A program made the translations under genes and the position numbers. From the NCBI GenBank assembly GCA_019873685.1, contig JAIOAT010000015.1, forward strand, positions 1 through 64,000: a stretch of DNA of 64,000 nucleotides, written 5' to 3'. Positions 1 through 64,000 of the stretch are shown here, piece after piece. This stretch comes from Chloroflexota bacterium (lineage in GTDB: Bacteria > Chloroflexota > Anaerolineae > Aggregatilineales > Ch27). How positions within the stretch are numbered: the stretch's first letter is position 1; the number at the start of each line of letters is the position of its first letter. The notes below the pieces were generated by a model. It did not search any database. It was not told the DNA's origin and saw nothing but the letters and a program-made list of their open reading frames with translations.

Positions 1-1
1 G

Positions 2-1003
2 CGCCGCATCCCCCGCCGGAGCCGCGCCCTGCGGCCGCTGGCTTACGCGGTCTACGGGCTGGCGGCCCGCCCGCTGCTCGGCTGGGCTGACCTGATCTAC
101 CAGCACACGACCGGCCTGCCGCTGTGGGGCACCGGGCGGCTGCCGCGTGTGCTCAAGATCGTCGGCGACCAGGCCTGGGAGCGTTGTGTCCGGCTGGGGC
201 TGATCCCGGCGACGGAGGATGTGGACGACTTCCAGACGCGCACCTATGGCCCCGTCGTCAGCGCGATCAAGGCCCTGCGCAGGCGCGACGTCCGCGCCGC
301 TGACCGGGTGATCGTGCCCAGCGAGTACCTCAAGCGTATGGTCATCAGCTGGGGTGTGGCGGAGGAGCGCGTACGGGTGATCTACAATGCCCTGCCCCCG
401 CTGGATCAGGCGCGCCCGGCCCTCAGCCAGGCGGAGGCTCGCGCCGTGCTCGGCCTGCCCGCAGAGACGCCGATCCTGCTATCCGTCGCCCGCCTGACCG
501 CCTGGAAAGGGATCGGCCCGTTGATCCGGGCGGTGGCGGCGCTGCCGGACGCCCGCCTGATCGTGGCCGGGGATGGGCCGCTGCTGGCCGAGCTGCAGGC
601 CATCGCGGCAGCCAGCAGCGCGGCGGATCGCATCACCCTGGCCGGGCGCGTCCCCCGCGAGCAGGTAGCCGTCCTGCTGCGCGCCGCCGATTACACCGTG
701 CTTTATTCCGGCTACGAGGGTCTTTCCCACACCCTGCTGGAAAGTCTGCAGGCCGGGACGCCGGTCATCGCCAGCGCCAAAGGCGGTAACCCGGAGGTGG
801 TGCTGCCGGGCGTCAACGGTTTCCTGGTGCCCTACCGGGATGAACAGGCGCTGACCGAGACGCTCCGGGCTGCCCTGCAGCCGGGCGTGCGGGATCGCCT
901 GGCGGCGGGGACAGGGCAAGGACTGGAGCGCTTTGCCTGGACGCGGATGGTTGCCGATACACTGGCCTGCCTGGAAGAAGCTGCCCGCCTGCCCCACCGC
1001 TGA
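2..1003 (+). CDS. Glycosyltransferase family 4, 5'-truncated by the window edge
   Basis: The frame is open from base 2, so the true start lies outside the window; 333 residues are visible. The C-terminal half has the GT-B nucleotide-sugar domain of GT4 enzymes: a beta strand LLSVARLTAWKG, the IVAGDGP strand, and the E-x7-E motif (EGLSHTLLE) followed by AGTPVIAS and GGNPEVV. These enzymes transfer a sugar from an activated donor to a lipid or glycan acceptor on the cytoplasmic side of the membrane. A GTG 147 bases into the frame could be mistaken for the start, but similar-looking coding sequence continues upstream of it. Acceptor and sugar cannot be deduced. The gene converges on nuoD. Confidence 0.85.
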   Translation, partial: RRIPRRSRALRPLAYAVYGLAARPLLGWADLIYQHTTGLPLWGTGRLPRVLKIVGDQAWERCVRLGLIPATEDVDDFQTRTYGPVVSAIKALRRRDVRAADRVIVPSEYLKRMVISWGVAEERVRVIYNALPPLDQARPALSQAEARAVLGLPAETPILLSVARLTAWKGIGPLIRAVAALPDARLIVAGDGPLLAELQAIAAASSAADRITLAGRVPREQVAVLLRAADYTVLYSGYEGLSHTLLESLQAGTPVIASAKGGNPEVVLPGVNGFLVPYRDEQALTETLRAALQPGVRDRLAAGTGQGLERFAWTRMVADTLACLEEAARLPHR

Positions 1004-1012
1004 CAGCGCAAC

Positions 1013-1042
1013 AAAAACCCCGGCGGGCAGCACCAGCCGGGG
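1013..1042 (-). terminator. Rho-independent terminator of nuoABCD
   Basis: On the minus strand a 7-bp GC stem (CCCCGGC at 1018-1024 with GCCGGGG at 1036-1042) with an 11-base loop is followed by five T (1013-1017 read in complement). It lies 30 bases past the nuoD stop and before the end of the convergent glycosyltransferase. Confidence 0.8.
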
Positions 1043-1071
1043 CAGTAACCGCAGGGTCGAAGGCGCGGGCG

Positions 1072-2322
<1,251 letters not shown>

Positions 2323-2418
2323 TGGTCGCCTCGCTCCAGGTTAAGGGTTTTCAGTTCCGGGCCGCCAGGCCCACACTCCCCCCGCCACGCTCAGCTGCCT
2401 TAACGCCTGACGGCAACG

Positions 2419-2937
2419 CTATTCCCTGGCGTAGGGCTTGTTCTTATCGATCTCGTCAAAGTTGAAGGAAAACTGGACGGTTTCGTAACCCAGCGGGTAG
2501 TCCTTGCGCTGTGGATGGCCGTCCCAGTCCACCGGCATCAGGATGCGTCGCAGGTCGGGGTGGCCGGTGAACGGGATGCCGAACATGTCGTAGACCTCGC
2601 GCTCCTGCCAGTTAGCGGTGGGCCAGATTGGCGTGACCGAGGGCACGGCTTCGCCCTCGTTGAGCCGCACTTTCAGGCGGAGCTGGTGGTTATAGAGCAG
2701 CGAATACAGGTGGTAGGCCACGGCAAAGCGCGGCTGTTCCGGCAGGTAATCCACCCCCACCACACTGACCAGGAAGTTGAACAGCAGGCCGTCGCCGTCA
2801 CGCAGGAAGCGGGCGACCTCAGGCAGCGCAGCGGGAGTCACATACACGGTCGTTTCCCCGCGGAACTCCACCACCTCCTGAATCGCATCCGGGAAGGCTT
2901 CCCGCAGGCTGGTTACAGGGTCTCTTTTCGGTTGCAT
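2419..2937 (-). CDS. nuoC: NADH-quinone oxidoreductase subunit C (30-kDa type)
   Basis: 172 residues from the ATG at 2937, chosen because AGGTGG lies 5 bases upstream; a GTG three codons earlier lacks this site. NuoC is a peripheral-arm subunit of complex I that holds NuoB and NuoD together. The C-terminal signature is clear: [20 protein letters not shown] and then [18 protein letters not shown]. The protein is separate from NuoD, not fused as in enterobacteria. It lies about 50 bases after nuoB and 96 bases before nuoD in the same operon. Confidence 0.95.
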
Positions 2938-2986
2938 ACGTTCCACCTGTCGGCTGTTTCTGGTATCGCTGGCGGATCAGGGATGC

Positions 2987-3508
2987 TTACTCAACCCGGA
3001 TAGACTGGGCTGGTTCGCCGAACCACTTGGAAAGCGGCTCGTTGCGCACCTTCTCATGCAGGGTCATGATGCCGTGGATGAGCTGTTCCGGGCGGGGCGG
3101 GCAGCCAGCCACATACACGTCTACGGGCAGGATTTCATCCACGCCCTGCACGGTGGCATAGTTGTTGAAGATGCCACCACAGCTGGCGCAGTCGCCCATC
3201 GCCAGCACCCATTTGGGTTCGGGCATCTGGTCGTACAGGCGGCGCACGACCGGGGCCATCTTGCGCGTCACACGCCCGGCCACAATGATCATGTCGGCCT
3301 GGCGCGGGCTGGGCCGCATCAATTCCATCCCGAAGCGGGAGAGATCGTAGGTACTGGCCTGCGTGCTCATCATCTCAATAGCGCAGCAGGCCAGGCCAAA
3401 GCCCAGCGGCCACATGGCGCCAGTCCGCGCCCAGTTGACCATTTCCTCCAGCGTGGTCGTCACAACACCCGGCAGGCCTGTCTTGTTTGGCTGCGATGTC
3501 AGTCCCAT
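2987..3508 (-). CDS. nuoB: NADH-quinone oxidoreductase subunit B, N2 cluster carrier
   Basis: 173 residues. NuoB binds the N2 [4Fe-4S] cluster, which passes electrons to quinone. All four ligands are visible: the tandem cysteines in ACCAIE, the cysteine of GDCASCGG and that of AGCPPRPE. The start overlaps the end of nuoA by 10 bases, which indicates translational coupling. Confidence 0.96.
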
Positions 3509-3855
3509 TGTAAGGCTCCTTTGCGCCAGATGTAAGCGTACCCTACCAGCAGGATCGCCGTGAAGATCACCATCTCGATCAGGCCAAAGAGACCCATGCG
3601 GCGCATGATGACCGCCCAGGGCAGAAAGAAGATCACTTCCACGTCAAACAGGATGAACATCACGGCGGTCAGGTAGAACTTGACCGGCATACGCCGCACT
3701 GCCGGGCCAATGGGGTCCATGCCGCTCTCGTACGGCATCAGCTTGCGCCGGTTGGGGCGGTACGGCCCCAGCAGCCGGGAGAGCACGAGCACCACCGCCG
3801 TGAGCAAGGTCACTATCAGGATCAGGATGCCGATGGGATAGAAGTCTTGTAACAC
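3499..3855 (-). CDS. nuoA: NADH-quinone oxidoreductase subunit A
   Basis: 118 residues from a GTG at 3855, chosen because AGGAG sits 6 bases upstream; an open frame extends to 3900 without a site. NuoA is a small three-helix membrane subunit next to the quinone channel. The helices start at about residues 5, 55 and 88, and the family motif [11 protein letters not shown] lies in the loop after the first helix. It is the first gene of nuoABCD. Confidence 0.93.
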
Positions 3856-3890
3856 GGTGCGCTCCTGGATAAATATTGCCCTAACTGGCG

Positions 3891-3919
3891 AGATTAACAC
3901 GCGCCGCGCCCTGCGTCAA
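3891..3919 (-). promoter_or_regulatory. Possible promoter of nuoABCD
   Basis: On the minus strand TTGACG (5 of 6 to the -35 consensus) is followed after 17 bases by TAATCT, a weak -10. It is correctly placed about 30 bases before the nuoA ribosome-binding site. The weak -10 makes this tentative. Confidence 0.4.
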
Positions 3920-3959
3920 CATGGGCGCGGACCTTCGCCGTCCCTTGCCGCTGCCCCGC

Positions 3960-5984
3960 TCAATCGCCAAAGAGCAGCGGCAGCTCGGTCCCTTCCGCCC
4001 GGCGCAGGGCCAGGATGCCCTTCAGTTCCAGCACCTGGTCGCGCAGCATGGCCGCCTTCTCGAATTCCAGCTGCTTGGCGGCTTCCTTCATCTGGCGTTC
4101 CAGGTCCTTGATCGCGCGCTCCATCTCCAGCACGGAAAGTTCGGCCAGCGATTCGACCGGGCGCTCGGCTTTCTCCGGGGCGGCGCTCTGGCGAACGGCC
4201 TGGGTCAGGTCGCGGATCTCCTTGACGATCTGCTGCGGGACAATACCGTGTTCGCGGTTGTAGGCTTCCTGGACGGCCCGGCGACGGTTGGTCTCGCCGA
4301 TTGCGTTGCGCATAGCCTCGGTCATGTGATCGGCGTACATGATCACGCGGCCTTCCACATGGCGCGCGGCGCGGCCAATCGTCTGGATCAGGGCCGATTC
4401 CGAGCGCAGGAAGCCTTCTTTGTCGGCGTCCAGGATGGCCACCAGCGAGACTTCCGGCAGGTCCAGGCCCTCGCGCAGCAGGTTGATCCCGACCACAACG
4501 TCATAGACGCCCATGCGCAGGTCGCGCAGGATGTCCACCCGTTCCAGCGTCTCGATCTCCGAGTGCAGGTAGTGCACCTTGATGCCCATCTCGTTGAGGT
4601 AATCGGCCAGGTCTTCGGCCATGCGCTTGGTCAGGGTGGTGACCAGGGTGCGCTGGCCGCGGTTGACACGAGCCTGAATCTCGCCGAGCAGGTCATCGAC
4701 CTGGCCGCGCACCGGGCGAACCTCAATCGCCGGGTCAAGGATGCCGGTCGGACGGATGATCTGCTGGACGACCTGCTGGCTGTGCTCGGCCTCATAGGGG
4801 CCGGGCGTGGCGCTGGTGTAGATCACCTGATTGATCCGGGCTTCGAACTCCTCGAAGTTGAGCGGGCGGTTGTCCAGGGCGCTGGGCAGGCGGAAGCCGT
4901 AATCCACCAGCGTCTGCTTGCGGGAGCGGTCGCCGCCGTACATGCCGCGAATCTGGGGGATGGTCATGTGGCTCTCGTCGATGACCAGCAGAAAGTCAGC
5001 GGGCATGTAGTCCAGCAGTGTCCAGGGCGGGCTGCCCGGCGGGCGCTGATCCATGTGGCGGGAATAATTCTCGATTCCGGAGCAGTAACCCAGCTCGCGC
5101 AGCATTTCCAGGTCGTAGCGCACCCGCTGCTCCAGGCGCTGGGCTTCCAGCAGACGGTTTTCCTTGGTCAGTTCCGCCAGGCGCTGCTCCAGTTCTTGCT
5201 CAATATCGCGGATGGCCGCCTGGAGTTTATCCTCCTCAGTGATGAAGTGCTTGGCGGGGTAAATGTCGATCTGGTCAAGGTCCTGCAGAATCTCGCCGGT
5301 CAGCGGGTTGACGATCTGCAGCCGCTCTACCTGGTCGCCCCACAGGGCGATCCGGTAAGCGAAGTCGTCGTAGGGCGGCATGACCTCCAGCGTATCGCCT
5401 TTAGCGCGGAAGGACCCGCCTTTCAGCTCAAATTCATTGCGTTTGTAGTGGATATGCACCAGGTGGCGCAGGATCACGTCGCGGCGGATCATCTGGCCGA
5501 CCCGCAGATTGAGCACCACCTTGCCATAGGCTTCCGGGCTGCCCAGGCCATAGATGCAAGACACCGAGGCCACAACCAGTACATCGCGGCGGCTCATGAC
5601 CGAGGTCGTGGTCGAGAGACGCAGGCGGTCGATGTCCTCGTTGATGTCGGTTTCCTTCTCAACGTAAAGGTCCTTCTGCGGGACGTAAGCTTCCGGCTGG
5701 TAGTAATCGTAGTAGCTGACAAAATACTCAACAGCGTTGTGCGGGAAGAACTCTTTGAACTCGCTGTAAAGCTGCGCGGCCAGCGTCTTGTTGTGGCACA
5801 TGACCAGCGTCGGACGGTTCACCTTCTCCACCACCTGGGCGATGGTGTAGGTCTTGCCGGTGCCGGTCGCGCCGAGCAGCGTTTGATGCTTCAGACCGCG
5901 CCGCAGGCCGTCCACCAACCCGGCGATGGCAGTGGGCTGGTCACCGGTGGGCTTGAACTCTGAGACAAGCTGGAAATCAGGCAT
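3960..5984 (-). CDS. uvrB: UvrABC excinuclease subunit B
   Basis: 674 residues from the ATG at 5984; an in-frame GTG six codons upstream is possible, but GAGGG fits the ATG better. UvrB is the damage-verifying helicase-like ATPase of nucleotide excision repair, loaded by UvrA and cut beside by UvrC. Seen: Walker A GATGTGKT at about 38-45, the beta-hairpin region [12 protein letters not shown] at about 91-102, the DESH box ([14 protein letters not shown]) near residue 330, helicase motif IGRAARH, and a C-terminal UVR motif (about 615-650) that contacts UvrC. It is monocistronic here, with its own promoter and a candidate SOS box. Confidence 0.97.
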
Positions 5985-6077
5985 GGAGGAGGCCCTCAGC
6001 ACTATAGCTTAGCGTGGATGGTAACCAGAACGGGGCAACATGATGTTGCCCGGTCACGGGGGCGGATAACCCTCAAG

Positions 6078-6091
6078 CGAACAATTGTGCG
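6078..6091 (-). promoter_or_regulatory. Candidate LexA (SOS) box before uvrB
   Basis: CGAACAATTGTGCG is close to the Gram-positive SOS consensus CGAACrnryGTTCG, with two mismatches. It lies just downstream of the predicted uvrB transcription start, where a bound repressor would block transcription. No lexA gene is in the window, so this rests on sequence similarity and position only. Confidence 0.4.
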
Positions 6092-6104
6092 AACCAGAGC
6101 TGTC

Positions 6105-6133
6105 ATTATAGCGCAGGGCGGCCAGCTTCGCCA
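6105..6133 (-). promoter_or_regulatory. Promoter of uvrB
   Basis: On the minus strand a perfect TATAAT (6105-6110) is preceded about 18 bases upstream by TTGGCG. The predicted start is near 6098, giving a 5' leader of about 110 bases that carries the LexA-like box. Confidence 0.65.
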
Positions 6134-6217
6134 ACGATTTTGGAGATAAAAGTAACAGACAATCGACGCTCCGCTACCAGCACCCCATGAAACCAATAGG
6201 CTTTGCCTGCCCCCTTT

Positions 6218-6246
6218 TTTTCACACACCCTCTTTGACGCTATACT
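6218..6246 (+). promoter_or_regulatory. Promoter of the dihydrouridine synthase gene
   Basis: TTTTCA, 17 bases, then TATACT (5 of 6 to the -10 consensus). Predicted start near 6253, about 35 bases before the chosen ATG. It is divergent from the uvrB promoter. Confidence 0.5.
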
Positions 6247-6286
6247 TGCCGCTGTTTTGCGCTGCTGCGCCCTTTGCCGGAGGCCC

Positions 6287-7333
6287 ATGACTGCATCCAT
6301 GCTCCAGCCGCTGACCCTCGGCGGTATCACCATCGATCCCCCGCTGATCCTGGCTCCTATGGCCGGGTATACCGACTATCCCTTCCGGACGATCATCCGC
6401 GCTCTGGGCGGCTGTGGTCTGGTCTATACCGAACTGATCAGCAGCGATGGCATCACCCGCCACAACCGTCGCACGCTGGATATCGCTGCCTGGGGACGGG
6501 AAGAGCGCCCGATCGCCGTCCAGCTCTACGGCAGCGATCCGGCAGTCATCGCCGCCGCGGCCCAGCAAGTGGTCGCCCGCGGCGCGGAGATTGTGGACAT
6601 CAACATGGGCTGCTGGGTGCCCAAGCTGGCCCAGAAGGGCGCGGGCGCGGCCCTGCTGCGCGATGTACGCCTGGCGGCCCGCGTAGTGGACGCGGTGGTC
6701 AAAGCGGTAGACGTGCCTGTAACGGTCAAGGTCCGCAGCGGCTGGGAGGAGGAACGCCCGACGGCGCTCGAATTTGCCCGCGCCGCTGAGGAGGCTGGCG
6801 CGAAGCTGATCGCCGTCCATGCCCGTTATGCCCGGCAGGGCTTCAGCGGGCGAGCCGACTGGGACATCATCCGCCGGGTCAAGGAGGCTGTGCGCATCCC
6901 CGTGATCGGCAACGGTGATGTGACCAGCGCCGCCGACGCAGCCCGGATGTTCGCTCACACCGGCTGCGATGGGGTGATGATCGGGCGCGCAGCGCGGGGC
7001 AATCCCTGGATTTTCCGCCAGATCGCTCACGAACTCTCCACCGGGGAACCGCTACCGGGGCCAAACCCGGCGGAGCGAGCCGCCATCGCCCTGCATCACG
7101 CCCGGCTGGCGGTAACCTTCGCCCGGCACAGCGAGGCCGTCACCGTCCTCGAACTGCGCAAACACTTCTCCCGCTACCGGCTGGACGCGCCCGGCGCTGC
7201 CGAGTTACGGCGCGACCTGCTGCGCTGCGAGTCGCTGGCCGGGATCGAGGCGCTGCTGTCGCCCCTGGCGGCGGAAGCCGACCCGGCGTCAGCCTGGCTG
7301 GCAACGTTGCCCGCCATCGCTGCGCCCGCCTGA
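6287..7333 (+). CDS. dusB: tRNA-dihydrouridine synthase, DusB-type
   Basis: 348 residues from the ATG at 6287; the ATG at 6299 is an alternative, as GGAGG sits rather close to the first and far from the second. Dus enzymes use FMN and NADPH to reduce uridines in tRNA. Seen: LAPMAGYTDYPFR at the N-terminus of the TIM barrel, the catalytic-cysteine region VDINMGC at about residue 107, VKVRSGW, HARYARQGFSG, IGNGDV and the phosphate site GVMIGRAARGNPW. The catalytic motif reads GCW where the family normally has GCP. The gene abuts the convergent membrane-protein gene with no gap. Confidence 0.92.
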   Translation: MTASMLQPLTLGGITIDPPLILAPMAGYTDYPFRTIIRALGGCGLVYTELISSDGITRHNRRTLDIAAWGREERPIAVQLYGSDPAVIAAAAQQVVARGAEIVDINMGCWVPKLAQKGAGAALLRDVRLAARVVDAVVKAVDVPVTVKVRSGWEEERPTALEFARAAEEAGAKLIAVHARYARQGFSGRADWDIIRRVKEAVRIPVIGNGDVTSAADAARMFAHTGCDGVMIGRAARGNPWIFRQIAHELSTGEPLPGPNPAERAAIALHHARLAVTFARHSEAVTVLELRKHFSRYRLDAPGAAELRRDLLRCESLAGIEALLSPLAAEADPASAWLATLPAIAAPA

Positions 7334-7660
7334 TCACGCCCGCCGGCCCAGCCAGAAGCGCCGCCAGTCGCCGCCGCTGGTCGCCAGCGCGTAGAACGTG
7401 TAGCCGGTAGCGGTCAGGCTGCCCAGGACGATCATCAACACCAGCAGGATCAGCGCCCGCGGCCACGACGCTTCACGGTAGAGCATCCAGCCCCAGATCA
7501 GCAGGAAGCTGATGTAGATGTCGATCAGCGTGATGCGGCCCCAGGTCAGGGCCGCGATCACCGCGCCTTCCGTGCCAAGGCTGGCGCTGGTCAGGCCATA
7601 GATGATGGCAACAGCCATGATCACGAAACCGATAGCCGCCAGAATTTTTGCCACAGTCAT
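7334..7660 (-). CDS. Small membrane protein, DUF1475-like
   Basis: 108 residues from the ATG at 7660, preceded by GGGGAG at about 9 bases. Three hydrophobic segments are visible (about residues 5-25, 40-60 and 65-88). The pattern LTWGRITLIDIYISFLLIWG followed by YREAS resembles the small DUF1475 family; this is recognition from memory and unverified. No enzymatic motif is seen. It shares no operon with its neighbours. Confidence 0.7.
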   Translation of the reverse strand: MTVAKILAAIGFVIMAVAIIYGLTSASLGTEGAVIAALTWGRITLIDIYISFLLIWGWMLYREASWPRALILLVLMIVLGSLTATGYTFYALATSGGDWRRFWLGRRA

Positions 7661-7731
7661 CAGGTGTCTTCTCCCCTCAACGCGAAAACGGCGCATATCC
7701 AACGCAGATCGCAGGCTTCCACGTCCTCTAA

Positions 7732-9018
7732 TTATGCCCCGCTGCCCTCCAGCGGCGGCCCGCCTCGGGTGTAGCTGACAGAATCCAGGACGACCAGCCA
7801 GTCGAAGTCCGTGAAGCTCCGGGCGTTCAGCGGGCCGTAGCTGGGATTCCTAGCGCTGCCGGAGCGCGTCGGCAACCCGGCGATCTCTGCATCAGGCAGC
7901 CCGACGCCCCCGTGAGTCGGGATGACCAGCGCCGCGCCTGGCAGGGCCATCAACCGCGCCTCCAGGGACCCGGGTTCAGGCTGGCCGATGCCATTCGCCT
8001 CGGAGGTTCCAACCGCCGTGCCGATGACGGCGTAACGCGGGCCGAACATCGCGTTGAGCTGCGATCCCGCCGGCCAGAAGGTATACCACGGCCAGACGGC
8101 CTGCCCGCGCTGCAGGTGGCTGTTGTGGGCAAAGGCCAGCACACGGCCCCGCCCCTCCTCGCGATGTACGATATAGGCCAGATTGTCGGCCATCACGGCG
8201 TCGCGGATGCCGAGCCGGAAGCCAAAGTCCGCGCCGGCTGCCGTCGCCGCATGGTAGTTCAGCAGATGCCGGGCCACCGCCGCATAGTGGATGGCCTCCA
8301 GATAGCGATCCTGGCCGCCCCTGGCGACCAGTTCCGGGCAGCGCACCCGCAGCTCGGTCAATAGATCTTCCGTGGCACTGCGCAGGGCGGTCGCGTCGGG
8401 CGAGAGTCCCACTGCCTGCGCCGGATCGATATTCGCCGCCGGATTTTCCCAGTCCGCATCCGCGCCAAGCAGCGACTCAATCCGCTGGCGGTACTCCTCG
8501 TCGCGGGCGACTTCCATAGCCGCCAGGTAGTCGAGGACAACAGACAGCACCTGCCGCGGGCTGGCCATGCTGCCCGTGGCCACCGGCATATCGAAGCCGT
8601 AGAAGTGGAGCTTGACACGGTGAGCCGGATCGGCGTTGTAGGCCCGCATCCATTCGAGCAGCTCGCGGTTGGCTTCAAGCTGGCCGAAGCCATGACTGAT
8701 GCCCGTCTCCCGCACGGCCTCATACGAATCCGGCCCGCAGCCAACCACGTAGTCATTGGCGATCCGCCCCATAGGGAAGCTGCTCTCGATGGCAATGGCA
8801 CTGAAGCCATGCGCCTCCACCAGGCGCTGGAAGAGCCGGTTGCGGAAGATGAGAATCTCCTCGCCGCCGTGCAGCGCCTCGCCAAGACCCAGCAAGACCA
8901 CGGAGTCCTCCAGGGAGGCGAGGATAGCGTCAATAGCAGCGGTGACGGTAGCCGGCGAATCAAGGTCGAACGGAATCGCTTCCTGCCGGATCCAGTCATC
9001 GAGCGTGCGGTAACTCAT
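7732..9018 (-). CDS. Erythromycin esterase-like hydrolase
   Basis: 428 residues. The family includes EreA/EreB, which open the macrolide lactone ring, and many environmental members of unknown substrate, some acting on succinoglycan-type or other esters. Seen: GEALHGGEE at about residues 46-54 (the GE-x-x-H motif with the catalytic His), an acidic residue in IAIESSF near 78, FYGFDMP, and AFAHNSHLQRG near the conserved second His. No signal peptide is present, so it is cytoplasmic. It follows the pyk terminator and is probably transcribed alone. Antibiotic resistance cannot be claimed from sequence. Confidence 0.85.
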   Translation of the reverse strand: MSYRTLDDWIRQEAIPFDLDSPATVTAAIDAILASLEDSVVLLGLGEALHGGEEILIFRNRLFQRLVEAHGFSAIAIESSFPMGRIANDYVVGCGPDSYEAVRETGISHGFGQLEANRELLEWMRAYNADPAHRVKLHFYGFDMPVATGSMASPRQVLSVVLDYLAAMEVARDEEYRQRIESLLGADADWENPAANIDPAQAVGLSPDATALRSATEDLLTELRVRCPELVARGGQDRYLEAIHYAAVARHLLNYHAATAAGADFGFRLGIRDAVMADNLAYIVHREEGRGRVLAFAHNSHLQRGQAVWPWYTFWPAGSQLNAMFGPRYAVIGTAVGTSEANGIGQPEPGSLEARLMALPGAALVIPTHGGVGLPDAEIAGLPTRSGSARNPSYGPLNARSFTDFDWLVVLDSVSYTRGGPPLEGSGA

Positions 9019-9085
9019 CGACCACCACTCCTGTTTAAGGAAGGCTGCTCAGACCTGCCTCGGATCGTACCACCGGGAAACGCGC

Positions 9086-9132
9086 AAAGAAAACCAGGCG
9101 CAGGAAGCCCCCTCTCCGGGGCTTGCGCCTGG
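9086..9132 (-). terminator. Terminator of the RACo-HMT-pyk unit
   Basis: On the minus strand a long hairpin (CCAGGCGC at 9094-9101 pairs with GCGCCTGG at 9125-9132, and AAGCCCC pairs with GGGGCTT inside) is followed by a T-rich run. It lies about 45 bases past the pyk stop. Confidence 0.75.
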
Positions 9133-9178
9133 CTGCTGCCTGAAATCGAGCTGTTTCGGAGCGATCCGGCCAGCGCCG

Positions 9179-10615
9179 TTACTCGTGCCCGATCTGCATG
9201 ATCTTGAGGAAGTTGGTCGGGCCGTGCTGGTTGAATGGATGCCCGCCGGTGATAACCACAGTATCGCCGGGCCTGGCGTACCCGCTCTGGACGACCGTCG
9301 GGATAATGTGCTGCCAGAACTCAAGATCATCCTCGTAGTAGTCCGATTTGAGCGGCTGCACGCCCCACAGCAGCGCCAGACGGCGGTAAATATGATCGTA
9401 CGGCGTCAGGGCAATGATCGGCACCGCCGGCCGGTAATGGGAAACCTGACGCGCCGTCCGCCCGGACTGGGTGAAGACCCAGATGGCGTTCACTGCCAGC
9501 GCCTTGGTGATCGCGCTGACCGCTGTACCAATAGCCTGCGGGATGGTTTGCACCTCGTGCAACACCCAGTCAGTGGAGTCGGTATGGGAATGCGGGGGCA
9601 GCGTGCCGCTGGTTTCGACGGCGGCGGCGATGGCGGCCATCGTCTGCACGGCCTCGACCGGGTACTGGCCGATCGACGTTTCGCCACTGAGCATTACCGC
9701 GTCGCTACCATCCAGGATAGCGTTGGCGATATCGCTGACCTCGGCGCGGGTAGGCGAAGGATCGTTGATCATCGATTCGAGCATCTGGGTGGCGGTAATG
9801 ACCGGCACGGCGCGGCGGTTGGCAGCGGCGATGATGTGCTTCTGGATCAGCGGGACCTGCTCCAGCGGGATTTCGACGCCCAGATCGCCGCGGGCGACCA
9901 TCACGCCATCGGCGATATCCAGGATGTCGTTGAGCACAGCCAGCGCTTCCGGACGTTCGATCTTGGCAATGACGGGCACGTTACGCCCCGCCCCGGCGAT
10001 CAGCTTCTTGACCTGTTCCACGTCCGAGGCGCGGCGTACAAACGAGATCGCCACATAGTCGACATCCTGGGCCAGGCCAAATTCCAGATCGGCGATGTCC
10101 TTGCGGGTGACGCTGGGGGCGCTGATGTTGACGCCGGGCAGGTTGATGCCCTGCTTGGGGCGCAGCACACCGCCGTTACAGACCCGGCAAACGACGTCCG
10201 TGACCGTTTTCTCCAGTACTTCCAGAGCGATTCGCCCGTCAGAGAGCAGGATGCGATCAGCAGGGTGGACATCCTGCGGCAGGGCTTTGTAGGTAGTGCT
10301 GACCCGCTCCGCAGTGCCGGGAACATCCTCGGTGGTCAGGGTAAATTGCTGGCCTGCCTTCAACACCAGCGGCTCATCGTGGAGGTGCTCGCCGGTGCGT
10401 ATCTTGGGGCCAGCCAGGTCCTGCAGGATGGCGACAGGCTGGCCCAGTTCCGCGGCAGCCCGCCGCACCATCTCAATGCGCCGGGCGTGTTCCGCGTGAT
10501 CGCCATGCGAGAAGTTGAGGCGGGCGACGTTCATCCCGGCCTGGATTAGCCGGACAATCGACTCGTAGGAATCGACCGCCGGACCGAGGGTGGCGACAAT
10601 CTTGGTGGCGCGCAT
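9179..10615 (-). CDS. pyk: Pyruvate kinase
   Basis: 478 residues from the ATG at 10615, with GAGGA 10 bases upstream; an ATG three codons earlier is too close to that site. It converts phosphoenolpyruvate and ADP to pyruvate and ATP. Seen: RATKIVATLGPA at the start, ARLNFSHGD, the substrate-binding core MVARGDLGVEIP, ITATQMLESM, and DGSDAVMLSGETSIGQYPVEAV; the C-terminal regulatory domain is complete. It lies 38 bases after the homocysteine methyltransferase-like gene, so it is probably cotranscribed, an unusual setting for a glycolytic gene. Confidence 0.96.
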   Translation of the reverse strand: MRATKIVATLGPAVDSYESIVRLIQAGMNVARLNFSHGDHAEHARRIEMVRRAAAELGQPVAILQDLAGPKIRTGEHLHDEPLVLKAGQQFTLTTEDVPGTAERVSTTYKALPQDVHPADRILLSDGRIALEVLEKTVTDVVCRVCNGGVLRPKQGINLPGVNISAPSVTRKDIADLEFGLAQDVDYVAISFVRRASDVEQVKKLIAGAGRNVPVIAKIERPEALAVLNDILDIADGVMVARGDLGVEIPLEQVPLIQKHIIAAANRRAVPVITATQMLESMINDPSPTRAEVSDIANAILDGSDAVMLSGETSIGQYPVEAVQTMAAIAAAVETSGTLPPHSHTDSTDWVLHEVQTIPQAIGTAVSAITKALAVNAIWVFTQSGRTARQVSHYRPAVPIIALTPYDHIYRRLALLWGVQPLKSDYYEDDLEFWQHIIPTVVQSGYARPGDTVVITGGHPFNQHGPTNFLKIMQIGHE

Positions 10616-10653
10616 CGGATGCATATCCTCGCTTTCGCTGGAAATCAGCCGGG

Positions 10654-11544
10654 TCAACCGGCCCGCAGGCGTTCGGCGATAGCGCGGATGTGGGCCGGGG
10701 TGCTGCCGCAGCAGGCGCCGATGATCGTCGCCCCGGCGGCCTGCAGGCGAACGGCAAAATCGGCCATCACCTCCGGCGTGGCGTCGTAGACCGCTGCGCC
10801 GCCTTCCAGGCGCGGTAAACCGGCGTTGGCCTTGGCTACCAGCACGACATCCGGGTTCACGGCCCGCATCCGGTTGAGCACGGCCTCCAGTTCGTCCGGG
10901 CCTCGGCCACAGTTGCCGCCCAGCGCCAGCGGCCCCAGTGCCCCCAGTTCGGCGATGGCCTGCTCCGGCGTGACGCCCATCATCGTGCGGCCGTTGGTGT
11001 CAAAGGTCATCGTGGTGACATAGGGGACGCCCGGCGCGGCCTGCTGGCAACCCTGCACGGCAGCCCGCACCTCGTTGAGGTCAGACATAGTCTCGATCCA
11101 CAGGACGTCTACGCCGCCCTCCACCAGGGCGCGGGCCTGTTCCGCAAAGGCGGCTACGGCGTCGGCCATGCTGAGCAACCCGAACGGTTCCAGCATGTGC
11201 CCGGTCGGGCCGATCGAACCGGCGACAACCACCGGGTGCGGAGCGGCGTCAGCTTCCTGGCGGGCCAGCGCGGCAGCGGCGCGGCATAATTCGGCGGCGC
11301 GGTCGCCCAGACCATGCAGCTCCAGCCGAAGGCGTGAACCGCCGAAACTGTTGGTCAGGATGATCTGCGCCCCGGCTTCAATATAGCCCCGGTAGACACT
11401 GCGCACCTTGTCCGGTTGCTCGACATTCCACAGTTCCGGGGCGCGGCCCTGTTCCAGCCCCAGGCTGAAGAGCATGGTCCCCATCGCGCCGTCAGCGATG
11501 ACAGGCTTTCCAGCGGCCAGAAGGTCCTGCAGGGTGGTTTTCAT
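10654..11544 (-). CDS. Homocysteine S-methyltransferase-family protein
   Basis: 296 residues from the ATG at 11544, with GGAGA 7 bases upstream. Members of this TIM-barrel family use zinc to activate a thiol for methyl transfer (MmuM, betaine-homocysteine methyltransferase, the first domain of MetH). The zinc cysteines are present in GGNCGRG and in GACCGSTP, and the N-terminal DGAMGTML and LTNSFGGSR motifs are intact. It has no B12-binding domain, so the methyl donor is either an S-methyl or betaine compound or a separate corrinoid protein. The upstream RACo-like gene favours a corrinoid link. The natural acceptor is not certain. Confidence 0.9.
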   Translation of the reverse strand: MKTTLQDLLAAGKPVIADGAMGTMLFSLGLEQGRAPELWNVEQPDKVRSVYRGYIEAGAQIILTNSFGGSRLRLELHGLGDRAAELCRAAAALARQEADAAPHPVVVAGSIGPTGHMLEPFGLLSMADAVAAFAEQARALVEGGVDVLWIETMSDLNEVRAAVQGCQQAAPGVPYVTTMTFDTNGRTMMGVTPEQAIAELGALGPLALGGNCGRGPDELEAVLNRMRAVNPDVVLVAKANAGLPRLEGGAAVYDATPEVMADFAVRLQAAGATIIGACCGSTPAHIRAIAERLRAG

Positions 11545-11573
11545 GGCGTTCTCTCCGTGCTGACGATCCTTGA

Positions 11574-13565
11574 TCAACGATTGGCAGCGCCCGGCGGCAG
11601 GATGGCGGCCAGCCGCGGGAAGGGATCATGGGCGTGGGGCAGCGTCATCGCCTCCACGAAGCGCTCCTGGAAGATGGGCGTGCCGCCCGTCTCCACGTAT
11701 TCGACCTGCCGGGCAGCCCGGCGCGCCAGCGCCCGCTGCTCGACATTGAGCAGGGCCAGCCGCGCCCCATCCCCGGCGGCGTTGCCCACCGCCACAACGT
11801 GTTCCAGGTCACAGTCAGGCAGCATCCCGATCACCATAGCGTGATATGGGTCGATGTAGCTGCCGAATGCTCCGGCTAAACGGATGCGGTCGACATGGTC
11901 GACGCCCAGCCGATCCATCAGCATCCGCGTCCCGGCGTAGAGCGCGCCTTTGGCCAGCTGGATAGCGCGAATATCTTTCTGGGTGACCACGATTGGCTGG
12001 CCGGTAGCGCTCTCCTCCGCGCTGGCCAGCACCAGTTCGCCCAGGGTACCCTGCCAGCGCACAGCGGGACAACGCGCCGGTGCATCAGGGACAAAGCGCC
12101 CGGTGCGATCGATCAGGCCGGCCAGGAAAAGTTCGGCCACCACTTCGATGATGCCGGAACCGCAGATGCCGGTAGGGCGTAGCGATTCGCCCTCCCTCAG
12201 CGCATCGCTCCAGCGCTCGTCGCCGATGACGCGGTAGCGCACCGCCCCGGTCGCCGGGTCGATCCGCACCCGTTCGATGGCCCCCGGCGCGGCGCGCTGG
12301 CCGTGCTTGATGTGCGCACCTTCAAAGGCGGGGCCGGTCGGACTGGAGGCGGAAAGCAGCCGCTCGCGGTTGCCCAGCAGAATCTCAGCGTTGGTGCCGA
12401 TGTCCACGATCAGGCTAATGCCATCATCCAGCGTGGGCTGTTCGGCCAGCAGGACGCCGACGTTATCCGCGCCGACATACCCGGCGATACAGGGCAGGAC
12501 ATGCACCATTGCGCCGGGGTGCAGCGCAGTCAGCCCCAGGTCGCGGGCTTTGACGTCCACCGCGTCATGGGTGGCCAGCGCAAAGGGCATCGCGCCCAGG
12601 TAAGTCGGGTCGATGCCCAGCAGCAGGTGATGCATCACGGTGTTGCCCACCAGTACGGCGTCGGTGATGGCGTCTGCCGCGATCCCGGCGGCAGCGGCGG
12701 CCTGCGCCGCCAGGTCGTTGAGCGCCTTGATGATCGCCCGGTGCATCCGGGCTACGCCCCCCGGCTCGGTCATGCCATAGGAGACGCGGCTCATCAGGTC
12801 TTCGCCGTAACGCACCTGCGGGTTCATCGTCGCCTCGGTGGCCAGCACGGCGCCCGTGCGCAGATCGCACAGGTAAGCGGCGACAGTGGTCGTGCCGACG
12901 TCGACAGCCAGGCCATACAACCGCTCATCGTAGCCGGGGGCGACGCGGATCACCTCCCGCCCCTGCCAGATGGTGAGGGTGACCTTCCAGTCGCCTTCGC
13001 GCAGGGCAGCCTGCAGGCGGCGCAGGATGACCGGATCGATTGTTAGATCGTGCAGGCCCCACTGTTCGGCCAGGGCAGTCTGGACGCGCTGCCAGTCCGC
13101 CGGGCCGCCCAGCGTCGCCGGTTCGACTTCCACGTAAACCAGGCGCACGGCAGGCGCAACCTCGATGGTCAACTCCCCTGCAGCCTTGCGGATGACCTGC
13201 TTGCGGGCCTGGCTTTCCTCCGGGACGGTGATCAACACATCACCCAGAATGCGCGCCGCGCAGGCCATGCGCCGTTCGCTAAGATTGATGCCATGCTTGC
13301 GGGCATAAGCGATCTCAGCCTCGTCCGGCGGGGAGAGATGCTCGTCGGCAGAAGTGATCCCGTGACGGGGGAAGGTCCCGCGCTCCAGGGCGACCAGGCA
13401 CTTGCCGCAGGTCTGCCGCCCGCCGCAGATCGATTCGATCTCAACGCCGAGCATAGCCGCCGCCGCCAGCACGGTCGTGCCATGCGGCACATCCCCGCGC
13501 CGCCCGGAGGGCAGCAGGATCAGGCGGTGAGTCTCAGCTGAAACGGAAGGTGTGTTATCGGTCAT
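11574..13565 (-). CDS. RACo-like reductive activator of corrinoid proteins
   Basis: 663 residues. An N-terminal [2Fe-2S] ferredoxin domain (Cys 47, 53, 56 in CGGRQTCGKC, and Cys 102) is followed by a linker and an ASKHA actin-like ATPase domain (GLAVDVGTTTVAAY near 217, IVDIGTNAEI near 385, LAGAFGSYIDP towards the C-terminus). Proteins of this type (RACo, RamA-related) use ATP to drive reduction of inactive Co(II) corrinoid proteins back to Co(I), rescuing cobalamin-dependent methyl transfer. It lies between two methyltransferase-type genes, which fits. No corrinoid-binding protein is encoded in the window, so its client must be elsewhere. The start lacks a clear ribosome-binding site. Confidence 0.9.
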   Translation of the reverse strand: MTDNTPSVSAETHRLILLPSGRRGDVPHGTTVLAAAAMLGVEIESICGGRQTCGKCLVALERGTFPRHGITSADEHLSPPDEAEIAYARKHGINLSERRMACAARILGDVLITVPEESQARKQVIRKAAGELTIEVAPAVRLVYVEVEPATLGGPADWQRVQTALAEQWGLHDLTIDPVILRRLQAALREGDWKVTLTIWQGREVIRVAPGYDERLYGLAVDVGTTTVAAYLCDLRTGAVLATEATMNPQVRYGEDLMSRVSYGMTEPGGVARMHRAIIKALNDLAAQAAAAAGIAADAITDAVLVGNTVMHHLLLGIDPTYLGAMPFALATHDAVDVKARDLGLTALHPGAMVHVLPCIAGYVGADNVGVLLAEQPTLDDGISLIVDIGTNAEILLGNRERLLSASSPTGPAFEGAHIKHGQRAAPGAIERVRIDPATGAVRYRVIGDERWSDALREGESLRPTGICGSGIIEVVAELFLAGLIDRTGRFVPDAPARCPAVRWQGTLGELVLASAEESATGQPIVVTQKDIRAIQLAKGALYAGTRMLMDRLGVDHVDRIRLAGAFGSYIDPYHAMVIGMLPDCDLEHVVAVGNAAGDGARLALLNVEQRALARRAARQVEYVETGGTPIFQERFVEAMTLPHAHDPFPRLAAILPPGAANR

Positions 13566-13650
13566 GCGTCACGCGTTTCGCCGGGTTTGCATACGGCTCC
13601 GGAGGCTCAAAGGCCCTATCGTAGCACATCTGCGCCCCGCTGCCACGCAT

Positions 13651-13680
13651 ATTATCGCCGGTCGCGGCGACTGTTGTCAT
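13651..13680 (-). promoter_or_regulatory. Promoter of the RACo-HMT-pyk unit
   Basis: On the minus strand ATGACA, 18 bases, then GATAAT (5 of 6 matches each). It lies between the methyltransferase stop and the RACo start, so this unit can be expressed separately from the ABC-transporter operon upstream. A second extended -10-like TGCTACGAT is found near 13620. Confidence 0.55.
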
Positions 13681-13708
13681 GGGTGACGATCCGGGCAAAG
13701 GCTCTCCG

Positions 13709-14896
13709 TCAATACCGGCCGTATTCCTCAGCGATGTCAACCAGCATTTCCAGCTTCCACGGCTCGACATGCGGGGCAACCGAGCAGGCCGTGCTCAGGA
13801 TGTAACCGCCGCCCGGCTTGCCGACCTCCACTGCTTCCCGCGCCCGCTGGAACATCCGCTCCCGGTCGTCGGTCAGGATTTCCACAGCGTTCATGTTGCC
13901 CTTGATGAAGAGCCGGTCGCCGATGCGCCGCTTGGCGTCGGCCAGGGTGGTGTTGCCCAGCGGCGGCGGATCGAGTGTATCCACGCCCTGGGTGTGCGTC
14001 TCCAGCATCAATTCCAGGCGGTCGTTCAGTTTGCCACAGGTGTGGGTGTATACGGGCAGATCGGGATATTCGGCATGGATGCCATCGACCACTTTGCGCT
14101 CAGCAGGTACGACGAACTGGCGGTACATCTCCGGGGAAATGAAGCCGCCGCCAGCGAAGGCCGACGAGATCAGTACGGCGTCCACGCCCTCGGCGGCCTG
14201 AGCCAGCCCCCAGGCGATGCTGGCCTCCGCCAGCCGGTCCAGGATGGCCGATGCCCGTCCGGCATCCATCACCAGCAGCATCAGCGCGTTCTGGTAGCCG
14301 AACAGCTCCATCAGGTGGGTGAAGGGGGAAAACGTCTCGCCATGGATGGAGATCGTCTCCCCGACCGCCGCCCGCACCAGCCGGATCGTGCGGCTGAAGT
14401 AGTCCGGCGGCTGGCGGAGCAAACCGGGCGCTTTGCCGGGCAGGTGCGGGGTGTGGTAGACACCCCAGGTGTAGCGCGGGAAGTCATCAACCCGCTCCAG
14501 ATCGCGGTCAGGATCGAAGGTCATGAAGTCCGGGTACGGGGCTTTGGTCGGGTCATCCGGTTCCAGCAGGGCGTTGTCATCCCAGGGCAGGAGGACGCGC
14601 AGGCCGTCCTTCCAGGTGACGATCTCGCCGCGCTCAGTCTCCTCAATGGAGCGCACCTCACGCCGCCAGTCGGGGTCGCGCCCGGGGATGTTGATCAGGA
14701 TGCCGTCGAAGCGGTAGCGTTCCCGCAGGGTCAGCAGCGCCTCGGCGAAGCCCTCGCTGGTGAACCAGATCTCATGCGGCTTGAGCCGGTCGCGCAGGTT
14801 GAGGAAGTAATGCCCCAGCGCCAGCTGGCACATCACCGGGACGCGATCCGGCAACTGGAAGCGCATGGCCCGCGCGATGCGTTCTTTGCCGTTCAT
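13709..14896 (-). CDS. Uroporphyrinogen decarboxylase-superfamily methyltransferase (MtaA/CmuA-like)
   Basis: 395 residues, ATG with AAGGAG 5 bases upstream. The fold is that of HemE, but the zinc site of corrinoid methyltransferases is present: His285-x-Cys287 (YTHTCGKL) and Cys371 (STACSV). HemE lacks this site, so haem synthesis is unlikely. Such proteins move methyl groups between a corrinoid protein and a thiol or take them from a methylated substrate. It follows the permease gene by 20 bases and so is the fourth gene of the ABC-transporter operon, suggesting the imported compound is a methyl donor or its by-product. The real substrate is unknown. Confidence 0.85.
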   Translation of the reverse strand: MNGKERIARAMRFQLPDRVPVMCQLALGHYFLNLRDRLKPHEIWFTSEGFAEALLTLRERYRFDGILINIPGRDPDWRREVRSIEETERGEIVTWKDGLRVLLPWDDNALLEPDDPTKAPYPDFMTFDPDRDLERVDDFPRYTWGVYHTPHLPGKAPGLLRQPPDYFSRTIRLVRAAVGETISIHGETFSPFTHLMELFGYQNALMLLVMDAGRASAILDRLAEASIAWGLAQAAEGVDAVLISSAFAGGGFISPEMYRQFVVPAERKVVDGIHAEYPDLPVYTHTCGKLNDRLELMLETHTQGVDTLDPPPLGNTTLADAKRRIGDRLFIKGNMNAVEILTDDRERMFQRAREAVEVGKPGGGYILSTACSVAPHVEPWKLEMLVDIAEEYGRY

Positions 14897-14916
14897 GCTC
14901 GCTCCTTAATTGTGGT

Positions 14917-15747
14917 CTAGCCCTTGATCGCGCCGGCTGTCAGCCCTTTGATGAACTGGCTGGACATCAGCAGGTAGGCTACCAGCACCGGCACAGCAGC
15001 CATCGACAGCGCGGCCAGCGCCCGCGTCCAGTCCGTCTGGTACTGGCCGAAGAGCAGCGACACGCCCAGCGTGACCGTCCGCGCTTCCTGATTGCGGATG
15101 AAGATCAGCGGGAACCACAGGTCGTTCCAGATCGGCAGCAGGTTGAAGATGGTCACCGTGGCCAGGGCGGGACGGATCAGCGGCAGAATCACCGAGAGGT
15201 ACACCCGCCACTCGCTGGCGCCATCGATGCGCGCCGCATCGCTCAGTTCGGCGGGCACTGAGCGGATGAAGCTGGTCAGGACAAACGTCGCGATCGGCAT
15301 CCCCATCGCCACATAGATCGGGATCAGCCCCAGCAGGTTGTCGGTCAGCCCCAGGCTCTGGATGATCTGGAACAGGTTGATCGTGCCCAGGCGGATCGGG
15401 ATCATCAGCCCGGCGATGAAGTAGATATACAGGATGTTGGACAGGCGGGAGCGCCAGTTAGCCAGGGCATACGCCGCCAGCGAACCAAGCAGCAGGATCA
15501 GCAGCAGAGAGACCACGCTGACGATGATACTGTTGCGGAAGTACAGGTCAAAGCGCCCGGCCGTCCAGGCATTGCTGTAGCCGTCCAGCGTGACCTCCGA
15601 GGGCAGACCAAACGGGTTGCGGAAGATCTCCCGCTTGGGCTTGATCGAGTTGATCAGCATCGTCCAGACCGGGATCAGCACGACCAGCGACCAGGCGAGC
15701 AGGACCAGATGGGTGACAATCATGCCGGGGGAAAAGCGTCGGGTCAT
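14917..15747 (-). CDS. Carbohydrate ABC transporter permease, MalG type
   Basis: 276 residues with six predicted membrane helices. The cytoplasmic EAA loop, where the ATPase docks, is visible as DGASEWRVYLSVILPLIRPA. The N-terminal helix and the long periplasmic loop after it are typical of CUT1-family sugar transporters. AGGAGG lies 8 bases before the ATG. It follows the MalF-type permease by 12 bases. No ATPase is encoded in the operon; a shared MsiK/UgpC-like subunit is the usual solution. Confidence 0.93.
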   Translation of the reverse strand: MTRRFSPGMIVTHLVLLAWSLVVLIPVWTMLINSIKPKREIFRNPFGLPSEVTLDGYSNAWTAGRFDLYFRNSIIVSVVSLLLILLLGSLAAYALANWRSRLSNILYIYFIAGLMIPIRLGTINLFQIIQSLGLTDNLLGLIPIYVAMGMPIATFVLTSFIRSVPAELSDAARIDGASEWRVYLSVILPLIRPALATVTIFNLLPIWNDLWFPLIFIRNQEARTVTLGVSLLFGQYQTDWTRALAALSMAAVPVLVAYLLMSSQFIKGLTAGAIKG

Positions 15748-15759
15748 CGTGCGTGCCTC

Positions 15760-16737
15760 CTAGCCCGCCAGGGTTTCTTCCCCGCCGCGGCCAAAGCGCA
15801 ACCACAGGCTCACACCGGTCAGCAGGATCAGAAAGGTGCAGGTCGCTACCGCCGCGCCGAGACCCATGTTCGGCTGGGCCACCGGATGCTCACCGGCGAT
15901 GGCCGTGCGGTAGAAGAAGGTCGCCAGCAGGTCGGTGGCGTAGGCTGGTTCGCCGCGCGCCCCGGCCATAGCGAAGATCACGTCAAAGGCGTTGAAGTTG
16001 CCGATGAAGGTCAGCACGGAAACAATGCCGATCGTTGGGCGGAGCAGCGGCAGCTTGATCCGCCAGAAGATCTGCCAGGCGCTCGCCCCGTCAACCCGCG
16101 CCGCCTCGCTCAGCTCGTCGGAGATGGTCAACAGCCCGGCCAGAAACATCATGGTGGGCAGGCCCACCCACTGCCAGGAGGACACCAGCGAGATCGTCGG
16201 CAGGGCCAGATTCGCGTCGCCCAGCCAGGGCCGGGCCAGCGCCCCCAGCCCGATCCATTCCAGCACCTGGTTGAGCATCCCCCAGCGCGGGTTGAGGATC
16301 AGCGTCCACAGGAAGCCGGTCACCAGAACGGACATGGTCGCCGGGGTGAAGATGATCGCCCGGTAGACGTTGCGACCGAACAGGCGCGTGTTGCTCAGCA
16401 ATGTGGCAAAGAGCAGGCCCAGCGTATTCTGAACCAGCATGTGAATGGCGAAGAAGACAAATGTATTGCCGACAGCGTTAAAGAAACGATCGCGCCACAG
16501 CGGGTTAGTGAACAGGGTGACATAGTTTTCCAGGCCGACGTAACGGTCAGGCGTCAGGCCCTGGCCCTGGTAAAAGCTCAGCCGCATCGAGTTGAACAGC
16601 GGGAAGGCCATGAAGATTGTGTAGATGAGCAGAGCCGGGATCAGGAAGAGCACCCAGGTGCGTCGTCGCTGGACATCCCAGCGCGTGATCTCGACCTGTT
16701 CGCTGGCCCGCGCCGGCGCAAGGACTGAGTTGGCCAT
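15760..16737 (-). CDS. Carbohydrate ABC transporter permease, MalF type
   Basis: 325 residues with six main helices starting near residue 30, where the LFLIPALLIYTIFMAFPLFNS helix begins. The EAA loop reads DGASAWQIFWRIKLPLLRPT. It forms the heterodimeric channel with the MalG-type partner encoded next. AGGAG lies 6 bases before the ATG. A strong hairpin separates it from the binding-protein gene. Confidence 0.93.
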   Translation of the reverse strand: MANSVLAPARASEQVEITRWDVQRRRTWVLFLIPALLIYTIFMAFPLFNSMRLSFYQGQGLTPDRYVGLENYVTLFTNPLWRDRFFNAVGNTFVFFAIHMLVQNTLGLLFATLLSNTRLFGRNVYRAIIFTPATMSVLVTGFLWTLILNPRWGMLNQVLEWIGLGALARPWLGDANLALPTISLVSSWQWVGLPTMMFLAGLLTISDELSEAARVDGASAWQIFWRIKLPLLRPTIGIVSVLTFIGNFNAFDVIFAMAGARGEPAYATDLLATFFYRTAIAGEHPVAQPNMGLGAAVATCTFLILLTGVSLWLRFGRGGEETLAG

Positions 16738-16777
16738 AGGCGGCTCCTGTCGCTAGCTGGCGGTACCCAGAACAAAT

Positions 16778-16801
16778 GGGGGCGATCGCTGGATCGCCCC
16801 C
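16778..16801 (-). terminator. Hairpin between binding-protein and permease genes
   Basis: A perfect 10-bp stem (GGGGGCGATC with GATCGCCCCC, 4-base loop) lies just after the binding-protein stop. The trailing T-run on the minus strand is weak, so partial termination or mRNA stabilisation is more likely than a full stop. This would raise binding-protein levels above the permeases. Confidence 0.6.
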
Positions 16802-16825
16802 AGTGTAACACGCTAAGCCATGAAA

Positions 16826-18109
16826 CTACATCCCGGCAGGGCACTTCTGGGCCGGTTCAAACCACTGAGCCAGACCCTCCTGCAACGCGTCGGCGGCTTC
16901 CTGCGGGGTCATCGTGCCAGCGATCACCGCCAGCGCGCCGTTCTGCATCAGCGTATAGCCGTCAGGCTGGCCGTCCAGCAGCTTCTCCCACGCCCAGCGG
17001 ACATCCAGTCCAGCACCCTCGTTGAGGGCCAGGAAAGCGTTGGCATGCGGGTTGCTCAGCTCGATCGGATGATTGGAGATCGGGAAGAAACCGGGCAGTG
17101 TGTCGCCCATCAGGGTAGCGAACTCCGGCGTGGTCATCCACTCCAGGAAGAGCTTGGCGGCTTCCTTGTGGTCGTCGGGCGCGGCGGCGTTGAGGCCCAT
17201 GCCTGCGTCCATGTGGAAGGTCACATAGCGCTGTTCCTGGCCCTCCGGGGCGGGGATGCCAAAGACGCTCCATTCGAAGTCCGGCGCCTCGCTCTCAAAG
17301 AAGGGGATATCCCAGGAGCCGCCCAGCCACATGGCCGCTTCGCCCATCAGGAAGAGTTGCTGGCTGTCGTAGTAGGTCAACGCTTCCTGGCCTTCCGGCA
17401 GGAAGGGCGCCAGGTCAGCCACTGCCTGGAAGACGGCGACGGCGTGCTCATCGTTGAAGCAACGCTCGCCGTTCAGGTAGGCCTGACGGCCCTCATAACC
17501 GCCGATGAAGGTCGGGGCGATGTTCATGAACACGATCTCGGCGATCGTCCACTCGTCGCCGCTGGCATTGGCGAAGGGATCATAGCCGGCGTCCTTGATC
17601 TTCTGAGCAACGGCCAGCAGTTCTTCCCAGGTCTGGGGAACTTCCAGGCCCAGTTCGTTGAACAGATCGATGTTGTAGTAGACACCGTGCGACACCGCGA
17701 TGAAAGGCACCCCGTAAGGCAGGCCGTCGTCAGTCGCCCAGGGGGCGCGCGCGGCCTCGGTGAAGTTCTCCATCAAACCGGGCAGGTCGCCCAGCGGCTC
17801 CAGGTAACCTTCCTCAAAGAGCTGGCGGGAGGTGGCATAGGAGCGCAGGTAGAACAGGTCGGGGGCTGTGCCTCCCTCAAGCTGGGTCCGCAGCGTGGCG
17901 TTGTAGTCGGGCGGGTTGGTCGGGTCAAAGGTGATGGTGATATTGGGGTAAGCGGCATGGAAGGCGTCCAGGATCACCTGCATCTGGGCGACATCATCGA
18001 CGCGCCACGATCCCATCGTCAGGGCGATCTCGCCGCCCTGTGCGCTGACCGACGGGATCAGGCCCAGCAGCATAGCAATAACCAGCAGAAGGGTCAGTCT
18101 GAGTTTCAC
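16826..18109 (-). CDS. Extracellular sugar-binding protein of ABC transporter
   Basis: 427 residues from a GTG with AGGAG 8 bases upstream. A signal peptide (about residues 1-23, ending SVSAQG) exports it; no lipobox cysteine is visible. The body is a family-1 solute-binding protein: VILDAFHAAYPNITITF and, later, YNIDLFNELGLEVPQTWEELL plus AAMWLGGSWDIP are typical of oligosaccharide-, glycerol-phosphate- or polyol-binding members. It is the first gene of the operon with the two permeases and the zinc methyltransferase. The ligand cannot be deduced. Confidence 0.92.
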   Translation of the reverse strand: MKLRLTLLLVIAMLLGLIPSVSAQGGEIALTMGSWRVDDVAQMQVILDAFHAAYPNITITFDPTNPPDYNATLRTQLEGGTAPDLFYLRSYATSRQLFEEGYLEPLGDLPGLMENFTEAARAPWATDDGLPYGVPFIAVSHGVYYNIDLFNELGLEVPQTWEELLAVAQKIKDAGYDPFANASGDEWTIAEIVFMNIAPTFIGGYEGRQAYLNGERCFNDEHAVAVFQAVADLAPFLPEGQEALTYYDSQQLFLMGEAAMWLGGSWDIPFFESEAPDFEWSVFGIPAPEGQEQRYVTFHMDAGMGLNAAAPDDHKEAAKLFLEWMTTPEFATLMGDTLPGFFPISNHPIELSNPHANAFLALNEGAGLDVRWAWEKLLDGQPDGYTLMQNGALAVIAGTMTPQEAADALQEGLAQWFEPAQKCPAGM

Positions 18110-18257
18110 TTCTCTCTCTCCTTACCTGACTTGATCTATATCGGAAAAATCATCATCTTACGGGCTGCGAACGCCGGAAGAAGCGCCCGCCTGATGCCCG
18201 CACCAGGCTCAGGGCAGGTGGCCCGGCAGGCTGTTACCCTGCTCCCCGGCATTTTTC

Positions 18258-18286
18258 AGTATATAGCCAGAAGCTGTTCGGGGCAA
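18258..18286 (-). promoter_or_regulatory. Promoter of the ABC-transporter operon
   Basis: On the minus strand TTGCCC, 17 bases, then TATACT. The predicted start is near 18251, leaving a leader of about 140 bases before the binding-protein GTG. The rest of the 320-base stretch between 18110 and 18429 holds only this promoter, the leader and the terminator at 18317. Confidence 0.5.
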
Positions 18287-18316
18287 TCGGGATGATGCCC
18301 ACGGCACCCAACCAGC

Positions 18317-18343
18317 AAAAAGGCCAGCCGCGATGGGCTGGCC
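18317..18343 (-). terminator. Terminator of the DUF4342-like gene
   Basis: On the minus strand the stem GGCCAGCC (18322-18329) with GGCTGGCC (18336-18343) is followed by TTTTT. It lies about 90 bases after the stop at 18430. Confidence 0.75.
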
Positions 18344-18429
18344 ACTACCAGTAAACTGACTTCACAGACTGACCGACAAACGCAATGCCCCGTGTCCGAT
18401 ACGACCGGCTCACGGCATCCCCGGTTTGC

Positions 18430-18687
18430 TCAGTCGCGGCGGCTGATGCTGACCTTGAGCAGGTCCAGCAGGTGAGCGATGACGATTAACAGGGCCAGTT
18501 GCGGCACCACCAGGCCAATCACCAGCGCAACCAGACCCGGCAGGCTGACGACGGTGGAACCGTCCTGGCGGCGCAGGGTGACCTGGTAAGCGTTGATGTC
18601 TTCCAGCAACAGCTGCAGGCGCTTGCCCAGGTCCTGCGTGGAGAACTCGAACGTCTCTCGGCGTTTCTGCTTGCGATCTTCCGACAC
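18430..18687 (-). CDS. Small DUF4342-like membrane protein
   Basis: 85 residues. The N-terminal half (FEFSTQDLGKRLQLLLED) reads like an amphipathic helix followed by a strand pair (YQVTLRRQDGSTVVSLP); the C-terminal half is one long hydrophobic segment (about 50-75). This order matches the DUF4342 family, whose function is unknown. The match is from memory. It has its own terminator and is divergent from the membrane protein at 18832. Confidence 0.7.
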   Translation of the reverse strand: MSEDRKQKRRETFEFSTQDLGKRLQLLLEDINAYQVTLRRQDGSTVVSLPGLVALVIGLVVPQLALLIVIAHLLDLLKVSISRRD

Positions 18688-18831
18688 GGCTGTTTCCCCC
18701 TTGGCGATCCGCTAATTTCTATCGGATTATACGCGCTAACCCGGCTCCGGGTTGCAGCATCCTTGCCGATTCAGGCAGCGCCAGTACAATCGGCGCGGAG
18801 ATGGCCAGCCAGAGACAGGGATAAGATAGCT

Positions 18832-20868
18832 GTGCAGCAGAACGATCGAAAATGGCTCATGCAGTTAGCGGGGCCGCTGGCGCTGATAATCGCGCTGGGG
18901 CTGCTGGTTCTGGCGCTCGCGCCGGGCAGCGCCAGCCTGACCGCCGACGACGAAGGGGCGCAGGTCCACCTGAGCGCCGACCGACGCTGGACGATCCTGC
19001 CCGGCGGTTGCGTCACGGTCAGCTGGGCGGTCTCAGGCGTGCGCGAGGTTTACCTCGACGGGGAGGGCGTGACCGGCGAAGGGTCCCGCCTCATGTGCAC
19101 CGCCGAGGAGGGCGAGGCCATCGTTCCCATCCTACGGGTCGTCACCTCCAGCGGCGCAGAACGCTTCTATGCCCTGCATATCCCGGCGCTGACCGGGCGC
19201 GGCGAATTCTGGCTGGCGCTGATGGCGGTCGGGCTGCTGGCAGCGGTGTATACCCGGCGGCGCAGACTGATCAGCAGTGCATTGCTGCTGGCGGCGGCGG
19301 GGATCGGCGTCTGGCTGCTCTGGCAGTTCATCAACCCCGCACCGCTGGTGATCCGGACAGCCGAACGCGGCGGTTTCGTCTCCTTCCGCGCGACGCCGAT
19401 CCGCCCGCCCGACGATTGCACAACGCTGGCCTGGACGGTAGAGGGCATCCAGCAGGTGCGGCTCAACGGGGAGGCCGTGATCGGTCAGGGGGAAAAACGT
19501 CTGTGCGGGCCAGCCGTCCACGACCTGCGCCTGACGGTGACCTTCCGCGATGGCAGCCAGCGCGACTATCGCTTTCCGCCCAACCGGCTGCTGTATCCGG
19601 CGGGCCTGCTGGCGCTGTGTGGCGCGGTGCTGCTGGTGGCGCTGGTGGCTGATGTCTGGCGCGGGGCGCGAGTCCGGCTGGCGCTTCGCCTGAGCCGTTA
19701 CGATGCAGTGGGGCTGATCGGCGCAGTTGGGGTGACGGCGCTGATCTACGGCTACCTGCTCAGCCAGGCGGTGCAGACCACTGATGATTATTGGGTGCAT
19801 CTGAACTTTGCGGCGATCCTGCAGGAAAGTGGGACAACGCCACTGCCGCACTTCCTGTTCCAGGCGCTGGTAGCGGCTCTCGGCAGAATCATCCCGGGCG
19901 GCAATCTCACTGTTGCGGGTGTAATCGTTGGCGCAGCAGCTTACGCCAGCATCACCGCGCTCACTTATATCCTGCTGAGGCAGGCGCTAGGCCAGACAGA
20001 GGGGTGGCCGCAGGCGGGTCTGCTCGCCGGGCTGGCACTGGCCGTCTGCGTGATGGATGTGGCGAGCCTGCCCGTACCAGGCTACGACAACCACAGCTAC
20101 CGTCTGGCATACGTTTCCCTGCAGCCACTGCACAATCCGACCTATCCGCTGATGCGGCCGCTTGCGTTGCTGCAGTTCATTGTGGCACTGCGCGTGCTAT
20201 CCGATCGAAGAGAAACGGCTGCTGTCTGGCCAGCGGTGGTGGTCTCAGTCTTGAGCACTTGGGCCAAGCCAAACTATGCAATTGTCCTCCTGCCAGCGCT
20301 TGCGCTACTAGCGGCTGCTCGCTGGTTGCGCGGGAAGTGGATAGATTGGGGATTGCTGCTGGGCGGGCTGATCTTGCCGATGGTAGCCGTTCTGGGCTGG
20401 CAGTTCTACTTCAACCATGGCTCCGGCCAGGCGGGGAGCAGTTTCACTTTTGAGCCATTCGCCGTGTTTCGCCTGTTTGCCCCGCATCCCTGGGCGCTAT
20501 GGCTGGTCATGTTCACCCTGTGTTCAGCGTTGTTCCCGCTGGTGGTAACCGTGCTATACAGAACACAGGCCACCTGCGACGGTGGGTTAACGCTTGGCTG
20601 GCTGGGCTTTGCCATCGCCATGGCTTACTACCTGCTCTTCGCGGAACAAGGCGCGCCTTCCGCTGCAAACTTCCGCTGGGGCGCGCAGATCGCCCTGTTC
20701 ATCCTCTGCGTTGCCTCGCTGGTGTTCTTCATTCAGCGAATACGCGAAGCCGGGTGGAACAGACGCTCCCGCATCGGCGCAGCACTGTTCGCCTGGCATG
20801 TCCTCAGCGGCGTCTACGCTTACGCCGCTTACCTGGCCTGGGTCTGGAGCTGGATTCGCCCGACCTGA
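18832..20868 (+). CDS. Large polytopic membrane protein with two Ig-like extracytoplasmic domains
   Basis: 678 residues from a GTG at 18832; the ATG at 18859 is an alternative, and any earlier start would run through the DUF4342-like gene. Two repeats, each a membrane helix plus a domain with the pattern C-x-T-x-x-W-x-V-x-G-[VI]-x-x-V-x-L-x-G (around residues 57-75 and 198-216), are followed by about ten helices with loops bearing VQTTDDYWVHLNFA and LSTWAKPNYAI. The second half resembles glycosyltransferase-C-like integral enzymes in layout, but I see no decisive motif. Function unknown. GC drops somewhat after about 20150. Confidence 0.75.
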   Translation: MQQNDRKWLMQLAGPLALIIALGLLVLALAPGSASLTADDEGAQVHLSADRRWTILPGGCVTVSWAVSGVREVYLDGEGVTGEGSRLMCTAEEGEAIVPILRVVTSSGAERFYALHIPALTGRGEFWLALMAVGLLAAVYTRRRRLISSALLLAAAGIGVWLLWQFINPAPLVIRTAERGGFVSFRATPIRPPDDCTTLAWTVEGIQQVRLNGEAVIGQGEKRLCGPAVHDLRLTVTFRDGSQRDYRFPPNRLLYPAGLLALCGAVLLVALVADVWRGARVRLALRLSRYDAVGLIGAVGVTALIYGYLLSQAVQTTDDYWVHLNFAAILQESGTTPLPHFLFQALVAALGRIIPGGNLTVAGVIVGAAAYASITALTYILLRQALGQTEGWPQAGLLAGLALAVCVMDVASLPVPGYDNHSYRLAYVSLQPLHNPTYPLMRPLALLQFIVALRVLSDRRETAAVWPAVVVSVLSTWAKPNYAIVLLPALALLAAARWLRGKWIDWGLLLGGLILPMVAVLGWQFYFNHGSGQAGSSFTFEPFAVFRLFAPHPWALWLVMFTLCSALFPLVVTVLYRTQATCDGGLTLGWLGFAIAMAYYLLFAEQGAPSAANFRWGAQIALFILCVASLVFFIQRIREAGWNRRSRIGAALFAWHVLSGVYAYAAYLAWVWSWIRPT

Positions 20869-20922
20869 GAGATGCAGGGGCGCAGCATGCTGCGCCTCTA
20901 CCCCCTCCCCTCGCTTCACTGC

Positions 20923-20952
20923 TTGACATCGCCTGCCGGACCATGCCATACT
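20923..20952 (+). promoter_or_regulatory. Promoter of the fadR operon
   Basis: A perfect -35 TTGACA, 18 bases, then CATACT (4 of 6). The predicted start falls at about 20959, the first base of the FadR-like palindrome. Confidence 0.7.
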
Positions 20953-20958
20953 GAGATC

Positions 20959-20982
20959 AACTGGTCAGACCACTGACCAGTT
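20959..20982 (+). promoter_or_regulatory. fadR operator: FadR-type operator palindrome
   Basis: A perfect inverted repeat, AACTGGTCAG-N4-CTGACCAGTT, with an inner palindrome TGGTC-A-GACCA. The left half plus the inner part closely matches the known E. coli FadR site, AACTGGTCnGACCnGTT. The overlapping halves could hold two dimers. Its position from about +1 to +24 of the fadR transcript fits repression by roadblock, that is, autoregulation of the whole operon. Confidence 0.8.
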
Positions 20983-21005
20983 ACTGGCCATGAAGCGAGG
21001 TGAAC

Positions 21006-21749
21006 ATGCCCTGGTCCCCGCCCAAGCGCCCGGTTGACCATGTCGAAGAGGCTTTGATCTCGGCTATCCTCAACGGCGACTTCCCGCCCGGCAGCGCCTT
21101 GCCCGCCGAGCGCGAACTGGCCGTCCTGCTGGGGGTCACCCGCCCCACCCTGCGCGAAGTCCTTCGCCGCCTGGAACGCGATGGCTGGATCACCATCCAG
21201 CAGGGTAAGCCAACGCTGGTCAATGCCTTCTGGTGGGAAGGCGGCCTGAATGTGATCAGCGGTATCGTGCGTTACAGCCGCACCCTGCCGGACGATTTCG
21301 TCAGCAACCTGCTGCAGGTGCGGCTTGACCTGGCGCCTTCCTACACCCGCCTGGCGGTGATCCACAATGCACCCGGCGTAGCGGCGCTGCTGGCGGAGGC
21401 CGCTAGCCTGCCGGAAGCGCCTCCAGCTTTCGCCGCCTATGACTGGCGCCTGCAGCACAGCCTGACCATTGCTTCCCGCAATCCTGTCTACGCCATGATT
21501 CTGAATGGCTTCGCCGGTTTCTATGAAAGTCTGGCCCGCCACTACTTCACCACAGCGGAGGCCCGGAGCGTTTCCCGCGCCTACTACGCGGCGCTCCTGG
21601 AAGCCGCCCGCGCTGGCGACGCCCCCCGCGCTGAGACGGTCACCCGCGAGGTGATGACCCGCAGTATTGCCCTGTGGGCGCAGGCACAGCAGACCCTGAT
21701 CCATCAGGCTGACGGGGAAGGATGGCGGTGGAAGGAGGAACAACCATGA
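21006..21749 (+). CDS. fadR: FadR-family acyl-CoA-responsive regulator
   Basis: 247 residues from the ATG at 21006 (GAGG 5 bases upstream); a GTG two codons earlier is possible. E. coli FadR is 239 residues. The N-terminal winged helix (about residues 9-75) has FPPGSALPAERELAVLLGVT and TLREVLRRLERDGW, and the linker GKPTLVNAFWW matches the GKPTkVNnFW of true FadR rather than generic GntR proteins. The helical C-terminal domain keeps NPVYAMILNGFAGFYESLAR and HYFTTAEARS. FadR represses fatty-acid degradation genes and is released by long-chain acyl-CoA. It is the first gene of an operon with lipid-glycerol genes and has a matching operator. Confidence 0.88.
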   Translation: MPWSPPKRPVDHVEEALISAILNGDFPPGSALPAERELAVLLGVTRPTLREVLRRLERDGWITIQQGKPTLVNAFWWEGGLNVISGIVRYSRTLPDDFVSNLLQVRLDLAPSYTRLAVIHNAPGVAALLAEAASLPEAPPAFAAYDWRLQHSLTIASRNPVYAMILNGFAGFYESLARHYFTTAEARSVSRAYYAALLEAARAGDAPRAETVTREVMTRSIALWAQAQQTLIHQADGEGWRWKEEQP

Positions 21750-23338
21750 GGCGCTGGAATGGCTGGGGCGACGACACCCAGGACTATCCCCTGCCGGAAG
21801 GGGCGGCCCGCTTCCTGGAGGAGGCGCTGGGGTCGGGGACGCCGCCGGTTGATGCGGCGCTGGAAGACGTGCTGGCCACGGTCCCATCCTCGCGCCTGCT
21901 GCCGCATCCGCTGATCGTCACCGATGCCGAGACGCGCCTGCGCCATGCCCGCGGTCAGAGCTTCCCGGACTGGGTGGCGCTGCGCAGCGGGCGGGCCGGG
22001 CCGCTGCCGGACGGCGTGGCCTTCCCCACAACAGGCGAGGAGGTGCGCGACCTGCTGCGCTATGCGCGTGAAACCGGGGCGCGGGTGATCCCCTACGGCG
22101 GTGGGACAAGCGTTGTCGGCCACATCAACCCGCCGGGCGGTAATGCGCCGGTGCTGACCCTCAGCCTGGCGCGGATGAACCGCCTGGAAAGCCTGGAGGA
22201 GGCCAGCGGCCTGGCCCGTTTCGGCGCGGGCGTCACCGGCCCTGACCTGGAGGCGCAACTCCGCGCCCGCGGCTTCACCCTCGGCCACTACCCGCAGTCA
22301 TTCGAGTTCTCCACTCTGGGCGGCTGGATTGCCACACGCTCCACCGGCCAGCAGTCGCTCGGCTACGGGCGGATCGAGCGGCTGTTTTCCGGCGGCGTGG
22401 TGGAAACGCCGACCGGCACGTTGATCCTGCCGGACTTCCCGGCGTCGGCGGCGGGGCCGGATCTGCGCGAGATCGTGCTGGGATCGGAAGGGCGGCTGGG
22501 CGTGATCACACAGGCTAGCGTGCGCGCGTCCCGTCTGCCACAGGTCGAAGCGTTTCACGGCGTCTTCCTGCCGGATTGGGAACGCGGGCGGGAAGCCGTG
22601 CGCGCCATCGCCGGGGCCGGGCTGCCGCTCTCTATGCTGCGTCTGAGCACACCGGGAGAGACGGTTACTACCCTGGCTCTGGCCGGGCATGATCGCCTGA
22701 TCGGGGCGCTGGAGCGCATGCTGGCGCTGCGCGGAGTCAAAGATGAGAAGTGCATGTTGATCATCGGCGTCACCGGACGGGAAAAGGTCGCCAGGGCCGC
22801 GCTGAGGGAGACGCTGGGCCTGTGTAAAGAGCATGGCGGCGTCCATGTCGGCCAGACGTTCGGCAAACAGTGGCACAAATCGCGCTTCCGCACACCGTAC
22901 CTGCGCAATACGCTCTGGGAACGCGGCTATGGCGTCGATACACTGGAAACAGCCGCACCCTGGGAGCGCGTCCCGGCGCTGGTGGCGGCAATCGAGAACG
23001 CACTGCGCTCAGCGCTGGCCGACATAGATGAGCGGGTGCATGTCTTCACCCACCTTTCACATGTCTACCCGCACGGCTCCAGCGTCTACACCACGTACAT
23101 CTTCCGTCTGGCCGCCGACCCGGAGGAAAACCTGCATCGCTGGCGGACGCTCAAAGGCCGGGCGAGCGAGGCGATCGTGGCCGGCGGCGGCACAATCAGC
23201 CACCAGCACGGCGTTGGCGTCGATCATGCGCCCTATCTGGCAGCGGAAAAAGGGGCGCTGGGCCTGGAGGCGATCCGGGCACTCTGCGCCTGCTTCGACC
23301 CGGACGGCCTGCTCAATCCGGGCAAGCTGGTGGAATGA
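21746..23338 (+). CDS. Alkyldihydroxyacetonephosphate synthase-like FAD protein
   Basis: 530 residues from the ATG at 21746, which overlaps the fadR stop by 4 bases (ATGA) and has AGGAGG 7 bases upstream. AGPS swaps the acyl chain of acyl-DHAP for a fatty alcohol, forming the ether bond of ether lipids. Seen: RWNGWGD at the N-terminus, HPLIVTDAETRLRHARGQSF, the FAD-binding PYGGGTSVVGH, FSTLGGWIATRSTGQQS, and C-terminal SHQHGVGVDHAPYL and DPDGLLNPGKL. The histidine triplet of eukaryotic AGPS reads HQH here. D-lactate or glycolate oxidase-like activity is the alternative, but the N-terminal motifs are AGPS-specific. Confidence 0.85.
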   Translation: MRRWNGWGDDTQDYPLPEGAARFLEEALGSGTPPVDAALEDVLATVPSSRLLPHPLIVTDAETRLRHARGQSFPDWVALRSGRAGPLPDGVAFPTTGEEVRDLLRYARETGARVIPYGGGTSVVGHINPPGGNAPVLTLSLARMNRLESLEEASGLARFGAGVTGPDLEAQLRARGFTLGHYPQSFEFSTLGGWIATRSTGQQSLGYGRIERLFSGGVVETPTGTLILPDFPASAAGPDLREIVLGSEGRLGVITQASVRASRLPQVEAFHGVFLPDWERGREAVRAIAGAGLPLSMLRLSTPGETVTTLALAGHDRLIGALERMLALRGVKDEKCMLIIGVTGREKVARAALRETLGLCKEHGGVHVGQTFGKQWHKSRFRTPYLRNTLWERGYGVDTLETAAPWERVPALVAAIENALRSALADIDERVHVFTHLSHVYPHGSSVYTTYIFRLAADPEENLHRWRTLKGRASEAIVAGGGTISHQHGVGVDHAPYLAAEKGALGLEAIRALCACFDPDGLLNPGKLVE

Positions 23339-23376
23339 CGGGCGCAGGCAGGCGAAGTCAATAAGGGGAAACCACA

Positions 23377-25122
23377 GTGATGATCTGGGGCAAAGACTGG
23401 CGCGATAGCGTCTGGGAGCAACTTGGAACAGAGCGGGACATCATCGTCATCGGCGGCGGGATCACCGGTGCAGGCATCCTGCGGGAGGCGGCCCGGGCAG
23501 GGCTGCGCGTCCTGCTGGTGGAAGCGCGGGACTTCGCCTGGGGGACAAGCAGCCGCTCATCCAAACTGGTGCATGGCGGGTTGCGTTACCTGGCCCAGGG
23601 CAAGCTGCGCCTGACGCTGGAATCCGTACGCGAACGCGAGCACCTGCTGGAGGACGGCCCCGGCCTGATCGACCCGCTGGGCTTCCTGCTGGCGACACAC
23701 AAAGGCGACCGTCCCGGTCGCTGGACGTACAAGGCCGGCCTCTCCCTTTACGACTTGATGGCGCTGCAGTGGACTCACCGCCGCTACCGCCCGGAAGACT
23801 TCCGGATGCTGGCCCCGCGCATCACGCCTGACCGGCTGGAGGGCGGCTTCCGCTATGGCGACGCCCAGACGGATGACGCCCGGCTGGTGCTGCGTCTGAT
23901 CCGGGAGGCCGTGGCTGACGGCGGCCTGGCGATCAACTACGTAGCAGCGATCGGCCTGATCCGCGAGGATGGCGCGGTAAGGGGCGTCCGCCTGCGGGAT
24001 GCGGTCACGGGCCGCGAAGCCGAGGCCCGCGCCCGCGTCGTGATCAACGCCACCGGCGCCTGGGCCGATCACCTGCGGGCACAGGTCGGCGGCGAGGCGC
24101 GAATCCGGCCCCTGCGCGGCAGCCATCTCATCATCCCCGCCTGGCGGTTGCCGCTGGCCCAGGCCGTCAGCTTCCTGCATCCCATCGATCACCGCCCGGT
24201 CTTTCTGTTCCCCTGGGAGGGGGCAACGCTGGTCGGTACAACCGACCTCGACCATGACGCCCCCCTGGATGAGGAACCGCGCATCAGCCCGGAAGAAGTC
24301 GCCTACCTGATGGCCGCCATCCAGCACCAGTTCCCTGCCTGTAACATCACCCTGGACGACGTGATCGCCACCTTTGCCGGCGTGCGTCCGGTGATCGGGA
24401 CGGGCAAGGACGACCCATCCAAAGAATCACGCGAGCATGTCGTCTGGCAGGAAGATGGCCTGCTGACCGTCACCGGCGGTAAGCTGACCACCTTCCGCCT
24501 GATCGCCCTGGATGCGCTGCGAGCCGTACGCGATCGCCTGCCGGAACTGGCCGACCTCAGCGCCGATCACCCTGTGCTGGCGGCGATCGACGTAGACCTG
24601 CCTGGCGCGGAGAATCTGCCACCGGCAACCCGGCGGCGGTTGCTGGGGCGCTACGGCGCGGACGCTCCGGCCCTGGCGGCAGCGGCGGAGCCAGGCGAAT
24701 TGGAGCCAATCCCCGGCACGCGCACCCTGTGGGCGGAATTGCGCTGGGCGGCGCGGGCAGAAGGTGTGGTTCACCTGGACGACCTGCTGCTGCGTCGTGT
24801 GCGGCTCGGCCTGCTCCTGCCGGAAGGCGGGGTTGGGCAGATGGCCCGCATCCGCGCCATCTGCCAGCCAGAACTGGGCTGGGATGACGCCCGCTGGGAG
24901 TCCGAGGAGGCCGCCTACCGGGCGCTATGGCGGGCTGCTTACAGCCTGCCGGAGCGCGCCCTGATCCCGGACTGGCAGACGCTGCTGCTGGACGCACGCG
25001 CGGCGCGGCTGGCCCGCCCTTATAGCTTCCGGCGGCCGCTGTTCCTGCTGGCCGGGCTAACGGCGCTGGCGCTGTTGTCGCGGTGGCGCCGTCGTGTGGG
25101 CCGGGATAGCGCGGTAGTATAG
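23377..25122 (+). CDS. glpD: Glycerol-3-phosphate dehydrogenase (FAD), GlpD-like, with C-terminal membrane helix
   Basis: 581 residues from a GTG with AAGGGG 8 bases upstream (the next codon is ATG). GlpD oxidises glycerol 3-phosphate to DHAP and gives electrons to quinone. Seen: IVIGGGITGAG (FAD Rossmann), SSRSSKLVHGGLRYL, VINATGAWAD, FLFPWEGATLVGTTD, VTGGKLTTFR and a C-terminal DUF-like cap. A hydrophobic helix at about 553-570 followed by RWRRR is an unusual tail that could anchor the enzyme. DHAP is the AGPS precursor, which ties it to the gene before. Confidence 0.92.
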   Translation: MMIWGKDWRDSVWEQLGTERDIIVIGGGITGAGILREAARAGLRVLLVEARDFAWGTSSRSSKLVHGGLRYLAQGKLRLTLESVREREHLLEDGPGLIDPLGFLLATHKGDRPGRWTYKAGLSLYDLMALQWTHRRYRPEDFRMLAPRITPDRLEGGFRYGDAQTDDARLVLRLIREAVADGGLAINYVAAIGLIREDGAVRGVRLRDAVTGREAEARARVVINATGAWADHLRAQVGGEARIRPLRGSHLIIPAWRLPLAQAVSFLHPIDHRPVFLFPWEGATLVGTTDLDHDAPLDEEPRISPEEVAYLMAAIQHQFPACNITLDDVIATFAGVRPVIGTGKDDPSKESREHVVWQEDGLLTVTGGKLTTFRLIALDALRAVRDRLPELADLSADHPVLAAIDVDLPGAENLPPATRRRLLGRYGADAPALAAAAEPGELEPIPGTRTLWAELRWAARAEGVVHLDDLLLRRVRLGLLLPEGGVGQMARIRAICQPELGWDDARWESEEAAYRALWRAAYSLPERALIPDWQTLLLDARAARLARPYSFRRPLFLLAGLTALALLSRWRRRVGRDSAVV

Positions 25123-25179
25123 TCATCAGCGAAGTCAGCGTGGAGATGGGTGCGGTGACCTGCTAAAGCGAGGGCCTCT

Positions 25180-26754
25180 ATGGCGGGTGAAGTGCTCCTG
25201 GCGATTGACAACGGTACGCAGAGCGTACGCGCGCTGCTCTTTGATCTGGAGGGGCGGTTGCTGGGCAAAGCCCGCGTGCCCATCAAGCCTTATGTCGCGC
25301 CGCAGCCCGGCTGGGCGGAGCAGGACCCGGAGTACTTCTGGCAGGCGCTATGCCAGGCCACGCGCCAGTTATTCGCCGAGACTGCCATTCGGCCTGAAGC
25401 CGTGGCGGGGGTAACCCTGACCACCCAGCGCTCGACGCTGATCAACGTGGACCGGGCCGGTAAGCCCCTGCGCCCGGCCATCGTCTGGCTGGATCAGCGC
25501 CGCACGGAGGGTCTACCGCCGGTTGGCGGGCTATGGGGCCTGGCCTTCCGGCTGGTGGGCATGTCGGATACAGTCGCTTACCTGCAGGCTGAGGCCGAGG
25601 CTAACTGGATCAGGACACAGCAACCGGAAGTCTGGGCCGCGACACACAAATACCTGTTCCTTTCCGGCTACCTGACTTACCGCCTGACCGGGCGGTTTGT
25701 CGATTCGGTTGGCTGCCAGGTCGGCTACGTTCCCTTTGATTACAAGCGCCTGACCTGGGCGCGCAGCTGGGACTGGAAATGGCAGGCCGTGCCGCTGGAC
25801 CCGGCTATCCTGCCTGACCTGGTTCCCCCGGCGGGCGTGCTGGGCCAGATCACGGCGGAAGCGGCGGCGGCCACCGGCCTGCCGGAGGGATTGCCCCTGA
25901 TTGCAGCGGCGGCAGACAAAGCCTGCGAGGTGATCGGCTCCGGCTGCCTGGAACCGCACATCGGTTGCCTGAGCTATGGCACGACAGCCACGATCAACAC
26001 CACCCACCGCCGCTATATCGAGGTCATCCCCCTCATCCCGCCGTATCCTTCCGCTGTGCCGGGCCGCTATAGCCTGGAGATCCAGATCTATCGCGGCTAC
26101 TGGATGGTCAGCTGGTTCAAAGAGGAATTCGGCCTGCGGGAGATTCTGCTGGCGGAGGAGCAGGGCGTCGAACCGGAAACTTTCTTTGATGATCTGGTGC
26201 GGGCCGCGCCGCCGGGATCACAGGGGCTGGTCCTGCAACCGTTCTGGTCGCCCGGCCTGCGCGTGCCGGGGCCGGAGGCGCGCGGGGCAATTATTGGCTT
26301 CAACGCTGCCCATACCCGCGCCCATGTTTACCGGGCCATCCTGGAAGGGTTGGCTTATGCCCTGCGCGAGGGCAAGGAGCGCACGGAACGGCGCAGCGGC
26401 GTCGCTGTGACCGAGTTGCGCGTCTCCGGCGGCGGTTCACAGAGCGACGCCGCCATGCAGCTCACCGCCGATGTCTTTGGCCTGCCGACCGCCCGCCCGC
26501 ATACTTATGAAACTTCCGGACTGGGCGCGGCTATCGACGCGGCGGTCGGGCTGGGCCTGCACCCGGATTTTGAGACGGCCGTCCGGGCCATGACACGCAA
26601 GGGCCGCGTCTTTGAGCCAGACGCGGCCACGCACACCATCTACAACGAATTGTACGAACGTGTCTACCGCCCGCTGTACGGACGGCTGCGCCCGCTGTAC
26701 GAGGCATTACAGACCATGGCCGCACTCCACAACGGGCGCAGCCCGGCGGTCTAG
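25180..26754 (+). CDS. FGGY-family kinase, glycerol- or polyol-type
   Basis: 524 residues, ATG with GAGG 6 bases upstream. The N-terminal ASKHA phosphate loop [39 protein letters not shown] and AIVWLDQR are FGGY features; the C-terminal domain has [12 protein letters not shown] and [16 protein letters not shown]. In glycerol kinase the corresponding sites differ, so the substrate may be glycerol, dihydroxyacetone or another polyol. Its place behind GlpD suggests it feeds glycerol 3-phosphate into the operon. A weak -10 (TATAGT at 25118) could give it additional expression. Confidence 0.87.
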
Positions 26755-26770
26755 GCCGCCGGAACTGCGA

Positions 26771-28372
26771 TCAGTGCAGGTTGCTGTACACCTCCTGCAC
26801 TTCAGCTGCGTCCAGCGCACCGCTGTACAGCTGCACGTTCCTGATTACGCCGGAGAACGCGCCGGTTCGCTTGCCGCCCTGGCGCAGCGCACCAAGGATG
26901 GTATTGCCTCGCGCTGACCATGGCGCCCAGTCCTCAAGGGCAACCGTTGCCTGTGGCTGGCCGTCCACATACAGCGTCGCCTGCTTGGTCTGCCCGTCCC
27001 ACACACCCACCAGATGCACCCACTGATCCGCCGCCGGGACGAGCGGCGCAGCCGCGCTGATCGACATATTGCCGAACGGCGCAAACAGCGTGAAGGAGAA
27101 CCCTTCGCCGGTATATTCCAGGACGAAGTTGCTGGAGATGCCGCCATCCTGGCTGAGGATCGGCGCAGGCGTGGCGGGATCAGCCACACGCACCTCCGCC
27201 GCAACACTGAAGCTGCCCAGCGTGTCGAGCCAGCTCATGCCAGTGTCGATGAAACTTTGCTGCAGCTCAAATACACCCTCAGGCGGCGCTTCCAGCGAGG
27301 CGGCCAGGATATCCCCGTCCGCGGCGACCAGCCCGCACAGCTCACCGGCAGGCAGCGGGATCGTCGCCCCGGCAGGCACCGGACGCCCGAAGTTCGGCGT
27401 GCCATCCTCGTTCCAGGTGAAAGGCTGGGCGAAGATCGCCCGATCCTCCCAGCCGTCGCCCGGCTTGGTCTTGGCGTGGTAGAACAGCCAGCTTTCGCTG
27501 CCATCCGGGGAAAGCACGGGCGTCGAATTATGCCCCGGCCCGTAGACGTTGCCGCTTTCATCGGAGTAACCGCTGAAGACCGGCCCGACCTTCGTCCAGG
27601 AAGCCGCGTCCAGCGGATCGTCCCCGGTGAGCACCAGCATGCCCAGCTTGTAGGCCCGTGACCAGCTGGCGTCCGCCGAATAGACGATCGACAGCGTGCC
27701 GTTGTGGATGAACGCCTCCGGCCCTTCCTGGATGGCAGCAACCGACCGCTCCCAGGGCTGATCCGGCTCGGAAATCAGACGGCGCGGCCCGCTGATCGTC
27801 AGCGGATCGCTCATCGGCGCGATGTAGAGATTCTGCGGGAAGTCTCCTTCATCGCCGGGCCAGCCCGACCACACCATGTACAGCTGCCCTTCATACTCAA
27901 AGACCGTGCCATCGATCGCCCATTTGTCGGTCGTAGGGTCGTAGACTTTACCTTTCATCGTCCAGGAACCCTGCGGATCGGCGGTATCGGCCTGCAGGAC
28001 GTACATGCGGTGGGTGTAGTTGGCGCCCGGTCGCTCGGTAGCCGCCACGTAGATGTACCATCCGCCATCCAGGTAGACCAGCTCCGGCGCCCACAGGTCG
28101 TAGCTGTAGGGTTGCCCGCGCGGCGGGGTGTAAATGAACACGGGTTCCGCCGTCGCCAGGCCGGTCAGCGTGGGCGACTTGGCGATGGAAAGACCGCTGG
28201 CGCTCGACTGCACCAGGTAGTAGTAGCCGTCATGCTGCGCCACAGAGGGGTCCTGGCCCGCGCTGATCAGGGGATTGGTGAAGACACAGGTGATCGCTGC
28301 GTGGGAGGGAGTCGCTGGCAGCAGCAAGCCCAGACCGCACAGAAGCAGGAATACAGGCAGATAAGGTTTCAT
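26771..28372 (-). CDS. Secreted GH43-like glycosidase with C-terminal LamG domain
   Basis: 533 residues from the ATG at 28372 (an earlier in-frame GTG adds eight residues). A signal peptide ends near SHAAI. The five-bladed propeller of GH43 is marked by its three acids: Asp in SAGQDPSV, Asp in WAIDGTVFEYEG and Glu in QEGPEAFIHNG. These enzymes cut arabinan, xylan or galactan side chains. The C-terminal 150 residues form a LamG/concanavalin-like domain (WVHLVGVWDGQTKQATLYVDG) that probably binds polysaccharide. It converges with the FGGY gene and is transcribed alone. Confidence 0.88.
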   Translation of the reverse strand: MKPYLPVFLLLCGLGLLLPATPSHAAITCVFTNPLISAGQDPSVAQHDGYYYLVQSSASGLSIAKSPTLTGLATAEPVFIYTPPRGQPYSYDLWAPELVYLDGGWYIYVAATERPGANYTHRMYVLQADTADPQGSWTMKGKVYDPTTDKWAIDGTVFEYEGQLYMVWSGWPGDEGDFPQNLYIAPMSDPLTISGPRRLISEPDQPWERSVAAIQEGPEAFIHNGTLSIVYSADASWSRAYKLGMLVLTGDDPLDAASWTKVGPVFSGYSDESGNVYGPGHNSTPVLSPDGSESWLFYHAKTKPGDGWEDRAIFAQPFTWNEDGTPNFGRPVPAGATIPLPAGELCGLVAADGDILAASLEAPPEGVFELQQSFIDTGMSWLDTLGSFSVAAEVRVADPATPAPILSQDGGISSNFVLEYTGEGFSFTLFAPFGNMSISAAAPLVPAADQWVHLVGVWDGQTKQATLYVDGQPQATVALEDWAPWSARGNTILGALRQGGKRTGAFSGVIRNVQLYSGALDAAEVQEVYSNLH

Positions 28373-28480
28373 AGCCTTCAGAGCCTCTTTCCTCACAGCA
28401 GATCGCGCATGATCATTCTACTGCGATTATGGCAAAACCGGGGCGCGGCCCCTGCATGCCACGCCCCGCTGGCGACCATC

Positions 28481-30289
<1,809 letters not shown>

Positions 30290-30441
30290 AGTTTCTCCAA
30301 TCTGTTCTGGCGGGCTTTCGCCGCCGGGAAGGATGCAGGGGCAATTATAGCGCAGGTACTATCAGACAGCGCTTATCAGGCGGCACCAGTTCGTCTGCCT
30401 TAATGTTGACAGGGTATCCGCCCCCTGCCCTTCGCCGGGGA

Positions 30442-31944
30442 TCAGCGCCCGGCCTTGGCGGAGCCAACCTCCGCGCCGGGGAGCGCGGCAGCGCGTACCG
30501 CCCGCTGGCGGTTCTCGATCCGCACCCCCCACACGCCCAGCAGCACCAGCAGACCGGTCACCCCTGCCAGGACAAGGAAGGTCTCCGCCGTACCGGCGGC
30601 AATCGCGGCGGGCGGAGCAGCGCTGGCGTCGGTGATCGTCCCGGTCAGTTCCGGCGGCAGGTTGGCCAGTGTACGGCTGGCCCATAGCGCGCCAACGGCA
30701 GCCGTTCCAACAAGCTGGCCCATGTTGCGCGTCAGGGCCAGGAAGCTACCGGCCAGCCCCAGCCGTTCCCGCGGCACGCTGCCCATCACCGCGCTGTTGT
30801 TGGGCGCCTGGAACAGCCCGATGCCCAGGCCAGTCGGGGCGCTGAGCAGCGCGAACAGCGCCGGAGAAAGATCCGGGCGCACGAAGCTCGCCAACAGCCA
30901 GTACCCGCCCAGGCTGACCACCAGCCCGGCCAGCGAGATTTTCATGCTGCCGATCCGGTCGGATAGCCAGCCCGCCGCCGGGGCCATCAGGGCCATGCTG
31001 ATCGGCCATACGGCCAGAATCAAGCCGATGTCGGTCACTCGTACGCCTACGCTGAGTTCCAGAAAAAAGGGGATGATGATCCGGCTGGCGGCGGTGATGA
31101 AGATGACCACCGCCATAGTCAGGCTGATGGCAAACTGCGGGTTGCGGAACAGGGTCAGGTCAACCATCGGCTGCCGCACACGCAACTCGATCAGAATAAA
31201 CGCGGCAAAGAAGACAGCAAACACGCCGAACAGGGCCAGCGTGCGGCCATCCCCCCACCCCCAGCCCTGGCCCAGCGTCAGCGCGAGCATCAGCGCCCCC
31301 AGGCTGACGCCCAGTACCGCCGCACCCGCAAGGTCAAAACGCTGGCCAGGCCGCCGTTCGCCGGGCCGCACATGACGGTTGACCATCAACAGACCGATCG
31401 CTGTCACCGGCACGTTGACGTAGAAGATGGCGCGCCAGCCGACCTGATCGATCAGGATGCCGCCCAGCACCGGCCCGGTCAGGATGCCCGCCGAAACCAG
31501 CAACCCGCTGATGCCCAGCGCCCGCCCGCGCTCGGTCGGTGGGAACGCCTCCGTGATGATCGCCATGCCCAGCGCCTGCATCATCGCCGCGCCCACTGCC
31601 TGCACTACCCGGAAGCCGATCAGCATCCGTACATCCGGCGCCAGCCCGCACAGCGCCGACGCCGCCCCAAACACGGTCATCCCAATCAGATAGGGGCGCT
31701 TTTTGCCGACGATATCCCCCAGACGGCCCATGCTCAACAGCAGCACCGTCAACGTCAGCAGGTAGGAAAGCGTCACCCACTGGATGGTGGGGAAATCGGT
31801 CTGCAGCTGCCCGACCAGCGTAGGCAGGGCGACAGTGACGATCGTGCTGTCGATCGTCGCCAGAAAAGTGCCCATGCCAATCGCGATCAGCACCAGCCAC
31901 TTGCGGCTGTAATCCGGCGCGGGCGCGGTGGATGAGATGGTCAT
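30442..31944 (-). CDS. MFS drug exporter of the DHA2 (EmrB/QacA) type
   Basis: 500 residues with about 14 membrane helices. The first helix and loop (LATIDSTIVTVALPTL, GRLGDIVGKKR) and motif C in the fifth helix (GILTGPVLGGILIDQ) are those of proton-driven DHA2 exporters. GAGGAGG lies 4 bases before the ATG. Substrate unknown. There is no neighbouring regulator or periplasmic partner protein. Confidence 0.92.
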   Translation of the reverse strand: MTISSTAPAPDYSRKWLVLIAIGMGTFLATIDSTIVTVALPTLVGQLQTDFPTIQWVTLSYLLTLTVLLLSMGRLGDIVGKKRPYLIGMTVFGAASALCGLAPDVRMLIGFRVVQAVGAAMMQALGMAIITEAFPPTERGRALGISGLLVSAGILTGPVLGGILIDQVGWRAIFYVNVPVTAIGLLMVNRHVRPGERRPGQRFDLAGAAVLGVSLGALMLALTLGQGWGWGDGRTLALFGVFAVFFAAFILIELRVRQPMVDLTLFRNPQFAISLTMAVVIFITAASRIIIPFFLELSVGVRVTDIGLILAVWPISMALMAPAAGWLSDRIGSMKISLAGLVVSLGGYWLLASFVRPDLSPALFALLSAPTGLGIGLFQAPNNSAVMGSVPRERLGLAGSFLALTRNMGQLVGTAAVGALWASRTLANLPPELTGTITDASAAPPAAIAAGTAETFLVLAGVTGLLVLLGVWGVRIENRQRAVRAAALPGAEVGSAKAGR

Positions 31945-32096
31945 GGGGCCTCCTCACGGAGCAAGGCGGGCGTGTGCCATCCGGGCAGATGAATCCGGGT
32001 CAAAAGCATGGCGCTTTTTGGGCCGGGTGTCAATACTGAGGAGTCTGCAGGCGTTGCCCCGGCGGCGCTCTTACAGCCAGGAGCCACAATCACCGA

Positions 32097-32124
32097 GGTC
32101 GGGAGGCCAGAAGACCGGGAGGCC
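32097..32124. repeat. GGGAGRCC-type repeat, small patch
   Basis: Two near-copies of GTCGGGAGGCC / GACCGGGAGGCC separated by a few bases, of the same family as the larger patch at 46927. The intergenic stretch 31945-32162 otherwise shows nothing recognisable. Confidence 0.6.
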
Positions 32125-32162
32125 GCCGGGCATACCATTGGTTGCAATCACTGCTACCCGGA

Positions 32163-32342
32163 TCAACCTCCAGCGTCGCCGTTCCGCTGATCCGGCGGCG
32201 CAGCAAGATCGTCGTCATCCCGGGGCCAGCGGGGCGGGCCAGTCAGATCGCCGATCAGCCGCCGCAACGCCAGCACGCCGCCGATCACGATCACGCCCCA
32301 CACCAGCGCATCAAAGAGTTCGGGGGAAAGGAAGTCCAGCAT
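32163..32342 (-). CDS. Small single-helix membrane protein
   Basis: 59 residues from the ATG at 32342. One hydrophobic helix (about residues 9-28, ALVWGVIVIGGVLALRRL) is followed by an acidic and proline-rich tail with PPRWPRDDDD. It lies 49 bases after the lipoprotein gene on the same strand. The 14 bases up to and including the ATG are identical to those at the GH43 start. Coding by position and composition only; function unknown. Confidence 0.5.
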   Translation of the reverse strand: MLDFLSPELFDALVWGVIVIGGVLALRRLIGDLTGPPRWPRDDDDLAAPPDQRNGDAGG

Positions 32343-32390
32343 AGCCTTCAGAGTCCTCGGCAAATTGCGGCGTTACCGGCCAGTCGCGCT

Positions 32391-33926
32391 CTATTCCGCT
32401 GCTGGCAGCGTGGGCGCTGCCAGCCCCATGTTAACCCCCGGCACGCTGGCATAAACGGCGTAGGCGCTACCCTGCTGGGTGAAGAGTACGTTCGGGTTGC
32501 CGTGCAGGCCATGCAGATGCGCCCAGGCAAAGCGCAGCGGATCGGCTGTGGCCTCCCCCCCAGAAGCGGCATCTTCCTGCCAGGTCGGGGTAGCCAGCCG
32601 GCGCAGTGGCGGATATTCCTCCGGCCAGGCCACCAGCGCGTAGTCGATATCGCCCTCGTAGGCATCCGCCGGGCCGATACGTTCCGCTGACAAATACCCC
32701 GCCTCTGGCTCATAGGGCACCAGCGCAGCGATCCCGGCGCACGGGTTGCGGACACTGCGGGCATAGGCGCTGGTCGTGGTGAAAGTGCGGGTCAGTTCGC
32801 GGTCGCGGAGCTGGATCGTCACCACCTGCTGAACACGGTCCGGAGGGGCCGCTGTCGTCCCGGGCGCCTCGTCAAAGAAGCCGCTCTCAATCCAGCCATC
32901 CAGGAAGTCCTGCATCGCCGTCCGACTGAGTTTGCCAACCTGCACGCGCCCGATCGGCTGCTCGCTGACGATCACCCGCCCGTCGCCGAAGATCGAGCAG
33001 GCGGGCATGGCATTCAGCCCGACCGTGCGGTAAGGGCCGGGCAAGCCGCCGATCAGCCAAGCAGTGAAGACGCGCGCCTCAGCCTCCGGATACCAGGGCG
33101 TAGTCGGCGGCAAGGGCGCGGTGGGATCGCGCGGCTCCCGCGGGGTATCCAGGGTGATCCCTTCCACGCGCAGGATCACGCGGTAAGCCCGCTCGCCATC
33201 CCAGAAGCTGGCCCGCGCCCCGTAATCGCGCTGGACGGCCCAGATCGCCGCTACCTGCGCTTCGTCAGCATACCAGCGCGGCTGGTCAACCAGGGCCGCC
33301 AGGTCGGGTGCATCCGGCGGCCAGGGGAGGCGCACATCACCCGGTGCAGCGAGGGGGAAAACATGCAGCCAGCCGCCGGTCGGGATAATCTCCTGCGCCT
33401 CGTCCAGCTGGCGCAACGACTCGCACGCACCAAACAATGCGTCAAATGCCGCCGGCGCGGGCGTGATATCCGCCACCTGCACAGTGTGCGTTCCCAGCCC
33501 TTCCACCCGGATGAGCAACTCGCGCACCGGCCCCAGGTTCGGCCCGATCACCGGTTCCAGGGCAAAGAAGCCAGAGTCGATCACGCGCTCCAGCAGGGCG
33601 GCCAGCGCCGCCGGATCGACCCGGCTCTCCAGCAGGCGACCCAGCGCCCCCTGCGCCGCCGCAGCGGCGTCCGGCGGTTCCACCCAGCGCACACGGCCAT
33701 CCCCAAAGACCGCACAGGCAGGCACACGGGCGGCAAAATCAGCGTCGGAAAGCGGCACGCTAAAGCGATCGCTGCGGAGGAGCACGACCGAGGCGCGCTC
33801 ATCCCAGTGGTAGGCAGGCGGCGTGGGCACTGGCGTAGCCGGGACGGCCTGGCGGGGCAGCAAATCGCAGGCGGCCAGCAGGAACAATGCCAGCAGGCAG
33901 AGGGGAAGCAGGCGACGGCGGATCAT
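32391..33926 (-). CDS. Lipoprotein with two copies of a C-x-[IV]-FGDGR domain
   Basis: 511 residues. The signal peptide ends in the lipobox LLAAC, so the protein is membrane-anchored outside the cell. Two repeats are visible: VPACAVFGDGRVRWVE near residue 70 and MPACSIFGDGRVIVSE near 307, each followed by a helix containing IDSGFF or IESGFF. The same domain occurs once in the neighbouring upstream gene. No known family recognised. The start overlaps the upstream stop (ATGA), so both are translated from one message. Confidence 0.85.
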   Translation of the reverse strand: MIRRRLLPLCLLALFLLAACDLLPRQAVPATPVPTPPAYHWDERASVVLLRSDRFSVPLSDADFAARVPACAVFGDGRVRWVEPPDAAAAAQGALGRLLESRVDPAALAALLERVIDSGFFALEPVIGPNLGPVRELLIRVEGLGTHTVQVADITPAPAAFDALFGACESLRQLDEAQEIIPTGGWLHVFPLAAPGDVRLPWPPDAPDLAALVDQPRWYADEAQVAAIWAVQRDYGARASFWDGERAYRVILRVEGITLDTPREPRDPTAPLPPTTPWYPEAEARVFTAWLIGGLPGPYRTVGLNAMPACSIFGDGRVIVSEQPIGRVQVGKLSRTAMQDFLDGWIESGFFDEAPGTTAAPPDRVQQVVTIQLRDRELTRTFTTTSAYARSVRNPCAGIAALVPYEPEAGYLSAERIGPADAYEGDIDYALVAWPEEYPPLRRLATPTWQEDAASGGEATADPLRFAWAHLHGLHGNPNVLFTQQGSAYAVYASVPGVNMGLAAPTLPAAE

Positions 33927-34717
33927 GGGGCAGCCGGGGCGGCAGGCTGGAGGCCCGGCACCTCCACCAGCAGACGGTAGACAATACCCTCTTCGCGGAT
34001 GTGCAGGCGACCCTGCCGGGCCAGGTTCCAGGCGGCGGCGGCCAGGTCTCCGGTGGCCCAGCGCGGCTTTTCCGGCGGGATGTCTGCCAGCCGCACGTCG
34101 GGGAAGCGCACGGCATAACCCGCCCAGGAAATCGCTGGCAGGTGAATCTCCTCAGGAACCGGCATGGCGCTCACCCAGGCCCCGGTGGGAACGTAAAGTA
34201 CTGGCGTGGCGCTCAGCCCCCGGCAACGGGCCAGCAGATCAGCGAAGGCGTTCGGCGGCCAGTTGGAATCGGCGGTCACTACGTGCGGTTCTCCGAACAG
34301 CGCCAGCAGGATGTACTCGCGCAGCAAACCGCCACCGGAAGGGGCAGGCGTACCGATGATCTGCGGCTCCCACTGGTAGAAGCCAGACAGCACGACTTCC
34401 TCCAGAAACGCGCGCATCGTCGCCTCGTCCAGGCGATCCTCCAGCACTTCCTCCGGTGTGATGCCGGGGTTCACCCAGACAATATGCCCGTCGCCAAAGA
34501 TCGTGCACAGCGGGACGGCATTGCGGATGCTGGCCGGGTCGCCGCCAGCCGTTCCGCTGTCCGCGCGGAAGATGACCGCGTCCGGGGAGCGGTCCCATTC
34601 GATTCGCTCGCTGACCGGCGCCGCCGCGTCCTCAGTCAACAGGGACGCCGGACTTCCGCCCGGTGCGCACGCTGCCAGACCGACTGCGAGCAGGATCACC
34701 ATCCACGCACGCTGCAT
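33923..34717 (-). CDS. Lipoprotein with one C-x-[IV]-FGDG domain
   Basis: 264 residues from the ATG at 34717, with AAGGG 7 bases upstream. The lipobox is VGLAAC at about residues 12-17. A single copy of the repeat is seen as VPLCTIFGDGHIVWVN with VVLSGFYQWEP downstream. It is the upstream partner of the two-copy lipoprotein with which it overlaps by 4 bases. The order of shared blocks (Trp-Asp start, FGDG, SGF[FY]) points to duplication of one ancestral domain. Function unknown. Confidence 0.83.
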   Translation of the reverse strand: MQRAWMVILLAVGLAACAPGGSPASLLTEDAAAPVSERIEWDRSPDAVIFRADSGTAGGDPASIRNAVPLCTIFGDGHIVWVNPGITPEEVLEDRLDEATMRAFLEEVVLSGFYQWEPQIIGTPAPSGGGLLREYILLALFGEPHVVTADSNWPPNAFADLLARCRGLSATPVLYVPTGAWVSAMPVPEEIHLPAISWAGYAVRFPDVRLADIPPEKPRWATGDLAAAAWNLARQGRLHIREEGIVYRLLVEVPGLQPAAPAAP

Positions 34718-34892
34718 CACTTTGCCCTTCCGGCGCTCCGGCTAAAGGCCAGAGCTGCTTCCCCTGCATTGTAGCCCCGGCCAGGGAAGCGCGGCAAGCC
34801 AGCGTCATTGCTGACGGAGTCGATCATAGCGGGCCGGGCGGCGTCAGGTGTGGGAAGGGGGTACCAGGCCAGGAGCAATCGGCGAAAAGACA

Positions 34893-34919
34893 GGCCTCCC
34901 ACGCCAGGCGCGGGAGGCC
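34893..34919 (-). terminator. Terminator of the SH3-domain lipoprotein gene
   Basis: On the minus strand an 8-bp stem (GGCCTCCC with GGGAGGCC) is followed by a short T-rich stretch (TGTCTTTTC). It lies 30 bases past the stop at 34949. Confidence 0.65.
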
Positions 34920-34948
34920 CGTGATAGTGCAAACGGCAGCGGCAGCCG

Positions 34949-36010
34949 CTACTTGACCTCGACCGTGATACGCTCCTCGCGCACGCTGTCATCCGGCAGC
35001 ACTACGCGCAGGGTGAACGTTGTCGTAGCGTTGACCGTCTGCTCGATGCCGCCGGGATTGCTGCCAGTGGCCGGGTTATTCTGGAAGTAGACGGCCTTGA
35101 CGCCGGAGACTTCCCAGTAGAAACGGATGACCGTACCCGCGCTGACGGCGGTACCCGGATAGGTCGACCAGAAGCGGATCGACGGGCCAGCCGGGACGGC
35201 AGTCGCAGGAACGGCGGTCGGCTGTGGCACAGCGGTTGGCGGAGGCGGTGGGACGTTGATCACCGGCAGCGTGCTGACATCGCCGGTGATGGTCATCAGC
35301 TCGCCGTACACCCACCCTTCGCTCAGGCCATAAGGCAGGCGGAACCACGTGCTATCGGCGTTGCGGCCGGTGAGTTGCGTCTCATAGTTGGCCAGCAGAC
35401 TGCCGATGATCGGGTAGAACGTGCTCGGCCCGCCGCGCACATTGACGCCCATCGTGGTCACGCCACGGGGGCCGGTCGGAGTATCGGTCGGCGCGGGGGT
35501 GGCTGTTGGCTGCACCGCGGGGACTTCGGTCGTCTCCTGCGGGACTGGCGTCGGCTCCAGGGTAGGCGTAGGGGCGACCGTCGGCGGCGCTTCGACCACG
35601 GTGACGCTGATCGTCTCCGGGGCGCTGCTGGTGCCATCCGCGCGGCGCGCGATGGCGGTGATGGAGTGCGCGCCAACGCCCTGAGCAGACCAGTTGAAAT
35701 TGGCCATCAACGCGCCCTGCCCGGCGGCATTGGGGGCCGGCATGCTACCAAAAGGCCGGTCATCGATCAGTAGTTCCAGTGTGCTGACGCCCGGGCCGGA
35801 ATCGGTGCCGACGACCTGAATCACAACCGTCGTCCCTTCAGCGAACGACATCCCGTTCACCGGTACGCGGATCGATACCTCCGGCGCATTGGCCGCCGGT
35901 TGCTGATCAACGGTCGTGTCCCCTCCGCTGCCCGGCAGGTTCAGGTTGCACGCCATGGCTGCCAGGGCCAGCAGCGTTACTGCAAGCACAATGAAGGGCC
36001 TGCGGGTCAT
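34949..36010 (-). CDS. Lipoprotein with Ig-like, SH3 and W-x-V-x-G domains
   Basis: 353 residues from the ATG at 36010 (GGAG 8 bases upstream). The lipobox is AAMAC. A first Ig-like domain (about 45-135, with SVTVVEAPP at its end) leads to a Thr/Pro linker, then a bacterial SH3 domain (MGVNVRGGPSTFYPIIG), a second Pro-rich linker, and a C-terminal domain with FYWEVSGVKAVYF. That last domain matches the two extracytoplasmic domains of the membrane protein at 18832. Such proteins bind the cell surface or peptidoglycan; no enzyme is seen. Confidence 0.85.
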   Translation of the reverse strand: MTRRPFIVLAVTLLALAAMACNLNLPGSGGDTTVDQQPAANAPEVSIRVPVNGMSFAEGTTVVIQVVGTDSGPGVSTLELLIDDRPFGSMPAPNAAGQGALMANFNWSAQGVGAHSITAIARRADGTSSAPETISVTVVEAPPTVAPTPTLEPTPVPQETTEVPAVQPTATPAPTDTPTGPRGVTTMGVNVRGGPSTFYPIIGSLLANYETQLTGRNADSTWFRLPYGLSEGWVYGELMTITGDVSTLPVINVPPPPPTAVPQPTAVPATAVPAGPSIRFWSTYPGTAVSAGTVIRFYWEVSGVKAVYFQNNPATGSNPGGIEQTVNATTTFTLRVVLPDDSVREERITVEVK

Positions 36011-36117
36011 GTGCATGTCTCCCATCAGGTGTAAGCCCGTTCGAACACCGCTAGACTAGCGCAATACGCGCCGCCGCGCAACGCGCCGCAAGTCCCATGT
36101 CCCGGTCGGCGATGCAG

Positions 36118-36137
36118 GCGGGAGGCCGGAGGCCGGG
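36118..36137. repeat. GGGAGGCC repeat, two short units
   Basis: GCGGGAGGCCGGAGGCCGGG, two overlapping units of the repeat family also found at 32097 and 46927. It lies in the 293-base gap between divergent genes, where no other structure is clear. Confidence 0.5.
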
Positions 36138-36303
36138 TGCATGGCTGCCTGTGACCTGCCGCCCCCCACCCCTACTGCCTGTTCCCCGGAGCAGAGAAGC
36201 CATCTTCCCAGCGCGGGGCAAAATCCGGTATGCTGTAGTAAACGTTCGAATTTTCACAAAACATTACCCGGCTGCCGAAATCAGGAGATAGAAAGGCTGG
36301 CCC

Positions 36304-37764
36304 ATGATCGAACGCAAGGAGTCCATCGCCCCCCGCCTGGACAAAGAGGCCCGGCGGCAGAGAATGGCCCTGCCGCCCCAACCCGTGCTGGAGCGCAGCG
36401 CCGCCGAGCGACTGCGGGACTTCGCGGAGACGGCCATCCCGTTCAGCCCGGAGCAGGCGATGGCGGAAGCCTCGCGCTGCCTGCTGTGCCCCGGCGCGCC
36501 CTGCGCCGCGCATTGCCTGCTGAGCAACGACATTCCCGGTGCCATGTGGCTGATCAGCCAGGGCGACTTTCTGGGCGCGGCGGCGCTCTACCGCCAGACC
36601 AGCCCCATGCCGGAAATCTGCAGTCGGATCTGCCCGCAACAGTCGTTGTGTGAGGGCGCGTGTGTGCTGGGCAAGAGCGGGACACCCATCGCCCTGGGTC
36701 GCCTGGAGCGGTTCGTGGCGGATTACGAACGCGCCCATGACGGCCATACTGTGGTCGATGCGCCGGACACCGGTTTCCGCGTGGCCGTGATCGGTTCCGG
36801 CCCGGCGGGGATCGCCGCCGCTGACTGGCTGCGGCGGGCCGGGCACGCCGTGACCATCTACGAAGCCCTGCCGGAACCGGGCGGCCTGCTGGTCTACGGC
36901 ATCCCTACCTTCAAGCTGGACAAGCGCGTCGTCCGGGAGAAGCTCGACCACCTGCGGGCGCGGGGCGTCACCCTGATCTGCAACGTCCACGTGGGGCGGG
37001 ACGTGCCCTTTGAGGCCGTCCGCCAGCAGCATGACGCCGTGTTCATCGGCACCGGCGCCAACGTTGACGCCACTGCCCGGATCGACGGCATTTCGTTGCC
37101 GGGAGTTCTGCAGGCGACGCCCTTCTTAATCCAGGCTAACCTGCCGCCTGCCCTCTGGCCCGCCAGCCTGCCGCCCGGACCGCCGCCGGTAGGCCGCCAG
37201 ATCACCGTTTTTGGCGGCGGCGATACGGCGATGGACTGCGTCCGCAGCGCCCTGCGTCTGCAACAACGAGCCGGTTACCCGCTGAATGTCACCTGTGTCT
37301 ACCGCCGCACCGAGGAGGAAATGCCCGGCAACCGCCACGACCGGCAACTGGCCCGCGAGGAAGGCGGGCAATTCCTGTTCCTGGCGGCGCCAACCCGTTT
37401 CCTGCCCGATCAGGATGGCCGCCTGCGGGCTGTCGAGTGCATCCGTATGCGGCTGGGGGAGCCGGATGACAGCGGTCGCCGCCGCCCGGTGCCGATCGAA
37501 GGCAGCGAATTCACGCTGGAAACCGATCTGGCTGTGCTGGCGCTGGGCTACTGGGCCGACCCCCGGCTGGGCGAGGCGATACCCGGCCTGCAGACGCATG
37601 ACAACGGCCTGATCACAGTTGACCCGGAAACCGGCCAGACCTCAGTGCCGGGCGTCTTTGCCGGCGGCGATAACGTCACCGGCCCCGACCTGGTCGGGCG
37701 AGCCGCGGCGGCAGGCATCCGCGCCGCCAGGGCCATCGACGCCTATCTGCAGACCAGGCGCTGA
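36304..37764 (+). CDS. GltD-like Fe-S flavoprotein oxidoreductase
   Basis: 486 residues, ATG with AAGG 7 bases upstream. Eight N-terminal cysteines (59, 62, 67, 71, 106, 110, 116, 120) bind two [4Fe-4S] clusters; FAD- and NAD(P)H-binding Rossmann motifs follow (VIGSGPAGIAAADWL near 161 and VFGGGDTAMDC near 302), as do PGGLLVYGIPTFKLD and PGVFAGGDNVTGPDLV. This is the glutamate synthase small-subunit/NfnL/SudA family. No large GOGAT subunit or NfnS partner is adjacent, so it may move electrons between NAD(P)H and ferredoxin or serve a distant partner. The reaction cannot be fixed. Confidence 0.9.
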   Translation: MIERKESIAPRLDKEARRQRMALPPQPVLERSAAERLRDFAETAIPFSPEQAMAEASRCLLCPGAPCAAHCLLSNDIPGAMWLISQGDFLGAAALYRQTSPMPEICSRICPQQSLCEGACVLGKSGTPIALGRLERFVADYERAHDGHTVVDAPDTGFRVAVIGSGPAGIAAADWLRRAGHAVTIYEALPEPGGLLVYGIPTFKLDKRVVREKLDHLRARGVTLICNVHVGRDVPFEAVRQQHDAVFIGTGANVDATARIDGISLPGVLQATPFLIQANLPPALWPASLPPGPPPVGRQITVFGGGDTAMDCVRSALRLQQRAGYPLNVTCVYRRTEEEMPGNRHDRQLAREEGGQFLFLAAPTRFLPDQDGRLRAVECIRMRLGEPDDSGRRRPVPIEGSEFTLETDLAVLALGYWADPRLGEAIPGLQTHDNGLITVDPETGQTSVPGVFAGGDNVTGPDLVGRAAAAGIRAARAIDAYLQTRR

Positions 37765-37814
37765 GGCGGGTCTGCGCCATCGCACGATTCGGAGTTACCG
37801 AAAGCGGGAGAACC

Positions 37815-38087
37815 ATGACTCAACAGCAGCAGTGGGAATACTGGAGCGGCATCCTGTGGGCTGAGCAAAAGCGCAAGAGTAAGGAAAGCGACGCAGAGGC
37901 CCTGCCCATCTACGCCCCTCAGCACCTGATCCCGGAACTGAATGCGCTGGGCGCTGAAGGCTGGGAGCTGGTGCATATGCAGCCGGTTTACGCCGGGCAC
38001 AACCACGACGTGCTGGCCTTTGCTAGCGATGCACGCCTGTGGACGCAAGCTTACTTTTGCGTGTTCAAGCGCCCGGTCAGTTTTTAG
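37815..38087 (+). CDS. Small DUF4177-like protein
   Basis: 90 residues, ATG with GGGAG 4 bases upstream. The central LNALGAEGWELVHMQPV is typical of the small DUF4177 family, known for the same Gly-x-x-GWELV turn. Function unknown. It lies 50 bases after the GltD-like gene and may be cotranscribed. Confidence 0.75.
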   Translation: MTQQQQWEYWSGILWAEQKRKSKESDAEALPIYAPQHLIPELNALGAEGWELVHMQPVYAGHNHDVLAFASDARLWTQAYFCVFKRPVSF

Positions 38088-38197
38088 CGGCGCAAACGCT
38101 CCGGATCGGCTATAGTCAGGCGTGGTCGCCCGCCGGCGGCGTTTCTTGCTGGCGGGCGTTGCGCTGATTGCTGCACCTTCCGGAGCCAGACAATCCT

Positions 38198-38923
38198 GTG
38201 ACCGTTCTACCTGAACTGTTCCTGGCGGCGCTGCTGATCGGGCTTTCCAAGGGGGGGCTGGCCGGAGCGCTGGGCGGGCTGGTTGTCCCCCTGCTCAGCA
38301 CGGTCATGCCCGTCTCTCAGGCGGTCGGCCTGACGTTGCCCCTGCTCATGATCGGCGACGTTTTCGCCCTGCGGGCCTTCTGGCGGCAGTGGGATGGGCG
38401 GCTGCTGCGGCTACTGATGCCCGCCGCTGTCGCGGGCATCCTGGCCGGGGTCGCTTTGCTGACCCGCCTGCCGGACGTGACCCTGCGACGCATCCTGGGC
38501 CTGTTTACACTGGTGGCTGTCGCCTACAAGCTGAGCAGCGACCGCCTGCGCGCCCTGCATTACACGCCCCACCCCTGGCACGGCGCGCTGGCGGGCGGAC
38601 TATCCGGCTTCGCCTCCGCCCTGGCCAACGCCGGCGGCCCGCCAATCACGATCTACCTGCTCTTGCAGCGCCTGACGCCGCTGGCCTTCCTGGGCACCAA
38701 TGCCCTGTTCTTTGCCATTGTCAACGTGATCAAGTTGCCTTTCTTCCTGGGGGCCAGCGTGATCGACGCCGATCAGCTCCTGGGGGCGATCTGGGTGTTG
38801 CCGCTGATCCCGGCTGGCATCTGGCTGAGCAAGCAACTGATGACCCGGATCAATCGCCAGGCTTTTGAGTGGCTGATGCTGGTCCTGCTGACCTATAGCG
38901 GCTTTTCCCTGTTGCTGCGCTGA
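38198..38923 (+). CDS. TauE/SafE-family sulfite or anion exporter
   Basis: 241 residues from a GTG at 38198 (an in-frame TTG at 38168 is possible; neither has an ideal ribosome site). About eight membrane helices with the two family signatures: GLSKGGLAGALGGLVVPLLS in the first half and GGLSGFASALANAGGPP in the second. These permeases move sulfite, sulfoacetate or other organosulfonates, or act without known substrate. No sulfur gene is adjacent. A TATAGT -10-like box lies at 38111. Confidence 0.88.
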   Translation: MTVLPELFLAALLIGLSKGGLAGALGGLVVPLLSTVMPVSQAVGLTLPLLMIGDVFALRAFWRQWDGRLLRLLMPAAVAGILAGVALLTRLPDVTLRRILGLFTLVAVAYKLSSDRLRALHYTPHPWHGALAGGLSGFASALANAGGPPITIYLLLQRLTPLAFLGTNALFFAIVNVIKLPFFLGASVIDADQLLGAIWVLPLIPAGIWLSKQLMTRINRQAFEWLMLVLLTYSGFSLLLR

Positions 38924-39045
38924 CAGCCGATCCCGGGGCGGCGCATGAGAAGATGGTGAGAGTCGAGCGGCAGGCCAGCAACAGGATTGCCAGGACTGCC
39001 GGGCTTCGGGTATTTTAGAGGCAAATCAGAACCGCTTCATCCTAA

Positions 39046-39651
39046 ATGCGGAGAAAGCCCATCGTGCCCAGCAAAATCAAATCCTCACGCCGCACTCCTG
39101 CCACCGGCCTCCGCCGCTATCTGACGGTTGAACGCGTCGTCATCGGCGGCGCGGTTGGTTTCACCATCCTCTTCCTGGCCGCGATGGTGATGGGCAGCGT
39201 CGTCAACGCGCCGCCTGATGTCAACCTGGCCGCCGTGCCTGATAACAGCCAGGCCTTCCCCATCCAGAGTCGCGAACACATTCAGCCGGGCGCCCAGCAC
39301 CCGCCCTACAACTCCAACCCACCGACCGGCGGCTGGCACTACGCTCAGACAGCCCGCACCGGCGTCTACACGGAAGCACTGGCGGATGAAACGCTGGTGC
39401 ACAACCTGGAGCACGGGCATGTCTGGCTATCCTACCGGGACGCTGATGATGAAGAAGCGCTGGCCGTCCTGCGCGATCTGCAACGTTTTTACCCGGACTA
39501 CGTGATCGTCACCCACCGCCCGCAGAACGATACCCGTATCGCCGCAGCGGCCTGGGGGCGGTTGTTGACGCTGGACGAGCCGGATGTGGCCCAGTTGCAG
39601 GCCTTCGTCGTGCGTTACCGTGAGCGCGCACCGGAGAACATTCCGGGGTAG
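39046..39651 (+). CDS. DUF3105 membrane-anchored protein
   Basis: 201 residues; ATG at 39046 or possibly GTG at 39064. One N-terminal helix (about 29-50) anchors an extracytoplasmic domain with the DUF3105 core: YNSNPPTGGWHYAQ and HNLEHGHVWLSY. Conserved His residues suggest metal binding, but no activity is known. Such proteins are frequent in Actinobacteria and Chloroflexota. Confidence 0.85.
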   Translation: MRRKPIVPSKIKSSRRTPATGLRRYLTVERVVIGGAVGFTILFLAAMVMGSVVNAPPDVNLAAVPDNSQAFPIQSREHIQPGAQHPPYNSNPPTGGWHYAQTARTGVYTEALADETLVHNLEHGHVWLSYRDADDEEALAVLRDLQRFYPDYVIVTHRPQNDTRIAAAAWGRLLTLDEPDVAQLQAFVVRYRERAPENIPG

Positions 39652-39678
39652 ACTGACCCGCTTACCGGCAGGGGAGAT

Positions 39679-39897
39679 ATGGGGGACAAACCGGCAGTGC
39701 GGCGGTTGATCGTGGCCATTGACCGGACGGCGTGCAAAGGCTGCACACGCTGCCTGGGCGTCCGCGCCTGCCCGACCGGCGCACTGGAGGATACCCGCCG
39801 GGGTCAGCCGCCGCGCTTTCATGCCGAGCGCTGCCAGGGTTGTCTGGAATGCGTGGCCGCCTGTCCGATTGGCGGGTTGCGACCTGCCGAAGTCTAG
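39679..39897 (+). CDS. Small ferredoxin with two 4Fe-4S motifs
   Basis: 72 residues, ATG preceded by GGGGAG. Cysteines 19, 22, 25, 31 (CKGCTRCLGVRACP) and 52, 55, 58, 62 (CQGCLECVAACP). The second motif has the standard spacing; in the first the last gap is five residues instead of three. It is an electron carrier of the bacterial two-cluster type. The stop overlaps the convergent ROK gene by 4 bases. It may serve the GltD-like protein encoded upstream, but that is a guess. Confidence 0.87.
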   Translation: MGDKPAVRRLIVAIDRTACKGCTRCLGVRACPTGALEDTRRGQPPRFHAERCQGCLECVAACPIGGLRPAEV

Positions 39898-40880
39898 CCG
39901 TTGTTGAACGTGGCCTGGGCCAGCATCGCGGCGCCCAGGACGCCGGCGTGATCGCCCAGCGTCGCCACCTCAATCCGCACTTTCTCAATATCCAGCCGGT
40001 TGATGAAATGCTGCTGGGCGGTCGCCCGGATGGTAGGCATCAGCCATTCCTCACAGGCTTCGATCAGCCCGCCGCCAAAGATGATCACCTCCGGATCGAT
40101 CAGGTTGGCGATCGACCCGGCCAGCAGACCCAGATAGTGAGCTGTCCGATACAGCACTTCCAGCACCAGCAGGTCGTTGGCTGCCGCCGCTTTGGCCAGC
40201 GCCCCGCTGCGGATGCGCCCCTCAGCGTCCATCAGATCGGTCAGGACAGTGCGCCGGCCAAAACGCATGGCCGCCCGCAGATCGCGCTCCAGCGCCGTGC
40301 GGCTGGCCAGCGCCTCGGCGCAGCCGCGCCGCCCGCAGCCGCAGACCGGCCCATCTGCCAGCAGGGTGATGTGCCCGATCTCGGCGGCGGAACCGCGCGC
40401 GCCGGTGTGCAGCTTGCCGTTCAGGATCAATGCGCCGCCAATGCCTGTGCCGGGGAAGATTCCGGCCACGCTGTGGCACCCTGCCCCGGCTCCCAGCGCA
40501 TATTCGCCAAAGGTGGCAACATCCACGTCATTGCCCACCACCACTGGCAGACCCAGCGCCTCCGAGAGCTTGCGCCCCAGCGGGACTTCGTCCCAGTGCA
40601 GCAGGTTGGGGGCAAAGCGCACCACGCCCGTCGCCGCCTCCACCACGCCCGGCGAGCCAATGCCCAGACCGGCGGCATCGTCCGGATCAATCTCGGCGGC
40701 TCTGGCCGCCTGCTGGACAGTCTCGACCACGCGGGCGATGACCACTTCCGGCCCTTCGCGGTCAGGCGTAGGGGACTTGGCCTCGCTGAGGATTTTGCCT
40801 TTGCGGGAGATCACAGCGGCCAGGATTTTGGTGCCGCCCAGGTCAACGCCGATGTAAGGCGCCTTGCCCTTCTTGCTCAT
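39894..40880 (-). CDS. ROK-family sugar kinase, glucokinase-like
   Basis: 328 residues from the ATG at 40880 (GAGGAG 6 bases upstream). N-terminal phosphate loop IGVDLGGTKILAAV; catalytic region VVGNDVDVATFGEY with the Asp; ROK zinc motif CGCGRRGCAEALAS; second phosphate loop FGGGLIEA. It phosphorylates glucose, N-acetylglucosamine or a related sugar. No helix-turn-helix is present, so it is a kinase, not a repressor. It lies 14 bases downstream of rsmG on the same strand. Confidence 0.9.
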   Translation of the reverse strand: MSKKGKAPYIGVDLGGTKILAAVISRKGKILSEAKSPTPDREGPEVVIARVVETVQQAARAAEIDPDDAAGLGIGSPGVVEAATGVVRFAPNLLHWDEVPLGRKLSEALGLPVVVGNDVDVATFGEYALGAGAGCHSVAGIFPGTGIGGALILNGKLHTGARGSAAEIGHITLLADGPVCGCGRRGCAEALASRTALERDLRAAMRFGRRTVLTDLMDAEGRIRSGALAKAAAANDLLVLEVLYRTAHYLGLLAGSIANLIDPEVIIFGGGLIEACEEWLMPTIRATAQQHFINRLDIEKVRIEVATLGDHAGVLGAAMLAQATFNNG

Positions 40881-40894
40881 AGGTGTCTCCTCGT

Positions 40895-41632
40895 TCACAA
40901 CGGCTTGCGAGCCGGGACGCCCGGTCGGCGGGGGTACTTGGCCGGGCTGGCGGCAATCTTGTCGATCACGACCAGATAGTGGGTTTCGGCGACTTCCGGC
41001 AGTTCAACCGGGATCAGCCGCTGCAACTCGCCGCCCAGCAAACGCAGGGCCGCCTGCGCCGCGCTGGCCTCCTGAGCGGCGCTTTCCCCCTTGAGCGCGA
41101 CCATCCGCCCACCGATCCGCAACAGCGGCAACAGATATTCCACCAGCACGGGCAAACGGGCCACCGCGCGGGCCAGGGCCACATCGTACTGCTCGCGGTG
41201 TTCCGGTTGCTGACCGATCTCCTCCGCCCGGCCATAAACCAGGCTGACATCGCGGATCGCCAGCCGTTCGAGCACATGCTGAAGGTACTCGATCTTCTTG
41301 CCGGTGGCCTCCACCAGGGTCAGGGCGATCTGCGGCTGGACAATGCGCAGCGGCAGACCGGGGAAGCCTGCCCCCGTCCCCACGTCGATAACCCGGCAAC
41401 CGGGTCGCAATTTGACCGCCCGCAGGACGGAGAGGGAATCAAGGAAATGGCGGATCTCAATCGCCTCCGGTTCAGTGATGGCCGTCAGGTTGACCCGCTC
41501 ATTCCAGGCCACCAGCTCCCCGGCCATGATCCGGAAGGCTCGTTGTTGCTCTGCCGTCAGTTCCAGGCCGAACAACGTCCGGGCATGGGCCGGCAGCCGG
41601 CTCAGGTGTATCTCTCGCGTGTGTCCATCCAC
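40895..41632 (-). CDS. rsmG: 16S rRNA m7G527 methyltransferase
   Basis: 245 residues from a GTG with GGGGA about 9 bases upstream. RsmG methylates G527 of 16S rRNA. The SAM-binding loop VIDVGTGAGFPGLPLRI near residue 90 and the preceding NLTAITEPEAIEIRHFLDSL are diagnostic; LARAVARLPVL and MVALKGE follow. A gidA/mnmG neighbour, common elsewhere, is absent here. It forms a pair with the ROK gene. Confidence 0.95.
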   Translation of the reverse strand: MDGHTREIHLSRLPAHARTLFGLELTAEQQRAFRIMAGELVAWNERVNLTAITEPEAIEIRHFLDSLSVLRAVKLRPGCRVIDVGTGAGFPGLPLRIVQPQIALTLVEATGKKIEYLQHVLERLAIRDVSLVYGRAEEIGQQPEHREQYDVALARAVARLPVLVEYLLPLLRIGGRMVALKGESAAQEASAAQAALRLLGGELQRLIPVELPEVAETHYLVVIDKIAASPAKYPRRPGVPARKPL

Positions 41633-41756
41633 GGTAGTTGGTCCCCGGCCCCACCGCCGTGCACGGTTCCGGCCCTCAGCTGAAGAAAATCGCCCTTGCT
41701 TTTGTGTACGAATTCAGCTACTGTAGTCTGGTTTAATGATATGGATAACGCCCCGC

Positions 41757-42008
41757 TCACCCCACCGGCATCCGGAAAACCCAGTGGTTTTGCAGGGTGC
41801 CATCTGGCAGGCTGATGGCCGTGTGCGCCATCGGCTCAAAGCCATCGAAGAGCACCGCGCCGATGAGCTGCACGGCATCATCCTCCGGCGTAAACGGAAG
41901 CTGGTAAGCAGCCGCATCTTCCCCCGGCTGGCCGAGCGGGCGGTAGAGATTAGCCTTGACGAGAACACCATTCCGTTCGACAATCTCAAGAATTTCCCAG
42001 CGTGTCAT
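41757..42008 (-). CDS. Small hypothetical protein
   Basis: 83 residues from the ATG at 42008, with GAGGG 7 bases upstream; the longer open frame upstream to 42281 overlaps the RNase J gene and is dismissed. The sequence contains VLVKANLYRPLG and LPDGTLQNHWVFRMPVG. I recognise no family. It is divergent from RNase J. Confidence 0.65.
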   Translation of the reverse strand: MTRWEILEIVERNGVLVKANLYRPLGQPGEDAAAYQLPFTPEDDAVQLIGAVLFDGFEPMAHTAISLPDGTLQNHWVFRMPVG

Positions 42009-42186
42009 GGCCCGGCCCTCTATAAGATGAGCGCACCAGCCCGTCGCGCCTTTAAGTATGCCATGCCGGGGGCCTGATTGCCAATCACGCCGGGGCCGTC
42101 CGCCGCCGCGTGAGGGCCGAGAAACAAGATTACTTTGCCGCCTTTGTTTATGAGAACCGCAATGTTTAGCTATTCTGGAGATCGTA

Positions 42187-43848
42187 ATGAGCACCAAACT
42201 ACGGATCATCCCCCTGGGAGGCCTGGGGGAGATCGGCAAGAACATGATGGCCATCGAATATGGAACCGACGCCATCATCATCGACGCGGGCCTGATGTTC
42301 CCCCAGAACGATATGCTGGGGATTGACTACATCATCCCCGATTTTCAGTACCTGACCGAACGGACTGACCTGAACATCCTGGCTATCCTGATCACGCACG
42401 GCCACGAAGACCATACCGGCGCGATCACCCACGTGCTGGAGGCTTTCCCCAGCGCGCCAGTCTACGCCACCCGTCTGACCGCCGGCCTGCTGGAGGTCAA
42501 GCTCAAGCAGAACCGCAACCTGAATCACATCCGGCCGCAGGTCTTCCGGGCGGGCGACCAGTTCACTATCGGCCCGTTCAAGGTGGAAACCTTCCACCAG
42601 ACGCACAGCATTCCCGACTGCGTCGGCTTTGCCATCACCACGCCGGTCGGCCTGCTGATCCACACCGGCGACTTCAAGTTTGACCACACGCCAACCGACG
42701 GCTGGGCGCCCGACTTTGGCCGTATCGCGGAGTTTTCCCGGCGCGGCGTATTAGCCCTGATGAGCGATAGCACCAACGCCGACCGCCATGGCTGGACACC
42801 TTCCGAGAGCACGCTGGACGATGGCTTTGAGCGCGTCTTCCGGGGGGCGCAGGGGCGCATCCTGGTGGCGACCTTCGCTTCCCACATCAGCCGCATCCAG
42901 CAGGTAGCTCGCGTGGCCATGCGTCACGGGCGCAAGATCGCCGTGACCGGCTACAGCATGATCGAGAACATCAAGATGGCCACTAACCTGGGCTATGTGG
43001 ACCTGCCGCCGGAGCTGTTCGTGCCGCTGGATCAGATCAAGCGCATGCCAGCCAACCAGGTTCTCATCCTGTCCACCGGCACACAGGGCGAGCCTTCGGC
43101 GGTGCTCAGCCGTCTGGCCCAGGGGCGCCACCGCCAGCTGGACATCGAGCCGGGGGATACCGTGATCATGTCCGCCCACGTCATCCCCGGCAACGAGGAG
43201 ATGGTCAGCCGCACGATCAACAAGCTGATCCAGCGCGGCGCCCATGTCTTCTACCATCCGGTGGAACAGGTGCACGTTTCCGGCCACGCCAGCCGGGAAG
43301 AACTCAAGCTGATGATCAACCTGGTGCGCCCGGAGCACTTCATCCCCATTCACGGGGAGCTACGCCACCTGACTCAGCACGGCCTGCTGGCCGAATCGCT
43401 GGGCATCCCCCGCGAGAAGATCGCGGTGGTGGAAAACGGGATGGTGATCGAGTTCGACCACAGCGGGCAGATGACGATTGGCGAGCGCGTGCCCGGTCGC
43501 TATGTCTTTGTGGATGGCGCGGGCGTGGGCGATATCGGCCCGGCGGTGCTGCGCGACCGCGAGATCCTGGCGCGGGACGGCTTTGTCCTGGTCATTGTCA
43601 CCATCGACAGCGAAACGGGCGAGTTGCTGGCCGAGCCGGAGATCATCTCGCGCGGGTTCGTGTACCTGCCCGACGCTGAAGAGCTATTCGCTGAGGCGCG
43701 CCATCGCATCCGCCAGGTGCTGCAGGAATCCAACGGCCAGACCAGCATGCGCAAGCGCACGGAGCGGGTGGAAAACGCGCTGAAGTACATCTTCCAGCAG
43801 GAAACCAAGCGCCGGCCGATGGTCTTCGTCCACCTGAACGCGATCTAG
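42187..43848 (+). CDS. rnj: Ribonuclease J
   Basis: 553 residues, ATG with GGAG 7 bases upstream. The metallo-beta-lactamase motif THGHEDHTGA binds the two zinc ions, and the beta-CASP core follows (MSDSTNADRHGWTPSE, ILSTGTQGEP, VSGHASREELK, HGELRHL). RNase J degrades and matures mRNA and rRNA by endo- and 5'-exonuclease action, the Gram-positive-type counterpart of RNase E. The C-terminal domain is complete, ending in KRRPMVFVHLNAI. Transcribed alone. Confidence 0.96.
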   Translation: MSTKLRIIPLGGLGEIGKNMMAIEYGTDAIIIDAGLMFPQNDMLGIDYIIPDFQYLTERTDLNILAILITHGHEDHTGAITHVLEAFPSAPVYATRLTAGLLEVKLKQNRNLNHIRPQVFRAGDQFTIGPFKVETFHQTHSIPDCVGFAITTPVGLLIHTGDFKFDHTPTDGWAPDFGRIAEFSRRGVLALMSDSTNADRHGWTPSESTLDDGFERVFRGAQGRILVATFASHISRIQQVARVAMRHGRKIAVTGYSMIENIKMATNLGYVDLPPELFVPLDQIKRMPANQVLILSTGTQGEPSAVLSRLAQGRHRQLDIEPGDTVIMSAHVIPGNEEMVSRTINKLIQRGAHVFYHPVEQVHVSGHASREELKLMINLVRPEHFIPIHGELRHLTQHGLLAESLGIPREKIAVVENGMVIEFDHSGQMTIGERVPGRYVFVDGAGVGDIGPAVLRDREILARDGFVLVIVTIDSETGELLAEPEIISRGFVYLPDAEELFAEARHRIRQVLQESNGQTSMRKRTERVENALKYIFQQETKRRPMVFVHLNAI

Positions 43849-43942
43849 ACGGCGTGAAAAATTCATGAAAAACGACCCTGCCGGTGGGCTGACGTCTTGT
43901 CGGGCCGCCCGGCAGGCAGTACGATGAAAGTATCATATGCAG

Positions 43943-43993
43943 GAGACAGCCTTCCTGCCGCCTTGTTCATCACCCAGGCGGGGAGGCTGTCTC
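43943..43993 (+). terminator. Long hairpin after RNase J
   Basis: GAGACAGCC at 43943-43951 pairs with GGCTGTCTC at 43985-43993, with further pairing inside (CCGCCT with AGGCGG). A second hairpin (43882-43917, CTGCCGG arms) precedes it. The T-run that follows is short (TGTTTCTG), so it may be a terminator or an mRNA 3'-end stabiliser. Confidence 0.5.
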
Positions 43994-44035
43994 TGTTTCT
44001 GGGGCGAGGGCTGAAATACCGCAGCAAAAGGAGAC

Positions 44036-45739
44036 TCACTCCGGAACAACGGTCTGCAGCTCCCGCATCAGTGTGCGGCGGCGGCGATACTTTTCGCGCA
44101 GTTCTTTGACAATCTCCCTCACACGCCCTTCCTGGCCCATGCCCTGCATCCGCTGCAGATATTCGCGGATTTGCACGTAGGCGGAATGGTTCACCTGGTT
44201 GGCCGCCAGTCCTGCGATTTGCTTCTCATACTCCCGGCCGACTTCAACCGGAAAATGCGGTTCCAGCAGCTCCAGATATCTGTCGAGACTATGGCATCCG
44301 GTGCTCTGTACCCACGCAAGCAGCTGAGGCCACATCTCCTCACGCACATAAATCTCGGCAAGCAGTGTCGGTAGACACTGTGGACGCTGGCTTTGCTCAA
44401 TCACGGTGCTACGAAATGACGGCCACGTCTCGGGTGCTATGCGTTGCTTGAGAAGATCGAAATAGGAAAACTCTCCGGTGGTCAGGAAAAGAACTGTGGC
44501 CAGTCGGATGATCTCCTCTTGTTCGCCTTCCTGAATGGCGATCTTCAGGAGAACATGGTTGAAGTAAGTGTGGTTGCTCAGCCGATCCACTGGCCTTTTC
44601 AATACCCATTCCCGGCTCACCTTCTTGGCCTCGTCCAGACACCCCGCGCCGAGATAGTATTCAACAAGCCGCCGCCTGAAATCCGGTGATTCAGCGCGGT
44701 CCAACATGAACTGCTCTGCCGCAGCGGAGCCATCCAGCCGCTCGATGACTGCCAGTTTGATCTCGTCGGCAGATTTGCGCCGGTAATACCCAAGGTTAGA
44801 ACCCGCGTATCCATGTGGCAGCTTCTCAGCCATCTGGTCAAGTGCACTGAAAACTCGCTGGCGTTCATCCGGCGTAACCACCATATCTGCGGCAAGCCGG
44901 ATAAGCTCCCACTCCCAGTCCCAACCACTCAACTGATCAGAAGGCGCCTTCTGCAGGCAGTAGTCGAAGAGCGCGGCACGATCCCGCACCGGTAGGCTCG
45001 GATAGACTGCTTTCAGACCTGACAGAGCGTAGCTGATACAACCACTCAGATCGCCACTGGAGTCATCCGCATACCCCAGCGCCGGGATCACCGTCTCAAG
45101 CACAGCCTGAAAGATATCCATTGCCCGGTCAGGCTCTTTGCCAACAGCCTTGTAGCCTTCCGCCAGGATTTTCCAAATGCGTTTGCCTGCTTCTATAGCG
45201 CCCTGGTAATCGATAAAACCCCGCCTGTGCTGGCCGCTGTCCAATGCCTGTTTGACCATCTCGACATAGGCTGCTTTGCCCTGCCCGACTGCCTCGAAGC
45301 GCAACAGCAACAGGTTAGTCAGGTGTCGATCGGCCTGAGCCAGCCCGAGAATCACGTCGAGAAGTTCCTCACGGGAGACATGAGCCAGCGCTTCCTGAAG
45401 CGTCTGGTGGCGTGTCGTGCGGCCTTTAGGTTGTTCTTCCAGCACTGGCACTGAATCCTCACGGTTGGCCGATCCCGCGGCCAGCGCATACAGCACAGCC
45501 GTCACATGCTTGCATACCGGTCCCCATTCATACGGGCAGGTGCAGGTGCTCCGCAATTCGCCATCAGCATATTGCAGGACCTCAACGTCGTAGAGCTCGG
45601 CTCCTACAACCCGGGCATTCCAGACACCGGTTGCGCTCTCTCGCAAATCCATTACTTGGTGGTTCTCAAAACACTCCTTACCCCGCTTGAGAATAACGGC
45701 ATCAATCTCGCTCTCGAAATTGGCCAACGTGAGTGACAT
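44036..45739 (-). CDS. SWIM zinc-finger protein with long helical repeat region
   Basis: 567 residues. The SWIM motif CTCPYEWGPVCKH (C-x-C-xn-C-x-H, about residues 65-77) follows a short N-terminal region starting TLANFESEIDAVILKRGKECFE. The remaining 450 residues are alpha-helical and TPR-like, with no catalytic motif. SWIM proteins bind nucleic acid or protein; many bacterial examples lie beside SNF2 helicases, but none is here. By eye the gene is clearly lower in GC (near 52-54%) than its neighbours, which suggests transfer. Its start has a weak ribosome site. Confidence 0.85.
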   Translation of the reverse strand: MSLTLANFESEIDAVILKRGKECFENHQVMDLRESATGVWNARVVGAELYDVEVLQYADGELRSTCTCPYEWGPVCKHVTAVLYALAAGSANREDSVPVLEEQPKGRTTRHQTLQEALAHVSREELLDVILGLAQADRHLTNLLLLRFEAVGQGKAAYVEMVKQALDSGQHRRGFIDYQGAIEAGKRIWKILAEGYKAVGKEPDRAMDIFQAVLETVIPALGYADDSSGDLSGCISYALSGLKAVYPSLPVRDRAALFDYCLQKAPSDQLSGWDWEWELIRLAADMVVTPDERQRVFSALDQMAEKLPHGYAGSNLGYYRRKSADEIKLAVIERLDGSAAAEQFMLDRAESPDFRRRLVEYYLGAGCLDEAKKVSREWVLKRPVDRLSNHTYFNHVLLKIAIQEGEQEEIIRLATVLFLTTGEFSYFDLLKQRIAPETWPSFRSTVIEQSQRPQCLPTLLAEIYVREEMWPQLLAWVQSTGCHSLDRYLELLEPHFPVEVGREYEKQIAGLAANQVNHSAYVQIREYLQRMQGMGQEGRVREIVKELREKYRRRRTLMRELQTVVPE

Positions 45740-45809
45740 ATTGAGCGTGCCCTTGCACTAACTTTTGACGACGGCTTCCATCATCACTGTACACCAGACT
45801 CAGCGCAGC

Positions 45810-45844
45810 AAAAAAAGCCGCCGGGATACCCATGAACCCGGCGG
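45810..45844 (-). terminator. Terminator of the epimerase gene
   Basis: On the minus strand an 8-bp stem (CCGCCGGG at 45818-45825 with CCCGGCGG at 45837-45844) is followed by seven T. It lies 25 bases past the stop. Confidence 0.9.
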
Positions 45845-45869
45845 AGGCGCATGCTCCAGTTCAATCCCC

Positions 45870-46841
45870 CTACTCCTGATGATCGCGCATGTAGTCTACG
45901 ATCTGGTCGATCGTCTGGTCGAGATCAGTGGTCGGCTCCCAGCCCACATAGCGCTTGATCTTGCGGATGTCCGGCACGCGGCGGCGCATGTCCTCAAAGC
46001 CGGGCTTGTACGCCTGCTCGTAGGGCACCAGCTGAATCTCCGAACTGCTGCCCGTCCGGGCGATCACCCGCCTGGCCAGGTCCAGGATCGTGATCTCCTC
46101 GTTGTTGCCAATGTTGAAGACCTCGCCCACCGCCTCCGGGCACTGGCTCAGGCGGTGGATGGCGTCCACCACATCCTTGACGTTGCAGAAGCAGCGCGTC
46201 TGCTGGCCGTCGCCGAAGACCTGCAGCGGCTCGTTCCTGAGCGCCCAGCCGACAAAGCGCGGCAGCACCATGCCGTAATGCCCCATCTGGCGCGGGCCGA
46301 CCGTGTTGAACAGCCGGAAGGGGATCACCGGGAGGCCGATCTCCTGGTAGTAGGCCAGGCCCAGGAATTCGTCCAGGGCCTTGCTGGCCGCATAGCTCCA
46401 GCGACTCTTGGTCGTCGGGCCAAGCAGACGGTCGTCATCCTCGCTGAAAGGCACCTTGACACCTTTGCCATAGACTTCGCTGGTGCTGGCGATCAGCACC
46501 TTGCGCCGGTAGCGGCGAGCCGTACGCAGCACGATCTGCGTGCCATCCACGTTGACCTCGATCGTATCGATCGGGTGGGAAACGATGGAAAACACGCCTA
46601 CCGCCGCGGCCAGATGGAAGATGACGTCGCATTCGCTGACCAGCCGGTCGAGCACGGTCAGGTTGCGGATGTCCTCAATGGCGTAGCGAAAGCGCGGGTG
46701 GCCTTCCAGGTGGGCGATGTTCTCAAAGCGACCGGTGGAAAGGTTGTCGATGATGGTGACGTCATCGCCCAGGGAGAGCAGGTGTTCAGCCAGATGGCTG
46801 CCAATGAACCCGGCCCCGCCCGTGATCAGCGCACGCGTCAT
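45870..46841 (-). CDS. NAD-dependent sugar-nucleotide epimerase/dehydratase
   Basis: 323 residues, ATG with GAGG 7 bases upstream. An extended short-chain dehydrogenase: ITGGAGFIGSHL binds NAD, STSEVYG carries the catalytic Thr/Ser, and YAASK is the YxxxK active site. FRLFNTVGPRQ and QTRCFCNVKDVVDAI follow the pattern of UDP-glucose 4-epimerase and UDP-glucuronate decarboxylase. It makes activated sugars for surface polysaccharide; several glycosyltransferases lie in the window, but none is adjacent. The exact product is not decidable. Confidence 0.88.
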   Translation of the reverse strand: MTRALITGGAGFIGSHLAEHLLSLGDDVTIIDNLSTGRFENIAHLEGHPRFRYAIEDIRNLTVLDRLVSECDVIFHLAAAVGVFSIVSHPIDTIEVNVDGTQIVLRTARRYRRKVLIASTSEVYGKGVKVPFSEDDDRLLGPTTKSRWSYAASKALDEFLGLAYYQEIGLPVIPFRLFNTVGPRQMGHYGMVLPRFVGWALRNEPLQVFGDGQQTRCFCNVKDVVDAIHRLSQCPEAVGEVFNIGNNEEITILDLARRVIARTGSSSEIQLVPYEQAYKPGFEDMRRRVPDIRKIKRYVGWEPTTDLDQTIDQIVDYMRDHQE

Positions 46842-46926
46842 GGTGCATCCTCGTTTCTGTGGAAGTCCCTGCCTGCTGGCGGGGAATTATAACGCGCATC
46901 CCGCCGGGCGCAGGCAATTAAGAAAG

Positions 46927-47031
46927 AGGCCGGGAGACCGGGAAGTCAGGAGGCCGGGAGAGCAAGAAGCCGGGAGGTCAGGAGACCGGGAGGCCGGGAA
47001 GTCAGGAGGCCGGGAGGCGAGGAGACCGGAG
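46927..47031. repeat. GGGAGRCC-type tandem repeat patch
   Basis: About 105 bases built from variants of GGCCGGGAG, GACCGGGAG and GTCAGGAG. An exact 23-base unit occurs at 46938-46960 and again at 46994-47016. The 300-base gap 46842-47141 otherwise holds only a weak promoter (TACAAT at 47102). The same units recur at 32097 and 36118. Confidence 0.8.
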
Positions 47032-47141
47032 ACAAACGTCAAGGGGTAAAGACCGGCTGGTCGGGAGACCATCCGTTAGAGCGCCGCCCAGGGGGATTCG
47101 GTACAATGGGGGGCGTTCGCCCTGATTGGCCCAGTATTGCC

Positions 47142-47957
47142 ATGCCTGAATCGGTCATCCACCTCGAGAATGTAACCTTCGCTTACCCGCCGGTGCTGCT
47201 GGATGGTGAGCCGCTGCGTGTCCTGCGCGGCGTGACGCTGGACGTGCCGGCGGGGCAGTTTGTCGGCGTGATCGGCCCCAATGGCGTCGGCAAGACTACC
47301 CTGCTGCTGATCCTGGCCGGGCTGGCCCCCCGCCTGACCAAAGGACGGCTTTCCGGCGTAGTAGAGGTGCGTGGGCGCACCAGCATGGTGTTCCAGGAAC
47401 CGGAAGGGCAGCTCTTTAACCCGACCGTCGAGGCTGAAGTAGCATGGGGCATGGAGAACCTGGGCCTGCCCATCGACGAGATCGAGCGCCGGCTGGACTG
47501 GGCGCTGCGGGCGATGGACATTGCTAACCTGCGCACTGCCGCGCCGGGGGCGCTTTCCGGCGGCCAGCAGAAGCGCGTGGCGCTGGCAGCAGCCCTGGCC
47601 ATGCAACCGGATATTCTCCTCCTGGACGAGCCGACCTCCGGCCTGGACCCGGTCGGCCAACAGGAAGTGCTGGAAGCCCTGGAAGACCTGCGTCGCGCCT
47701 ACCCGGTGACGGTGATCCTGGTGGAAAACGACGCGGAGACGGTAGTCCGCTTTGCCGAGCGCGTGCTGGTGCTCCACGAGGGGCGCATCGTCCGCGATGC
47801 ACCCCCGGCGACCATCTTCCGCGAGATCGCCTTTCTGGACGAGATCGGCGCGCCGGTTCCCCCGGCGGCGCGGCTGGCGTCCATGCTCCGTGAGGCCGGA
47901 CTGGAGATCGACTTCCTGACGCTGGAAGAAGCGATTGCCGCTCTTCGCCGCACCTGA
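47142..47957 (+). CDS. ECF-type ABC transporter ATPase, orphan
   Basis: 271 residues from the ATG at 47142 (no clear ribosome site). Walker A GPNGVGKTT, Q-loop MVFQEPEGQLFNPTVEAEVAWG, signature LSGGQQKRVALA, Walker B ILLLDEPTSGLDP. The segment AEVAWGMENLGLP is typical of EcfA-type ATPases that power vitamin and metal uptake with EcfT and a substrate protein. Neither is encoded next to it. The C-terminal 40 residues form a small extra region after GRIVRDAPPATIF. Confidence 0.88.
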   Translation: MPESVIHLENVTFAYPPVLLDGEPLRVLRGVTLDVPAGQFVGVIGPNGVGKTTLLLILAGLAPRLTKGRLSGVVEVRGRTSMVFQEPEGQLFNPTVEAEVAWGMENLGLPIDEIERRLDWALRAMDIANLRTAAPGALSGGQQKRVALAAALAMQPDILLLDEPTSGLDPVGQQEVLEALEDLRRAYPVTVILVENDAETVVRFAERVLVLHEGRIVRDAPPATIFREIAFLDEIGAPVPPAARLASMLREAGLEIDFLTLEEAIAALRRT

Positions 47958-47997
47958 GGAGTCGCGCCCAGGCGCCCCATGCCCCGTGTGGCCAGAA

Positions 47998-48027
47998 TTG
48001 ACCATTCCGCGCGCCCGGTGCTATGAT
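47998..48027 (+). promoter_or_regulatory. Promoter of the anchored-protein gene at 48069
   Basis: TTGACC, 18 bases, then TATGAT with an extended TGC just before it. One of the best promoters in the window. Predicted start near 48034. Confidence 0.75.
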
Positions 48028-48068
48028 CCGCAGCACGACAGGCGAGTTCTCACCTCAGGAGCAGGGCC

Positions 48069-49049
48069 ATGCAGCGTCTTAAATCCGGCTGGGAAGCCTT
48101 CAAAACTGTCGCCATCCTGTTTTCGCTGTTGGTCAACCTGGCGTTGATCGCCGCGCTGGTCTTCCTGGCGACGCAAATCCTGCCGATCAAGAACACTATT
48201 GCCGAGCCGCTGATTGACGGCCTGCATGCCAGCTTTGTCGGCCTGGACAAGGCCACCATTGACCGCATCATCCCGGTGCGGGAGACCATCCCGGTGCAAT
48301 TCACCCTGCCGCTGCAACAGAACACGACTGTCGTCCTGACCGCGCCCGTGCCCCTGCAGGCCTACGCACAGTTCAATCTACCCGGCGGGGGCGGCACGAT
48401 CAATGGCGTGGTCAGCCTGCAACTCCCGCAGGGCATGAGCCTGCCGGTGGCACTTGACCTGCAGGTGCCGGTCGACACCACCCTGCCGGTCAGCCTGAAC
48501 GTGCGGGCTGTGATCCCGGTGGAAGAGACGCAGTTGCATGACCCACTGGCGAATCTACGCCGCCTGCTCGACCCGATCGTGCGTGCTCTGGATAACCTGC
48601 CGGATGACGGCGGGGCGCTGCTGGCCCTGCTGGGCCAGGCCCTGACCGGCCAGCTGCCCGACCTGCAACAGCCCACTGCCGCCAGCCTGTACCCCTGGCC
48701 GGGCTACTCGATTACGGCGGGGGACGGCTACACCTGGCCGGAGGATATGCCTCCCCAGCCCGGCGTTCTGACCGGGACGGTGCCGGGCGGCTGGCAGGCG
48801 TGGAACCGCGCTCCCGGCGCCCCGGACGGCATCTACGTGCCCTACGGCTGGATCGGCCCGGCCAATATCATCCCGGCTGGCAGCGAGGACCTGATCGATC
48901 CCCAGACAGCGCCGCGCATGCGTCCGCAGGCCCTGGCCCCGCAGTCCTACCTGGCCGGCGAAACCGCGCCTGCCGGGACAACGACCAGCGAAGCGGCTCC
49001 CGTTACAGAAGACCAGGGCATCCTGCCCACGCCAACGCCGGGTTCCTAA
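48069..49049 (+). CDS. Membrane-anchored extracytoplasmic protein
   Basis: 326 residues, ATG with AGGAG 7 bases upstream. One N-terminal helix (about 13-40) is followed by a beta-rich region with repeated short patterns such as IPVQFTLPLQQNTTVV, VPLQAYAQFNLP and VPVDTTLPVSLNV, and a C-terminal part with Trp and Pro (GYTWPEDMPPQPGV) ending in a Thr/Pro tail. No family recognised. Its own promoter and the following methyltransferase suggest a short operon. Confidence 0.8.
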   Translation: MQRLKSGWEAFKTVAILFSLLVNLALIAALVFLATQILPIKNTIAEPLIDGLHASFVGLDKATIDRIIPVRETIPVQFTLPLQQNTTVVLTAPVPLQAYAQFNLPGGGGTINGVVSLQLPQGMSLPVALDLQVPVDTTLPVSLNVRAVIPVEETQLHDPLANLRRLLDPIVRALDNLPDDGGALLALLGQALTGQLPDLQQPTAASLYPWPGYSITAGDGYTWPEDMPPQPGVLTGTVPGGWQAWNRAPGAPDGIYVPYGWIGPANIIPAGSEDLIDPQTAPRMRPQALAPQSYLAGETAPAGTTTSEAAPVTEDQGILPTPTPGS

Positions 49050-49067
49050 CCGACCGGGAGTTCCCTG

Positions 49068-49961
49068 ATGACTGCACCGGATACTCCCCCTGTCTGTGAT
49101 TACGAAGGCTCCGGCTACCGCCAGGACTTCTGGGAAAAGCGGGGCCGCGACTATGAGGATCGTGTGGAGCGCATCGCCCTGCGGCGGCTGCTGCCGGCTG
49201 GCGGGCGGCGCGCCCTGGAGATCGGGGCCGGTTTTGGCCGCCTGACGGCGGAACTGGCCGCATACGAGCAGGTGGTGCTGCTGGATTACTCGCGCAGCCT
49301 GCTGGCGGAGGCGCGCACCCGGCTGGGCGACGGGCGCTACACCTATGTCGCCGCTGACGTGTACCGAATGCCCTTCCGCCCCGGCTCGTTCGACGCCGCG
49401 ACGATGATCCGCGTCATCCACCACATCGCCGATGTACCGCTGGCCCTGCGCGGAATCCGGCGGGCGCTGGCCCCCGGCGCGGTGTTCATCCTGGAATACG
49501 CCAACAAGCGCAACCTCAAGGCCATGCTGCGCTACGCCCTGCGCCGCCAGACCTGGAATCCCTACAGCCCGGAGCCGATCGAGTTTGTACCGCTGAACTT
49601 CGACTTTCACCCGGCCTATATGCTGGAAGCGGTACAGGCGGCGGGCTTCCGGGTAGAGCAGCGACTGGCTGTCTCCCTGTTCCGGCTGGGGGCGCTCAAG
49701 CGGCTGGTGCCTGTCGGGGCGCTGGCCGGGCTGGATGCCGCGCTGCAGGGTATGGCGCCGCTGATCTCACCCAGCGTCTTCACCCGCAACCTGGCTGCTG
49801 GAGAGGGGCCAGACGTGACCGGCGAACCGCTGAGCTTCGCCTGCCCGCTCTGCGGCGGCGACCTGACGCCGGAAAGGGAAGCGCTCCGCTGCGCGGCGGC
49901 TGGCTGCGGCCGTCGCTGGATCAGGCGCGACGGCATCTGGGACTTCAAAGAGCCTGGTTGA
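49068..49961 (+). CDS. SAM-dependent methyltransferase with C-terminal zinc ribbon
   Basis: 297 residues, ATG with GGAG 7 bases upstream, 18 bases after the preceding stop. Class I SAM fold: ALEIGAGFGRLTAEL (motif I), VLLDYSRSLL (motif II), MPFRPGSFDAATMIRVIHHI. The last 50 residues carry a Trm112-like ribbon (FACPLCGGDL, then CAAAGCGRRW). Such fusions methylate small molecules, quinone precursors or proteins; the substrate is unknown. Confidence 0.87.
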   Translation: MTAPDTPPVCDYEGSGYRQDFWEKRGRDYEDRVERIALRRLLPAGGRRALEIGAGFGRLTAELAAYEQVVLLDYSRSLLAEARTRLGDGRYTYVAADVYRMPFRPGSFDAATMIRVIHHIADVPLALRGIRRALAPGAVFILEYANKRNLKAMLRYALRRQTWNPYSPEPIEFVPLNFDFHPAYMLEAVQAAGFRVEQRLAVSLFRLGALKRLVPVGALAGLDAALQGMAPLISPSVFTRNLAAGEGPDVTGEPLSFACPLCGGDLTPEREALRCAAAGCGRRWIRRDGIWDFKEPG

Positions 49962-50018
49962 TAAACAGCGGACATGAAGCGGGAAGCCGCTGGCGCAGGC
50001 CACCTGTCAGGAGCGTGA

Positions 50019-52151
50019 ATGATGAAGCGAAAGATGTTATGGGTGGCCCCGGCCTGTCTGCTGGCGGCATTGGTGATCATCCCGGTGGCAGCTCAACCTG
50101 ATGGCCCGACCGGCCAGACCCCCTGGGACCTGCGCAATCTACCACAGGAAGGGGTGTTCGTGTTCTATGACGCGCCCCTGCAGGCCGCCCAGACCGGCAA
50201 ACCGGTCGACGCGGGCGACTTTGACGGCGATGGCTGCGGCGACCTGGCGATCACCGGCCAGAACGCCAGCCATACGGTGGGCGGCTCCTGGCGCAATGGC
50301 AACGGGCATATCCGGCTGCTCTTTGGCCTGTGTCGTGCAGCCACCGACCGGATCGCCATGGAGGATGTGCTGGCTGGCCGGGCCGAACTGCCCCTGCCGC
50401 TGGTCACGATCTACGGGGCGCGGGCGGGCGATATGGCCGGGACGGAGACGCACATCGCCGACTTCAACGGCGACGGCTACGACGACCTGCTCGTCAGCGC
50501 CCAGAACCATGACGGGCCGGGGCAGGTGCGCGTCAATGCCGGGGCCGCTTACGTCATCTTCGGCGCGGCAGACCTGGCCGGGCGCGGCGACATCGACCTG
50601 GCCGAACCGCCGGAAGGCGTCCTGACAATCCTGGGCGACACCGACGGCGATCACTTTGGCATCTGGGTGGAAAGCGGCGACTTCGACGGCGACGGCCTGG
50701 AGGATATGCTGATCGGAGCCAACCAGGCCGATGGCATTGAGGAACGGCGGGCCAACGCCGGGGAAGCGTGGATCTTCTACGGCGCTGAGGACATCTTCGG
50801 AGCATATGGGAATGTGATCGACCTGCGCCAGCCGCCAGCCAGCGCCACGCGCCTGATCGGGGCCGACTACGATGACCTGTTCGGCTCGACGGTCTTCGGC
50901 GGTGATCTGGACGGTGACGGCATCGATGACGCCGTAATCAGCGCGGCGTTGTGGCGCGGCTCAGCGGGCGTAGGCGGGCTATCCTTCGGCGGCGGCGACG
51001 GCCCCGGCAACAGCCGCTACAACGCCGGGGACACCTACGTGATCTTCGGGCGGCCTGATCTGCGCGGTCAGACGCTGGACATGGCTGCCCTGCTGACCGG
51101 CGCCGGACGCCCGGTTGACAGTAGCCTGACCGTGATCTATGGCGCGGGACCAAACGATCTGCTCGGCGAGGAGATCGCCATCGGTGATCTCAACGGCGAC
51201 GGGCGCAACGACCTGGTGCTGGGCACGCTGGTCGGCTACGGGCCGGGCGATAGTCTGCCGGAAGCGGGCGAAGCGTGGGTAATCTACACGACGGCGTTCT
51301 TCCGGGGGCAGATGTTTGACCTGGCCAACCCGCCGCGCAGCGCGGTAGTGATCTACCCTGATCAGCCTTACAGCAAAGGCGGCGATACCATGAAGGTCGC
51401 CGACATCGACGGCGACGGCATCGCTGATCTGCTCTACGGCGCACCGGATTATGACCCGATCGGCTACGACCTGATCGTGCGGCGCAACGCCGGGCTGCTG
51501 GCCGTGATCTACGGGCAGAACGCTCCCCTGCCTTCCATAAACGGCCAAATCAGGCTGCCCTCGGCGCTGCCGGAAGGGTTGCGGGTGCACTACGTCATCG
51601 GCGCAGATCAGAACGACATGCTGGCCTATTCGATGGCCGTCTATGACGTCAGCGGCGACGGCGTGCCGGACATCATCCCCAACGCCATGGGCGGCGATGG
51701 CGCGTACAACACACTGACCAACGCCGGGGAGATCTACGTGATCGACGGCGCAGAGTTTGCTGATGTCACTCACGAATCCGCCGCCCTGCCCGCCGCCACG
51801 CTGCCCCCCGTGCCCACACCGACGCCGCAGCCGCTGCCCACGCTGACGATCGACATCAGCATGCCAGGCAGCGTGGAGGAGGGGCGGCGGTTGTACCGGA
51901 TGGCCTGCGCTGGCTGCCACGGTCTGAACGCAGACGGTGAGGGAGTAGGCGTCTCGCTGCGGGATACGCCATTCATGCGCGAGAACTCAGCGGAAGACCT
52001 GCTACGCTTCCTGCAGGTGGGCCGCAGCAGCGACGATCCGGCCAATACCACCGGCGTCGCCATGCCTGCTTACGGTGGACGCCCGGACTGGGGCGAGGCT
52101 GAATTGTGGGATGTGGTTGCCTACCTGCGTTACCTCAACGGGCTGGACTAG
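50019..52151 (+). CDS. FG-GAP beta-propeller fused to a c-type cytochrome
   Basis: 710 residues, ATG with AGGAG 5 bases upstream. A signal peptide (about 1-25, ending IPVAAQP) exports it. Seven FG-GAP calcium-loop motifs of the form D-x-[DNS]-G-D-G start near residues 67, 148, 222, 296, 390, 462 and 543, enough for a full seven-bladed propeller. After a Pro/Thr linker (about 590-612) comes a mono-haem cytochrome c domain: CAGCH at 630-634 and a likely axial Met at 682 (GVAMPAYGG). The propeller may bind a ligand or surface while the haem moves electrons. No close architecture comes to mind. Confidence 0.88.
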   Translation: MMKRKMLWVAPACLLAALVIIPVAAQPDGPTGQTPWDLRNLPQEGVFVFYDAPLQAAQTGKPVDAGDFDGDGCGDLAITGQNASHTVGGSWRNGNGHIRLLFGLCRAATDRIAMEDVLAGRAELPLPLVTIYGARAGDMAGTETHIADFNGDGYDDLLVSAQNHDGPGQVRVNAGAAYVIFGAADLAGRGDIDLAEPPEGVLTILGDTDGDHFGIWVESGDFDGDGLEDMLIGANQADGIEERRANAGEAWIFYGAEDIFGAYGNVIDLRQPPASATRLIGADYDDLFGSTVFGGDLDGDGIDDAVISAALWRGSAGVGGLSFGGGDGPGNSRYNAGDTYVIFGRPDLRGQTLDMAALLTGAGRPVDSSLTVIYGAGPNDLLGEEIAIGDLNGDGRNDLVLGTLVGYGPGDSLPEAGEAWVIYTTAFFRGQMFDLANPPRSAVVIYPDQPYSKGGDTMKVADIDGDGIADLLYGAPDYDPIGYDLIVRRNAGLLAVIYGQNAPLPSINGQIRLPSALPEGLRVHYVIGADQNDMLAYSMAVYDVSGDGVPDIIPNAMGGDGAYNTLTNAGEIYVIDGAEFADVTHESAALPAATLPPVPTPTPQPLPTLTIDISMPGSVEEGRRLYRMACAGCHGLNADGEGVGVSLRDTPFMRENSAEDLLRFLQVGRSSDDPANTTGVAMPAYGGRPDWGEAELWDVVAYLRYLNGLD

Positions 52152-52172
52152 GCGGGCTACATCCAGCGGCGC

Positions 52173-53096
52173 TTATGGCGCAAAGCGCTCCCAGCGGGAA
52201 CGATCCCCGGCCAGGGCATAGATCTGACCATCTGAGCCGGTGAGGTAGATCGCGCCGCCACCCTGAGCGCCGGCCTGCTGAATGGTGGCCGTGTAGGCGT
52301 CTTCCCACTCACGCAATGCCCAGCCCAGCCGGTCGCGTACGGTCGGCGTGGTGCGCCAGAGCTGGCCAAAGCCCCGGCGCGGTTGTTGCCACAGGCCCTG
52401 CGGCCCGACGATCGAGAGATCGCGCTCCGGCATCCCCTCAACATAGGTGTCGTTATAACGCTCCCAGGCCGGCTGCTGGCCGTCAGCATATAGCACGTAG
52501 ATCATCCGGTCGACGCCCGTCCAGAACATCTGCCCGCGCTCAAAGGCCAGGGCCGCCGCCGGGGAACTGACCGCCGATGTCGCCGGGCAACTGCCCGGTT
52601 GCCGCGAACTGAAAAACCAGGGGTAAACACAGTTGCCGCTGGCATCCAGCGCGGCGGGTGGGGCGCTCACCGGGGCGCTGCTGCCGGGAGCCGGGTTGAC
52701 CTGCACCGGCACCACCGGGATCGGCGTGAACAGGGTGGGAGGCGGCAGCGGAGTCGGGAAGGGCGTCTGTGTCGGCGGCAAGGTCGGGGTTGGGCTGGGC
52801 GTTTCGCTCGGTGTGCTGGAAGGCGTCCAGGTGATCGTCGGTGTGCGGGTGGGCGGCAGGGTCGGCGTCACCAGGGCGATCGCCGTCTCAGCCACAAAAT
52901 CGGGTGTGGGCGGCGCCGGGGTGGGCGTTTCCGTCAGGGTGGGGATAGGCGTGATCGAGGGCAGGACAGCCACCGTCGGGATGAGCGCCGTGTCCTCCAC
53001 CAGGCGCGGGCCGCCCAATCGCCCGTTGCACCCGGTCATGATCAGCGCGGTGAGCGCCGCCACGATCAGCAGGGGAAAGCGTCTGGCTGTGGACAT
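52173..53096 (-). CDS. Lipoprotein with long Thr/Pro linker and a paralogous C-terminal domain
   Basis: 307 residues, ATG with AGGAG 5 bases upstream. The lipobox is LIMTGC. About 100 residues of Thr/Pro-rich linker (residues 38-140) precede a compact C-terminal domain with two cysteines (NCVYPWFF and GSCPATS), FERGQMFW, EGMPERD and LWQQPRRGFGQLWR. The same domain forms most of the next protein. No known family recognised. It converges with the cytochrome fusion gene. Confidence 0.85.
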   Translation of the reverse strand: MSTARRFPLLIVAALTALIMTGCNGRLGGPRLVEDTALIPTVAVLPSITPIPTLTETPTPAPPTPDFVAETAIALVTPTLPPTRTPTITWTPSSTPSETPSPTPTLPPTQTPFPTPLPPPTLFTPIPVVPVQVNPAPGSSAPVSAPPAALDASGNCVYPWFFSSRQPGSCPATSAVSSPAAALAFERGQMFWTGVDRMIYVLYADGQQPAWERYNDTYVEGMPERDLSIVGPQGLWQQPRRGFGQLWRTTPTVRDRLGWALREWEDAYTATIQQAGAQGGGAIYLTGSDGQIYALAGDRSRWERFAP

Positions 53097-53191
53097 GGTC
53101 GCTCCTGTCTGCTCCTGCTCGCCTGGATAGACTCCAGCAGGGGCGGCGCATTGCCAGCCCCTGCTGCGAATACTACCACGGTTGCGGTGGA

Positions 53192-53785
53192 TCAGCCCAG
53201 GAACGTGAACAGTTCCCAGATGCCCTCCGGGCCGGGGTGAAGCTGGTAGACCTTGTTATCGTCGCGCATGAAAAAGACGAGCGTGCCTTCCGGCGTTTCG
53301 GCCTTTTGTAGCCAGCCCTCGTAACTGGCTTCCCATTCTTCCAGCGCCCAGCCCAGCCGTGCGCTCACCGCAGCGTCCTGCCGCCAGAGCAGGCCAAAGC
53401 CACGGCGCGGCTGCTGCCACAGGCCTAGCGGCCCAACCAGACCTGCCTCGCGCTCCGGCATCCCTTCCAGGAAGGTGTCGGGGTAGCTGGCCCAGTACGG
53501 CGCCCGAAAATCGCGGAACAGGACGTAGATCGCCTGCTCCGCCTGAACCCAGATCATCTCGCCGCGCTCAAACTCCAGGCGGGCGAGATCGGTGGAGATC
53601 GGCGGGGTGCTGGGGCAGGCGTCCACCGGGCGGGCCTGCACCCCGAAGAACCAGTCGTACTGGCAGACGGCCTGAGCGGTATCCGCCGGGCTACCCGGCG
53701 CCGGACTGGCGGAAACCGCCAGCGGCTGCAGGACAGGCAGGGCCAGCAGCGCCAGACTCAGGATCAGCAAGCGGGTCACACGCAT
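53192..53785 (-). CDS. Secreted paralogue of the lipoprotein domain
   Basis: 197 residues, ATG with AAGGA 8 bases upstream. A signal peptide (about 1-26, ending AVSASPA) but no lipobox cysteine, so secreted rather than lipidated. The mature domain (VCQYDWFFG, DACPSTP, FERGEMIW, LEGMPERE, LWQQPRRGFGLLWR) aligns block by block with the C-terminal domain of the neighbouring lipoprotein. It lies 95 bases upstream of that gene, on the same strand. Function unknown. Confidence 0.85.
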   Translation of the reverse strand: MRVTRLLILSLALLALPVLQPLAVSASPAPGSPADTAQAVCQYDWFFGVQARPVDACPSTPPISTDLARLEFERGEMIWVQAEQAIYVLFRDFRAPYWASYPDTFLEGMPEREAGLVGPLGLWQQPRRGFGLLWRQDAAVSARLGWALEEWEASYEGWLQKAETPEGTLVFFMRDDNKVYQLHPGPEGIWELFTFLG

Positions 53786-54018
53786 GGGTCACATCCTTAC
53801 CAGTAATCGGCCAATCGAACGATTCGGGCGGCGAACAGAATCACCGTTACCCCCATCTTGGCGTGAATGGCCGATAATGTCGAGCGCCCCATCCACCGCC
53901 TGCCCCCCGCTTTCCTGACAGATCGCTGACTGGCCGCAGTACGCCATAGAACGCCGCAACTTGCTGGCCGGAAATGCATCTAAAAGCCGTAACCTCAAAT
54001 CACCGGGCGTGTTTTTGT

Positions 54019-54027
54019 TGTTACAAT
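54019..54027 (+). promoter_or_regulatory. Extended -10 promoter of plsY
   Basis: TG-T-TACAAT, a full extended -10; no convincing -35 is seen. Predicted start near 54034, about 25 bases before the plsY ATG. Confidence 0.55.
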
Positions 54028-54058
54028 GACGGTATACAGGAATCAGAGGGCGTGATTA

Positions 54059-54709
54059 ATGGATTTGCTGACGATCGCAAGAACAGCCATCGTATGCTAC
54101 CTGATCGGGGCCATCCCCACGGCTTACCTGATCGGGCGCCTTAACGGCATCAACATTTTCGAGGTCGGCAGCGGCAACATGGGGGCGACCAACGCCATCC
54201 GCGCCCTGGGCTGGGGCTGGGGTGTGGTTGTCTGGGCGATCGACATCAGCAAGGGTATCGCCGCCGTGGCGCTGGCGATGACCCTGCTCCCGAACGGTTA
54301 CGCGCAGGTGGTGGGCGGGTTGGCCGCCATCCTGGGGCATAACTGGTCGCTGTTCGCCGCCCTGTTGACCGGACGGCTGCGCGGGGGCAAAGGGGCCGCC
54401 ACGTGGATGGGCACCTTCCTCATGATCGCGCCGACCCCGTCAGTTGCCCTGGTGATCGGGTTGTTCGCCGTGATCGTCCTGCTGACCCGCTATGTATCGC
54501 TGGGTGTGCTACTCAGCGTGGCAGCGGGAGCGATCTCGCTGGCCGTCCTGGCCTACAGCCAGATCGCCGGCATGCCGTCTCTGCTGGGAGCCAGGGAGGC
54601 CTACATCGCTTACGGCATCCTGGCCGCAGTCATGATCTTCTATCGCCACCGCGATAACATCCAGCGCCTGCTGGCCGGGACTGAGCGCCGGCTTGGCGAG
54701 CGGGCATAA
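54059..54709 (+). CDS. plsY: Glycerol-3-phosphate acyltransferase PlsY
   Basis: 216 residues with five predicted helices. PlsY moves an acyl group from acyl phosphate onto glycerol 3-phosphate, the first step of membrane lipid synthesis. All three motifs are present: GSGNMGATN (residues 38-46), LGHNWSLF, and RGGKGAATWMG. PlsX is not in the window. Its substrate, glycerol 3-phosphate, is also the substrate of the GlpD-like protein encoded at 23.4 kb. Confidence 0.95.
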   Translation: MDLLTIARTAIVCYLIGAIPTAYLIGRLNGINIFEVGSGNMGATNAIRALGWGWGVVVWAIDISKGIAAVALAMTLLPNGYAQVVGGLAAILGHNWSLFAALLTGRLRGGKGAATWMGTFLMIAPTPSVALVIGLFAVIVLLTRYVSLGVLLSVAAGAISLAVLAYSQIAGMPSLLGAREAYIAYGILAAVMIFYRHRDNIQRLLAGTERRLGERA

Positions 54710-54733
54710 CCCCCTTCAACCACCGTCTGACCG

Positions 54734-54760
54734 GGAACCCTGCGGGGTTCCTGTTTTTTT
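54734..54760 (+). terminator. Terminator of plsY
   Basis: GGAACCC with GGGTTCC (4-base loop) followed by seven T at 54754-54760. It lies 25 bases after the stop. Confidence 0.92.
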
Positions 54761-54797
54761 GCCAGCCGAGCCTGAGCGCTGGAAAATGGGCCTGTCA

Positions 54798-54806
54798 TGG
54801 TATGAT
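54798..54806 (+). promoter_or_regulatory. Extended -10 promoter of the acyl-carrier-like gene
   Basis: TG-G-TATGAT. Predicted start near 54813, about 18 bases before the GTG start. The same CATGGTATGAT string occurs before the CPA2 antiporter gene. Confidence 0.6.
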
Positions 54807-54830
54807 CGATCTGAACGCAGGCGAGATCGG

Positions 54831-55097
54831 GTGAGGATATTTCGGTTGGACATAACCCACGCCAGGGACCGAATCCGGGAATTCATCACGCTGACGCTGA
54901 TCGGAGACCCGGATTACCCCCTGGCCGATGACGAACCGCTGGTCGGCAGCGGTCTACTGGACGACGCCGCACGGGAAGAACTGGCCGGGTTTCTGGCGGA
55001 AACGTTTGGGATCGCCTTCGACGATGACGATCTGAGCACGGAAAACATCGACACCATCGAGGCGATTGTGACCCTGTTGCAGGACCATCTGGCCTAA
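54831..55097 (+). CDS. Acyl-carrier-protein-like protein lacking the phosphopantetheine serine
   Basis: 88 residues from a GTG at 54831. The length and pattern match small ACPs: DDEPLVGSGLLDDAAREEL, FLAETFGI, then DDDDLSTENIDTIEAIVTLL, as in stand-alone carrier proteins that read GLLDSLG...FLEEEFGI. At the position of the modified serine (D-S-L) it has D-D-A, so it cannot carry phosphopantetheine in the usual way. A serine two residues before GLL is out of register. It may be a regulatory or structural ACP relative. It ends 4 bases inside the convergent glycosyltransferase gene. Confidence 0.75.
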   Translation: MRIFRLDITHARDRIREFITLTLIGDPDYPLADDEPLVGSGLLDDAAREELAGFLAETFGIAFDDDDLSTENIDTIEAIVTLLQDHLA

Positions 55098-56101
55098 CGG
55101 CGGTCAGCGCGGCGGATCATCCAGCGCCACACCCCGTGCCAGAAGCCCGCTCCCCAGGCCAGATGCAGCACCAGGAAAGCCGCCAGGATGCCCGGCAGGA
55201 GTTGCCAGCCACGCCGGGCAGCCTGACGCAGGCTGAACGCAGCCGCCAGCAGCAGATACAGGCTCACCCCCGTGACGTAGGCCGCCTGCCAGAAGCCGCC
55301 GGCCGTCTGCAACGCTGCCCCGGCCACCAGCCCGGCTACCAGCAACGGCGCCGCCAGCTGGCGCGGACGGAGCGAGCGGGGATGCTGCCTGAGCATCCGG
55401 GCCTTCCAGTGCCCATAGCGGAAGTATTGCCGCCCCAGCGCGATCAGGCTGGGACGCACGTAGTAGGTCATACGGATATCCGGCGAGTAGAAGATACGCC
55501 CGCCGCTGGCCCGCAAACGGTAGTTCAGTTCGTAATCCTGATTAGCCAAATAGCCCTCGTCAAAGCCGCCCAGCGCCAGCAGGCGCTCCCGGTCATAGAA
55601 GCCATAGGGGACAGTATCAGCCGCTCCAGCTGCGGAACCGCGCCAGCGTCCCGTGCCAACGCCAAAGCGCGATTCCATAGCGGCGGCGATGGCCCGGCCC
55701 ATCCAGCCTTCGCCGACGTACTCCCAGCGCCCCCCCACGCAATCCGCCCTGCTGGCCGCCAGTGCTTCCACACATCGACGGAGATAATCCGGCGCAGCGA
55801 TGGTATGGCCGTCCATGCGGGCGATTAGCGGATAGCGGGCCGCCCGGATGCCCAGATTGAGCGCAGCAGGGATGATCCGCCGGGGGTTATCGACCACCCG
55901 GACGCGCGGATCGCGGGCGGCAATCCCGGCGACAATCTCCCTGGTACCGTCATCGCTCTGGCCGTCCACGACAATGACTTCGAGCCGGTCGGGCGGGTAA
56001 TCCTGGGCCAGCATGGCGCCAAGACTACGCGCAATGAAAGCCGCCTCGTTGCGCACGGGCATCACCACCGAGATGAAAGGCCAATCAGAGCTAGAAGACA
56101 T
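55094..56101 (-). CDS. Glycosyltransferase family 2 with C-terminal membrane helices
   Basis: 335 residues from the ATG at 56101 (an open frame extends 14 codons further). The GT2 A-fold is visible: VVMPVRNEAAFIARSL, VIVVDGQSDDGT, ARMDGHT (DxD-like) and NQDYELNYRLR. Three C-terminal helices follow QYFRYGHWKARM, as in ExoA-like exopolysaccharide transferases. It adds a sugar to a lipid-linked glycan at the inner membrane face. Alone on its strand. Confidence 0.9.
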   Translation of the reverse strand: MSSSSDWPFISVVMPVRNEAAFIARSLGAMLAQDYPPDRLEVIVVDGQSDDGTREIVAGIAARDPRVRVVDNPRRIIPAALNLGIRAARYPLIARMDGHTIAAPDYLRRCVEALAASRADCVGGRWEYVGEGWMGRAIAAAMESRFGVGTGRWRGSAAGAADTVPYGFYDRERLLALGGFDEGYLANQDYELNYRLRASGGRIFYSPDIRMTYYVRPSLIALGRQYFRYGHWKARMLRQHPRSLRPRQLAAPLLVAGLVAGAALQTAGGFWQAAYVTGVSLYLLLAAAFSLRQAARRGWQLLPGILAAFLVLHLAWGAGFWHGVWRWMIRRADRR

Positions 56102-56225
56102 GGCAACCCGCCCTGCCATAGCAGGAAACACACTGGAACTCACTTTACTGAAGCGGCGGCGCTGCGCAAATTGCCGCGAGTCAGGCCGCCCGAGTGACCA
56201 AGATCGGTATTGTCAAATCGAGATG

Positions 56226-56255
56226 GCAGTGCTATTATAATGCACACCAAAATTG
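56226..56255 (+). promoter_or_regulatory. Region containing the tRNA-Met promoter
   Basis: TTGTCA upstream, 17 bases, then TATTAT within the string GCTATTATAATG, which also offers a perfect TATAAT three bases on. Predicted start lies a few bases before the tRNA. The -35 element begins just upstream of the listed span, near 56212. Confidence 0.5.
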
Positions 56256-56262
56256 GAAATCT

Positions 56263-56335
56263 GGCGATGTAGCTCAATTGGCAGAGCGGGGGACTCATAA
56301 GCCCTAGGTTACAGGTTCAAGTCCTGTCGTCGCCA
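56263..56335 (+). tRNA. tRNA-Met (CAT anticodon)
   Basis: 73 bases folding as a full cloverleaf: acceptor GGCGATG with CGTCGCC, D stem GCTC/GAGC, anticodon CAT at 56296-56298, T arm ACAGG-TTCAAGT-CCTGT, discriminator A. The anticodon stem has an A31-G39 mismatch and a G-T pair at 27-43. CCA is not encoded. The CAT anticodon could also belong to a lysidine-modified tRNA-Ile, which sequence alone does not settle. Confidence 0.93.
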
Positions 56336-56344
56336 CAGACCCTC

Positions 56345-56362
56345 CCTCCCGGGAGGCTTTTT
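56345..56362 (+). terminator. Terminator of tRNA-Met
   Basis: CCTCCCGGGAGG hairpin followed by CTTTTT, 10 bases after the tRNA end. The rest of the gap to 56477 shows nothing clear. Confidence 0.75.
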
Positions 56363-56476
56363 GGTTCTCCCCCTGACTCCGAATCTTGCGGATACCGGTA
56401 GCCCTCCCCGGCGATCAACCTGCCAGCGGCGCGGATTATTGAACGGCTGACCATGCTCCTGATCTTCCGCACTCGC

Positions 56477-56505
56477 TTGCCAAAAACCCGGCCCCGGCAT
56501 ATGCT
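56477..56505 (+). promoter_or_regulatory. Promoter of the Ser/Thr kinase gene
   Basis: TTGCCA, 17 bases, then TATGCT. Predicted start near 56512, only about 10 bases before the first ATG. Confidence 0.5.
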
Positions 56506-56521
56506 CGCTTGAGACAGGACA

Positions 56522-57634
56522 ATGACCGGAACGGTAACGACGATGGTCTTCAGGCGCGCGGCCACTATCCTTGAGCCAGGGCAGGTCTGGCAGGGTTATC
56601 AGATCCAGCGTCTGCTCGGCAGGGGCACCCTGACCGAAGTCTACCGGGCTTTTTCCCCGGCCCTGAACGCCGCTGTCGCCCTCAAGATTCTCACCTTCCG
56701 GCCTGCCGACGAGGAAAAGGCGGCTGCCCTGCAGCAGCGCTTCTTCCAGGCGCTACCGGCCTGCGCCGCCCTGGATCACCCCGGCATTGCCCGCGTCTAT
56801 GACTATGGCCAGGCGGAGCAACATTACTACATCGCCTCGCAGCTGATCGAGGGCAAGACGCTGCTTGACGTGCTTTCCGAACGACGCAGCGGCCTGCCAC
56901 AGGCGCGGGCGCTGACGATCTTCCGGCAGGTGGCCGATGCTGTCGCTTATGCCCACAGCCGGGGCGTGGCCCACCAGGACATCCGCCCTGGCAATATCCT
57001 GCTGGCCGGGCCGGAGACGCCGGTCGTAGTCGATTTTGGCCTGCTCCGCGTGGCCACCGGCGACGTCCAGACCACTGCCGAGTTCAGCCCGCGCGCCCCA
57101 CTGTACATGTCCCCGGAACAGGCCAGCGGGGCGGAGGTCACGCCGCAGGCCGACATTTACTCACTGGGCATCCTGCTCTACGAGATGCTGACCGGCGATG
57201 TCCCCTTCCGCGGCAGCACGCCAGTGCAAATCCTGCTCCAGCATCTGCAGCGCGACCCGCGCCCGCCCAGCGAACTGGTACCCGATCTCGATCCCCGTGT
57301 GGAGGCGGCCATCCTGCGCGCCATGGCCAAGAATCCGGCGGACCGTTTCAACTCACCGCTGGATATGGTGGCCGCCCTGGAGGAGCCGGCGCAACACCTG
57401 GACTATGAGACCATCACGCTGAGCAGGCAGGATATCCAGCAGGTGCGGGAGCACTTCCGCCAGGTCAAACCTGCCCCGCCCCCGCCCGCTCCCAGGCCGG
57501 AAAGCGTACCTGAAATGCCCCCGGCAGCCGGGGAACCGGGCAGGGCGCGCTGGTGGACATGGGTGTGGGTTGCTGTGGCGCTGCTGATCGTGCTGGCGCT
57601 GGGCGCACTGGTGATCAGCCAGATCGGGGGGTGA
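56522..57634 (+). CDS. Membrane Ser/Thr protein kinase, PknB-like
   Basis: 370 residues; the ATG at 56543 is an alternative start. Kinase domain about 26-290: Gly loop LLGRGTLTEVY, ATP-binding Lys55 (AVALKIL), catalytic loop HQDIRPGN (Asp153), DFG at 171-173, YMSPEQ and DIYSLGILLYEML. The HRD-x-K-x-x-N motif has Gln and Arg in place of Arg and Lys, so activity may be lower than usual. A Pro-rich stretch leads to one C-terminal helix (about 347-366) with almost nothing beyond, so there is no external sensor domain. Confidence 0.9.
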   Translation: MTGTVTTMVFRRAATILEPGQVWQGYQIQRLLGRGTLTEVYRAFSPALNAAVALKILTFRPADEEKAAALQQRFFQALPACAALDHPGIARVYDYGQAEQHYYIASQLIEGKTLLDVLSERRSGLPQARALTIFRQVADAVAYAHSRGVAHQDIRPGNILLAGPETPVVVDFGLLRVATGDVQTTAEFSPRAPLYMSPEQASGAEVTPQADIYSLGILLYEMLTGDVPFRGSTPVQILLQHLQRDPRPPSELVPDLDPRVEAAILRAMAKNPADRFNSPLDMVAALEEPAQHLDYETITLSRQDIQQVREHFRQVKPAPPPPAPRPESVPEMPPAAGEPGRARWWTWVWVAVALLIVLALGALVISQIGG

Positions 57635-57649
57635 CAGCTGGCGACACAC

Positions 57650-58090
57650 TCAGAAGGGCGGATCGCTGTCGAAGAATAGCGCCCACCACAGCCGCCAGTT
57701 TTCGACAATCGGCTCTTCCTGCGGGAACAGCGCCTCCGGCGGGAGGGGGGTGGGTGTAGCGGTGGGCAGCGGGTTGGACGCCGGGACGGGGATCACCAGC
57801 ACTTCATTCGGCTGCACCATCTTGCCTTCGGAACGCGCCCAGGAGACCACATACTCGTCGCTGCGGGCGTAATCGCGTTCCTGAATCAGGGCCGCTCGTT
57901 CCGCCTCCAGGGTAGCGATCTCCATCTCCAGCGCCTGGCGGTCACGCTGGATGCGTTGCCCGGCAGCGATACGGCTGCTGAAGTTGATCGCCAGCAACAG
58001 GCCAATCGCCAGGATGGAAGCAAAGAGAATTTGCATCCCGGAAAGCGGCTTGCTGGTGTTGCGGCTCTGATCGCGGGGAGATCGGCTCAT
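57650..58090 (-). CDS. DivIC/FtsB-like septum-formation protein
   Basis: 146 residues from the ATG at 58090. A short basic N-terminus, one helix (about 21-40), then a coiled coil (IQRDRQALEMEIATLEAERAA) and the typical ARSDEYVVSWARSEGKM with a Pro-rich tail. DivIC proteins scaffold the divisome with FtsL and FtsQ. A TATGAT box ends 6 bases before the ATG, so the transcript may be leaderless. It converges with the kinase gene. Confidence 0.82.
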   Translation of the reverse strand: MSRSPRDQSRNTSKPLSGMQILFASILAIGLLLAINFSSRIAAGQRIQRDRQALEMEIATLEAERAALIQERDYARSDEYVVSWARSEGKMVQPNEVLVIPVPASNPLPTATPTPLPPEALFPQEEPIVENWRLWWALFFDSDPPF

Positions 58091-58150
58091 GCCCTTATCA
58101 TAGCGGCAAGCGAGGGGTTCTGCCAGCGTTGTGCAGGCGGAGCCATCAAC

Positions 58151-58174
58151 AAAAACACCCGTCTGCAGACGGGT
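58151..58174 (-). terminator. Terminator of tRNA-Leu
   Basis: On the minus strand ACCCGTC-TGCA-GACGGGT forms a hairpin followed by G and five T. It lies 9 bases past the tRNA. Confidence 0.85.
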
Positions 58175-58182
58175 ATTCGCTG

Positions 58183-58266
58183 TGCCGAAGGTGGGATTCG
58201 AACCCACACTCCCTAATGGGAACTACGCCCTGAACGTAGCGCGTCTGCCAATTCCGCCACTTCGGC
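58183..58266 (-). tRNA. tRNA-Leu (CAG anticodon)
   Basis: 84 bases with acceptor GCCGAAG/CTTCGGC, a long variable arm (TTCCCATTAGGGAGT region) typical of tRNA-Leu, anticodon stem CTACG/CGTAG and loop TTCAGGG giving CAG. CCA is not encoded. Discriminator base A. Confidence 0.96.
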
Positions 58267-58278
58267 TTACTGACCAGG

Positions 58279-58307
58279 ATTCTAGACGCCGGGGCAGAGA
58301 ATGTCAA
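58279..58307 (-). promoter_or_regulatory. Promoter of tRNA-Leu
   Basis: On the minus strand a perfect TTGACA, 17 bases, then TAGAAT. The predicted start is about 6 bases before the tRNA 5' end. Confidence 0.9.
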
Positions 58308-58450
58308 GAGTTGTTTCGAGCCGGGTGCAGGCGAGAGCTGCGGGTCCGTACAGGGAAACCCGGAGGCTGGCTTCAGTCGCGGCGGCCATTGGCCGCTGGG
58401 CGCAGGCTGGCTATCATAACCCCGGCGCAGTGTCACGCGGAAGGTTGGAG

Positions 58451-59551
58451 ATGATGGTCGAAGTCGTGGGCAACCTGCACCTGCATACCGTGTACTCAGA
58501 CGGCGCACTGCCCCACGCGGCGGTCGCCGCTGCTGCGGCGCGGGCCGGGCTGGATTTCCTGGTGGTGACCGATCACAACGTCCGGGTACAGGGTCTGGAG
58601 GGCCTGTATCGGATACCGGACGGGCGGCAGGTGCTCCTGCTCAGCGGGGAAGAAGTGCACGATATGCTGCGCGAGCCGCAGCGCAACCACTTGCTGGTCT
58701 ATGGCGCCGGGCGGGAAATGGCGCCCGCCGCGCAGGGCCAGCCGCCCCAGCGCCTGCTGGACGCCATAGCCGGGGCCGGCGGGCTGTCCTTCCTGGCTCA
58801 TCCGGTAGAGGCTGCCGCCCCCTGGGCCGGGGAAGGCGAATTTGGCTGGGACGACCTGGACGTGACCGGCTTCACCGGGATCGAGCTGTGGAACACCATG
58901 TCCTCCGTCAAGATGATGCTGCCTGATCCGGTGCGCGGCGTCTTTGCCCTGTTCTTCCCGGATCTGGTGATGATCGGCCCGCCGCCGCAGACGCTCCGGC
59001 TGTGGGACGATCTCTTGCGGCAGGGACGGCACGTCGTAGCCATCGGCAACGCCGACGCGCATGGCGCGGTCTACCGCTTCGGCCCGCTGCGCAAAGTGAT
59101 CTACCCCTACGAGTTTCTGTTCCGCTGCGTCAACACCCATGTCCTGCTGGATGCGCCGCTTTCCGGCGATCCGGCGGTGGACGGCCCGGCGATCTATCGG
59201 GCGCTGGCACAGGGGCATGCTTTCGTGGGCTACGGCCTGCCCGGCAATCCGCGCGGCTTCCGCTTTGGAGCCTGGCTGGGGAATGCCGTCACCGCGATCA
59301 TGGGCGATTCGACGCCGCTGACAGGCGGACAGACGCTGCGCATTGCGGCGCCCGCCCCGGCCCGCCTGAAGCTAATGCATGACGGCGTCAGTGTCGCCGA
59401 AGCCTACGGTCAGGAGCTGATCTACCAGCCGACGCAACCCGGCGTCTACCGGGCAGAAACCTGGAAGCGCTACCGGGGGCGCGAGCGTGGCTGGATTTTC
59501 AGCAATCCGATCACGCTGACCGGCCCGGCGGAACGCATTGGAAATACGTAA
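58451..59551 (+). CDS. PHP-domain metal-dependent phosphoesterase
   Basis: 366 residues from the ATG at 58451 (AAGG 6 bases upstream; the longer frame upstream runs towards the tRNA-Leu promoter). PHP motifs: NLHLHTVYSDG, VVTDHN, LSGEEVHD, FLAHPVE and IGNADAHG, supplying the trinuclear metal ligands. PHP enzymes hydrolyse phosphate esters, often of nucleotides or sugars. The C-terminal 100 residues form a beta-rich domain (LKLMHDGVSVAEAYGQELIY). Substrate unknown. No linked gene. Confidence 0.87.
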   Translation: MMVEVVGNLHLHTVYSDGALPHAAVAAAAARAGLDFLVVTDHNVRVQGLEGLYRIPDGRQVLLLSGEEVHDMLREPQRNHLLVYGAGREMAPAAQGQPPQRLLDAIAGAGGLSFLAHPVEAAAPWAGEGEFGWDDLDVTGFTGIELWNTMSSVKMMLPDPVRGVFALFFPDLVMIGPPPQTLRLWDDLLRQGRHVVAIGNADAHGAVYRFGPLRKVIYPYEFLFRCVNTHVLLDAPLSGDPAVDGPAIYRALAQGHAFVGYGLPGNPRGFRFGAWLGNAVTAIMGDSTPLTGGQTLRIAAPAPARLKLMHDGVSVAEAYGQELIYQPTQPGVYRAETWKRYRGRERGWIFSNPITLTGPAERIGNT

Positions 59552-59589
59552 GAATCCCCCTGGCCCGTACGGGCCTGCCGCCTGACTCA

Positions 59590-59598
59590 TGGTATGAT
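59590..59598 (+). promoter_or_regulatory. Extended -10 promoter of the antiporter operon
   Basis: TG-G-TATGAT, predicted start near 59605. A 14-base palindrome GGCCCGTACGGGCC (59562-59575) just upstream may be the end hairpin of the PHP gene or an operator. Confidence 0.6.
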
Positions 59599-59685
59599 GA
59601 ACCGGAAGGTAGCGGCGGGCCGCTGGCCCGGTCCGTATGGTCGCCATTTGCGCGTGCCCCCTTGTTTCCCGGATGGAGAGTGCCT

Positions 59686-60930
59686 ATGTCGCCATTTCTG
59701 CAGCTTGCGCTGGCGCTGGTTGTGATCATCCTGGCGGCCAAGACTGGCGGCTATATCAGTTATCGGCTGGGGCAGCCTTCTGTGCTGGGCGGACTGGTGG
59801 CTGGTCTCCTGCTGGGGCCGTCCCTGCTGGATTTCTTCCACCTGCCCCTCTTCACGGCAGAAGCGCATGTTGGCGAAACCATCGCCGAACTGGCGGAACT
59901 GGGCGTGCTGCTGTTGATGTTCATCGCTGGTCTGGACCTGCGCCTGTCCGATCTGGTCAAGTCGGGCAAAGTTTCCGCGCTGGCGGGCACGCTGGGCGTG
60001 GTGACGCCGGTGTTGCTGGGAACACTGACCGGCTTGCTGTTCGATATGACGCTGGTGCCGTCAGTCTTTCTGGGGTTGATTCTGGCCGCGACCAGTGTGA
60101 GCATTTCCGCCCAGACGCTGATGGAACTGGGGGCGTTGCGCAGCCGGGTCGGCATCAGTATGCTTGGCGCAGCGGTATTCGACGACGTACTGGTCGTGCT
60201 GGGGCTATCGATCTTCCTGGCGCTGATCGGCGATACGGGCGCGGCAGGGCTAGGCGCGGTGGCACTCGTCCTGCTGCAGATGGTAGGCTACCTGGTGATT
60301 GCGACTGTTGTCGGTTTCTATCTGCTGCCCGATCGACTGGCCCGTCGCGTGGAGCGCCTGCCGGTCAGCCAGAGCCTGCTCTCTTTCGCTTTCGTGACCA
60401 TGCTGCTGTACGCCTGGGCAGCGGAAGCCCTGGGCGGCATGGCGGCCATCACCGGTGCATTCCTGGCCGGTTTGATCTTTGCCCGCAGCCCGCAGAAGGA
60501 ACGCATTGAGTCCGGCGTGATGGCGCTGGCTTACGGGTTGTTTGTCCCCATCTTCTTTGTCAATATCGGTCTGAGCGCCAACGCCCGCGAACTGGTCAGC
60601 GGCAACAGCATTGCGCTCATGCTGGCTATGACCACTGCCGCCATCCTCAGCAAGATCATCGGCGCGGGTCTTGGCGGGCGGCTGGGCGGGCTGACCGGCC
60701 GCGAGGCGCTCCAGCTGGGCGTCGGGATGATGTCGCGCGGCGAGGTGGGCCTGATTGTTGTCTCGGTGGGGGTAAGCAACGGTCTGGTGTCCACAAATGT
60801 TTTCGCGGCGGTCGTTGGTGTGGTGATCCTGACCACCCTGCTGACCCCGCCATTGTTGCGTTCGCTGTTTGCACGGAATAAACCAGGCGAAGTCGCTGCA
60901 CAAAAGGTAAGTCCAGGAGAAGCGTCATGA
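59686..60930 (+). CDS. CPA2-family cation/proton antiporter
   Basis: 414 residues from the ATG at 59686 (GGAG 7 bases upstream). About 12 helices. The double-aspartate motif of electrogenic exchangers is seen in AAVFDDVLVVLGLSI; GQPSVLGGLVAGLLLGPSLLDF and FIAGLDLRLSDL are typical of the family. It exchanges Na+ or K+ for protons. There is no C-terminal TrkA or universal-stress domain, the usual regulators, which may be supplied by the small protein whose gene overlaps its end. Confidence 0.92.
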   Translation: MSPFLQLALALVVIILAAKTGGYISYRLGQPSVLGGLVAGLLLGPSLLDFFHLPLFTAEAHVGETIAELAELGVLLLMFIAGLDLRLSDLVKSGKVSALAGTLGVVTPVLLGTLTGLLFDMTLVPSVFLGLILAATSVSISAQTLMELGALRSRVGISMLGAAVFDDVLVVLGLSIFLALIGDTGAAGLGAVALVLLQMVGYLVIATVVGFYLLPDRLARRVERLPVSQSLLSFAFVTMLLYAWAAEALGGMAAITGAFLAGLIFARSPQKERIESGVMALAYGLFVPIFFVNIGLSANARELVSGNSIALMLAMTTAAILSKIIGAGLGGRLGGLTGREALQLGVGMMSRGEVGLIVVSVGVSNGLVSTNVFAAVVGVVILTTLLTPPLLRSLFARNKPGEVAAQKVSPGEAS

Positions 60931-61322
60931 AACGGATGGTCCTCTTGATTCTGACTGACCCGGACCTGTGCATGGAAATCATGGAAGCCTGGGATAGGGC
61001 GGGCGCGCCGGGCATCACCATGCTGGAAAGCGCCGGCCTGAACACGCTTCGGGAGTCCATCGCTGGCCGCGACGACCTGCCGCTAATGCCCAGCCTGGCC
61101 GAATTGCTGCGCACGCAGGAGGTACATAACCGTACACTCTTCTCCGTAGTGGACGACGAGATCCAGGCGCAAAACCTGCTTCAGGCTACTGAACAGACCT
61201 TTGCCCGCTTTGAAGCGGAGAGGCAAAACGTCAGCGCGGTCATGTTCGTGCTTCCGGTGGAGACCAGCCACACCTTCGCCACATCACGGGCGAAGGCGCG
61301 GGTCAGACGCCTGAAACAATAG
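60927..61322 (+). CDS. Small PII-like protein coupled to the antiporter
   Basis: 131 residues. The start overlaps the antiporter stop (ATGA). The N-terminal pattern MVLLILTDPDLCMEIMEAW then GITMLESAGL, and a later block HNRTLFSVVDDEIQ with MFVLPVETS, suggest a ferredoxin-like fold as in PII and PII-like regulators of transporters (such as SbtB). I infer this from the strand-helix order and the tight coupling; no nucleotide-binding motif is proven. Function unknown. Confidence 0.7.
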   Translation: MKRMVLLILTDPDLCMEIMEAWDRAGAPGITMLESAGLNTLRESIAGRDDLPLMPSLAELLRTQEVHNRTLFSVVDDEIQAQNLLQATEQTFARFEAERQNVSAVMFVLPVETSHTFATSRAKARVRRLKQ

Positions 61323-61348
61323 CGCATAACCCGGCGCAGATTGTCCGG

Positions 61349-61441
61349 CCGGTCACTTTGAGCAGACGTGATAGTGCCGGGGGAGTCACGCTACAGCGTG
61401 ACGTCTTAGGCCGGGTGGTCAGGCTAACTATACCACCCCGG
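61349..61441 (+). promoter_or_regulatory. Three-hairpin region before the RibD_C gene
   Basis: Three consecutive inverted repeats: CCGG-t-CACT with AGTG-CCGG (61349-61380), GTCACGCT with AGCGTGAC (61385-61402), and CCGGGTGGT with ACCACCCCGG (61411-61441). The last ends 3 bases before the AGGAGG ribosome site. A possible promoter (TTAGGC, 17 bases, TATACC) overlaps the third. The region is either a structured leader RNA, a terminator plus operator, or both. Confidence 0.5.
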
Positions 61442-61457
61442 TACAGGAGGAAAGTGG

Positions 61458-62237
61458 ATGTCCAGACCACGCGTGGTGGTGCACAACATTGCGTCTGCAG
61501 ATGGCCGGCTGACGCTGGCCCCCGATGTGTTGCTGCTGGGCGGCGATGAACGCTGGCGGGCGGTGGATGACGGCAATTCCAGCGTCGGCGATTGGCTACG
61601 CGCCCATCATGCGCCGGAGGTCATGCTGGAAGGCAGCGGATCATTCGTGTTAGAGGGTGCGGAACCGGAGCCACTGCCGCCCTTCGACGGCGATCCGGCG
61701 CCCCTGTACGAAGATTACCTGCCGGGGGCGATTATCGGGCGGGCCGGACATCGCGGCTGGTTCTGCGCTGTGGATGGGCGCGGGCGGGTGCGCTGGGAGG
61801 TCAAAGACGGCGCAGCCTTTGGCCCGGCCTGGGTCGGCTGGTACGCCCTCAGCATCGTTCATCAGGCCACCCCGCCCGCCTATCTGGCTTACCTGCAGCG
61901 GGAGGAAATCCCCTACCTGGTGGCCGGGCCGGGGCCGCAGGTTGACCTGGCCACGGCGCTGGAAAAGCTCGGCGGGAAGCTGGGGGTGGCCTGCGTGCTC
62001 TCCACCGCCGGGGGAAGGCTCAACGGTGCGCTGCTCCGCGCCGGGCTGGTGGACGAGATCAACATCGAATTCTGCCCGGCGATCATCGGCGGGATCGGGA
62101 CGCCCGCCCTGTTTGACGCGCCGCCGCTGCAGGCAGGCGACTGGCCGACCCGGCTGCGTCTGCTCAGCGCTGAAGTGCGGGATGGCGGGCGAGTCTGGCT
62201 GCGCTACGCGGTGGAACAGGCTCCAGTCAGGGAGTGA
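61458..62237 (+). CDS. RibD_C / dihydrofolate-reductase-family reductase
   Basis: 259 residues, ATG with AGGAGG 7 bases upstream. The family includes the reductase domain of RibD, which reduces the ribosylamino-pyrimidine of riboflavin synthesis with NADPH. Seen: VVVHNIASADGRLTLAPD at the N-terminus and, after a longer middle, LSTAGGRLNGALLRAGLVDEI and EFCPAIIGGIGTPALFD. No deaminase domain is present. A stand-alone member may act on riboflavin, archaeal-type pterin or another carbonyl substrate. Confidence 0.87.
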   Translation: MSRPRVVVHNIASADGRLTLAPDVLLLGGDERWRAVDDGNSSVGDWLRAHHAPEVMLEGSGSFVLEGAEPEPLPPFDGDPAPLYEDYLPGAIIGRAGHRGWFCAVDGRGRVRWEVKDGAAFGPAWVGWYALSIVHQATPPAYLAYLQREEIPYLVAGPGPQVDLATALEKLGGKLGVACVLSTAGGRLNGALLRAGLVDEINIEFCPAIIGGIGTPALFDAPPLQAGDWPTRLRLLSAEVRDGGRVWLRYAVEQAPVRE

Positions 62238-62286
62238 TCGGTTTCAGCGCGGGCGTGTGCTAGGCGCGGGTGTCGTTTCGGCCAGC

Positions 62287-63030
<744 letters not shown>

Positions 63031-63080
63031 GAAACTTGACTCCCTGTGGCATCAGCGGGTAGCCTGACACCGCCGATGCT

Positions 63081-64000
63081 TCAATTCCCCTCAACAGGGG
63101 TGAGAATCGACTCAAGATAGTCCAGCGACACACGGCGGGCCGCCTGGACAGCGCGGCGCTTGCGCAGCATTCCGGGCAGCCCGACCAGCCCGGCTATTAT
63201 ACCACGCAGCCGGGCGCGGGCAGCGGCCCCCCGCCAGGCGCGCAGCGCCTCCCAGGCGATCCGCGCCTGCCGGCCGATCACCGCCCGCCAGTGACGGCGG
63301 AACAGATCGCCGGGGTAATCCTTGGCCAGGATGTAGAGGAAGTTGCGCCCATTGTAGTAGCTGGCGGTTACGTCTCCGCCGGTAGCAGCCAGATGGTGGT
63401 AGACAACCGCCTGTGGCACATAGATGCAGCGATAACCGGCCAGCTGCGCCCGCCAGGCAAAATCCACATCCTCCGCGCTGAAGAAGAAGTCGTCATCCAG
63501 CAGGCCAATAGTCTCCAACACCTGGCGGCGAATGGCCAGCGCCCCGCCGCACGCGCCAAAGACATACTCCTCCCGGTCGTACTGGCCCACGTCTTTCTGC
63601 CACACACCCCGGTTGCCGGGCAGGCCGTCCACGCGGTAGTAGTCCCCGGCGGTGTGGAAGGTGTCGCGCCGGTCAAAGAGCAACATCTTGCTGGCGGCAG
63701 TGCCGGCCTGCGGATGGCGGGCGAAGGCATCCACCAGGGCAGCGACCCAGGTCGGCGCGACTTCTGTGTCGTTGTTGAGCAGGATAATGATCTCCCCCCT
63801 GCTGGCGGCGATCCCCGCGTTGTTGCCGCCGGTGAAGCCGCGATTCTCCGGCAGGGCAACCAGCCGCACTTCCGGGTAACGCTCCCGGACCAGGGCCTGC
63901 GAGCCATCGGTGCTGGCGTTATCGGCGACGATGATCTCCAGACGCGGGTACGTCTGGGCGCGCAGGGCATCCAGGCAGGTGGGCAGATGGCGCGCGCCAT
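63081..64000 (-). CDS. Glycosyltransferase family 2, 5'-truncated by the window edge
   Basis: At least 306 residues; the start lies beyond 64000. Seen: DNASTDGSQALV, NRGFTGGNNAGI, LLNNDTEVAPTWV, GACGGALAIRRQVLE and FFFSAEDVDFAWRAQLAGY, the layout of rhamnosyltransferase WbbL-like GT2 enzymes. A C-terminal basic helical region follows. It makes surface polysaccharide linkages. Together with the gene below it, it begins a glycan cluster that continues past the window. Confidence 0.9.
   Translation of the reverse strand, partial: GARHLPTCLDALRAQTYPRLEIIVADNASTDGSQALVRERYPEVRLVALPENRGFTGGNNAGIAASRGEIIILLNNDTEVAPTWVAALVDAFARHPQAGTAASKMLLFDRRDTFHTAGDYYRVDGLPGNRGVWQKDVGQYDREEYVFGACGGALAIRRQVLETIGLLDDDFFFSAEDVDFAWRAQLAGYRCIYVPQAVVYHHLAATGGDVTASYYNGRNFLYILAKDYPGDLFRRHWRAVIGRQARIAWEALRAWRGAAARARLRGIIAGLVGLPGMLRKRRAVQAARRVSLDYLESILTPVEGN

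Follow-up and report, generated by a model that had tools for sequence, protein, structure and literature searches.

A FadR-family regulator and a conserved three-half-site operator at a predicted glycerolipid operon of Chloroflexota

Introduction

The closest described counterparts of the regulator analysed here are the FadR proteins of E. coli and Vibrio (PRK04984, TIGR02812), of which the E. coli protein is released from DNA by long-chain acyl-CoA (PMC5733061). For the GntR family, Suvorova et al. 2015 (PMC4494728) described additional, weaker half-sites 7–12 nt from the palindrome centre, and the same study counts 6 Chloroflexi regulators of the FadR subfamily, which it leaves unnamed.

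The genes that follow the regulator have their own described counterparts. In P. aeruginosa, PA3026–PA3024 encode a FAD oxidoreductase, a GlpD homologue and an FGGY kinase, for which the authors propose a route from glycerol to alkylglycerone phosphate and whose deletion gave no phenotype (PMC8151288). The alkyl-DHAP synthases (AGPS) of Dictyostelium and mammals are represented by the structures 2uuu and 4bby.

Here we analyse the window, a stretch of 64,000 nucleotides from a Chloroflexota bacterium (contig JAIOAT010000015.1, positions 1 to 64,000). We hold, with moderate confidence, that it encodes a FadR-family autorepressor dedicated to a fadR – AGPS-like – GlpD-like – FGGY operon and relieved by long-chain acyl-CoA. 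The regulator family is known; the target operon and the operator layout are what is new as far as the literature was searched, which held no report of either, and an earlier prediction may stand in the supplements of PMC4494728 or in databases. Literature searches on FadR and ether lipids, and on alkylglycerol catabolism and glycerol kinase, returned nothing relevant.

Results

The window carries at 21006–21749 (+ strand) a gene, fadR, for a GntR/FadR-family regulator of 247 aa, assigned on domain, equivalog, fold and tree evidence; the stretches GKPTLVNAFWW and NPVYAMILNG are both encoded within it. Its FadR_C (PF07840, 134.5 bits) and GntR (PF00392, 74.3 bits) domains score above their cut-offs and reproduce the domain architecture of E. 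coli and Vibrio FadR. The broad curated FadR equivalog NF003444 (PRK04984) is passed (219.3 against a cut-off of 189), whereas the gamma-specific TIGR02812 (fadR_gamma) is failed (210.3 against 249.2), which sets the protein apart from the E. coli and Vibrio regulators. The closest sequence of solved structure is E. coli FadR (E = 1e-50), and an AlphaFold2 model (pLDDT 88.8) also finds its best fold match in E. coli FadR, including the myristoyl-CoA-bound form 1h9g (TM 0.79/0.87), with NanR and other family members well behind. These results, together with a FadR_C tree in which the protein groups with FadR and not with non-FadR GntR families, agree with the preliminary description, which had placed it beyond the generic GntR level; on all these measures we assign it to the true FadR family.

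Using the list of E. coli FadR DNA contacts given in PMC4494728, we found E34, R35, T44, R45, T47, R49, G66, K67 and T69 retained in the window protein, the base-contacting R35, T44 and R45 among them, and two positions changed, T46 to P and H65 to Q. Among 88 relatives, E34, R35, T44, R45, T47, R49, E50, G66 and T69 are kept almost without exception, position 46 is proline and position 65 is H or Q. We also asked whether residue 65 (H/Q) varies together with operator position 14 (A/T) and rejected the link: the raw Fisher test gave p = 5e-4, and the median p was 1 in phylogenetically independent pairs.

Upstream of fadR lie a -35 box TTGACA (20923–20928, + strand) and a -10 box CATACT (20947–20952, + strand) with an 18-nt spacer, both at positions relative to the operator that are conserved in relatives. 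From this placement, transcription should begin close to base 1 of a predicted 24-bp FadR operator, AACTGGTCAGACCACTGACCAGTT, at 20959–20982. An inverted repeat at the predicted transcription start had been the central claim of the preliminary description, and it is found exactly as claimed: it is perfect, of the form AACTGGTCAG-ACCA-CTGACCAGTT, and unique: allowing up to 3 mismatches, no other match exists in the window, and 100 shuffles give an expectation of 0. The likeness to the E. coli site that was claimed with it holds as well, since 15 of the 17 letters of the core AACTGGTCAGACCACTG (20959–20975, + strand) agree with the E. coli consensus AACTGGTCNGACCNGTT, N being counted as a match. 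The centre of this core, TGGTCAGACCA at 20962–20972 (+ strand), holds the exact TGGTCNGACCA core that the window shares with the operators of E. coli and Vibrio FadR.

Unlike the E. coli and Vibrio operators, the window operator has a third, strong half-site, ACCAGTT (20976–20982, − strand), which makes one forward (TGGT) and two reverse (ACCW, ACCA) half-sites in all. Its distance from the palindrome centre, about 10 nt, falls in the range reported for additional GntR-family boxes; those boxes are weaker, whereas this half-site is conserved as strongly as the core, and it is the most unusual point of the system. A mirrored second core would require TGGTC, where ACCAC is present instead. Judged by its letters, the operator combines a single E. 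coli-like core with one additional half-site and does not hold two tandem cores; it could accommodate a dimer joined by one more subunit, or binding in either of two registers. The preliminary description had taken the tandem overlapping halves to mean two dimers; the third half-site is conserved, the second full core is absent, and two dimers are not established. Occupancy by two full FadR dimers, rather than by one dimer with an extra subunit or an alternative outer-arm register, would suit the nearly perfect palindromy of the outer arms, the conservation of both ACCA-type half-sites and the additional half-sites known near GntR-family sites (PMC4494728), yet the inner half-site TGGTC that a second dimer would need is ACCWC in 71/71 aligned sites, and we consider this arrangement rather unlikely.

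A second strong inverted repeat (AGGGGCGCAGCA/TGCTGCGCCTCT) is found at 20876–20899, between an upstream membrane-protein ORF (18499–20868) and fadR; it is possibly the terminator of the upstream gene.

We then scanned the regions upstream of 88 non-redundant, non-gammaproteobacterial FadR genes with the pattern AACTGGTNNGACCNCTTACCAGTT at a threshold of at least 15/21. In the first scan 71 of the 88 reached it, and 77 did once sites overlapping the annotated start were counted, so that AACTGGTMWGACCWCTTACCAGTT stands just upstream of or over the start in 77/88 genes and the view of the palindrome as a conserved site is borne out. When these regions are shuffled by a first-order Markov model, 29 of 8,800 trials reach 15, and none of 17 gammaproteobacterial FadR upstream regions reaches 15/21 for the extended pattern. 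The operator-bearing FadR genes span Chloroflexota, Acidobacteriota and Desulfobacterota, usually with a single site per genome, at fadR; one of the eleven misses, from Syntrophaceae, holds a perfect site about 250 bp upstream.

Across the 71 aligned sites, positions 6, 7, 10–13, 15, 19 and 20 are invariant and the E. coli-like core faces the promoter in 65; the third half-site reads ACC in 73 of the 77 sites and ACCA in 69. The position within the predicted 5' leader would also suit a conserved palindrome of another kind, a leader RNA hairpin or the site of a different regulator, but the conservation of centre and arms extends to the single letter, compensating changes are not evident, the core equals the known FadR site, and the site is absent from the FadR-less genomes searched, which makes this the least probable of the readings considered here.

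The promoter is conserved along with the operator. A TTGACA-N17-TATAAT promoter precedes the operators of most relatives, matches of at least 10/12 occurring in 56% of upstream regions versus 0.9% of shuffles, and the commonest position of the -10 hexamer, counted from the operator, is -12 to -7, the box ending 7 bp before the operator; a median of 17 nt separates the end of the operator from the start codon. This geometry points to steric repression of initiation and to autoregulation. FadR might instead activate the operon, as E. coli FadR does fabA and fabB (PMC5733061), but in most relatives the operator follows a near-consensus -10 box and covers roughly +1 to +24, a steric-block position, and activation is very unlikely.

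Two further observations concern sites in other loci. In L017, L022, L144, L151, L157 and L166 there is overlap between the 24-bp operator and the start codon annotated for fadR, which suggests mis-called starts or very short leaders. In a distant FadR_C-like group from genomes of the Desulfobacterota phylum (L229, L230, L231, L235 and L237), the upstream regions contain sequences such as CTGGTAATACCACCAGCCA or TTGGTCGGACCACCGGACCAAT, which also resemble TGGT-N3-ACCA with a third CCA half-site, and a GlpD-like gene follows L230 and L238; the three-half-site layout may be older than the FadR clade of the window.

The extent of the regulon was assessed by scanning 34 genomes for the extended site, allowing up to 3 mismatches and using a reversed-pattern control. 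The extended site occurs at fadR in 20 of 26 FadR-bearing genomes and in 0 of 8 FadR-less genomes, and the reversed pattern gives 4 background matches in the 34 genomes. The extended site also matched twice outside the fadR loci, at G361:C83 and as a second match in G372; because the reversed pattern yields a similar background, both were set aside as chance. The shorter core occurs at 11 places in the window's genome; those examined other than fadR lie mostly inside ORFs, none was recognised ahead of a fatty-acid gene, and an E. coli-like fad regulon was rejected there for want of a convincing site outside fadR. In two gammaproteobacterial genomes the same pattern gives matches ahead of genes judged by eye from their ORFs to be fadL-like and plsB-like, so it could have found a classical regulon.

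Family membership and the E. coli-like core site would also be expected of a global regulator that, as in E. coli, governs the breakdown and synthesis of fatty acids and stands beside the glycerol genes by chance. Against this, the extended site is found once, at fadR, the other core-like matches behave as described, and the pattern does reach fadL-like and plsB-like genes in two gammaproteobacterial genomes; a global role here is very unlikely. We thus read the locus as a predicted local, autoregulated glycerolipid operon. Nothing found points to a fad regulon of the E. coli type, which distinguishes the locus from the E. coli and Vibrio systems.

In the gammaproteobacteria themselves, an extended-pattern match stands ahead of a fadL-like gene in a tandem array in Ferrimonas marina (G554, L267), with the third half-site partly retained, and another ahead of a plsB-like gene in Pseudoalteromonas luteoviolacea (G1097, L266); both fit classical FadR targets.

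The genes downstream of fadR had no place in the preliminary description. The first, at 21746–23338 (+ strand), shares an ATGA overlap with fadR and encodes a 530-aa AGPS-like FAD flavoprotein, a conserved neighbour. For AGPS we take R419, Y578 and H615–H617, in guinea-pig numbering, to be the active-site residues. Among solved structures of FAD_binding_4/FAD-oxidase_C proteins its best match is 2uuu (E 2.3e-71), the next enzyme type following at 9.4e-24. It shares with the Dictyostelium and mammalian enzymes, its best solved relatives, the WNGWG motif (here N-terminal), and differs from them in its bacterial operon context. At the active-site positions the agreement is partial: R, Y, H and H align with R419, Y578, H615 and H617, and H616 is Q in the window subtype; its AGPS activity is a prediction.

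The second gene (23377–25122, + strand) encodes a GlpD-like FAD glycerol-3-phosphate dehydrogenase/oxidase, in which the DAO and DAO_C domains pass, the best PDB match is 3da1 (E 4e-74) and the GlpD equivalog PRK12266 scores 297.6, below its cut-off of 360. The third (25180–26754, + strand) is an FGGY-family kinase that falls between glycerol kinase and xylulokinase; both curated cut-offs are missed (XylB, 259.4 below 380.25; GlpK, 164.5 below 590.35). By enzyme type, the set and its order are those of P. aeruginosa PA3026–PA3024 (PMC8151288); there, however, the regulator is GliR (PA3027), a divergently transcribed activator of AraC type, and no FadR is present. The content of the operon suggests glycerolipid metabolism.

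On the − strand, a sugar-type ABC transporter, weakly UgpB/A/E-like, lies upstream at 14917–18109 and a GH43 protein downstream at 26771–28396; neither looks part of the conserved core.

The AGPS-like/GlpD-like/FGGY set adjoins FadR in 17 of 20 fetched regions, and in nearly all non-gammaproteobacterial loci of the wider comparison and in close relatives. Many Anaerolineaceae have the order FadR–GlpD–AGPS–FGGY and a second AGPS subtype with the full HHH motif. Within the window's order, FadR occurs in 16 and the AGPS-like protein in 17 of 154 genomes, with both in 12 (Fisher 4e-11, uncorrected for relatedness).

In three genomes of the same order, all from family f96 (L247, L251 and L252; G537, G542 and G541), AGPS-like genes 62–66% identical were seen with no FadR found in the genomes, which indicates that the enzymes can exist without FadR. 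In two genomes of family f97, also of this order (G548, L097:1823-4613; G545, L098:11250-13662), the FadR relatives adjoin a B12-binding radical SAM gene (HpnJ/BchE-like) and not AGPS or GlpD, and upstream they have two separate 17-bp palindromes in place of the 24-bp site.

Relief by long-chain acyl-CoA is suggested by membership of the FadR family, and acyl-CoA as the ligand by the partly conserved pocket. We compared a set of residues taken to belong to the acyl-CoA region: in the relatives R105, Y172, Y179, Y193, S219 and W223 are largely retained and R213 is present in 63/88, whereas V mostly replaces Y215 and M replaces G216. The same local autorepressor could instead respond to a metabolite of the operon (glycerol-3-phosphate, DHAP or an (alk)acyl-glycerol phosphate). 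One-operon regulators of the superfamily usually sense a substrate of their pathway (PMC4494728), Y215 and G216 of the E. coli pocket are V and M here, and the downstream enzymes would handle glycerol phosphates. The specific FadR_C homology, the retained R105, Y172, Y179, Y193, S219 and W223 and the best fit of the model to ligand-bound E. coli FadR argue against a metabolite effector, and we regard it as a lesser, though real, possibility.

Regarding distribution, of 400 Chloroflexota genomes sampled, 32 have a FadR_C score above the cut-off; matches at E <= 1e-15 were found in 8/199 Acidobacteriota and 14/198 genomes of the Desulfobacterota phylum, the latter including the distant group. 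Carriers include Longilinea arvoryzae, Thermanaerothrix daxensis and Desulfatibacillum as well as many Anaerolineae and Acidobacteriota, and the earlier impression that a FadR would be unexpected in Chloroflexota does not stand. The loci are largely MAGs, and some phylum labels ('Bacillota', 'Actinomycetota' MAG) may be binning errors.

In a tree built by a quick search, with many weak forks, the FadRs of Gammaproteobacteria group together with support 100, their clade set on a long stem and the window protein outside it. Constraining all non-gammaproteobacterial FadRs to one clade was not rejected and improved the likelihood (p-AU 0.916). Recent transfer from Gammaproteobacteria was therefore ruled out: their clade stands apart, and the remainder can form one clade.

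Discussion

In the acyl-CoA-relieved autorepressor that we favour, a FadR dimer would sit on the 24-bp operator over the transcription start and block initiation. Long-chain fatty acids, taken up or released, would be activated to acyl-CoA, which would enter the FadR_C pocket and take FadR off the DNA, allowing the glycerolipid enzymes to be made. The FGGY kinase would convert glycerol (or alkylglycerol) to a G3P-type phosphate, GlpD would oxidise this to a DHAP-type ketone and AGPS would exchange acyl and alkyl groups on DHAP; the pathway may run towards ether-lipid synthesis or serve alkylglycerol salvage. Counting against this model are G216M, which separates the window protein from E. coli and Vibrio FadR as T46P and H65Q do, the mostly V at Y215, the P at T46 and the H or Q at position 65 in the relatives, and the FadRs that lack the site or control other genes, as in the two f97 genomes with the B12 radical SAM gene.

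More tentatively, and with considerable doubt, the locus could represent a cross-phylum, acyl-CoA-sensing switch on a bacterial glyceryl-ether-lipid module in which alkyl-DHAP is made or salvaged. Its three-half-site operator would then be read by an assembly, either a dimer joined by one more subunit or one that switches register, which is not known from the E. coli protein. The global FadR of Gammaproteobacteria would be sister to a local operon regulator of this sort or would descend from one.

The 77 operators and their cognate regulators form a clean natural data set for asking how a three-half-site operator is read by FadR. The setting in which this family is known would also widen, from a global gammaproteobacterial regulator to a predicted local operon repressor. 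The AGPS-like/GlpD-like/FGGY set is an orphan, for which a dedicated FadR-type sensor in several phyla is a clue to a fatty-acid response, and the FadR link offers a testable entry to bacterial ether-glycerolipid metabolism. That this operon carries a nearly invariant switch in three or more phyla suggests that these poorly understood ether-lipid-type enzymes answer to fatty acids.

Follow-up and report, generated by a model that had tools for sequence, protein, structure and literature searches.

Described systems related to the locus analyzed here include two bacterial operons and one monooxygenase. PA3026-PA3024 of Pseudomonas aeruginosa is controlled by the AraC-type regulator GliR (PA3027). 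For this operon a function in ether-lipid synthesis was proposed in silico by Kotecka et al. (2021), who found no phenotype (PMC8151288). The second operon, MXAN_1676-1674 of Myxococcus xanthus, also contains a gene for an AGPS homologue (PMC9131029). With respect to degradation, a 2021 review describes the tetrahydrobiopterin-dependent monooxygenase AGMO as the sole enzyme for which alkylglycerol breakdown is known (PMC7911779). We analyzed a stretch of 64,000 nucleotides (the window) from an Anaerolineae-type MAG, in which genes for FadR, an AGPS-like flavoprotein, a GlpD-like dehydrogenase and an FGGY kinase are co-directional. Its features are as follows.

20923..20952, + strand: promoter-like site TTGACA-N18-CATACT with extended TG (10/12 matches)
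20959..20982, + strand: FadR-type operator AACTGGTCAGACCACTGACCAGTT, 24 bp, comprising the TGGTCAGACCA box and a further ACCA half-site (from conservation)
21006..21749, + strand: FadR of the GntR family with FadR_C effector domain, dedicated local regulator (from domain and homologue comparison)
21746..23338, + strand: AGPS-like VAO-fold flavoprotein of the HQHGVG subtype, proposed alkyl-DHAP cleaving enzyme (from sequence and predicted fold)
23380..25122, + strand: GlpD-like FAD dehydrogenase, proposed alkyl-glycerol-3-phosphate dehydrogenase (from sequence)
25180..26754, + strand: FGGY kinase, member of a subfamily other than GlpK and candidate alkylglycerol kinase (from sequence)

The original prediction had described four genes at these positions, forming one operon in one direction with a 4-base overlap between fadR and the first enzyme gene. 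This was confirmed, the ATG of the flavoprotein gene lying at 21746 and the fadR stop codon at 21747-21749, and the assigned identities of the proteins also held with respect to domain matches and, for the AGPS-like protein, predicted fold and catalytic residues. The order fadR-agps-glpD recurs in many families of the class, with proteins roughly 45-94% identical, and agps-glpD-FGGY was also found in other phyla, so that the grouping is not due to chance. The AGPS-GlpD-kinase trio is thereby spread far wider than the published Pseudomonas case. glpD follows the AGPS gene in nearly all loci and the kinase gene is sometimes absent. Genome-wide searches found no trio kinase in many genomes that keep fadR-agps-glpD, above all in family f40; the kinase is therefore not obligatory. 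Downstream genes as replacements of the kinase were rejected, as those examined in kinase-less loci were unrelated.

The closest solved relative of the flavoprotein is Dictyostelium ADPS (E 2.6e-71; next family 8.4e-24). Its AlphaFold model matched mammalian AGPS over 506 residues (Z 35.9) and D-lactate dehydrogenases with Z about 28.5, the latter aligning only from residue 49. The N-terminal part specific to AGPS (residues 3-48, WNGWG motif) is present, with MRRWNGWGD invariant. By sequence and predicted fold over its full length, the flavoprotein belongs to the AGPS/ADPS family; it is about 28-32% identical to the animal and slime-mould proteins. The catalytic base Tyr578 of the guinea pig enzyme corresponds to Y448, and the substrate Arg residues R419 and R515 of AGPS correspond to R299 and R387; all three residues are invariant in the homologues compared, and AGPS covalent chemistry can therefore be kept. 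The catalytic role of the tyrosine (Tyr508 in Dictyostelium) has been described (PMC3509576). At the position of the HHH triad (615-617 in guinea pig), HQH(G) was found in 50/50 readable trio-type AGPS proteins, compared to HHH(G) in all 18 readable other AGPS proteins (animal-type and type-ii). Trio-type AGPS forms a separate clade (support 1.0), and six genomes contain both this type and an animal-type AGPS that is 43-46% identical to the guinea pig enzyme.

FGGY and GlpD pairs also act in polyol breakdown, e.g., of erythritol. The flavoprotein might act as oxidase or dehydrogenase on a hydroxy acid or on a different 1-O-substituted glycerol phosphate, with the trio degrading a non-lipid polyol or glycerol conjugate, as might be suggested by a fold common to D-lactate dehydrogenases and a kinase above no NCBIfam equivalog cut-off. 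We consider this unlikely, as the match to AGPS leads all others by about 100 bits or more with its own N-terminal part included, the AGPS-specific residues are invariant, and both the FadR regulator and the phospholipase C that belongs to the Pseudomonas regulon (PMC8151288) point to lipids.

The GlpD-like protein contains DAO and DAO_C domains, matches a solved G3P dehydrogenase with E 4e-74 and keeps the GVRP and GGKLT motifs of that enzyme; its scores lie below the cut-offs of the NCBIfam equivalogs, which hence do not fix G3P as substrate. The signature of glycerol kinase consists of Arg83, Glu84, Tyr135, Asp245 and Phe270 (PMC3245297). In the trio kinases (about 40), Arg83 and Asp245 are kept and Tyr135 is mostly kept, but Glu84 is replaced by Gly, Ser, Ala or Thr and Phe270 by Thr, which would suit a larger, O-substituted glycerol. 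The trio kinase reached 164 bits against TIGR01311 (cut-off 590) and exceeded no NCBIfam equivalog cut-off. The same genome also encodes a true GlpK (764 bits, cut-off 498) as well as a GlpA-like protein, so that kinase and GlpD of the trio come in addition to these. A plain glycerol or glycerol-3-phosphate route that recycles lipid backbones, with the AGPS-like gene as an accessory, would fit the GlpD-type catalytic motifs and the lack of another glpD or glpK that Kotecka et al. report for some carriers outside Pseudomonas (PMC8151288). It is the least probable of the readings considered, given the loss of Glu84 and Phe270 in the whole subfamily, the GlpK of this genome and a gene arrangement in which GlpD comes after AGPS almost everywhere but the kinase may be missing.

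Among 123 flanking proteins, the 25 commonest Pfam families (each with at least 2 members) included neither an acyltransferase nor a fatty-acyl reductase, and the Pfam tally of these proteins, enriched only for short-chain dehydrogenases (5/123), revealed no conserved lipid-synthesis neighbour. A gene for YhhN, a member of the lysoplasmalogenase family (PMC9052158), is located directly 3' of the trio kinase gene in two genomes of one family, in one of which the kinase lies apart from AGPS. YhhN was rejected as a constant partner, as it is next to the trio in only these two genomes. It occurs in 49/65 trio-positive and 126/233 other genomes (p 0.003, uncorrected for kinship).

These results bear on the original prediction that kinase and dehydrogenase supply DHAP for ether-bond formation by the AGPS-like enzyme. 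Ether-lipid synthesis was also put forward for P. aeruginosa by Kotecka et al. (2021; PMC8151288). According to this reading, an unlinked acyltransferase would provide acyl-DHAP and, in the window, FadR would link the pathway to fatty-acid supply. The clear AGPS fold and the conserved catalytic Tyr and Arg residues agree with it, the Myxococcus AGPS contributes slightly to ether lipids (PMC9131029), and Chloroflexota AGPS homologues were read as ether-lipid potential in a Black Sea metagenome survey (PMC11868695). Nevertheless, DHAP requires no dedicated kinase and dehydrogenase, because canonical GlpK and a GlpA-like protein are already encoded in the genome, and the trio kinase has lost Glu84 and Phe270. 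Unlike in MXAN_1676-1674 (PMC9131029), a DHAP acyltransferase or fatty-acyl reductase is not conserved nearby, and the trio-type AGPS differs by HQH instead of HHH, its separate clade and its coexistence with animal-type AGPS in six genomes. We therefore regard synthesis as quite improbable.

The promoter-like site, located 7 bases 5' of the operator, is the sole sigma-70-like match within 20850-26850; taken alone this match is weak, since 0.8 such matches are expected by chance. The operator in front of fadR had not been part of the original prediction. It was found upstream of fadR in 38/44 relatives at ≥17/23 matches compared to 0/880 shuffles, and the full operator is single-copy in the whole genome, allowing up to 3 mismatches. 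By sequence, a TGGTCNGACCA-type box precedes fadR and matches the FadR operator type, as compared with the E. coli FadR consensus. Other exact CTGGTCNGACCA sites, considered for a genome-wide FadR regulon, were rejected, as they lie inside predicted reading frames in two places (C26 and C29).

The FadR protein matched FadR_C (PF07840, E 4e-39) and the GntR HTH domain (PF00392) and scored 219 bits against NF003444 (cut-off 189), but below the cut-off of TIGR02812. The DNA-contact positions R35, T44, R45, T47 and R49 are invariant in the aligned homologues, whereas Thr46 is replaced by Pro. A neighbourhood survey, suggested with the original prediction, showed that all 13 fadR copies in 100 genomes of the class adjoin a trio-type AGPS gene. 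FadR is a dedicated single-operon regulator; control of fatty-acid degradation or synthesis genes found no support among full-operator and exact-box sites, the full operator occurring once in this genome and FadR only beside AGPS. Of the residues reported to be critical for acyl-CoA binding by E. coli FadR, Gly216, Ser219 and Trp223 (PMC4259882), the first is Met in 16/16 aligned homologues, while Ser219 is kept in 15/16 and Trp223 in 16/16; Arg105 is also kept. A true FadR family member with a FadR-type operator is supported, but the predicted control by acyl-CoA is unproven and the identity of the effector uncertain. For the pairing of fadR with the trio no description was found in the literature searched; the gene set itself is not novel, as the trio and its ether-lipid reading were published in 2021 for P. 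aeruginosa (PMC8151288).

The reading we favour, at roughly even chances, is a dedicated glyceryl-ether pathway running towards breakdown, from alkylglycerol via alkyl-G3P and alkyl-DHAP to DHAP and fatty alcohol. The FGGY kinase would phosphorylate 1-O-alkylglycerol and the GlpD-like enzyme would oxidise the sn-2 hydroxyl to yield 1-alkyl-DHAP. The AGPS-like flavoenzyme would then run the half-reactions of AGPS towards release, forming a flavin-N5-DHAP adduct with loss of the alkyl alcohol, followed by attack of water; we know of no AGPS with water as acceptor. DHAP could enter glycolysis and the fatty alcohol oxidation. The local FadR would bind its single operator immediately 3' of the promoter-like site and repress the operon until a lipid-derived effector, either acyl-CoA or a pathway intermediate, causes derepression.

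Read towards breakdown, the trio covers every step of a linear route; read towards synthesis, it lacks a DHAP acyltransferase and a source of fatty alcohol. We prefer breakdown over synthesis because the kinase lacks two GlpK signature residues in a genome with a true GlpK, because the conserved surroundings include neither an acyltransferase nor a reductase yielding fatty alcohol, in contrast to the AGPS operon of Myxococcus, and because the HQHG clade is separate and six genomes have animal-type AGPS beside it. We also counted in its favour the YhhN gene behind the trio kinase gene and the activation of a phospholipase C by GliR of P. aeruginosa (PMC8151288). Counted against it were the missing kinase in many fadR-agps-glpD genomes, the restriction of the YhhN linkage to two genomes of one family and the deletion of the P. 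aeruginosa operon, which caused no growth phenotype; alkylglycerols are not named among the tested sources in the available part of that report (PMC8151288). The open literature searched yielded no paper in which genes of this kind serve alkylglycerol breakdown in bacteria.

More tentatively, and with somewhat less than an even chance, the trio may represent a widespread O2-independent bacterial glyceryl-ether cleavage by reversed AGPS-type covalent flavin chemistry, which in Anaerolineae would have come under a FadR recruited as single-operon switch. Reverse action of an AGPS homologue would account for ether-lipid recycling in places free of oxygen, and the presence of AGPS homologues alone could then not identify ether-lipid producers in metagenomes, a use already made of them. 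The conserved trio gives the orphan P. aeruginosa operon a testable function, and in FadR the locus presents a fatty-acid regulator restricted to a single operon.

Compared to known systems, the window FadR shares the GntR and FadR_C domains, DNA-contact residues and TGGTCNGACCA-type box with gammaproteobacterial FadR, but has a single local target where the latter controls a fad/fab regulon, as well as Pro at Thr46 and Met at Gly216. The flavoprotein resembles AGPS/ADPS (EC 2.5.1.26) in its predicted full-length fold, the WNGWG motif, the Tyr and the equivalents of Arg419 and Arg515, and differs by HQHGVG instead of HHHGVG, by its own clade and by its partners, a kinase and GlpD in place of an acyltransferase and a reductase. 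MXAN_1676-1674 (PMC9131029) is likewise a three-gene operon with a bacterial AGPS homologue, whose partners, a FAR1-GNPAT fusion and a reductase-like protein, form a synthetic set absent from the trio. Like AGMO, the proposed route would in sum cleave the glyceryl ether bond, but it would need no oxygen. The trio as such is not new, as it matches PA3026-PA3024 in its three enzymes and their order, and AGPS orthologues in Pseudomonas genomes are 59-60% identical to the window protein. In the Pseudomonas loci compared here (L129, L136), the gene order is identical and a divergent gene encodes an AraC-type protein. P. aeruginosa has a divergent AraC-type activator where the window has fadR; in addition, a YegS-type lipid kinase follows in P. 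aeruginosa, for which the route was drawn as synthesis.

The four-gene operon of the original prediction is real and conserved, with a dedicated FadR that has its own predicted operator. Downstream of fadR lie genes for an AGPS-like flavoprotein, a GlpD-like dehydrogenase and an FGGY kinase (the trio):

20923-20952, + strand: sigma-70-like match TTGACA-18-CATACT, the sole such match in the 6 kb scanned
20959-20982, + strand: predicted FadR operator AACTGGTCAGACCACTGACCAGTT, starting 7 bases past the sigma-70-like match
21006-21749, + strand: fadR, first of four same-strand genes
21746-23338, + strand: AGPS-like flavoprotein gene, second
23380-25122, + strand: GlpD-like gene, third
25180-26754, + strand: FGGY kinase gene, fourth

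The flavoprotein ATG sits within the fadR stop (ATGA, 4 bases in common), gaps of 41 and 57 bases separate the GlpD-like gene from the flavoprotein and kinase genes, respectively, and 16 bases beyond the kinase gene lies the end of a convergent GH43 gene. The terminal hydrophobic stretch of the GlpD-like protein (PLFLLAGLTALALLSRW, 25030-25085) could be a membrane anchor. The window is part of a 4.1-Mb MAG, and its relatives mostly bear Anaerolineae or Chloroflexota names. At 44001-46000, GC falls to 0.568 compared to ~0.65 elsewhere (GC skew -0.11).

An AGPS-like gene at least 50% identical to that of the window was present in about 65 of 298 Anaerolineae genomes. GlpD adjoined it in 29 of the best 30 loci and FadR lay upstream in most, neighbour counts being approximate as the relatives' reading frames were called with a simple script. 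Loci with 55-70% identity were found in public genomes of Chloroflexota, Marinobacter, Pseudomonas, Saccharospirillum, Archangium and the Burkholderiales Janthinobacterium, Massilia, Duganella and Undibacterium, and in MAGs labelled Bacillota or Acidobacteria, where labels outside Chloroflexota are possible binning errors. Transfer or mis-binning may explain why FadR-AGPS loci (L063, L075, L094, L095, L086, L103, L079) occur in MAGs assigned to Bacillota, Acidobacteria or Holophagales. In many beta- and gammaproteobacterial loci, a divergent AraC-type gene replaces fadR and agps-glpD-FGGY is retained; the three enzymes therefore form the unit, and their regulator can be swapped.

The window FadR matches the FadR_C group closely. 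Among 16 aligned sequences, with positions assigned after PMC4259882, the DNA contacts R35, T44, R45, T47 and R49 are retained, T46 is Pro in all 16, and position 65 varies (Gln in most, His in some). The operator pattern TGGT-N3-ACCA-N3-ACCA, a FadR box plus one extra half-site, was detected in 38 of 44 relatives and equalled in score by none of 880 shuffled stretches; the window's genome contains one copy when up to three mismatches are allowed. In 100 genomes, all 13 FadR copies were located directly 5' of an AGPS-like gene, and none occurred in the 78 genomes lacking that gene (Fisher p 7e-11, optimistic since kinship among genomes inflates association tests). FadR here is a local switch. 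In its acyl-CoA site, Trp223 and Arg105 are retained and Ser219 is retained in all but one sequence, but Met replaces Gly216 in 16/16, so the effector may be acyl-CoA or something else. In E. coli, FadR G216E is a repressor not relieved by oleate (PMC4259882).

By sequence (E 2.6e-71 against ADPS) and fold (mammalian AGPS aligns over 506 residues at Z 35.9, D-lactate dehydrogenases at about 28.5), the flavoprotein is a member of the AGPS family. It has the N-terminal WNGWG motif of the Dictyostelium and mammalian enzymes, and the counterparts of Tyr578, Arg419 and Arg515 are invariant. About 75 AGPS-like proteins fell into three main groups in a tree: trio-type, with HQHG in all 50 readable members; type ii, with HHHG, mostly adjoined by a GlpD and lacking a trio kinase within ~6 kb; and animal-type, with HHHG and 42-46% identity to guinea pig AGPS. 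Type ii loci L160-L163 and L165-L167 show ~40% identity to the window's AGPS-like protein and have a GlpD-like partner. Six genomes carry trio-type and animal-type genes together (G035, G067, G114, G194, G244, G290). Animal-type loci in Anaerolineae (L171, L172, L180-L188) had, where examined, amine-oxidase-like or PhyH neighbours; FAR and GNPAT were not found among their scanned neighbours.

About 40 trio kinases have the motifs TTQR[GSA]T, WLDQRR, DKACE and SYGTTATI in common. Compared to GlpK, they retain Arg83 and Asp245 and have lost Glu84 and Phe270, which in GlpK hydrogen-bond glycerol and contact its carbon backbone, respectively (PMC3245297, PMC2680290). Since the genome encodes a true GlpK (contig 23; 764 bits against a cut-off of 498) as well as a GlpA-like protein (contig 82; 504 bits over a truncated stretch, below the cut-off of 553), glycerol itself is handled elsewhere. 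Many fadR-agps-glpD genomes, chiefly of family f40, lack the trio kinase anywhere in the genome (E up to 1e-100); in that family G067, G114, G167, G194, G234, G244, G254 and G290 have trio-type AGPS-like and GlpD genes, most with fadR. In kinase-less genomes the substrate could arrive pre-phosphorylated, or the pathway could differ.

AGPS forms a flavin-N5-DHAP adduct, releases one chain and lets an incoming alcohol attack, which provides the ether oxygen (PMC3509576). Starting from alkyl-DHAP with water as acceptor, these steps would yield DHAP and fatty alcohol, and kinase, dehydrogenase and flavoenzyme would form three consecutive steps, without a gap, in the breakdown direction. We know of no precedent in the AGPS family for water as acceptor. 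The original prediction proposed FadR-controlled ether-lipid synthesis. That interpretation is supported in part: the AGPS-family enzyme, FadR and operator agree with it, but synthesis would need a fatty-alcohol source and an acyltransferase. The Myxococcus AGPS operon encodes these two functions (PMC9131029); in the trio both are missing, and neither is represented among the commonest families of 123 flanking proteins. These absent partners count against synthesis, and with Gly216 of FadR exchanged, control by acyl-CoA is only a possibility. We give glyceryl-ether breakdown, each enzymatic step of which we infer, about an even chance; oxygen-independent cleavage of glyceryl ethers is a possibility and the most interesting reading. 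Side evidence for breakdown comes from a YhhN-family gene directly 3' of the trio kinase in two genomes, a family with lysoplasmalogenase activity demonstrated in M. tuberculosis (PMC9052158). These genes are at L070:13759-14553 (G193) and L190:7585-8292 (G031); in G031 the kinase-YhhN pair is located apart from the AGPS locus.

According to Kotecka et al. (2021; PMC8151288), the AraC-type regulator GliR (PA3027) of P. aeruginosa activates PA3026-PA3024, encoding an FAD oxidoreductase, a G3P dehydrogenase and a carbohydrate kinase, together with a phospholipase C, which we count as further side evidence for breakdown. The same study drew an in silico route from glycerol to alkylglycerone phosphate, saw no growth phenotype, and detected the cluster in few strains. 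Both the trio, a known but uncharacterised gene set, and its interpretation as a synthetic route were therefore already on record; new here are the version with FadR, its operator and the broad occurrence of the trio. Both systems share an AGPS-like/GlpD-like/FGGY trio, under an AraC-type activator in P. aeruginosa and with fadR in the window.

Follow-up and report, generated by a model that had tools for sequence, protein, structure and literature searches.

An FG-GAP propeller of predicted integrin type fused to a mono-haem cytochrome c forms a conserved family in one order of Chloroflexota and is linked in one subfamily to a redox gene cluster

A stretch of 64,000 nucleotides from a Chloroflexota bacterium of the order Aggregatilineales (further referred to as the window) carries a gene that joins, in one chain, the adhesion fold of animal integrins to an electron carrier. 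According to our analysis this fusion of an FG-GAP propeller with a cytochrome c is no singleton but a family conserved within one bacterial order. Since the gene cluster of one subfamily encodes redox proteins, we suggest that the fusion protein may be a secreted electron-transfer subunit, docked by its propeller on an extracytoplasmic redox complex, a suggestion to which we give about an even chance of being right.

ORF calling and translation of the window place an open reading frame of 710 aa at exactly 50019-52151 on the forward strand, with the sequence AGGAG just 5' of it (50009-50013); no sigma-70 promoter or terminator was found near the gene. In the window protein Pfam recognizes the FG-GAP family (PF01839) in seven stretches, with an E-value of 3.7e-36, and a cytochrome c by two models, PF13442 (2.8e-10) and PF00034 (3.8e-10), all of them over the Pfam cut-off. 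The protein starts with a putative signal peptide, and its homologues keep the hydrophobic N-terminus and the AQ end; on reading of the 710-aa sequence no lipobox, transmembrane helix or sorting/sortase signal was seen. The features of the gene, all on the forward strand, are as follows, with their basis in brackets.

50019..52151, +, whole gene, FG-GAP seven-bladed propeller with cytochrome c, 710 aa (ORF, Pfam, orthologues, dN/dS)
50019..50096, +, putative Sec-type signal peptide, residues 1-26, ending in VIIPVAAQ, without lipobox (sequence reading)
50097..51758, +, predicted seven-bladed integrin-alpha-type beta-propeller, residues 27-580 (Pfam, AlphaFold2, Foldseek, VIA-align)
50217..50243, +, calcium-type loop 1, DFDGDGCGD (loop pattern)
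50460..50486, +, calcium-type loop 2, DFNGDGYDD (ligand pattern kept in 24/24 fused sequences)
50679..50705, +, calcium-type loop 3, DFDGDGLED (loop pattern)
50904..50930, +, calcium-type loop 4, DLDGDGIDD (loop pattern)
50943..51029, +, long blade-4 loop ALWRxSxGxxGxxxGGxDGxxNxRYNxG, residues 309-337 (conservation)
51186..51212, +, calcium-type loop 5, DLNGDGRND (loop pattern)
51402..51428, +, calcium-type loop 6, DIDGDGIAD (loop pattern)
51645..51671, +, calcium-type loop 7, DVSGDGVPD (loop pattern)
51771..51869, +, Pro/Thr-rich flexible linker, residues 585-617 (pLDDT, dN/dS)
51870..52148, +, class I mono-haem cytochrome c domain, residues 618-710 (PF13442/PF00034, profile, model)
51906..51920, +, haem-attachment motif CAGCH, residues 630-634 (C630, C633 and H634 invariant in 24/24 fused sequences)
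52062..52064, +, Met682, putative sixth haem ligand, in AMP (M682-P683 invariant in 24/24)

The seven D-x-[DNS]-G-D-G loops, one per blade, start at residues 67, 148, 221, 296, 390, 462 and 543, and such loops occurred 0.04 times on average in shuffled sequences, with a maximum of 2 in any of the 5000 shuffles; of the 24 fused sequences, 23 or all 24 retain the calcium-type ligand pattern at each of the seven positions. The first-pass annotation had taken these loops for a full propeller and left a predicted non-propeller fold as the outcome that would speak against it. AlphaFold2, run on window residues 27-710 with an alignment of 31 family members, returned a seven-bladed propeller (mean pLDDT 83, mostly above 85 in the propeller, largely below 50 in the linker and moderate in the cytochrome). 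Integrin alpha heads rank first in a Foldseek search with the propeller model (E 1e-18), and VIA-align superposes the model on integrin alpha-V with Z 32.9 over 390 residues at 2.5 A. Because the fold matches found by both programs are integrin heads, the propeller, as modelled, is of integrin type and seven-bladed.

Apart from the calcium-type loops, the most invariant segment of the propeller is the long loop of blade 4, many residues of which show no change among the 24 fused sequences nor, except Y334, in paralogues consisting of the propeller only. Its middle part is poorly predicted by AlphaFold2. The loop is a candidate patch for the binding of a partner or a ligand. The cysteines C73 and C105 of the propeller, also invariant in 24 fused sequences, possibly form a disulphide.

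The Pro/Thr linker and the mono-haem CAGCH domain with a candidate axial methionine, as read by the first-pass annotation, are indeed present, and the haem ligands, Met682 being the putative one, are invariant; within CAGCH only the two middle residues vary, in one of the 24 fused sequences. A sequence-profile search puts CcoP of the cbb3 oxidase closest to the haem domain among the solved structures (2.1e-16). Modelled alone from 24 sequences, the domain reaches a pLDDT of 71, and the first match of the model is the tethered cytochrome c of a haem-Cu nitrite reductase with a Z of 9.3, tied with several others. Sequence and model together indicate that the haem domain is a probable Met/His mono-haem class I cytochrome c. 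No solved chain was matched that covers both the propeller and the cytochrome halves.

The full fusion occurs in a single open frame in 25 of 151 Aggregatilineales genomes, the window's own included, at an identity of at least 49%. Compared with an orthologue of 93% identity, the window gene has an overall dN/dS of 0.073, and by part 0.057 in the propeller, 0.089 in the cytochrome and 0.21 in the linker (residues 581-617), so that purifying selection is strong on both domains and relaxed on the linker. The fusion announced by the first-pass annotation is thus real, with an exact frame, both Pfam domains and recurrence in relatives. That it could be a mis-assembly or a chance joining of two genes, as the copies broken into two frames after blade 3 in the loci L072 and L083 might be taken to hint, has a negligible probability: recurrence in one frame in so many genomes and the strong purifying selection rule this reading out. 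The two broken copies (L072:6415-8516 and L083:3415-5522, both on the minus strand) come from related genomes and are split at nearly the same place, near short homopolymer runs, and the break is either a sequencing error or a real frameshift.

Outside the order we found no full-length fusion with the protein query in 298 genomes of the class and 400 of the phylum Chloroflexota, nor with the family profile in 396 genomes of the class, in samples that overlap, were drawn rather than exhaustive and had two or three candidates scored per genome; profile scores are at least 899 bits within the order and drop to 145 outside it in the 396 class genomes. Plasmid records gave FG-GAP matches only and not the fusion, and a GTDB contig scan with a single-sequence query, which picks up close relatives only, found two members of the order only, one labelled Aggregatilineales, the label from which the order takes its name here, and the other Ardenticatenia. 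Among 20 long-frame cytochrome hits that were fetched none has more than one calcium-type loop, and the single one with a loop, L103:2345-4129 (-), is a membrane-anchored protein with a propeller that by eye looks like a sorbosone dehydrogenase and with a C-terminal cytochrome c; judged from its sequence, it looks as if fusions of cytochromes to other types of propeller turn up repeatedly in the class.

In the tree of the propellers eight propeller-only homologues form one group inside the fused sequences with a support of 100/98, and this group reads as a single loss of the cytochrome, on a tree the root of which is not established. As one group of homologues keeps the propeller without the cytochrome, the propeller would have a function independent of the haem. 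The neighbour sets of the propeller-only paralogues (L074, L076, L079, L080 and L081) differ by locus and include a heavy-metal P-type ATPase, a YHS histidine kinase, TlpA- and DsbA-like thioredoxins, DUF3105 and a sortase or L,D-transpeptidase; a window protein at 39046-39651 (+) seems to resemble in its N-terminus the DUF3105 protein found beside them.

In one subfamily the FG-GAP/cytochrome c gene closes a conserved cluster, in which it follows the genes of a DUF362 protein with a twin-arginine-like signal, of a multihaem cytochrome with mostly five CxxCH motifs and an N-terminus resembling CarboxypepD_reg under the Pfam cut-off, and of a protein where a YVTN/YncE-type propeller is joined to a CCP/MauG-like domain. 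This last gene occurs in 14 loci, in 13 of which it is located directly upstream on the same strand with a gap of -32 to 77 nt, and in the 14th, L072, it is separated from the remainder of the broken FG-GAP gene by the first half of that gene. Genes of the pentahaem cytochrome and the DUF362 protein precede it in most loci with enough sequence, DUF362 alone in L070, and genes of a cytochrome b, a Rieske protein and a tetrahaem cytochrome c are nearby in 6 loci. The redox cluster is absent from all eight of the propeller-only loci.

The strongest solved match of the propeller/CCP-like protein is an S-layer propeller, and it also matches hydrazine synthase (PDB 5c2v), the gamma subunit with 4.2e-19 and the beta subunit with 1.3e-12. 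The partner in L060 matches the NCBIfam model of the hydrazine synthase beta-gamma protein, NF052342, with 2.4e-35 and 121.8 bits, far under the cut-off of 1250. For the alpha subunit (NF052339) five genomes gave only weak partial matches, none over the cut-off, and the cluster is ruled out as a hydrazine synthase because the alpha model has no convincing match in these genomes. The second haem motif of the partner is contracted to CxCH (CSCH, CGCH or CACH) in 11 of 14 members, namely L060:8642-10480 (-), L061, L063-L067, L071, L072, L087 and L089, and is CxxCH in the other 3; the contracted motif may mean that the haem site is unusual or has been lost.

Neither the window's copy nor its closest kin (L055-L059) adjoins the genes of the cluster, and a search of the window's genome for a pentahaem gene gave none. 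The gene is flanked in the window by those of an ABC-type ATPase (by sequence reading), a methyltransferase, a protein of no recognized family and, on the opposite strand, two secreted proteins in tandem. This gene order is common to the same genus only, and no neighbours are shared across the window's subfamily beyond its genus. The tandem secreted proteins, 52173-53096 (-) and 53192-53785 (-), are related to each other, have no Pfam family over the cut-off and have a partial relative in L077. A more distant propeller/CCP-like paralogue is encoded in the window's genome at L090:8907-10703 (-), where it is paired with a 1285-aa secreted protein, L090:10700-14557 (-), without a family hit; a protein of similar size also precedes the paralogue in L091, L093 and L096.

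We propose that calcium would fill the seven loops and stiffen the propeller, the conserved face of which, the blade-4 loop above all, may dock on a partner redox protein, while the tethered cytochrome would swing between the haem of the partner and a donor or acceptor, either soluble or in the membrane, similar to the tethered cytochromes of haem-Cu nitrite reductase and CcoP. In the cluster-linked subfamily the most likely partner would be the adjoining propeller/di-haem-CCP-like relative of hydrazine synthase beta-gamma, along with the pentahaem cytochrome; in some genomes the cytochrome b/Rieske/tetrahaem set may form the far end. The gene has no such neighbours in the window's own subfamily, so any partner there would be a guess. 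Electron transfer is supported by the conservation of the fusion, the haem ligands and the calcium-type loops across the order, by purifying selection on both domains with a relaxed linker, by the redox cluster of the one subfamily with its hydrazine-synthase-like partner gene, and by the window's genome, which has genes for the assembly of c-type cytochromes and 13 hits to cytochrome c domains; the lack of linkage to the cluster for the window's copy and L055-L059, the pentahaem gene not found in the window's genome, the only moderate confidence of the modelled cytochrome and the group of homologues that keeps the propeller without the cytochrome stand against it. We know of no established reaction for redox proteins related to hydrazine synthase outside anammox bacteria. 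A more specific version makes the fusions the electron-transferring part of an enzyme complex outside the cytoplasm that is akin to hydrazine synthase and consists of the propeller/di-haem CCP-like protein, the pentahaem cytochrome and DUF362, the complex and its reaction in Chloroflexota being uncharacterised; this version is in our opinion rather doubtful.

Propellers can also be enzymes. PQQ propellers bind and oxidise substrates, the VCBS/FG-GAP supercluster has catalytic members such as rhamnogalacturonan lyase 11 and aldos-2-ulose dehydratase, and propeller-cytochrome fusions are typical of quinohaemoprotein enzymes. Taking in mind such fusions, the class relative L103 and the strikingly invariant blade-4 loop, one may imagine a dehydrogenase-like enzyme whose propeller binds and oxidises a substrate and whose cytochrome takes the electrons. 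This is unlikely in view of the integrin heads among the fold matches, the propeller-only paralogues that keep the same loop without haem, and the family searches, which reported no PQQ or flavin family for the window protein and none over the Pfam cut-off; PQQ- or d1-type propellers are not among the best fold matches, in a ranked list where absence is not exclusion.

The integrin-type fold, one calcium-type loop per blade, a putative export signal and the sortase or L,D-transpeptidase gene near some propeller-only paralogues could also belong to a surface protein of adhesion or contact, wiring the cell to minerals or other cells. We regard it as quite improbable: no anchor was seen in the window protein, a lone haem on a short tether does not make a conduit over long distances, and those neighbours that are informative encode redox proteins instead of adhesins or an S-layer. 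The first-pass annotation had offered electron transfer and an anchored mineral or cell contact side by side; the former fits better, and the latter is the weaker idea. The copper-type P-ATPase with HMA domains, the YHS histidine kinase and the TlpA- and DsbA-like thioredoxins near propeller-only paralogues would suit a maturation factor, in which the propeller takes part in the handling of metals or thiols outside the cytoplasm and the haem acts as a sensor or supplier of redox state. However, those paralogues are one separate haem-less group and the fused members have other neighbours, which leaves this reading a slim chance.

A beta-propeller and a cytochrome c are known in one chain from cytochrome cd1 (NirS/NirN) and the quinohaemoprotein dehydrogenases. 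These proteins and L103 share the chain plan with the window protein, but their propellers belong to other families, several with cofactors, and none of the NirS/NirN or quinohaemoprotein type is among the best fold matches of the window propeller. Both modules are of known kinds, and propeller-cytochrome fusions are already known with other propellers, while the linkage of the FG-GAP/cytochrome c gene to a redox cluster in one subfamily is new here. The fusion of FG-GAP with cytochrome c is not described in the literature searched, in agreement with the first-pass annotation, which knew of no such architecture. With the haem-Cu nitrite reductase of Ralstonia pickettii and with CcoP the window protein shares the class I cytochrome c domain, whereas the bulk of those two proteins is a cupredoxin enzyme or an oxidase subunit and not an FG-GAP propeller. 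Bacterial integrin-type seven-bladed propellers with one calcium site per repeat were described by Chouhan et al. 2011 (PMC3192720), in a text with no mention of cytochrome or heme; the window protein shares with them the predicted fold, seven FG-GAP repeats and one DxDxDG-type site per repeat, and adds the cytochrome c.

In non-anammox bacteria of other phyla a separate FG-GAP gene, annotated as CRTAC1, was reported beside homologues of alpha and of fused beta-gamma in the hydrazine-synthase-like clusters of clades I-III, with no role given (PMC12758564, 2025). The outline is alike in the Chloroflexota cluster, where the FG-GAP gene adjoins the beta-gamma-like gene too, but here the FG-GAP protein has its own haem, no alpha subunit was found in the five genomes searched, and pentahaem and DUF362 genes are included. 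An FG-GAP protein with its own haem beside hydrazine-synthase-like genes suggests a concrete role, electron transfer.
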